IMG/VR virus record: IMGVR_UViG_3300028045_000107
Coordinates: 1 to 23,003 of that record
Length of the DNA: 23,003 nt
Direction: 5' to 3' (one strand)
Origin: a virus
Made by a program: the position numbers and the translations under genes. Positions 1 through 23,003 of this stretch are shown one piece after another. Under the pieces are notes generated by a model. It was not told the DNA's origin and searched no databases. It worked only from the letters and a program-made list of their open reading frames with translations. Every line of letters starts with the position of its first letter. The first letter of the stretch is position 1.

Positions 1-30
1 GTTGTTCTGGAGTGTATTTTGTATAGCTCA

Positions 31-432
31 TTAATTTTCCTCAAAATAAAAAGCCCCTTCCGAAGAAGGGGATAAAACACGGAAACCAAAGGAGGGATGG
101 GTTCCGCGTAACCAGTACAAGGAGTAGTCACTACAAATTCTTTTTTCCATTTCAGCTTCAATGTTTAAGCTACGTACTTTTCTTTCATCTGTTTCTCTGT
201 CACCTGTCTGGTGATACTTTCTGGTAATTTTGTCTTCTGATGCGCCAAAGTCCCAAGCTTCTGATGCGTCACTACCAGGCTTAGCCGGGTCCCAAGTAGC
301 GACAGGGATAACCTTTTCTAATTCAGCAGCAGGTTTTTTGAAGAAACTTAAAAAATGCTTATTACACAGAGAGTGTTCATGGCATTCTGCGAATGGGCTA
401 TTAGTACAACCACCTACTTCACATACATACAT
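31..432 (-). CDS. Zinc-finger-like early phage protein, unknown function
   Basis: A 133-residue protein of unknown role. The first 27 residues hold a Cys/His cluster (C4, C9, then C-H-x-H-x2-C-x2-H around residues 18-26) that could form a small zinc-binding knuckle. The middle is hydrophilic, and the C-terminal 30 residues are richer in aromatics and Gly. The ATG follows TAGGAG at a rather long spacing. It is the last leftward gene in the window and lies just after a 26-residue membrane peptide gene. Its last codons are built from the stem and T-run of an intrinsic terminator, so full transcripts may end before the stop codon. I do not recognise the family. Confidence 0.7.
   Translation of the reverse strand: MYVCEVGGCTNSPFAECHEHSLCNKHFLSFFKKPAAELEKVIPVATWDPAKPGSDASEAWDFGASEDKITRKYHQTGDRETDERKVRSLNIEAEMEKRICSDYSLYWLRGTHPSFGFRVLSPSSEGAFYFEEN
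40..73 (-). terminator. Intrinsic terminator with TTCG loop, overlapping a CDS end
   Basis: Read leftward, CCCCTTC-TTCG-GAAGGGG is followed by CTTTTTATTTT. This is a 7-bp GC-rich stem with a UUCG tetraloop and a U-tract. It lies inside the last 14 codons of the gene ending at 31. Confidence 0.85.
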
Positions 433-447
433 GCTAAATTGCTCCTA

Positions 448-528
448 TTAAGTAAAGATATCCATATACAGGTAAACCATTAAGTATATAGTAAAAATTA
501 CCACTACAAGTTGTTTACGCTCACTCAT
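448..528 (-). CDS. 26-residue single-span membrane peptide
   Basis: A very short reading frame fitted between two larger genes. After MSERKQ it is almost wholly hydrophobic (LVVVIFTIYLMVYLYM), as expected for one membrane helix with a positive N-terminus. Its ATG lies 7 bases after the stop of the upstream gene, and its stop overlaps the TAGGAG ribosome-binding site of the next gene, so the three seem translationally linked. Small membrane peptides are common in phage early regions; no function can be given. Confidence 0.55.
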   Translation of the reverse strand: MSERKQLVVVIFTIYLMVYLYMDIFT

Positions 529-534
529 TATTTT

Positions 535-870
535 CTACTCTGCAGCTCTTATTTGTAAATCTAATCTTGCTAAAGCATTCCATGCAGCATGTGCTGAATG
601 CAGCAGTTTAGTCTCTTCATCAGAAAGCTCTCCAGCAGCTTCTTTCATGAGATGTCTATACATAGCATCCGTGTACCGTTTCTCGCCGTCTGGTATTTTC
701 ATCCAGCCATTTTCAGTATACTTAATTGCTCCGTATGTACCTACTTCGCTAACAGCTTGCAATGCCCTGGAAAAACCGTTTAGGACTAAACCAATTTTGT
801 TTTTTCCTTCATCGAGTTTGGCACCTGGCCCATCTGCTGGTTTGCCATTAGGGTCTGTTTCTTTAATCAC
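535..870 (-). CDS. DUF5664 protein (dATP/dGTP diphosphohydrolase N-terminal-type domain)
   Basis: This 111-residue protein matches the pattern I know for the DUF5664 / dATP-dGTP diphosphohydrolase N-terminal family. It has GAKLDEGKNKIGLVLNGF at residues 16-33, VGTYGAIKYTENGW at 43-56, RYTDAMYRHLM at 65-75, and a late LLHSAHAAWNALARL helix at 89-103. Family members are all-alpha, MazG-like proteins linked to nucleotide hydrolysis; activity here is inferred. The start is GTG, chosen because AAGGTG lies 8 bases upstream; it overlaps the end of the upstream gene by 8 bases. Thymidylate synthase lies two genes upstream, so a role in dNTP pool control is plausible. Confidence 0.82.
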   Translation of the reverse strand: MIKETDPNGKPADGPGAKLDEGKNKIGLVLNGFSRALQAVSEVGTYGAIKYTENGWMKIPDGEKRYTDAMYRHLMKEAAGELSDEETKLLHSAHAAWNALARLDLQIRAAE

Positions 871-1138
871 GATTATTCACCTTGTCCAAATGTTCAGCCA
901 AAAGAAAATTACAAAGAGTCCAAGCATGGTGTTTACTAACCGCATCTAAGACAATATCTACAGCTTCTCGTGAAATGCGACAGCTGACACTGCCAGTTTT
1001 TCCGATAGTGTATTTTTTAAGCAGATATCGTTTTCTGATACGAGAAGGAGTGTGACAAGTTTCTTGATAAACTACGAAAGTACCGTTTTGGTTAGAGTAA
1101 CCACCCAAGTAAAAATTTTTATCGTTATTTCTAGACAT
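863..1138 (-). CDS. Hypothetical 91-residue basic protein
   Basis: A basic protein (RIRKRYLLKKY at about residues 32-42) with no family I recognise. It lies 3 bases after the thymidylate synthase stop and overlaps the next gene by 8 bases, so it belongs to the same transcription unit. Predicted character: a beta-rich N-terminal half and a helical C-terminal half (AVDIVLDAVSKHHAWTLCNF). It could bind nucleic acid because of its charge, but no motif shows this. Confidence 0.7.
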   Translation of the reverse strand: MSRNNDKNFYLGGYSNQNGTFVVYQETCHTPSRIRKRYLLKKYTIGKTGSVSCRISREAVDIVLDAVSKHHAWTLCNFLLAEHLDKVNNRD

Positions 1139-1141
1139 AAC

Positions 1142-1999
1142 TTATACCGAAAAAGGAAAATGTATACCAGGATGATGCTCATAACCTCGAATAGCATAGT
1201 CTTTAATAGTAGAATTCTCTAAGTCTTCAAGAGTTTTGATACGAGGATTGATTATTAACGTAGGTAGCGGAAAAGGACTACGTTCGAGCTGGTATTGTAA
1301 ATACTTAATCTGATCTTCATAGATATGAGCATTTACAATTTTATGGTAAGCGATACCAGGCTTAAGCCCAGTAATTTGAGCCATTACCAATAAGAACCAG
1401 GAAACCTGGATTTGGTTAAATCCGTGTCCAAGAGGTATATCGTCACTTCGCTGATACGAAGTAAGATATAAGACCCCATCCAAAATACTAAAAGTATGTG
1501 AGTACATGCAAGGACGTAAACAACCAGACTCAAGGTCACCAACATTCCAGTAAGTAATAATTTCACCACGATCATCTATACCTTTCTTTAAATTTTCATA
1601 AACTTTACGAAGTTGATCACATTCCGTTCGTTCACCGTTTATATCTCTATGAAGCCAACTACGCCCTTGAACACCATACACCTTACCCATATCGTCTTTA
1701 CCAAGACAATAAGGACTTTTTTGCCATACTTCAGCATTAGCGTTTGCATCCCAGGTATCTGTACCTAAAGCACGGAAGTCAGCAGCATTACTGAGACCTT
1801 TAATATAGCCAAGCATTTCAGCAACAGCTTTCTTCCAGTATGCCTGTTTAGTAGTTAGCAAATGAAGTTGGTGATCTCTACAATCATAAACAAAATCAGC
1901 ATTAATGACAGTTTTGCACCTTTTACCGGTGCGTTTGTTATCTACCCAGACACCTTTGCTTAATATTCTTTTGCAAAGATCCAGGTACTGCTTGCTCAT
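1142..1999 (-). CDS. thyA: Thymidylate synthase (ThyA type)
   Basis: Makes dTMP from dUMP using methylene-tetrahydrofolate. The 285-residue sequence aligns to E. coli ThyA with a constant +18 offset over the core: catalytic C164 (RPCMYSHTF), R184-S185 ([11 protein letters not shown]), N195 (GFNQIQ), H225 and Y227 (AHIYEDQ). RTGKR (23-27), YGVQGRSW (108-115) and the C-terminal [11 protein letters not shown] are also present. N195 is the residue that selects dUMP; dCMP hydroxymethylases carry Asp there, so this should be a true thymidylate synthase. It overlaps the upstream coiled-coil gene by 4 bases (ATGA). Together with the DUF5664 protein it suggests increased dTTP supply for an AT-rich genome. 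Confidence 0.97.
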
Positions 2000-2502
2000 T
2001 TATACTCTCTAAATGCATCCAGCTCTAGAAAATTGATAGTTTCTTCTTTACGAGAACTAAAAATTGCGTCAATATTTTCTTGTAAATTTTTAAGAAAATA
2101 GTAATCTTCTGGCAATTCATCAATAATTTCATGAGATGCTGCACCATCAGGGTGATACTTCGTTAATATAGTACGTTTATTTTCACCTTTAAGATACACA
2201 GTAGCTAAACGACTTGTAACTATACCCTGTAAAGTGCGGATATCAGACAATAGTATGTCGTTATACGCCTGTAATTTGCCATTTTCATCAAGTAGTTTAG
2301 AAGAGACACCAGTCTCATGAATGAGTTTTTCTTCTAATTCTATACTAAAAGTAGTAGCCTTTTTACTAGCTGTATAAGACGCTTTCTCAGCCACTTTTTT
2401 TAATTCCAGCGAGCTTTCCAGTTGTTTTTGCAGATCAAATACAAGCTCTACCAATTGTGTAACAGGCATTTTAGCTAAAGTTCGTTTTGTTAAATTTTTC
2501 AT
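1996..2502 (-). CDS. Hypothetical coiled-coil protein (168 aa)
   Basis: Residues 15-100 are strongly helical with heptad-like leucines ([20 protein letters not shown], then [20 protein letters not shown]), so a coiled-coil oligomer is likely. The C-terminal third is more acidic. There is no recognisable catalytic motif. It starts directly after the stop of the 60-residue gene and overlaps thyA by 4 bases, so translation is probably coupled. Confidence 0.72.
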
Positions 2503-2685
2503 TTATGGCGTGTCCCAGTAATCTTCAGTTAGTTTTGCATTTTCAAGTTCTTCAAACTTGTCTAATGCTTCTTTGTGTTTCATTGTTGTTAAATTTTTAT
2601 AAGTAGCAGGAGTACCACTACCTTTTTTACTATCAGCAATAGTAAATTCTTGTTCACTAAATTCAGTCATATTGTTTTTCGTCAT
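2503..2685 (-). CDS. Hypothetical acidic 60-residue protein
   Basis: A small hydrophilic protein starting MTKNNMTEF; a second in-frame Met at residue 6 could also be used. No family is recognised. The leader and first five codons are present again about 1 kb upstream in front of a 12-codon frame, so this translation start has been duplicated. The leader has a purine-rich GAAAGAAAA ribosome-binding stretch. Confidence 0.62.
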   Translation of the reverse strand: MTKNNMTEFSEQEFTIADSKKGSGTPATYKNLTTMKHKEALDKFEELENAKLTEDYWDTP

Positions 2686-2720
2686 TTTTATTTTCTTTCA
2701 TGTATAGGTACAATATCAAT
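2672..2720 (-). repeat. Duplicated promoter/leader segment, copy 1
   Basis: About 50 bases nearly identical to 3733-3782. The repeat covers TATTGTACCTATACATGAAAG, the ribosome-binding region and the first codons M-T-K-N-N. Here it leads into an intact 60-residue gene. Confidence 0.75.
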
Positions 2721-2729
2721 ATGTGTTAA
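2701..2729 (-). promoter_or_regulatory. Possible sigma70-type promoter
   Basis: Read leftward, TTAACA and TATACA are separated by 17 bases, a close match to a host sigma70 promoter, just upstream of the gene starting at 2685. A short hairpin (AAATG-GTA-CATTT, 2728-2740) touches the -35. Prediction from sequence only. Confidence 0.4.
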
Positions 2730-2761
2730 ATGGTACATTTCAGCAGTTAACAGGGCTCGTT

Positions 2762-3067
2762 TCAATCATCGTAAACAATGATACTGTCTTCCACCCACGG
2801 AACCTCAGTGATTAAATATCCAAGTCTGTTGACTATGTGCATTCCATTACCGAGAATAAATATGCTGGCATCCTCTCCTGCGTCGTCTTCGTCGTCGCAT
2901 TCAATCCATGTCCAGATGTGATTTATATTCGCGTTACGGACGAATACCAGCTCCTCACCGTATGTTTCAAACATGCACCCATCCAAGCTTGCATTGTCGT
3001 CGATGTGATTGGTGACAGGTCGATACTTCTCGATAAACTTATCCCAATGTAGAGTTACTTCACTCAT
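2762..3067 (-). CDS. Hypothetical acidic 101-residue protein
   Basis: Strongly acidic, with an ECDDEDDAGEDAS stretch at about residues 57-69 and an acidic C-terminus (DSIIVYDD). Several Trp residues and alternating hydrophobics suggest a small beta-rich domain. An acidic phage protein can act as a DNA mimic, but nothing here proves that. The gene looks richer in G+C than its neighbours, which may mean separate acquisition. Its start overlaps the end of a 23-codon frame. Confidence 0.68.
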   Translation of the reverse strand: MSEVTLHWDKFIEKYRPVTNHIDDNASLDGCMFETYGEELVFVRNANINHIWTWIECDDEDDAGEDASIFILGNGMHIVNRLGYLITEVPWVEDSIIVYDD

Positions 3068-3131
3068 GACTCTTTTCTTTATAGGGTATTTCGTGTTGCA
3101 GGGTGAAGTTAACAGAGTATTCTTTTTTCAT
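3060..3131 (-). CDS. Possible 23-residue peptide gene
   Basis: The ATG lies 2 bases after the stop of the HNH gene, preceded by AAGGT, and the frame ends inside the start of the next gene. The peptide is charged (begins MKKEYSVNF, ends YKEKSHE). Spacing fits a translated linker gene, but it is too short to judge by composition. Confidence 0.4.
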   Translation of the reverse strand: MKKEYSVNFTLQHEIPYKEKSHE

Positions 3132-3133
3132 AA

Positions 3134-3442
3134 TTATTTACCTTCTACTTGCCATAAATAGGCATTGCATTTTGCATGTACAGCACCAATTGTTAATCCG
3201 GTATCGTGAGAATGATGCAGATGGATTGGGTGATCAAAAAATCCTTTAGGAAACAGTTTCTTAAAGATATGCTGTTTTTGTACTTTTTTGGAAGGATTAG
3301 CATATAAAGATTTATTACAGTACCAGCATGCATCTTTTTGAATTCGTCGGTACTCTTCACGTACTGCCCACTTCTCACTATGCTTCAGATTATCGTAGTC
3401 AACAGGCAGGTTGAATTTTCGCTTATCTACTGTGGCAAACAT
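3134..3442 (-). CDS. HNH / endonuclease VII-like protein
   Basis: A 102-residue protein with the layout of a small HNH (treble-clef) nuclease. CWYC at 39-42 provides one zinc-binding pair, and HLHHSHDTGLTIGAVHAKCN at 74-93 matches the H-x-H-D-x-TG...C-N core of endonuclease VII-type HNH domains. The second metal pair is less clear, with H89 and C92 as candidates. It could be a recombination or packaging nuclease, or a free-standing homing endonuclease; context does not decide. It is 2 bases from the upstream membrane-protein gene. Confidence 0.75.
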   Translation of the reverse strand: MFATVDKRKFNLPVDYDNLKHSEKWAVREEYRRIQKDACWYCNKSLYANPSKKVQKQHIFKKLFPKGFFDHPIHLHHSHDTGLTIGAVHAKCNAYLWQVEGK

Positions 3443-3444
3443 GA

Positions 3445-3675
3445 TTAGTTACTGTGGAAGGTGTTATCAGAGTCATACCGATAAACCTGTTCACAACTAT
3501 TTTCCAAATAACAACTATCACAATTGTTAGCCAGGTAAAACGCTGAATCTTCCCGAGCATCGGTGCCGAAACACGGAAGCACTGGAGGTTCTTTAATATG
3601 AGCTTTTTTTACAGCAAATAGTGCAAAAGTTACTAGAACTGCTATAGAACCTATCCATAAAAATATTTCAAACAT
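3445..3675 (-). CDS. Small membrane-anchored Cys-rich protein
   Basis: 76 residues. The N-terminus is one hydrophobic helix (FLWIGSIAVLVTFALFAV, residues 4-21) followed by KK, which suggests an N-out, C-in anchor. The rest is soluble, with a C-x2-C-x5-C cluster (CDSCYLENSC) and another Cys near residue 35, possibly a metal site. A signal-peptide reading is less likely because no cleavage-type motif follows. Function unknown. Confidence 0.65.
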   Translation of the reverse strand: MFEIFLWIGSIAVLVTFALFAVKKAHIKEPPVLPCFGTDAREDSAFYLANNCDSCYLENSCEQVYRYDSDNTFHSN

Positions 3676-3710
3676 ATGATATCTCCTAATTTTAAAATTA
3701 TTGTACTCAC

Positions 3711-3746
3711 CTATGAAACATATAGGAACATGTTGTTTTTCGTCAT
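3711..3746 (-). pseudogene. Orphan 11-residue frame at duplicated leader
   Basis: The second leader copy opens with ATG and codons M-T-K-N-N like the gene at 2685, but the frame ends after 11 residues (MTKNNMFLYVS). It is either a remnant of a duplicated gene or a leader peptide ahead of the genes to its left. Confidence 0.4.
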
Positions 3747-3782
3747 TTTTTCTTTCCTTTCATGTATAGGTACAATAGCAAT
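3733..3782 (-). repeat. Duplicated promoter/leader segment, copy 2
   Basis: Near copy of 2672-2720. Its ribosome-binding stretch is slightly stronger (GAAAGGAAAGAAAA), but it lacks the good -35 seen at copy 1. Confidence 0.72.
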
Positions 3783-3810
3783 AAAACGATAGCCATTTTT
3801 CTTTAACTCC

Positions 3811-4185
3811 TCAAATTGCTTTATGTCTGCCAACACCCAAAAATGCATCGATAGCAGCATCTTTAGGTTCTAATTTAATAAATAACGGTTTGGCTGTTCT
3901 GCTTGCAACAGAATTCCTGGGTTTGCTGCATTGGGCTATTTGAGTATGCTCAATTGAACAATACTTACGTCGAATATAGTTATTATTCGACTCAGGTTCT
4001 TTACGATTTTTCTTTTTATTGAAAACAATTTTTACTTCCAAGTGTCTATCACACTCAGAAAGTTCACAAAATTGTGTTTCATAATGTCTTTTGTAATCGA
4101 CATCATCTACAGTAGTAATTATGTCTTTATTAAAAACAATGCCATGAGCATATTCAATTGGTTCAAGTTTTTTCTTTTTAGTCAT
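3811..4185 (-). CDS. Hypothetical basic protein with possible zinc ribbon
   Basis: 124 residues, starting with a lysine run (MTKKKKL). C40 and C45 (FCELSECDRH) and a later RKYCSIEH segment (about 73-80), with C86 beyond, resemble the paired Cys/His of small zinc ribbons. The linker between them is Lys/Asn rich. The composition suggests nucleic-acid binding; no family is recognised. A two-way terminator directly upstream means the gene probably has its own promoter or relies on read-through. Confidence 0.65.
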   Translation of the reverse strand: MTKKKKLEPIEYAHGIVFNKDIITTVDDVDYKRHYETQFCELSECDRHLEVKIVFNKKKNRKEPESNNNYIRRKYCSIEHTQIAQCSKPRNSVASRTAKPLFIKLEPKDAAIDAFLGVGRHKAI

Positions 4186-4201
4186 AATTTATTCCAGATA
4201 A

Positions 4202-4233
4202 AAAAATAGGCTCACAATCGGAGCCTATTTTTA
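4202..4233. terminator. Bidirectional intrinsic terminator
   Basis: TAGGCTC and GAGCCTA form a 7-bp stem around ACAATCG, flanked by an A-run on one side and a T-run on the other, so it can stop transcription in both directions. For leftward transcription it closes the unit of small genes at 4258-5318. Confidence 0.82.
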
Positions 4234-4257
4234 CTTCAAAATGTTCAGTTATGTTTG

Positions 4258-4389
4258 TCAGTCAGGAGACCACAGCCTACCATGAATACCGGTAATACTG
4301 CTATTTTCAATTAGCTTCTGTATTTCTTTACCCTTAATAGGGCCATGAGCAGTAATGACCTTTAACACCTTTTCTGTTTTACTAATCAT
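4258..4389 (-). CDS. Small helical protein (43 aa)
   Basis: Encodes MISKTEKVLKVITAHGPIKG then KEIQKLIENSSITGIHGRLW and a short tail. The pattern (short helix, turn with Gly-Pro, second helix) resembles part of a winged-helix DNA-binding domain, but it is too short to assign. Its start overlaps the stop of the preceding 44-residue gene by 8 bases, with no clear separate ribosome-binding site, so coupling is likely. The two-way terminator follows its stop. Confidence 0.55.
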   Translation of the reverse strand: MISKTEKVLKVITAHGPIKGKEIQKLIENSSITGIHGRLWSPD

Positions 4390-4516
4390 TAGATTTGTAC
4401 CATGCCATAGGAAGTTTCCTATCGGAAACAGTTACTCTAGATTTCCACCACATAGGTACAAATATAGCTAACAGCAGTAGTGCATTACCTAGCTCTTTTA
4501 ATATGTAATCATTCAT
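4382..4516 (-). CDS. Small membrane protein (44 aa)
   Basis: GAGGAG lies 9 bases upstream of the ATG. Residues 9-24 (LGNALLLLAIFVPMWW) form one membrane helix followed by basic residues, giving an N-out, C-in prediction. An internal 6-bp hairpin (GTTTCC-GATA-GGAAAC) lies in the coding region. Function unknown. Confidence 0.58.
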   Translation of the reverse strand: MNDYILKELGNALLLLAIFVPMWWKSRVTVSDRKLPMAWYKSND

Positions 4517-4568
4517 TTTTGTTTACTCCTCTTATTTTTTCTATAAAATATATTTCATTGACTATTCT

Positions 4569-4640
4569 TTATTCTAACGCTTTTAAAGGTATACCATGCA
4601 TCCATTTATGTTCTACCCCCATCATTAAAAATTCATGTCC
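4569..4640 (-). pseudogene. In-frame extension after tandem stops
   Basis: Directly after the TGA-TAA that ends the gene at 4644, the same frame stays open for 23 more codons and carries peptide-like sequence (GHEFLMMGVEHKWMHGIPL). It could be the former C-terminus of that gene or a separate 18-residue frame starting at the ATG at 4625. Confidence 0.35.
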
Positions 4641-4643
4641 TTA

Positions 4644-4835
4644 TCAGTCTGCCCTCAATTTTTTAGGTGTACAGGTCTCAAGAATCGCACTATGTCCGTG
4701 TTTCATTAACACCTTAGATTCAGGAACCACTTGCATATTTTTAGTTAAACAGTAATTCCTACGAGTTCTATTGGCCAAAGTATGAGTAAGATTAAGTAAG
4801 CTCAATATTGTCTCATGTGACCATTTTTCACTCAT
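4644..4835 (-). CDS. Hypothetical 63-residue protein
   Basis: A mostly helical, basic small protein (SHETILSLLNLTHTLANRTRR near the N-terminus) with two Cys. It starts within the stop of the 40-residue gene upstream (ATGA overlap) and is preceded by AGGTG. It ends at tandem TGA-TAA codons, after which the same frame continues for 23 codons. Family unknown. Confidence 0.6.
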   Translation of the reverse strand: MSEKWSHETILSLLNLTHTLANRTRRNYCLTKNMQVVPESKVLMKHGHSAILETCTPKKLRAD

Positions 4836-4954
4836 ACGTCACCTACTCGGGCATACATACTATTTTCACTTCCAAGATCCCATGTAATTGCGTTATTAAC
4901 TAATGCCTGAGCAACAATTAGCACATCTTGTTTATTAAACACACCACTACGCAT
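4832..4954 (-). CDS. Hypothetical 40-residue protein
   Basis: The ATG is 2 bases after the stop of the upstream gene, with GGAG 7 bases before it, and the stop overlaps the next ATG. The sequence begins MRSGVFNKQDVLIVAQALVN and has one amphipathic helix. Gene spacing supports translation; function unknown. Confidence 0.55.
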   Translation of the reverse strand: MRSGVFNKQDVLIVAQALVNNAITWDLGSENSMYARVGDV

Positions 4955-4956
4955 AA

Positions 4957-5115
4957 CTACTCTCCAGATAACCCTGTGTGGTCACAATTACCACGATCAT
5001 ATTGTTGGTTATAATGAATATCACTTGCTTGAACAGCAGCAATAAGTTCCAGCACAGATAACATTAGTATTAAAACAGTCATACAAAGCAGTAATAGAAA
5101 TTTACGATTTGACAT
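4957..5115 (-). CDS. Small membrane or secreted protein (52 aa)
   Basis: The N-terminus has basic residues followed by a long hydrophobic stretch (FLLLLCMTVLILMLSVLELI, residues 6-25), then AAVQA, then a short polar tail with one Cys. This is either an anchored peptide with its tail outside or a signal peptide with cleavage after AVQA. It lies 2 bases after the Cys-rich gene. Function unknown. Confidence 0.6.
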   Translation of the reverse strand: MSNRKFLLLLCMTVLILMLSVLELIAAVQASDIHYNQQYDRGNCDHTGLSGE

Positions 5116-5117
5116 AA

Positions 5118-5318
5118 TTAACGCTCTATCAATTTACAGTAACCTTTATTGTCACTGTATGTTTTAGTTAAACTAACATTATTAGGATTAGTACATTTTG
5201 GTTTCCAGGCCATACATTTATCAGCTTCACAAGTAGGAGGTGTTCTCTGTTTACTTATTTGACATTCAAATAGTGGTCTAAAAGGACATATCAATTCTAC
5301 TGCATTATTGATATTCAT
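5118..5318 (-). CDS. Small Cys-rich phage protein
   Basis: 66 residues with a spaced Cys pattern: CPFRPLFEC (about 11-19), CEADKCMAWKPKC (about 30-42) and a final GYCKL. This C...C...C-x4-C-MAW...GYC layout is one I associate with a family of small phage early proteins of unknown function, possibly metal-binding. AAGGAG lies 8 bases before the ATG. It is the first confident gene downstream of the hairpin promoter at 5946-5960. Confidence 0.72.
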   Translation of the reverse strand: MNINNAVELICPFRPLFECQISKQRTPPTCEADKCMAWKPKCTNPNNVSLTKTYSDNKGYCKLIER

Positions 5319-5351
5319 TATAATTCTCCTTAAGGATTATTATTAAATTGA

Positions 5352-5588
5352 TTAGCAGCTTTGTTTGGGTGGTTCAGCTATTTTGCACCCTTGCCGAGTC
5401 TTCGGCCTCTTTTTAACCTGTAAACAACTCCAAAAATTTAAATCGTATTTCTCTGCGTCAGACGCACCTGCTGCACCATTGCATTTGCAGACAGGAGGTA
5501 CAAAATATATAGTTTGCAACGACAACCTATTCGAATTAAGTACAGCATTATGGCTTCCCAGGTGGCCTAAAGGATTCTCAATCTGGTT
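5352..5588 (-). other. Open frame without ATG, possible gene remnant
   Basis: This leftward frame stays open for 78 codons up to a TAA but has no ATG; possible starts are ATT (5582) or internal TTG codons. The translated product looks protein-like and has several Cys (VPPVCKCNGAAGASDAEKYD, then a basic tail ending PPKQSC). A rightward 75-codon frame overlaps it but starts with TTG and opposes all neighbouring genes. I see no confident gene in 5319-5940. Confidence 0.3.
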
Positions 5589-5624
5589 TTAATGCTGTGT
5601 ATTACAGAAGCTTGGCATAAGGGA

Positions 5625-5930
5625 TCATCTGCATTGCCTTTTGGCTGAATCGACAGCTCTACGCTTTGAAGAACGTTCATACGCAGCGGTACACGGTTGG
5701 TTACGGTACTTGGTACTATTAGTTCCAGCACTACTTTGTAATGCTTTTAATTGTGTTATGCCGGTTACCATTATCCGGCGTATTCGCTCAAGGTTCTGTA
5801 ATACGGATCTGTTACCGGTTCTGTTTTTAAGTTGTGTATTACCTTAAATACCCGCAACTAACCCTCCTGGGTTTGAGCCAACATTGAGAAATAGAGCTGC
5901 TTGGTTCACTCTAGAACAAAATATTTTCAT
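5625..5930 (-). pseudogene. Leftward frame interrupted by one stop
   Basis: From the ATG at 5930 the frame runs 28 codons to a TAA at 5844-5846, then continues open to 5625. A downstream ATG at 5771 overlaps the stop of another short frame (TAATG). The second half is basic (CTAAYERSSKRRAVDSAKRQ). This is either a gene broken by a nonsense change or chance open frame in the leader of the hairpin promoter. Confidence 0.3.
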
Positions 5931-5945
5931 ATTTCATTCAAAAGA

Positions 5946-5960
5946 GTGTACGGAGTACAC
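5946..5960 (-). promoter_or_regulatory. N4 virion RNA polymerase-type hairpin promoter
   Basis: The plus strand reads GTGTAC-GGA-GTACAC, a perfect 6-bp inverted repeat with a GGA triloop closed by C-G. N4 virion RNA polymerase recognises such hairpins (5-7 bp stem, 3-base GGA or GAA loop) on the template strand, and transcription starts about 11 bases from the loop centre. Here the template is the plus strand, so transcription runs leftward. The downstream non-template sequence TCTTTTGAATG resembles the TTTTGGATG that follows the N4 P2 hairpin. It lies just past a terminator, as a promoter for the next unit should. Confidence 0.68.
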
Positions 5961-5967
5961 ATTTACA

Positions 5968-6006
5968 TAAAAAATAACCTAACAACTCATAAGAGTCATT
6001 AGGTTA
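5968..6006 (-). terminator. Intrinsic terminator after RNA polymerase genes
   Basis: TAACCTAA pairs with TTAGGTTA around an inner ACTC/GAGT stem; read leftward it is followed by a T-rich stretch (TTTTTTATG). It starts 4 bases after the stop of the C-terminal polymerase subunit gene. Confidence 0.8.
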
Positions 6007-6010
6007 ATAT

Positions 6011-7033
6011 TTAGCTTAGTGCATATGAACTGTTCAGGATGTCTTCACTTAAGTCTGAGCTGTATTTATTAATTACAGCTTCTTGACCTGAAATATCAAA
6101 TAATACATTTTTGAGAATATCCATATCAGCAAGTTCTGCCATAACTTCTCTGTATATTTTGACTAATGCTCCTGCATTACAAGGATGTACTCCATAAGAA
6201 TCGTGAATAGTAGTAATATCAAAGTCACACCTAAGTACAACTTCTTCCAGTACTTCGGAATCTAACCAATGACATATGTTAGCTGGTAAACTTGCATCAT
6301 TACTACGAGCCATACACACCTCAAAACGTTGAGTAAACGTACTATGATCAAGTTCATCTACTTCAATTCTTGCATCAATAAAGTCTTTAACATTGTATAC
6401 CACAGTATTTCTATCTAACCCTAACCAGATATACTGAGAACTGAGAGGTTCTACATAGCTATTGATAACTTCTTTAGCTACTTCAGCACCAGGAGTAATT
6501 TCTGATAATACGTTATAAAAAACTTTTAATTGAGTATCGTTAAATATCCTTTTAGGCACAGCTTTAGAATTATAATTGTGAGTCATAATTGCATCTTTAA
6601 CATGTATTCGTTTTAATCCTTCACCTGTTTTAACTAATTTAATACGCAATTGAGGAGATAATTGCTTATTCATTAGCTTTACAGTATTAGTGTAAAGATC
6701 AGGTCTTTTACCAGTATTAATTAAACCACACTGCTTAGCAGTCTCTTTACAACCACTTAAGATAGCCATCATTTGATGTCCACTATTTACACTGTCTAAA
6801 TGCATGATGTGGCCTGTAGGTTTACCGTTTAAGGTGTCTCTATAGGCTATTAATGCTTTACGGTATAGTAATGGTTCATCTGCATATCTAATGATTTTCC
6901 ATAGTTGATCTAATGTCCTTTCATTAACCCATGTTAACCTTTTATCCCAGGTTAATTTATCTTTACCATATGTATTGGCAATATCAATCTTAAGCCAATC
7001 AAGAGGAGTAAATTTATCAGTAATATTACACAT
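6011..7033 (-). CDS. RNA polymerase, C-terminal subunit (N4 RNAP2-like)
   Basis: The catalytic half of a T7-family single-subunit RNA polymerase (340 aa). Motif A is MHLDSVNSGHQ with D80, matching T7 D537. Motif B is VKDAIMTHNYNS with K146 and Y154, matching T7 K631 and Y639 at the same spacing. Motif C is TTIHDSYG with H277-D278, matching T7 H811-D812. The C-terminus DILNSSYALS resembles the T7 C-terminal foot. The protein starts (PLDWLKIDIAN) almost exactly where the N-terminal subunit stops. In N4, RNAP II is a heterodimer of two such proteins that transcribes middle genes, so the same role is likely here. AAGGA lies upstream of the ATG. Confidence 0.93.
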   Translation of the reverse strand: MCNITDKFTPLDWLKIDIANTYGKDKLTWDKRLTWVNERTLDQLWKIIRYADEPLLYRKALIAYRDTLNGKPTGHIMHLDSVNSGHQMMAILSGCKETAKQCGLINTGKRPDLYTNTVKLMNKQLSPQLRIKLVKTGEGLKRIHVKDAIMTHNYNSKAVPKRIFNDTQLKVFYNVLSEITPGAEVAKEVINSYVEPLSSQYIWLGLDRNTVVYNVKDFIDARIEVDELDHSTFTQRFEVCMARSNDASLPANICHWLDSEVLEEVVLRCDFDITTIHDSYGVHPCNAGALVKIYREVMAELADMDILKNVLFDISGQEAVINKYSSDLSEDILNSSYALS

Positions 7034-7067
7034 ATTGTTTTTCCTTATTTGTTTCTCTTTATTATTA

Positions 7068-7085
7068 GCCCTCCGTTAAGAGGGC
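7068..7085 (-). other. Intergenic hairpin before the polymerase C-terminal gene
   Basis: GCCCTC and GAGGGC form a perfect 6-bp stem around a 6-base loop, with no following U-run. It may be a processing site, a weak terminator or an mRNA-stabilising element between the 81-residue gene and the C-terminal polymerase gene. Confidence 0.55.
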
Positions 7086-7092
7086 AAACAAA

Positions 7093-7338
7093 TTACGCCC
7101 AGTACATAGCCTTCGAGAGCTTAAAGAACTCTTCGGGTGTAACAATGCTACCGTCGACGGATACATCGATTGCTATGTTGGCAGTGTATATGCCGACATA
7201 GTAATGTACCTTCACTCGCATATCTTTGAAAACACCGATATAGAATCTGCTGGTCTTGATTTGGATAAAGTCCTTGATAGGGGCTTTACGCACAATTGCT
7301 AAAAGAGATAAAAGTAGTAAACGTTGTTCATTATTCAT
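7093..7338 (-). CDS. Hypothetical protein between the two polymerase genes
   Basis: 81 residues that match no part of a T7-type polymerase and no homing endonuclease motif I know. The first 17 residues are a Leu-rich helix (EQRLLLLSLLAIVRK); the rest alternates hydrophobic residues like a small beta-sheet domain and ends in a short helix. GGAGAAATAAC precedes the ATG. It looks visibly richer in G+C than both polymerase genes, which suggests later insertion. It could be a polymerase partner or an unrelated accessory gene. Confidence 0.68.
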   Translation of the reverse strand: MNNEQRLLLLSLLAIVRKAPIKDFIQIKTSRFYIGVFKDMRVKVHYYVGIYTANIAIDVSVDGSIVTPEEFFKLSKAMYWA

Positions 7339-7348
7339 GTTATTTCTC

Positions 7349-8239
7349 CTAATCTGTTATTAGTTGTTTATCGCTAAATTCAAGTAAAGAACGTTTATAT
7401 TTTGTACCTTGTAAATTTACATGATAACCAAGACTATAAATTCTTCCTCTAAAGTCTTTTTTATGTACAAAATAGAACTTGTTACCAGCATTAATGAGCT
7501 TATTGCAAGTGTCTCTAGACTGTTTAACATGCAAATAAAACTGTTTAAGAGCTTTTTCCTTTAATGGTTTGGTAGGCAGTTCTTCTTGCTCAAGCATTTC
7601 TTCATTAATGCTGAAGCTAACTTGTTGTAACTGGTTAATGGCACAAGTATCTATCCAGTAATCATGTTGATTTAATCTGCCAAGTATTACTGAATCAGTA
7701 GCCGTTAGATATCCACCACGGTAACTGGTACCATCCCAATCTCTTGGGATGCATAACATTGGAGGTAAGAAAGAAGTTCTTTCAATAAACTCTAGTGCAG
7801 TAGTACTTAACGTATAATGACTTTCAATAGCTAATGTATCAGTATGATTTGTAGTAGTTGCTCTATGATGTAGAGAATACAAACCAACATTACTGCAGAC
7901 AGCTATCAATTCGCTTGCAGTTTTAAGTCCTTCTAACTGATCATCAAAATCCAGATAATTACTCAATAAGGCCACTGCTTGCTGTATTGGCACAATACCT
8001 TCTAAAGGTAAAATGACAATATGCATTTCAATAGCTAAATCCAGGGTATTAAAAGGACTTAGTTGCTGAATACGAGTATTTTTGCTGTCGTAATATATCT
8101 TTGCTCTGTACTCTGCAATTGCTTCAGCCATAGGCCAAAGTAGACTATCACTACCACAATCTATATCTTTTAAGATAACGGCATGTATATTCTTTCTGCT
8201 GTACATTTCTTCAACGATTTCTTGTTCAATCTTCATCAT
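7349..8239 (-). CDS. RNA polymerase, N-terminal subunit (N4 RNAP1-like)
   Basis: 296 residues corresponding to the part of T7 RNA polymerase before the palm. Recognisable blocks are PPMLCIPRDWDG...RGGYL (about 159-178, T7 PSMIPEPQPW...GGGYW), EELPTKP (219-225, T7 EELPMKP) and the near-invariant KDFRGRIYSLGYHVNLQGT (261-279, T7 DWRGRVY...NPQG). It ends at LLEFSDKQLITD, equivalent to about T7 residue 445, so the break is clean. Compared with T7 the N-terminal promoter-binding region is greatly shortened, as in N4. AAGGGA precedes two adjacent ATG codons. It should pair with the 340-residue subunit. Confidence 0.92.
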   Translation of the reverse strand: MMKIEQEIVEEMYSRKNIHAVILKDIDCGSDSLLWPMAEAIAEYRAKIYYDSKNTRIQQLSPFNTLDLAIEMHIVILPLEGIVPIQQAVALLSNYLDFDDQLEGLKTASELIAVCSNVGLYSLHHRATTTNHTDTLAIESHYTLSTTALEFIERTSFLPPMLCIPRDWDGTSYRGGYLTATDSVILGRLNQHDYWIDTCAINQLQQVSFSINEEMLEQEELPTKPLKEKALKQFYLHVKQSRDTCNKLINAGNKFYFVHKKDFRGRIYSLGYHVNLQGTKYKRSLLEFSDKQLITD

Positions 8240-8273
8240 TCTATCCCTTGCTAAAAATCAATAAAATAGCTAA

Positions 8274-8295
8274 GAGAGTGCTATTACACACTCTC
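8274..8295 (-). other. Intergenic hairpin upstream of polymerase genes
   Basis: GAGAGTG and CACTCTC form a 7-bp stem with an 8-base loop, between the 78-residue gene and the N-terminal polymerase gene. Read leftward it is followed by TTAGCTATTTT, a poor U-tract, so it is a weak terminator or a processing hairpin. Confidence 0.55.
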
Positions 8296-8307
8296 AAAGC
8301 TTACTAC

Positions 8308-8544
8308 TTAAAACTGCACAGGAGGTTTGTCCTTTGTATCAACGCCAATGACGTTAATGTAAGACTTAATCTTAAATTTCGCATCTTTGTTATCGATCAT
8401 GCCTGTGTGAACAGGGTTTTCTAAATGCAGAGGTACTCCCCCTACCTGATGCCATTGTCCGGCAGCATCACGCACAGCGATATTAAGGAATGCATCAGCC
8501 TTTTTAAAACTATTAATTACGGCAGCACTGGTTTTCTTTTCCAT
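8308..8544 (-). CDS. Conserved-type small phage protein (78 aa)
   Basis: Begins MEKKTSAAVINSFKKADAFL and has a predicted beta-rich centre with GQWHQVGGVPLHLENPVH. I associate this pattern with a small early-region phage protein of unknown function that also occurs near polymerase genes. AGGT lies about 10 bases before the ATG. It precedes the polymerase subunit genes and is separated from them by a hairpin. The 190 bases upstream of it (8545-8733) hold no gene I can support. Confidence 0.68.
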   Translation of the reverse strand: MEKKTSAAVINSFKKADAFLNIAVRDAAGQWHQVGGVPLHLENPVHTGMIDNKDAKFKIKSYINVIGVDTKDKPPVQF

Positions 8545-8733
8545 GACAATATTTACCTATAGGATAAATTAACAGACATACGGGATTGCATGTCGTTTTT
8601 TGTACCATCAGCAGGCAACCAACAAGAATGGAGTCAAGAAGAGAGCAGCACAACAGGTGGTGATGTTGTGTTTTGTGTTTCAAACAGATAGCACCCACCC
8701 CAATAACGGAGTGAGTGCAAACGGAGCTAGGAA

Positions 8734-8880
8734 CTACTGTGCTATTGCTTGTTTAACTAGCTTGAGTTCAGCTTCTGTAAGGTTGTTTTCAAGGATAGTT
8801 AAGTAAACTAGCAGGCTTTTGCTGTTGCGAGCTATTAGTTCTTCGATGTTGTTAACGATGGTGCTTAAGTGTTTATTCAT
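8734..8880 (-). CDS. Hypothetical 48-residue helical protein
   Basis: Begins MNKHLSTIVNNIEELIARNS and is helical throughout. The leader TAATTATTAGGAGACAACC gives a strong ribosome-binding site 6 bases before the ATG; nearly the same TAATTATTAGGAG leader precedes the next gene upstream. No family recognised. Confidence 0.6.
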   Translation of the reverse strand: MNKHLSTIVNNIEELIARNSKSLLVYLTILENNLTEAELKLVKQAIAQ

Positions 8881-8902
8881 GGTTGTCTCCTAATAATTAT
8901 TC

Positions 8903-8939
8903 AATGGTACAAGCAACCAGGTGGTTGACTTATACCATT
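8903..8939 (-). other. Long imperfect hairpin between small genes
   Basis: AATGGTA pairs with TACCATT, and inside it CAACC-AGGT-GGTTG forms a second 5-bp stem, giving a 37-base hairpin. There is no U-run, so processing or translation control is more likely than termination. Confidence 0.55.
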
Positions 8940-8947
8940 ATTTAAAA

Positions 8948-9118
8948 CTACGTTGAATACAGCTCGTAGCCATTGTAAGTTGATCCCTCTAGCTCATCAG
9001 CAATAAAGTTAAACTCTTGCTGACTTGTCCATTGGGCTATCATGGATAACGCTCTCTCATAGTCATCTTTTGGGATAACTATAAAAGTTTCTTCTTTTGT
9101 TCCTAATGGAATACACAT
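8948..9118 (-). CDS. Hypothetical acidic 56-residue protein
   Basis: Begins MCIPLGTKEETFIVIPKDDY; acidic, with aromatic residues near the C-terminus. AGGAGGTCAGC before the ATG is one of the best ribosome-binding sites in the window, so high expression is likely. No family recognised. Confidence 0.62.
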   Translation of the reverse strand: MCIPLGTKEETFIVIPKDDYERALSMIAQWTSQQEFNFIADELEGSTYNGYELYST

Positions 9119-9134
9119 GCTGACCTCCTAATAA

Positions 9135-9230
9135 TTATGTAAATATGCAATTGTATCGGCTATCTGGAAGAGAATCCCAGTAGGCTTCTTGCCTTAAGCA
9201 TTCTACTTCGTATTGCTCTAAATCACCCAT
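9135..9230 (-). CDS. Hypothetical 31-residue acidic peptide
   Basis: Begins MGDLEQYEVECLRQEAYWDS. The leader TTTTGGAGACTAAG matches the TTGGAGACTAA leader of the gene starting at 9813, which argues that it is translated. Function unknown. Confidence 0.5.
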   Translation of the reverse strand: MGDLEQYEVECLRQEAYWDSLPDSRYNCIFT

Positions 9231-9252
9231 CTTAGTCTCCAAAATTGAGCAC

Positions 9253-9270
9253 CATACCCTAATTGGTATG
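9253..9270 (-). other. Intergenic hairpin (6-bp stem, 6-base loop)
   Basis: CATACC and GGTATG pair around CTAATT, with no U-run. It has the same geometry as the hairpin at 7068-7085 and also lies between two leftward genes. Confidence 0.5.
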
Positions 9271-9281
9271 ATGCATTTATA

Positions 9282-9566
9282 TTACAGCTGGTTGCTCCAC
9301 CATCTCCAGAATGCTCTGGGACAGCTGTCACCATCAGGACAATCAACACCCTGACTTGATAGTGACGCGGATAAGAACGCTGCTTGATCTTTATAGTCAC
9401 CACCATAATTATCAAATAGCGAGTTATCCTGTCTAGCAATATCCATAGCTTGTGCTATAGATACCTGACCAGCTACTGCCTCTACATCCATGTCCCAAAT
9501 GTCAGTAACATCTGGGTTGTTAAAAGCATCCACATAGTCCTTTACGTGGTGAAGTTGTATCTTCAT
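9282..9566 (-). CDS. Hypothetical acidic 94-residue protein
   Basis: The ATG at 9566 is chosen because AAGGAGATCAT precedes it; a longer version would need a TTG inside the upstream gene. The protein is acidic (PDVTDIWDMDVEAVAGQ), has a Cys pair near the C-terminus (CPDGDSC) and ends with a Trp-rich FWRWW. No family recognised. It lies 10 bases after the upstream gene. Confidence 0.65.
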   Translation of the reverse strand: MKIQLHHVKDYVDAFNNPDVTDIWDMDVEAVAGQVSIAQAMDIARQDNSLFDNYGGDYKDQAAFLSASLSSQGVDCPDGDSCPRAFWRWWSNQL

Positions 9567-9576
9567 ATGATCTCCT

Positions 9577-9813
9577 TTAATCAACGAAGTTAATTACAGG
9601 CTGCTTCAACAACCCGTCCAACGCAACAAGATCGTTGCTTAATGACTGGCGAATATACCAGTCCTTCAAGTCCATAAATTGCTGTTGGACTTTATTACCT
9701 GCTCCAGGCATACGAGCAATGTCGTATTGTGGAGTTAATAGAGCTGTTTTAAGGCTCCAGTTTTTCACATTGGCATGAAACCAACGGTTAGTACTAGTGA
9801 GTGCTTTACTCAT
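9577..9813 (-). CDS. Hypothetical 78-residue protein
   Basis: The ATG at 9813 follows TTGGAGACTAAA, a leader shared with the gene at 9230. Begins MSKALTSTNRWFHANVKNW; mixed helical, slightly basic. It is the first gene after a 284-base intergenic region holding repeats, so it probably opens a transcription unit. Function unknown. Confidence 0.62.
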   Translation of the reverse strand: MSKALTSTNRWFHANVKNWSLKTALLTPQYDIARMPGAGNKVQQQFMDLKDWYIRQSLSNDLVALDGLLKQPVINFVD

Positions 9814-9843
9814 TTTAGTCTCCAAGGTATGTATATTAATGTG

Positions 9844-9917
9844 GGTTAACTGCGTAGGAATACGGTTAACGTAGTATGTGCCAGATATTTCCTTTGTTAA
9901 GGTTATGTATCTGGTAC
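9844..9917 (-). promoter_or_regulatory. Repeat-rich intergenic control region
   Basis: Two direct repeats (GGTTAACTGCGTAG at 9844 and GGTTAACGTAG at 9864) are followed by an inverted repeat: GTGCCAGATA at 9878 and TATCTGGTAC at 9908 enclose a smaller CCTT-TGTT-AAGG hairpin. The region lies between the terminator at 10062 and the gene at 9813, where a promoter is expected. No GGA or GAA triloop hairpin was found here. Confidence 0.45.
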
Positions 9918-10061
9918 TTCATGTTTTATACCGTCAGAATGGCACGGAGAGCCACTGTAAGCGATTATTGGGATAGAGGAAGGTGATGAGTAAGGAACAA
10001 AGTAACGTACCGTAACACCTCTTATATCTCTATCTTTGTGTGTTCTTGTGTTATTTGTGTT

Positions 10062-10092
10062 GAAAAAAACCCCTTACCCGAAGGTAAGAGGT
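10062..10092 (-). terminator. Intrinsic terminator with TTCG loop
   Basis: Read leftward, ACCTCTTACC-TTCG-GGTAAGGGGT is followed by a T-run. It ends transcription just after the gene at 10098-10310, making that gene a one-gene unit unless read through. Confidence 0.87.
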
Positions 10093-10097
10093 AAATT

Positions 10098-10310
10098 TCA
10101 TACTAAACCAAGACGTTTTCTTGTCTCGTTCAGTTCAGCTTCACCCTCTGCAAGACGTAAGTCTTGTAGTTGGTGAAGATTATCTACTTCCTTTTCTGCC
10201 AGTTTGACTGTCTTTTCTACGGTCTCTGCAGATACTACAAGAGTATTGGCTGTTGCACTTATGACACGCTTAAGATCTGCCCAGATACCACGATGTTGTT
10301 GTTGTTCCAT
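10098..10310 (-). CDS. Small helical protein, first leftward gene
   Basis: 70 residues, almost entirely helical and charged (SAETVEKTVKLAEKEVDNLH, then LRLAEGEAELNETRKRLGL), so a coiled-coil dimer is likely. GGAGGTG lies 6 bases before the ATG and sits in the loop and 3' arm of a small hairpin (ATTCAC/GTGAAT), which could mask it. It is the gene closest to the divergence point and is followed by its own terminator. Function unknown. Confidence 0.65.
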   Translation of the reverse strand: MEQQQHRGIWADLKRVISATANTLVVSAETVEKTVKLAEKEVDNLHQLQDLRLAEGEAELNETRKRLGLV

Positions 10311-10561
10311 GATTCACCTCCGGAGTGAATGATTTGATAGCCTAAGTGCTACCATGTTATGTACCACCAGATAGGCACACTGGTTCAAAATAAAGATAGT
10401 TATGAAGACACCCAGGGGGGGTACCTTCTCTTTTCACTTGTTCAGTGTGTAAGTAATGCCTTTATACAAAATTATAAAATTTTCAAAAAGTTGAAACTCA
10501 GCTCCCCTATAAAATTATTATTTTTGTGGGTAAACCTTTTGGTAAATTATATTTTACTTTC

Positions 10562-10570
10562 TGGTATACT
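10562..10570 (+). promoter_or_regulatory. Extended -10 promoter for rightward cassette
   Basis: CTGGTATACT contains TG-n-TATACT, an extended -10 element, 31 bases before the ATG at 10602. A weak TTGGTA lies 20 bases upstream. The region 10311-10601 is otherwise AT-rich with a G7 run near 10420 and no gene I accept. N4 late genes use host sigma70 polymerase, so a promoter of this type fits. Confidence 0.5.
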
Positions 10571-10601
10571 TGTGGTTCTTTAAACAGTACAGAGACATAA
10601 T

Positions 10602-10910
10602 ATGAGTTATCAAGATATAGAGAACGAAATGCAGGAAAAAGGGTTAACTGCTCCACGGATTACGCCTGCGGATATTGAGAGTAAAATCTTTTCTGAAGAA
10701 TTTATTCTGCAGCCAGCTGGTACGACGCTGACAATTTGTATTTTAATGTTGAAAAATGGTTATACGGTGACCGGTGAGAGTGCGTGTGCATCTCCTGAAA
10801 ACTTTGATCAGGATATGGGTATGAAAATAGCACGGAAAAATGCTGCAGATAAAGTATGGACCCTGGAAGGTTACCTGCTGAAAGAGAAACTTTTTACCGG
10901 AGAACTGTAA
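10602..10910 (+). CDS. N4 Gp49 / Sf6 gene 66 family protein
   Basis: 102 residues matching the phage Gp49/Sf6 gene 66 family as I know it: ITPADIESKI near residue 20, then LTICILMLKNGYTVTGESAC (about 43-62), ASPENFDQDMGMKIARKNA (63-81) and a closing LEGYLLKEKL. The family is widespread in phages and prophages and its role is not established. It opens a three-gene rightward cassette with TAATG overlaps to both following genes. Codon use looks less AT-biased than in the left arm, consistent with a shared, mobile cassette. Confidence 0.88.
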   Translation: MSYQDIENEMQEKGLTAPRITPADIESKIFSEEFILQPAGTTLTICILMLKNGYTVTGESACASPENFDQDMGMKIARKNAADKVWTLEGYLLKEKLFTGEL

Positions 10911-11470
10911 TGACTGATGAAAATACACAAGATATTCAGATGGACGATGAAGAACATATTTCCCACAAAATTGTAAAACGCTTACCGATGACACGGTTAG
11001 AGTATAACAATTTCCGTAAATGGGATCTGCCAGTAGATGAAAACGGAGCAGATCCTGGCTATCTGGTCGAATACCTATACGGTGGTGAGCCAAATGTTTC
11101 AGGTTTTGAAGGGTATGTTAGTTGGAGTCCTAAAAAACAATTTGATGATGGATGCACACTGGCTGCTGTTTCAGAAAAGTCGCTTAATACTGCTGATCAG
11201 GATGGTTGCCGGAAGAATGTTACGGATGTTGTAATTTTTGGTGAAGATCTTTATAAGTTGCTGAGTAAGGCCAGCTCCAAACGAGAGGGTTGGATGAAAT
11301 CTTCTAAGGCGATGGAGACTCCTAATGGGTGTGTAGTTCAGGTTACCACGCAACAGAGAAATTTTGATGGTACTTATTCGCTGGCTGAAGCGTTGACGTT
11401 TGTGCCTCATGTGAAAATTATTGAGACAAAAGATGAAGATGGGGTAGTAACTGGCCGGAGGCTTATGTAA
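10910..11470 (+). CDS. Phage protein with GYLVEY...GYVSWSP domain
   Basis: 186 residues from the ATG overlapping the previous stop (TAATG; GGAG 8 bases upstream). Residues 25-70 (PMTRLEYNNFRKWDLP, ADPGYLVEY, FEGYVSWSPKKQFDDG) resemble a small domain found beside Gp49-family genes in many phages. The C-terminal 90 residues are not something I recognise; they are Lys-rich and may be a second domain. Function unknown. Confidence 0.78.
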   Translation: MTDENTQDIQMDDEEHISHKIVKRLPMTRLEYNNFRKWDLPVDENGADPGYLVEYLYGGEPNVSGFEGYVSWSPKKQFDDGCTLAAVSEKSLNTADQDGCRKNVTDVVIFGEDLYKLLSKASSKREGWMKSSKAMETPNGCVVQVTTQQRNFDGTYSLAEALTFVPHVKIIETKDEDGVVTGRRLM

Positions 11471-11658
11471 TGACTCCAATACTCAGATACTTTGAATACT
11501 CCCATCTCCCAGTAGATTTGCAAAGTGTTAGCGTGACTATTTCAAAAGCTGCTCATGAGTTAGATGAGAAGCTGCCGGATGGTCCTGAGAAATCTGCAGG
11601 TTTGCGGAAATTGCTGGAAGCAAAGGATTGTTTTGTTCGTGCAGCACTGGTAAAGTAA
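11470..11658 (+). CDS. Conserved small phage protein (LRYFEY family)
   Basis: 62 residues with the pattern ILRYFEYSHLPVDLQSVS and LPDGPEKSAGLRKLLEAKDC followed by FVRAAL, which I know from many phage genomes as a short conserved protein of unknown function. It starts within the previous stop (TAATG) and completes the cassette with the two preceding genes. Confidence 0.85.
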   Translation: MTPILRYFEYSHLPVDLQSVSVTISKAAHELDEKLPDGPEKSAGLRKLLEAKDCFVRAALVK

Positions 11659-11662
11659 GTGA

Positions 11663-11728
11663 ATGAACTTATTTAATCAACATTGCCCGGAACAAAATCC
11701 ATCTAGACGTGGAGGTTGTGTTGTGTAA
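11663..11728 (+). CDS. Possible 21-residue peptide
   Basis: An ATG 4 bases after the previous stop opens a 21-codon frame (MNLFNQHCPEQ...GGCVV). There is no good ribosome-binding site; it may be translated by coupling or be chance. Confidence 0.3.
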   Translation: MNLFNQHCPEQNPSRRGGCVV

Positions 11729-11756
11729 GTAAGATTAATTTGCTGAACACCAAATA

Positions 11757-11789
11757 AAACCTCTACTGATTACGTCGTAGGGGTTTTTT
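11757..11789 (+). terminator. Intrinsic terminator after Gp49 cassette
   Basis: AAACCTCTAC pairs with GTAGGGGTTT (10 bp with one G-T) around a 10-base loop, followed by TTT. It closes the three-gene cassette just before the tRNA remnants. Confidence 0.83.
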
Positions 11790-11793
11790 ATGT

Positions 11794-11853
11794 GTGGCCA
11801 TAGCTCAGTTGGTAGAGCAAATGCCTGTGGCGCATACTGCCTGGGTTCGACCA
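11794..11853 (+). pseudogene. Truncated tRNA-His-like gene (GUG)
   Basis: The 5' part is a good tRNA: acceptor GTGGCCA, TA, a perfect D-arm (GCTC-AGTTGGTA-GAGC), then an anticodon arm with loop CTGTGGC (anticodon GUG) on a 4-bp stem. After the T-loop start GTTCGA the sequence goes straight to CCA, so the 3' T-stem and acceptor strand are missing. It cannot fold as a normal tRNA. Confidence 0.7.
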
Positions 11854-11858
11854 ATTAT

Positions 11859-11933
11859 ATCCCCGTGGACAACCGGTCAAGTCACTGGGCTTTCATCCCA
11901 GCATAGCGAGTTCGATTCTCGCCGGGGATACCA
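11859..11933 (+). tRNA. tRNA-Glu (UUC)
   Basis: A complete cloverleaf: acceptor ATCCCCG/CGGGGAT, D-stem GAC/GTC with a CCGGTC loop, anticodon stem CTGGG/CCCAG with loop CTTTCAT (anticodon UUC), T-arm GCGAG-TTCGATT-CTCGC, discriminator A and encoded CCA. It reads GAA and GAG codons, and GAA is abundant in these AT-rich genes. It follows the broken tRNA-His-like sequence by only a few bases. Confidence 0.93.
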
Positions 11934-11959
11934 TTTTTAAACCTGTTCCTTCGGGCATC

Positions 11960-11987
11960 GAAAGCTCAATTCTTTCCACACCCACCA
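11960..11987 (+). pseudogene. Orphan 3' half of a tRNA
   Basis: GAAAG-CTCAATT-CTTTC forms a perfect 5-bp T-arm with a 7-base loop, followed by CACACCC, A and CCA, exactly the 3' end of a tRNA. The matching 5' strand (GGGTGTG) and anticodon arm are absent upstream. It appears to be a tRNA remnant. Confidence 0.6.
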
Positions 11988-12005
11988 ATTTTTAGTTTCC
12001 CGAAC

Positions 12006-12070
12006 GGCTGGCGGCATAGGCACAGGCGCAGCCTGGGCATATCCGGTGCCCCCCCGGGCACCAGCCAGCT
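12006..12070. other. GC-rich branched inverted-repeat structure
   Basis: An outer stem GCTGGC (12007) / GCCAGC (12064) encloses two hairpins: CAGGC-GCA-GCCTG (12023-12035) and GGTGCCC-CCCC-GGGCACC (12045-12062). Together they make a three-way junction in DNA or RNA. The stretch is far richer in G+C than anything around it. Confidence 0.65.
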
Positions 12071-12097
12071 TATGAGGGACAGTTTCTGGTTACTTAC

Positions 12098-12227
12098 ATA
12101 ATATTACTAATTGTTCATAAAGTTAATTTATGAAGTATTATTGCCCTTATTTCTTCTTCCTCCTTCCATAAGAAAACGTGCAAAAAATACTTCATAAATT
12201 AATTTTACTCACAATTACTAATATTAT
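12098..12227. repeat. Long AT-rich imperfect palindrome with pyrimidine loop
   Basis: The arm 12098-12144 matches the reverse complement of 12180-12227 at about 41 of 47 positions, including an unbroken TTAATTTATGAAGTATT. The 35-base centre has a small CTTAT/ATAAG stem around an all-pyrimidine TTCTTCTTCCTCCTTCC loop. It could be a replication origin, a terminus-related structure or a large cruciform. No gene lies between the tRNA fragment and 12459. Confidence 0.72.
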
Positions 12228-12324
12228 TGGTTTGGCGGCACTATTGCGAGCACGTAAGAATATATAAAGAGAAATTATTTTTAGTTGCTAAGTGTTTGAT
12301 TTTAAACACATTGCAATTTCCACC

Positions 12325-12344
12325 TGTGTTCAGGCTGGAACACA
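12325..12344. other. Perfect 7-bp hairpin upstream of RepL-like gene
   Basis: TGTGTTC and GAACACA pair around AGGCTG. Further inverted TGTACC (12347) and GGTACA (12391) motifs flank the space before the next promoter. Possible operator or origin-associated element. Confidence 0.5.
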
Positions 12345-12422
12345 TTTGTACCGCGGCTGGACCACAAACAGCAATATTGATCAGCTAAACTGGTACATTT
12401 GGTGTTTTTTGTTTAAATTATG

Positions 12423-12431
12423 TGGTATTAT
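12423..12431 (+). promoter_or_regulatory. Extended -10 promoter before RepL-like gene
   Basis: TGG-TATTAT is an extended -10 (TG-n-TATTAT) 28 bases before the ATG at 12459. It shares TGGTAT with the element at 10562. No clear -35. Confidence 0.42.
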
Positions 12432-12458
12432 TATTGGCACATTAGCCAGGAAAGAACT

Positions 12459-12866
12459 ATGAAAGATTATTTAGACGCAAATAGATATACGCTTACAGAC
12501 AACGAAACAGGAGAAATAATGTATGTTGATAGTATTGCTAAAGAAGCTGATAAACGCTACTGGGAGAAAACGTATGCCAAAACTATAGCTGAATGCTTTG
12601 AGTTAGTTGGAAACGCACCAACTAAGGTTCTTGCACATTTTTTAAGGATTAAAGATTCTAACAATCAAATAAACGGAACTGTAAGAGAAATGGCTAAAGA
12701 TATGGAAGTGTCCAAGACTACGGTGACTAGAGTAATGAGCGTATTAACAGAAGCAGGTTTTATGAAGAAACGTAGAAGCGGTTGTTATATGCTATCTCCT
12801 GACGTAATAAAGCACGGCAGTAGAGGTAAAGGAATTATGGTGTTAATGTTATGGAAAGGCTTGTAA
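12459..12866 (+). CDS. RepL-like winged-helix replication/regulatory protein
   Basis: 135 residues with the layout of the RepL plasmid replication family: an N-terminal NETGEIMYVDSI segment, a helical middle, then a winged helix-turn-helix (GTVREMAKDMEVSKTTVTRV, about 75-94; MSVLTEAGFMKKRRSGCYML for the third helix and wing). RepL proteins start replication of small plasmids; in a phage such a protein may bind an origin or act as a regulator. AGGAAAG before the ATG at 12459 makes it preferable to an ATG 39 bases upstream. It lies just downstream of the large palindrome, a natural binding target. Confidence 0.75.
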   Translation: MKDYLDANRYTLTDNETGEIMYVDSIAKEADKRYWEKTYAKTIAECFELVGNAPTKVLAHFLRIKDSNNQINGTVREMAKDMEVSKTTVTRVMSVLTEAGFMKKRRSGCYMLSPDVIKHGSRGKGIMVLMLWKGL

Positions 12867-12943
12867 TAGCAGTATCTGATGGCAAGCAAGATGATTTAGA
12901 AAGCATTATTAAAGAGTTAGAAGTTCACGTTAACGTGCCATAA
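12851..12943 (+). CDS. Hypothetical 30-residue protein
   Basis: Overlaps the end of the RepL-like gene by 16 bases in another frame. Begins MERLVIAVSDGKQDDLESII and looks like a strand-helix unit of a small folded protein. There is no strong ribosome-binding site; translation by coupling is possible. Confidence 0.45.
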   Translation: MERLVIAVSDGKQDDLESIIKELEVHVNVP

Positions 12944-12961
12944 AACATATGGAGTAATCTT

Positions 12962-13087
12962 ATGAAACTTACTAAAATTGAGGAGAAGCGGCTAATTAAA
13001 AAAGCCCATAAACTTATTGACCGAATCGAGAGCAATCTTGACCTCATTGTCAAAGCAGTTAGTTCAAAGCAACAGAAGGCAGCATAA
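12962..13087 (+). CDS. Small basic helical protein (41 aa)
   Basis: GGAG lies 8 bases before the ATG. Lys-rich and helical (MKLTKIEEKRLIKKAHKLID, then RIESNLDLIVKAVSS). Just after its stop the +1 frame carries a protein-like stretch without its own ATG, so the gene may once have been longer. Function unknown. Confidence 0.55.
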   Translation: MKLTKIEEKRLIKKAHKLIDRIESNLDLIVKAVSSKQQKAA

Positions 13088-13250
13088 AAAGAAAAATAAG
13101 CCAATTACAGGTACTACCTCATTTCAAGTAAGCGTCACTAGTGGTAATGAGCTTTCATATAATGAGTATTCAGATGGTGTGTCATACATACCAAGCGATG
13201 CTAACTTGGAAACAAATAAAGTTATTTCTAAATTGCAAAAATATAGTTAA
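13088..13250 (+). pseudogene. Start-less coding stretch, probable N-terminus of second RepL-like gene
   Basis: An open frame with no ATG (TTG at 13017 is the first start-like codon). It encodes protein-like sequence (SGNELSYNEYSDGVSYIPSD, then NLETNKVISKLQKYS) and ends 44 bases before the winged-helix gene at 13295. It may be the detached N-terminal part of that gene, split by a stop and a frameshift. Confidence 0.4.
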
Positions 13251-13294
13251 GTAAGCTACACTGTTTGGATAAACTGGCTTTACTACTTAACTTT

Positions 13295-13540
13295 ATGACC
13301 AAAAATTTACAAGAATACCTAAAATTAGCTGATTCCAAATCTGTTGATGTGCTGCTGTGGGTACTCGATAACCGCACAAATGATAATCGGCTTTATTCCA
13401 CATTAGATTCCATAGCCGTTTCTTGTAACGTCACAAAAGTGACGGTTAGTAAGTTGTTTCAGAAATTATACAAAGCTGAATTTATATATAAAATACGAAA
13501 CGGTCAATACCAGCTAATAAATATCGATGGCATTCTTTAA
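13295..13540 (+). CDS. Second RepL-like winged-helix protein (81 aa)
   Basis: Aligns over most of its length with the RepL-like protein at 12459: LQEYLKLADSKSVDVLLWVL against AECFELVGNAPTKVLAHFLR, then SIAVSCNVTKVTVSKLFQKL against EMAKDMEVSKTTVTRVMSVL, then FIYKIRNGQYQLI against FMKKRRSGCYMLS. It lacks the N-terminal 50 or so residues of its paralogue. There is no ribosome-binding site before the ATG (nor before a TTG at 13265), so it may be a truncated gene. Its end overlaps the next gene by 14 bases. Confidence 0.6.
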   Translation: MTKNLQEYLKLADSKSVDVLLWVLDNRTNDNRLYSTLDSIAVSCNVTKVTVSKLFQKLYKAEFIYKIRNGQYQLINIDGIL

Positions 13541-13946
13541 AAGAAAAGATATTGGCCGGGTGTATATCATTAAGATGGTGTTGCCTGATGGGTGTATTGT
13601 GCATAAAATTGGAATGACACACTCTAACCGGGCTACTGATCGTATGATGGAAATACTCAGGTCCTGGTTTACCAGGTACCGGTTTGTCCCATATAGTGAA
13701 TTACGCCTGGATATGGAATGTAACTACCCTGGTGATCTTGAGAAACATATTCACCGGATACTGAAAAGTAAAAGATTTGAACCAGATGAGAAGGTTGAAG
13801 GAGGTACTGAGATGTTTACCGAAATCAACGAAGTACGAGTTATCCATTACCTAAGAAATTTTGATGAGGCTTCAGTAGATTCCTTAACCTCCTTGACTGA
13901 TACCGATTGCAGTAATATCTGCAAACTACTAACCGGAAAGAGATAA
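13527..13946 (+). CDS. GIY-YIG-related protein (T5orf172/MUG113-like)
   Basis: 139 residues with the small GIY-YIG-type core: RVYIIK (11-16) for the first strand, HKIGMTHSNRATDR (26-39) for the second strand and conserved Arg, EKHIHRIL (72-79) with the metal-type Glu, and GGTEMF (92-97), the closing motif of T5orf172-like proteins. Nuclease activity is not proven for this subfamily. I recall similar proteins next to the terminase genes of N4-like phages, so a role in genome-end processing or packaging is possible. It starts inside the previous gene and its stop overlaps the next ATG (TAATG). Confidence 0.75.
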   Translation: MAFFKRKDIGRVYIIKMVLPDGCIVHKIGMTHSNRATDRMMEILRSWFTRYRFVPYSELRLDMECNYPGDLEKHIHRILKSKRFEPDEKVEGGTEMFTEINEVRVIHYLRNFDEASVDSLTSLTDTDCSNICKLLTGKR

Positions 13947-14662
13947 TGGGCGAAGCTAAAGCAAGTAAGACAGCAATCCTGACCAAAGACCAAATGCTCA
14001 GAGTATTGCCTAAAAGGTTAAAAGGAAATTATACAGATGCTATTTTGGATTCTGTAAATAAGTGTGCTCAGGACCAGAGCTTCAGAGAGTTCTTTAGGGA
14101 TAATGTTTTAAGCTATACAAGCGTAATGCAGTCAGGAAGGTACAAATTAACTTCCTATGTCAGTGCTGTAAAATATGTCAGTCATAAACTATTGGGTGAT
14201 AAGGATATAGAAGCCTACGCAAAAACCTTTCCTGATAGGTATCAAAGGATGAAAGATGAGGGCAATAGTCAAAACGTTATAGCAAGTTTTGCCAGTGCCT
14301 TTAAGAAGAATAAGCTAGTACAAGGTGTGTTTGAGCAGAGCATAATGCCTACTCACATACTAAATGCAGACCTATTCCAAAAAGCTATTAATACTCAAGC
14401 TGAACTAATGATGAATGCTAGAAGCGAGAAAGTTAGATCTGATGCGGCTAGCAGTTTAATGATGCACCTTAAACCGCCAGAAACCAAGAAAATAGAGTTA
14501 GATATAGGACTTAAGCAGGATCAAAGTCTTGCCGATTTGAGAGAAGCTACTGGGGAATTAGTTCGAATGCAAAGAAAACAGATGGAAGCCGGAAATACAA
14601 ATGCATTAGAAATAGCTAACAGTACTATAATTAAAACAGTGGATTCTGATGAGCAGCAGTAA
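13946..14662 (+). CDS. Probable small terminase subunit (N4 gp69-like by position)
   Basis: 238 residues, helical and rich in charged residues, directly upstream of the large terminase and overlapping it by 14 bases. In N4 the gene at this place is gene 69. The C-terminal part (SDAASSLMMHLKPPE, then a long helix to about 220) fits an oligomeric DNA-recognition subunit, but I cannot point to a helix-turn-helix with certainty. GGAAAGAGATA precedes the ATG. The assignment rests on order and shape more than on sequence. Confidence 0.62.
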   Translation: MGEAKASKTAILTKDQMLRVLPKRLKGNYTDAILDSVNKCAQDQSFREFFRDNVLSYTSVMQSGRYKLTSYVSAVKYVSHKLLGDKDIEAYAKTFPDRYQRMKDEGNSQNVIASFASAFKKNKLVQGVFEQSIMPTHILNADLFQKAINTQAELMMNARSEKVRSDAASSLMMHLKPPETKKIELDIGLKQDQSLADLREATGELVRMQRKQMEAGNTNALEIANSTIIKTVDSDEQQ

Positions 14663-16247
14663 AAAATCAGTTGAAGATTATCTTAATAGTGTTGACTATA
14701 AATTTAAAAGCTATATACCTTCTGAAGCTAGTTTACATTTTATAAATTTTATAAAACTAGTTAATGGAGCAGAAGGGGAATCTAATAAGTCTCCGGTTAC
14801 CCATTTTCAGTTGATGGACAATATATTTAGTGGTAAAACTAGATTAGCTGTTTTATGTCATCGCGGCTTTGCTAAATCAACACTGCTGACTACGTATCTG
14901 CCTTTGTATATAGCTGTGTTTGGAAAATTAGACAATTTTGGTGTAGTAAACTACATGTTAGCTGTTTTAGATAGTCAAGAAGGCGGTGCTAAAACTATGC
15001 GTAAGTCTTTAGAGATGACTTATAACAATAGTGAGTTTTTACAGCAATATATAGTAGACACAAGATTTACTGATACTTTTATAGAATTAGAAAATAGGGA
15101 TGGGCACAGATTAGGCATAAAAATGGTTGGTGCCCAGATGTCTATTCGCGGGACAAGATTTGCTAACAATACCGGTTCTCATAGACCCGAGTTTTGTATT
15201 ATGGATGATATTTTAAGCGATACTGACGCTAAATCTCCTACAGTTATAGCTAATATAGAAAATACAATACATAAAGCAGTAGATAAAGCAATGCACCCTA
15301 CCAGAAACAAGATTTGCTATATTGGTACAGTATTTTCTCAGATTGATCCACTGTACAGAGTCATAGAATCTGGTAGATGGAGTCCGAGCGTTTATCCTGT
15401 ATGTGAAAGATTTCCTTGTACAAAAGAAGAGTTTGTAGGTAGTTGGGAAGATAGATTTCCTTATGAGGTTGTAAAACGTATGTATGATGATGCTGTAGCA
15501 ATGGGAAGAATGTCAGATTTTAATGGTGAAATGATGAATAGGGTCATGTCTGATGAAGATAGGCTTATTCAGGACAGTGATATCATGTGGTACAAGCGTG
15601 GTAATGTTATGCAAAATAAGGGACTTTTTAACTTTTACATAACCACAGATTTTGCTACAAGTGAAAAAACTAGTGCCGATTATAGTGTTATTTTTGTTTG
15701 GGCTTACAACAATAAAGGAGACTGGTTCTGGGTAGACGGAGTACTTAAAAGACAGCTAATGGATGCTAATATTGATGATTTGTTTAGACTAGCTCAGCTG
15801 TATAAACCACAGCAGACAGGTATAGAAGTTACAGGACAACAAGGAGGATTTATTCCGTGGATTAAAAATGAGATGATAACCAGGAATGTGTATTTTACTT
15901 TGGCTAGTGAGAATAATAGTAATAAAGAAGGTATAAGGCCTGTTACAAATAAGTTGCAGAGATTTAATATAGTTGTGCCATGGTTTAAAACGAAAAAAAT
16001 GTATTTTCCGGAAGAGATGAAAGAAGACCCTATTATTAATGAAATTACAGAAGAATTGAGTTTGGTTAGTTTAGCAGGCATTAAAGCTAGACATGATGAT
16101 GCAATAGACACTATAAGCCAATTAGGCAGTCTTGCTCCATGGAAACCTTCTGCAGAAGTAGCCAAAAAATACAATAAAGAAAGCAATATTTGGGAAGATG
16201 ATTTTGAAGTTGATGATACAACTGGCATAGATTCCTATATTGTATAA
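14649..16247 (+). CDS. Large terminase subunit (N4 gp68-like)
   Basis: 532 residues, close to the size of N4 gp68. The ATPase half has a Walker A-type CHRGFAKST (70-78), Walker B FCIMDD (182-187) and a coupling motif CYIGTVFS (223-230). The nuclease half has the RNase H-like acidic residues: D334 in TTDFAT, E393 in GIEVTG and D483/D484 in RHDDAID. It drives DNA into the prohead and cuts the concatemer. The gene starts in the end of the probable small subunit gene. Confidence 0.96.
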   Translation: MSSSKKSVEDYLNSVDYKFKSYIPSEASLHFINFIKLVNGAEGESNKSPVTHFQLMDNIFSGKTRLAVLCHRGFAKSTLLTTYLPLYIAVFGKLDNFGVVNYMLAVLDSQEGGAKTMRKSLEMTYNNSEFLQQYIVDTRFTDTFIELENRDGHRLGIKMVGAQMSIRGTRFANNTGSHRPEFCIMDDILSDTDAKSPTVIANIENTIHKAVDKAMHPTRNKICYIGTVFSQIDPLYRVIESGRWSPSVYPVCERFPCTKEEFVGSWEDRFPYEVVKRMYDDAVAMGRMSDFNGEMMNRVMSDEDRLIQDSDIMWYKRGNVMQNKGLFNFYITTDFATSEKTSADYSVIFVWAYNNKGDWFWVDGVLKRQLMDANIDDLFRLAQLYKPQQTGIEVTGQQGGFIPWIKNEMITRNVYFTLASENNSNKEGIRPVTNKLQRFNIVVPWFKTKKMYFPEEMKEDPIINEITEELSLVSLAGIKARHDDAIDTISQLGSLAPWKPSAEVAKKYNKESNIWEDDFEVDDTTGIDSYIV

Positions 16248-16296
16248 TACGGAAATTGGGTTATACTCAACAAAATTTTACCTATAAAGGCTATAA

Positions 16297-16989
16297 ATGC
16301 TTCTAGCTGACTTGTTTAGCTATATATCCACATTAGACTCCTCATCTATAAATATAGGTGGAGATGATAACGGAGATATAGCCAGTAATCATTACCCAAA
16401 AGTTATCAATGCTATCAATTTAGCTATGATTGACCTTTATACGGAATTTCCTGTAAAAGTTCGTGGTATGACAATACAGTTGTATTCACATATTACGGAA
16501 TATTATCTTGATAGTGACTATGCAGCTACGAATACCGAATCTACTGAAGTTTATAAATACATAACTGATACGGCTAACAATCCTTTTACGGACGATGTAA
16601 TACACATAGTTACAGCATTTAATGAGGAAGGAGAAGAGTTCTATCTTAATAACGAAGAAGAATCCTTGTCCCTTTACACTCCTTCCTACGACATTCTTCA
16701 ACACCCTTATCCAAGCAGTGAAAACGCAGTATTTCTTACCTACAAAGCACTTCCGACTAAAATTCCTACCAATTCCGATGTAGATACTTATAAAGTAGGC
16801 TTACCCAGGCAATTGCTGAATTTGTTGTTAGTGTATGTAAATTATAAATTACTGTCTTCTGTTAACAAGGAAGAGTCTATGGCCAAACTTAATGAATATT
16901 TAAGTCTTGTCGCTAAAGCTAAAACCAATGGCCTATTCTTATCTGATGAAGCTGCTAATACTAAGATAGAGGATTTGAAATGGGAATAA
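16297..16989 (+). CDS. Probable neck/connector protein (N4 gp67-like by position)
   Basis: 230 residues, next after the large terminase as N4 gene 67 is, and of the expected size. The N-terminal helix-rich part (HYPKVINAINLAMIDLYTEF) and the beta-rich middle resemble head-tail adaptor proteins; the last 50 residues are helical. It acts in the virion, probably at the head-tail junction, but that is inferred from order. AAGG lies 7 bases before the ATG. It overlaps the next gene by 10 bases. Confidence 0.62.
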   Translation: MLLADLFSYISTLDSSSINIGGDDNGDIASNHYPKVINAINLAMIDLYTEFPVKVRGMTIQLYSHITEYYLDSDYAATNTESTEVYKYITDTANNPFTDDVIHIVTAFNEEGEEFYLNNEEESLSLYTPSYDILQHPYPSSENAVFLTYKALPTKIPTNSDVDTYKVGLPRQLLNLLLVYVNYKLLSSVNKEESMAKLNEYLSLVAKAKTNGLFLSDEAANTKIEDLKWE

Positions 16990-19298
16990 ATAATAACCCG
17001 GCTAACTCAGGACAAATAGTTGATGACTATATTAATACTGCTTATGATACTGTAAAAGTTGTAGCTGACAATCTTACAGAAGTTGTGAGGGTAGCTGACT
17101 TATCTACTACGTTTCAGGCTTCCTCTACTCCTCCTACCACTAGAGCCGATGGCAATCCTTTAGAATCTGGTGATCGTTACTTTAATGAAAGCAGCACAAG
17201 CATTTATACATGGGACGCTACAGGTTTAGTCTGGATAGTTGAGGGAAGTACTAATACTACTTATGAGGCAGTTACTGTAGACGTTACTATGGCAAGTACA
17301 GGAACAATCACTCTTACAAATCCTTATGTAGTAGCTGGTGATAATAAAATAATTACGGTACAAGGAGTTATACAGTATCCAGGTACAGACTACACAGAAA
17401 CTGATACCACTACTTTAGATTTTGGTGCTGGAGTACTGGTTGAAGGAGATACAATTTTTTCTATTATAGGAACTTCAGTAGCTATAAGCACTATAGATGC
17501 TGCTGCAACTACATATACTCCTGATGGAGGTATGGCTACTACCATAGCTGCTAAATTAAATTCTTTGCATTATGCTACATTAGCCGCTGTAATTGCTGAT
17601 GTTAGTAATTTGCAGTCTGGATATGTTTTAGATCTTGCGGAAAGAGTAGCTGGTAGCGGAGGCGGTTTGACAGGTGATGTTATAGCGGATACAGCCGGTG
17701 CTGCTTCTATTGCTGAAGGTGGCTTCAGGCTGATGTATTTAGGCTCTGATTTAACTTTACAGTTGAGAGTCGGTGATACTGTCAATATTAAGCAGTTTGG
17801 TGCTATTGGTGATGGGGTAACAGATGATACTGATGCTATACAAGCTGCTATTGACAGTAATTTGCCTGTCATGATTAATCAAGGTGTAACAGTATTAATT
17901 ACAGGAAATGTATATATTGGCAGTAATGTTATTTATGGTGGCGGAACTATATTGATAAGAGGAGATGCTAACTGGTCGCAACTTGGAACAGCATCAAGAA
18001 AGAATAATGGAGGGCTGTTAAGCAAATCTTGTGCTAATGCAGGGTACGGTTTGACAGAACAAGAGATACACATAAATGGTATAAATATTATACTAGAGCG
18101 AACAAATGCACTAGGCCCAGTAACAGCCCTGTTAATTGAGAATGCCAACGGCGGAGAAATAGAAGCTAATATAACGCCTGATGGTTCTACAATTGATGGC
18201 CCTCATTCTTTAGATTTATATGTAAATAATAAAAATATTGATATTAAAGGAAGATATTTAAGTGGAATAGCTGGCGGTACAACTGGATTAGCATCAATAA
18301 GGAATATAAGCACTGGTGGAAATGTTACTGAAAATATAAGAATACATGATGCCTATTTTTATAACTATGGTGATGATGAGCCTTTGGCTGTTTATAATGC
18401 CACTGGATTTCCTGGAGACACTATAAGAAACATCGTTATATCTAACTGTGTAATAGGTGGTGCAACTCGCGGTTTTGGATGGTTAAATAATGCTAATGAT
18501 GAGTATTCAGATTTCTGTGGATGTGAAATATCAAATACAGTTATTTTTATTGATAATCTCATAGACGGTGGCTCATGTTATACCGATGAAAATGTTGGGG
18601 CTAAAGCATCTAACATAGATATTATTATAAAAACAAGCACTCATACTGGCGGTGTAGTGTCCTATGGTGTTTGGTCGCGTAATCATGACGGGCTACGCCC
18701 TTCACCAGAGTTGTCGAATTGCAGGACATCTATTTTAGCAACCCCAACATCAGATACTATGTGGGGGTATTCAGGTGTGTTAGAACTACATAACTGCTCA
18801 ACATATTCTGTTACTGATGCCGGATGGAAATACTCTGTAAGAGGGATGACGGGTACAATTAATGGTGGTGAGTTTGCCTATGGTACTTCTAATGCTGTTT
18901 ATGTAGCAGACAGGATAGTATCGTCTGTTTTACATGGAACAGTAAAAAATATTAAATACGGACTACAAAAGGTCTTATTTGATATAGATATGACGCTGCA
19001 CGATGGTAAAACTCTTATAGAATATAATACAGAGGATACTGATAACGTTATGGTTGATCTTGATTTTAATGCGGTAATATCTGGAGCTACAACAGAGGTA
19101 TTGTCAAGAGTAATATTAGGTAATAATTCAACAAGTCAAAAAACATACGCTGTAGAGTATCACTTAAATCATCAGACCGGGCTAGCCCCTACAAGTTCTG
19201 ATTTCTTTAGTGCAACGTATGGCGATATAAGTAAATATGAAGTGATACGAAACTCAGCAGGAGCGGTAAGTAGATTAACAAAAGCATTAACTGTTTAA
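16980..19298 (+). CDS. Tail spike/fibre with beta-helix (pectate-lyase-like)
   Basis: 772 residues. The N-terminus (VDDYINTAYDTVKVVADNLT, 14-33, and TRADGNPLESGDRYFN, 54-69) is typical of particle-attachment parts of tail fibres. Residues 198-278 form an adaptor ending LGSDLTLQLRVGDTVNIKQF, followed by GAIGDGVTDDTDAIQAAID (274-292), the classic opening of a pectate-lyase-type right-handed beta-helix. The rest is repeat-rich with Asn and Gly turns, as in capsule-degrading or receptor-binding spikes. The active site cannot be located by eye. The adaptor also occurs in the spike at 19629. Confidence 0.9.
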   Translation: MGINNNPANSGQIVDDYINTAYDTVKVVADNLTEVVRVADLSTTFQASSTPPTTRADGNPLESGDRYFNESSTSIYTWDATGLVWIVEGSTNTTYEAVTVDVTMASTGTITLTNPYVVAGDNKIITVQGVIQYPGTDYTETDTTTLDFGAGVLVEGDTIFSIIGTSVAISTIDAAATTYTPDGGMATTIAAKLNSLHYATLAAVIADVSNLQSGYVLDLAERVAGSGGGLTGDVIADTAGAASIAEGGFRLMYLGSDLTLQLRVGDTVNIKQFGAIGDGVTDDTDAIQAAIDSNLPVMINQGVTVLITGNVYIGSNVIYGGGTILIRGDANWSQLGTASRKNNGGLLSKSCANAGYGLTEQEIHINGINIILERTNALGPVTALLIENANGGEIEANITPDGSTIDGPHSLDLYVNNKNIDIKGRYLSGIAGGTTGLASIRNISTGGNVTENIRIHDAYFYNYGDDEPLAVYNATGFPGDTIRNIVISNCVIGGATRGFGWLNNANDEYSDFCGCEISNTVIFIDNLIDGGSCYTDENVGAKASNIDIIIKTSTHTGGVVSYGVWSRNHDGLRPSPELSNCRTSILATPTSDTMWGYSGVLELHNCSTYSVTDAGWKYSVRGMTGTINGGEFAYGTSNAVYVADRIVSSVLHGTVKNIKYGLQKVLFDIDMTLHDGKTLIEYNTEDTDNVMVDLDFNAVISGATTEVLSRVILGNNSTSQKTYAVEYHLNHQTGLAPTSSDFFSATYGDISKYEVIRNSAGAVSRLTKALTV

Positions 19299-19340
19299 AT
19301 TGTAATATGTATCAACTATTTTACAAAAAAAAATATAAAC

Positions 19341-19389
19341 ATTAACCGGCGAGATTCTGCAAAAATAAAAGGCATATAAAATGGCTAAA
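19341..19389 (+). repeat. 49-base direct repeat, copy 1
   Basis: Matches 21485-21533 with a single difference. It covers 40 untranslated bases, an AAAGG ribosome-binding site and the first three codons (M-A-K) of the small gene at 19381. Confidence 0.92.
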
Positions 19390-19503
19390 GAAAAATATAT
19401 AAGATCAGCAGCAACTGCTGGAAATTATTTAGAAATTACATGTATAGAGGCTGGGATCTGGGATGTTGTGGTTGATACCGGCACATGGGGCTACGAGGCT
19501 TAA
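19381..19503 (+). CDS. Small tail-region protein (40 aa)
   Basis: Begins MAKEKYIRSAATAGNYLEIT and ends DTGTWGYEA. It has the same leader and first codons as the gene at 21525. It could be a small spike accessory protein or the leftover start of a gene split when the second spike cassette was inserted. The following 19504-19628 holds only a 15-codon frame. Confidence 0.55.
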   Translation: MAKEKYIRSAATAGNYLEITCIEAGIWDVVVDTGTWGYEA

Positions 19504-19562
19504 TAACATTATGACAAGCACAATTGAAAGTCGCTTAGGCGGCTGGACTAGAGTTTAATCAA

Positions 19563-19578
19563 GAGGGCTGATTCCCTC
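19563..19578 (+). other. Small hairpin before second spike gene
   Basis: GAGGG-CTGATT-CCCTC, a 5-bp stem with no U-run, 50 bases before the spike ATG. It may be a weak terminator or RNA-stability element. Confidence 0.4.
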
Positions 19579-19628
19579 CTATAACAGTAGTTTACAATAA
19601 TTACTAAAAAGCATAAGAGATATTTAAA

Positions 19629-21479
19629 ATGGTTACTAAAGTAAAAGGCAGTGTCAGGGCAGATGGCAACTATGACAATCTAGATGATGCTGTTGCAGAT
19701 GCAGCTGACCTATCAATTGGTGATGTGCTGATATTAAAAGAGCGCACTAGTGGATACGGTGGTGGCGGAACATGGGATGTTATTACAGATATTGGAAACG
19801 CTTTAGCCATTGCAGACGGACAGCATAGTGTAATCACTCTAGGCGCTGATTTAAGTCTACAACTAAGACCTTCTCTAACAGTAAACGCTGCACAGTTTGG
19901 TGACATGGGCGCAGCAGATAGAACTGATACAGTTCAAGCGGCTATAGATTACGTGAAAGACTTGGCTATAGCAACGATGGGTACTAGTGGTGGGGGTGGA
20001 ATAGTAAATATAAACTATGGCGTTCATCCAATAACAAAGATAACAAGACGATCAGGTGTTTCAATAATTGGTCAGGGGTCTTTTAGCACATTCTTCACAG
20101 CTTTAACATTAACCGAATCAGATCCTTATGGAATGGTAGAGATTGAGGAAGGCCCTGTTGTTGGCTCACACATGAAAGGAATTACTTTTTGCGGAGGCAA
20201 TACAATTTCAGCTTTAGTGCCTGTAAATACTAATCAGTGGGGGCATTATATTCATGCAAAATGGGATGCAGGCTATACTTCTGGTGGCCTTTGGTTGTGC
20301 AATCATGAGGATGTTTATTTTAAACATTTCAATTACGGTGTATGGTCGCGAGGTGGATATACTACTGCTCACTCATCAAGACCTAACCAATTTTTAAAGT
20401 TTATTAACTGTTTTTGTCTAGTTGCGGACGGTGGTGAATCGTTAAGGCTTACAGGACAGCATGGGCAAATAGAGTTTACAGGAGGGGATTATTCAGGTCA
20501 TGCAAATATAAAAGCAGCATTAGCTGTTGCTATTGACTACGATCCCGATCCCTCTACAACAGCCGATGACGCTAGCGGTTCAGGAGAGTCTACTTCAGAT
20601 ATTTCTGGAGTAGGTAGCGCAATAAGAACACCAGCGAACGTAGCATTTAATGGCGGGATGGCTATACAGAGATCGGGTTATGGTGTTTATGCTAGAGATT
20701 GCCAGAATATAAGCTTTGATGAAGTATGGTTTGAGTCTTTAGGTGGCGCAGTAGAGTTAAGTTCAGCAGGGTCTTTAACTATTAGTTATAGCAGGCTAGC
20801 GAATGCTGGTGACGGTGATAGATTAACTACTCCATCGACAGGAAATGGATGGCTGCTAAAACAAGGATCAACTTCGAGTATTGAATGGGGACAGGGAAAT
20901 TTTGTGACAGGAACTACAGATAACTGGCTAGATCCTACTGCAAACTTAACAAATATAAGCACTTCTAAATTCAGTAGAGCGCAAGTGTCAAGCAAAGATA
21001 TGATAGTAGCCGCAACACCATACGCGGTCACTGTAGGTGCTTCTGGTGACATAAACACAAAAGGGCATGATATGGTGTATGTGACATCAAACGCGAACAA
21101 AGCAGTCTTTTTGATAGATATTGATAGTTATCTAGTGCCAGGGAATGATCTGGTTATTTATGCAACAGCGGGTGCTGTGACATTTAAAAATACCGGTAAT
21201 ATAAGACCCCCTAGAAATGCTAACACAGTTACAATTGGTCATGGCACATACGCGACATTAAAACGAATACATAAACTGTCAGGATTTGAATGGTTTATTA
21301 CATCAATACAGGATGAATATAATACAGCGGCCCCAACAAGCGGAGAGTATTATCATAAAGGAACAGTTATTAGAAACACTCTTGTATCTGCCGGTGGGTC
21401 TCCTGGCTGGATAGTGACCACAGCTGGACTAGCTGGAACAACAGCAGTATTTAAAGCACTAGCGAATGTAGCTGCCTAA
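19629..21479 (+). CDS. Second tail spike with beta-helix, lacks particle-anchor domain
   Basis: 616 residues. Residues 15-95 match the adaptor of the first spike (YDNLDDAVADAADLSIGDVL... and LGADLSLQLRPSLTVNAAQF), then DRTDTVQAAID (98-108) opens a beta-helix. The N-terminal attachment region of the first spike is missing, so this protein probably docks onto another fibre rather than directly onto the tail. The C-terminal 50 residues (APTSGEYYHKGTVIRN, SPGWIVTTAG) resemble the end domain of many depolymerase spikes. Flanking 49-base repeats mark it as a cassette. Confidence 0.88.
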   Translation: MVTKVKGSVRADGNYDNLDDAVADAADLSIGDVLILKERTSGYGGGGTWDVITDIGNALAIADGQHSVITLGADLSLQLRPSLTVNAAQFGDMGAADRTDTVQAAIDYVKDLAIATMGTSGGGGIVNINYGVHPITKITRRSGVSIIGQGSFSTFFTALTLTESDPYGMVEIEEGPVVGSHMKGITFCGGNTISALVPVNTNQWGHYIHAKWDAGYTSGGLWLCNHEDVYFKHFNYGVWSRGGYTTAHSSRPNQFLKFINCFCLVADGGESLRLTGQHGQIEFTGGDYSGHANIKAALAVAIDYDPDPSTTADDASGSGESTSDISGVGSAIRTPANVAFNGGMAIQRSGYGVYARDCQNISFDEVWFESLGGAVELSSAGSLTISYSRLANAGDGDRLTTPSTGNGWLLKQGSTSSIEWGQGNFVTGTTDNWLDPTANLTNISTSKFSRAQVSSKDMIVAATPYAVTVGASGDINTKGHDMVYVTSNANKAVFLIDIDSYLVPGNDLVIYATAGAVTFKNTGNIRPPRNANTVTIGHGTYATLKRIHKLSGFEWFITSIQDEYNTAAPTSGEYYHKGTVIRNTLVSAGGSPGWIVTTAGLAGTTAVFKALANVAA

Positions 21480-21484
21480 TTTTA

Positions 21485-21533
21485 ATTAACCGGCGAGACT
21501 CTGCAAAAATAAAAGGCATATAAAATGGCTAAA
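21485..21533 (+). repeat. 49-base direct repeat, copy 2
   Basis: Second copy of 19341-19389 (one C/T difference), 6 bases after the second spike stop. It supplies the ribosome-binding site and start of the gene at 21525. Confidence 0.92.
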
Positions 21534-21881
21534 CTAAAAATAGTAAAAGACTTCTCCCAGGGAGATAGTTTTAAAATTAAAATATTACATAATCCTACTA
21601 AGGATCTTACTGGTAGTAGTATTGTATTTACGCTTAAAAAACATGAAAACTCTACTACAGATATTCTAAAAATTACGCATGCTGTAGGTGATGATGCTGA
21701 TGATATTGCAACTAATGGTTTAGCTTATCTGTCAGTAGCTTCCGGAGATACAGAGAGTATTCCTGCAGGTAAGTATTTCGGTACCTTAAAAAGGATAATA
21801 GGTACGGATGTATTCACTATTATGAGAAGTGGTAAAGATAATGTAGAATTAGTTGAAGTATTTGAAAATGTGAATGCATAA
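21525..21881 (+). CDS. Small tail/fibre-associated structural protein
   Basis: 118 residues, beta-rich: MAKLKIVKDFSQGDSFKIKI, then LTGSSIVFTLKKHE and IPAGKYFGTLKRIIG. This resembles the Ig-like N-terminal fold of BppU-type receptor-binding or upper-fibre proteins in general pattern only. It sits between a spike gene and another fibre-type gene, so a virion role is likely. It ends 2 bases before the next ATG. Confidence 0.65.
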   Translation: MAKLKIVKDFSQGDSFKIKILHNPTKDLTGSSIVFTLKKHENSTTDILKITHAVGDDADDIATNGLAYLSVASGDTESIPAGKYFGTLKRIIGTDVFTIMRSGKDNVELVEVFENVNA

Positions 21882-21883
21882 TC

Positions 21884-22537
21884 ATGGGAATAGTAATACA
21901 AGAAGTAGAAGAAATTATAGTAGAGGAGGGTGATACTTCTATTACTATACAAACAGTTCCTGATGCAGCTATAGAAGGAGATTTAATTATACCTCACTCT
22001 AGGCTTACAGACTTGTCTGCTGATGACCATACACAGTATTGGTTACGTACAGACACCCTTTACAGTAATTCAGATATTAAAATTTCGTATGAAGCTAACT
22101 CAGATACTAATGCTTTTACAGATGCTTATAAAACTAAGTTAGATGGTATAGCTGCTGGAGCTAGTGCAACCCCTTCTGCTAATACTATTAAGTCATTGTA
22201 CTTAAGTAATTTAGACACAAATAACTATGATGATGATGCTCAGACTGCTGTCTCTGGCCTTACGAATACAATTACAGTAACTGCTGATGGTGCTGTAGAC
22301 GTTAGCAACCTGGCTGTATTTATAGATGCAACGTCTAATGATATTACCCTTACATTACCTACTGCTGCAGGAATAACAGGAACATCTATAAACTTAAAAA
22401 GAGTAGACGTGACTGTTAATACCGTTTTAATTGAAACAACCAGCACAGAGACTATAGACAGCAGTACCGGAGCTATACTGGCTACAAACCAAAATTTACT
22501 GCTAGTAAGTGATGGTACTAATTGGAGAATACTATAA
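21884..22537 (+). CDS. Tail fibre/collar-type virion protein
   Basis: 217 residues. HSRLTDLSADDHTQYW (about 38-53) is a motif widely seen in tail fibre and collar proteins, followed by FTDAYKTKLDGIAAGA, another common fibre segment that often precedes a coiled coil. The C-terminal 90 residues form a repeated beta pattern ending SDGTNWRIL, as in trimeric fibre end domains. It overlaps the next gene by one base. Confidence 0.75.
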   Translation: MGIVIQEVEEIIVEEGDTSITIQTVPDAAIEGDLIIPHSRLTDLSADDHTQYWLRTDTLYSNSDIKISYEANSDTNAFTDAYKTKLDGIAAGASATPSANTIKSLYLSNLDTNNYDDDAQTAVSGLTNTITVTADGAVDVSNLAVFIDATSNDITLTLPTAAGITGTSINLKRVDVTVNTVLIETTSTETIDSSTGAILATNQNLLLVSDGTNWRIL

Positions 22538-23003
22538 TGAGCTATTTAGAAAATATTTCCTATGCCTTAAAAATAGCTAAAGGAGAAATACCGGGTACTG
22601 CACAGATTAGTAAATTCGGTAGGTTAACTAATATCGATACAGTAGATACTTTCCCTAAAGACTTATGGAACGGAGATGCTGTTTACTCCGGCTTTCCTAC
22701 AGGTGCTGCTGAAACTATGGAAATATTCTCTTCTGATGCTACTGATACAAGTGTAGGTACAGGTGCAAGAGAGGTTGTTGTACGGAATTTACTAGACGAA
22801 AATGGTGTACTTATGCCTGATATCACGGTAGCTCTTAATGGAACTACCCCGGTATCTTTAGGAGCACAAACATACAGCAGATGCAGTCGTGTATGGGTAT
22901 CTGATGTGGGTAGTGGAGAAGCAAATGCAGGAGAAATTACGTTAAGGCATACTACAACTACAACTAATATTTTTGCTCTAATGCCCATAGGGTTTAATGC
23001 TAC
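22537..23003 (+). CDS. Virion structural protein, 3' end beyond window
   Basis: The ATG overlaps the previous stop (TAATG) and the frame is open to the window edge (155 codons seen). DLWNGDAVYSGFPTGAAETM (about 43-62), FSSDATDTSVGTGAREVVV and a later GEITLRHTTTTTNIFALMPI match a family I know as phage virion proteins of the head or tail-fibre region. The exact virion location is not clear. Confidence 0.72.
   Translation, partial: MSYLENISYALKIAKGEIPGTAQISKFGRLTNIDTVDTFPKDLWNGDAVYSGFPTGAAETMEIFSSDATDTSVGTGAREVVVRNLLDENGVLMPDITVALNGTTPVSLGAQTYSRCSRVWVSDVGSGEANAGEITLRHTTTTTNIFALMPIGFNA

What the first reader, a model, noticed from the sequence alone, without database searches (positions are those of the whole stretch)
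19341..21533. 49-base direct repeats bracket the second spike as a swappable cassette
The repeats differ at one base, span the leader, ribosome-binding site and first codons of two different genes, and enclose the small gene plus the second spike. Recombination between them would remove or exchange the spike while leaving a translatable gene start each time.
Basis: seen in the sequence. Interest (0 to 1): 0.6.

Follow-up and report, generated by a model that had tools for sequence, protein, structure and literature searches.

The report
Duplicated gene leader in phage spike island
A bacterial virus carries two near-identical 49-base copies of a gene "start signal" on either side of its second host-recognition spike; the spike region really is swapped between close relatives, but the swaps run through long shared genes on each side, so the copies look like a leftover of recombination rather than a dedicated swapping device.

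Summary
19341-19389 and 21485-21533 match at 48/49 bases, ending at the same ATG-GCT-AAA gene start, and enclose a 40-codon ORF and a 616-aa spike. The longest exact match is 34 nt against at most 19 in 200 simulations. The contig is a fragment of an N4-like phage (Schitoviridae). A same-species relative, L003, shows the site is hypervariable: both spike enzymatic domains and the small gene are replaced between window 17770 and 21528. The right edge falls in codon 2 of p118, inside repeat copy 2. L003 and an outgroup (L029) start p118 with MS and other leaders, so the 49-nt leader on p118 is probably acquired. The left edge is inside spike 1, not at copy 1. Divergence is 6-7% from 16638 and up to about 22208, and 0.1-1% beyond, and L025 is a recombinant in the right flank: exchange uses long flanking homology. 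The leader occurs in no relative searched. Best reading: a duplicated leader left by modular assembly of a receptor-binding-protein island. It could mediate deletion of spike 2, but no deletion form was seen. Modest interest; a known kind of locus.

The parts
19341..19389 (+). Repeat copy 1 (leader A): leader, Shine-Dalgarno-like AAAAGG, ATG GCT AAA of the 40-codon ORF
21485..21533 (+). Repeat copy 2 (leader A): leader, AAAAGG, ATG GCT AAA of p118; the switch point to L003-like sequence is at codon 2 (21528/21529)
19381..19503 (+). 40-codon ORF (MAKEKYIRSAATAGNYLEITCIEAGIWDVVVDTGTWGYEA), no detectable homologue, possibly a remnant or chimera
19613..19654 (+). 42-nt island identical in L003 (leader B, start and first codons of spike 2)
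19629..21479 (+). Second tailspike (616 aa): about 80-aa adaptor domain shared with spike 1, then a domain unrelated to the L003 allele
16980..19298 (+). First tailspike (772 aa): conserved N-terminal anchor (aa 1-196), adaptor (about 197-265), then a variable pectate-lyase-like domain
17560..17770 (+). Left switch points of spike alleles: L006 diverges at 17560, contig L005 ends at 17650, L003 diverges at 17770
21525..21881 (+). p118 (phrog_1084, unknown function), conserved gene bounding the island on the right
16638..22208 (+). Exchanged tract between window and L003 by change-point analysis: 0.13% divergence to the left, 6.1% and 7.4% in the edges of the tract, 1.0% to the right; unrelated in the middle

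Best explanation
The repeat is a duplicated gene leader (about 40 nt of 5' untranslated DNA with the ribosome-binding site and the first three codons) at the right-hand joint of a hypervariable receptor-binding-protein island in an N4-like phage. Shown: spike 1's distal domain, the small gene and the second spike vary as a block between phages that are otherwise about 94-100% identical; p118 carries a leader and second codon unlike its relatives, identical to those of the small ORF. Inferred: when this spike set was put together, a recombination joint at the start of p118 (short similarity ATGnCTAAAnnAAAAATA) gave p118 the leader already present in front of the small ORF. Between co-infecting phages the island is exchanged mainly by homologous recombination in the conserved neck/spike-1 N-terminus and p118/p217 flanks. 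The repeat pair could also allow loss of spike 2 by slippage or strand annealing, leaving spike 1 - leader - p118 intact; this is a prediction only.
For: L003 alignment: 98% identity to window 17770, unrelated to 21528, then 95.7%. p118 starts MA with leader A in the window, but MS with other leaders in L003 and L029. Leader A occurs only twice and in no relative, viral contig, phage record or genome searched. Change-points at 16638 (3/2397 to 69/1133 mismatches) and about 22208 (50/679 to 8/796); L025 is L003-like to 22383 and window-like from 22643. L005 and L006 match at 99.8% and then end or diverge inside spike 1; L024-L027 begin just right of the island. In L003 p118 likewise shares its leader with a cassette gene (ATAAGAGATATTTAA before spike 2 and p118).
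Against: Only two sequences span the whole island at species level (window, L003), so the direction of the leader change rests on one close relative and one outgroup. The source of leader A is unknown. Conservation of 48/49 bases could also reflect selection on a functional leader. Elevated divergence in the flanks could partly be faster evolution of tail genes, though the sharp edge at 16638 and the L025 switch argue for recombination.
Confidence: 0.62

Rival explanations
1. Dedicated swappable cassette: the two 49-nt repeats are the joints through which the second spike is removed or exchanged in the population.
For: Position, register with start codons, and a single-spike outgroup gene order; right switch point inside copy 2.
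Against: Left switch points lie in spike 1, not at copy 1; repeat absent from all relatives and collections scanned; no similar repeat pair in the 13 relatives' loci that span neck to portal; tract edges in flanking genes.
Confidence: 0.15
2. Functional leader kept in two copies: an RNA-level or translational element giving the small ORF and p118 matched expression, maintained by selection.
For: The copies keep an identical ribosome-binding site and start register. An early-gene leader (promoter-like ATTGTACCTATACATG, RBS, first codons) is also duplicated elsewhere in the window.
Against: No stable RNA fold (z about +0.4 to +0.5), no Rfam match, no forward promoter match in it, absent from p118 of L003 and L029.
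Confidence: 0.17
3. Assembly artefact: a chimeric metagenome contig joined at a short shared leader.
For: No second contig covers both copies; related contigs break at the island.
Against: Exact identity is only 34 nt, shorter than usual long assembly k-mers (general knowledge). Flanking p118/p217/p262 is the expected neighbour as in L003, and spike 2's start matches L003 in the same order.
Confidence: 0.06

Closest known systems
Metaviromic islands of marine phages (Mizuno et al. 2014, PMC3909814)
   Same: Host-recognition genes differ completely between otherwise near-identical phages and under-assemble or under-recruit
   Different: Here the joint is resolved to the base and carries a duplicated leader; that paper does not discuss recombination (the word does not occur in its text)
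Double receptor-binding-protein systems of N4-like phage G7C and Klebsiella phages (Latka et al. 2019, PMC6872550)
   Same: An anchored first spike plus a second spike lacking the anchor, with exchangeable enzymatic domains behind conserved N-terminal parts
   Different: Both spikes here share an adaptor domain; no T4gp10-like domain was detected by Pfam, and docking was not tested
Host-recognition module of Alteromonas schitovirus A5 (PMC10579305)
   Same: Schitovirus host-recognition genes exchanged as a module
   Different: A5 uses a tail fibre and chaperone shared with other families; no leader repeats reported in the passages read

Membership tests
Schitoviridae (N4-like phages) | N4-like single-subunit RNA polymerases | tested here: met
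   phrog_2166 5.6e-58 and phrog_2051 2.3e-91
Schitoviridae (N4-like phages) | Terminase and portal of the N4-like type | tested here: met
   TerL 54-55% to N4-like phages such as Kosakonia Kc283 and Pectobacterium Nepra, Possum; portal of L003 matches PF23899 SU10_portal and finds 61 further loci
Schitoviridae (N4-like phages) | Giant virion-associated RNA polymerase | not tested
   not seen in this 23-kb fragment
Hypervariable receptor-binding-protein island | Spike genes unrelated between phages whose flanks are near-identical | tested here: met
Hypervariable receptor-binding-protein island | Under-recruitment of reads at the island | not testable with these tools
   no read data; contig ends cluster there
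Double RBP (G7C-type branched) system | Second spike lacks the anchor of spike 1 | tested here: met
   spike 2 aligns only from spike-1 residue about 188 on
Double RBP (G7C-type branched) system | T4gp10-like docking domain in spike 1 | tested here: inconclusive
   no Pfam match for the N-terminus and no PHROG of that kind; structure of spike 1 not predicted
Repeat-flanked recombination cassette | The same repeat flanks alternative cassettes in relatives | tested here: not met
Repeat-flanked recombination cassette | Deletion or exchange junctions at the repeat | not testable with these tools
   no reads; only the right switch point coincides with a copy

The most novel reading that the evidence does not exclude
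The 49-nt leader pair is an active joint by which this phage population gains and loses a second spike, with a ready-made ribosome-binding site and start restored in every product, giving mixed one-spike and two-spike particles.
Probability: 0.1. Interest if true: 0.55.

Novelty: new member of a known kind. Interest (0 to 1): 0.3.

Why it matters
It gives base-level joints for spike replacement in an uncultured N4-like phage species and separates two ideas that are easily confused: repeats that flank a variable gene, and the homology that actually carries the exchange. Here the measurable crossovers lie in conserved neighbouring genes, while gene starts (the 49-nt leader pair, the 42-nt spike-2 start island) look like smaller joints whose traces remain.

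Tried and rejected
Leader A in viral contigs, exact and with flexible spacing, phages and genomes: none. Homologues of spike 2 in viral contigs and phages and of the 40-aa ORF in phages: none; the ORF is not a p118 paralogue by profile comparison. Leader B pattern scan: apart from L003, four contigs in unrelated contexts. Adaptor-domain scans found only L003 and no genome. The spike-2 structure prediction was unusable (pLDDT 33.8), so no fold search was done. RNA structure, Rfam and promoter scans were negative for the repeat. A general rule that schitovirus spikes are flanked by repeated leaders was rejected.

Full report
OBSERVATION. The window holds a 49-nt direct repeat, 19341-19389 and 21485-21533, with one difference (T/C at offset 15), in register with the start codons of two genes. 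Copy 1 opens a 40-codon ORF (19381-19503) and copy 2 opens p118 (21525-21881); the 616-aa second spike (19629-21479) lies between. The longest exact match is 34 nt, whereas 200 simulated sequences of the same dinucleotide make-up gave at most 19. There is no third copy.

SETTING. The record is a 23-kb viral-contig fragment. Terminase (54-55% to Kosakonia Kc283 and Pectobacterium phages), N4-like RNA polymerases and the SU10-type portal of its close relative place it in Schitoviridae. No phage record is close at DNA level.

SPIKES. Spike 1 has an N-terminal part (aa 1-196) also found in the outgroup L029, a second adaptor-like part (about aa 197-265) and a variable domain that starts with a pectate-lyase-like motif. 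Spike 2 lacks the anchor and starts with a version of the adaptor part (44-57% identity over the four sequences compared), then continues unlike anything found. That it docks on spike 1, as in G7C-type branched systems (PMC6872550), is inference.

RELATIVES. L003 is 98% identical from window 14241 to 17770, unrelated up to 21528 except for a 42-nt island at the start of spike 2 and the adaptor, then 95.7% identical to the window's end. In its island L003 has another spike-1 domain, a DUF5675 gene in place of the 40-codon ORF, and another spike 2. L006 is 99.8% identical and switches to a third spike-1 allele at 17560; L005 is 99.8% identical and its contig ends at 17650. L024-L027 are contigs of the same group that begin only 0.4-1.4 kb before the portal, right of the island. 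The clustering of contig ends at the island fits strain variation, as described for marine phage islands (PMC3909814), though ends alone do not prove it.

WHERE THE SWITCHES ARE. The right switch between window and L003 is at codon 2 of p118 (ATGG|CTAAA against ATGT|CTAAA), inside repeat copy 2. The left switch is in spike 1, 1.6 kb before repeat copy 1. Outside these points divergence is uneven. Left of 16638 there are 3 mismatches in 2397 bases, then 69 in 1133 up to 17770. On the right there are 50 in 679 bases up to 22207, then 8 in 796. L025 agrees with L003 at the sites from 22083 to 22383 and with the window from 22643 on, a recombinant. The island therefore travels with flanking DNA, and the crossovers that can be seen sit in the neck gene and in p217/p262, not in the repeats.

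ORIGIN OF THE REPEAT. p118 begins MSK in L003 and MST in L029, with other leaders; in the window it begins MAK with leader A. The simplest reading is that the window's p118 acquired leader A plus codon 2 by a joint at its start, and that the same leader stands before the 40-codon ORF because both come from one module. The reverse, that the ORF is a new reading frame formed when a leader and start were copied in front of unrelated DNA, is not excluded; it has no homologue. L003 shows a weaker parallel: its p118 and spike 2 share the 15-nt leader ATAAGAGATATTTAA. Among the 13 relatives' loci that span neck to portal, L003 included, none has a repeated leader of this length.

MECHANISM AND VERDICT. 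Best supported: a leader duplication at the joint of a receptor-binding-protein island that is exchanged through flanking homology. The repeats would permit loss of spike 2 with an intact p118 start, and L029 has that gene order, but L029 is a distant relative (p118 58% identical) without leader A, so it is not evidence of such a deletion. A regulatory role of the repeat found no support in folding, Rfam or promoter scans. The finding is real and tidy, of a known kind, and the stronger claim needs reads.

Noticed in passing
2668-2721 and 3729-3783 (minus strand): A second duplicated leader in the early region: promoter-like ATTGTACCTATACATG, RBS and first codons (MTKNNM) occur before a 60-aa gene and before an 11-codon ORF that looks like a truncated copy.
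   Followed up: partly
L025 around window 22383-22643: L025 is L003-like on the left and window-like on the right, a direct recombinant between haplotypes.
   Followed up: yes
12420-12866: A RepL-like (PF05732, 3.4e-22) winged-helix protein, which I would not expect in an N4-like phage.
   Followed up: no
12098-12227: Large inverted repeat, 58-nt arms 79% complementary with a 14-nt loop, after a tRNA-Glu gene at 11859-11933.
   Followed up: no
L003:4962-5354: A DUF5675 gene sits in the spike island of L003 in place of the 40-codon ORF; loci L075 and L076 encode similar proteins.
   Followed up: no
13527-13946: T5orf172/MUG113 domain protein directly upstream of the small terminase gene.
   Followed up: no
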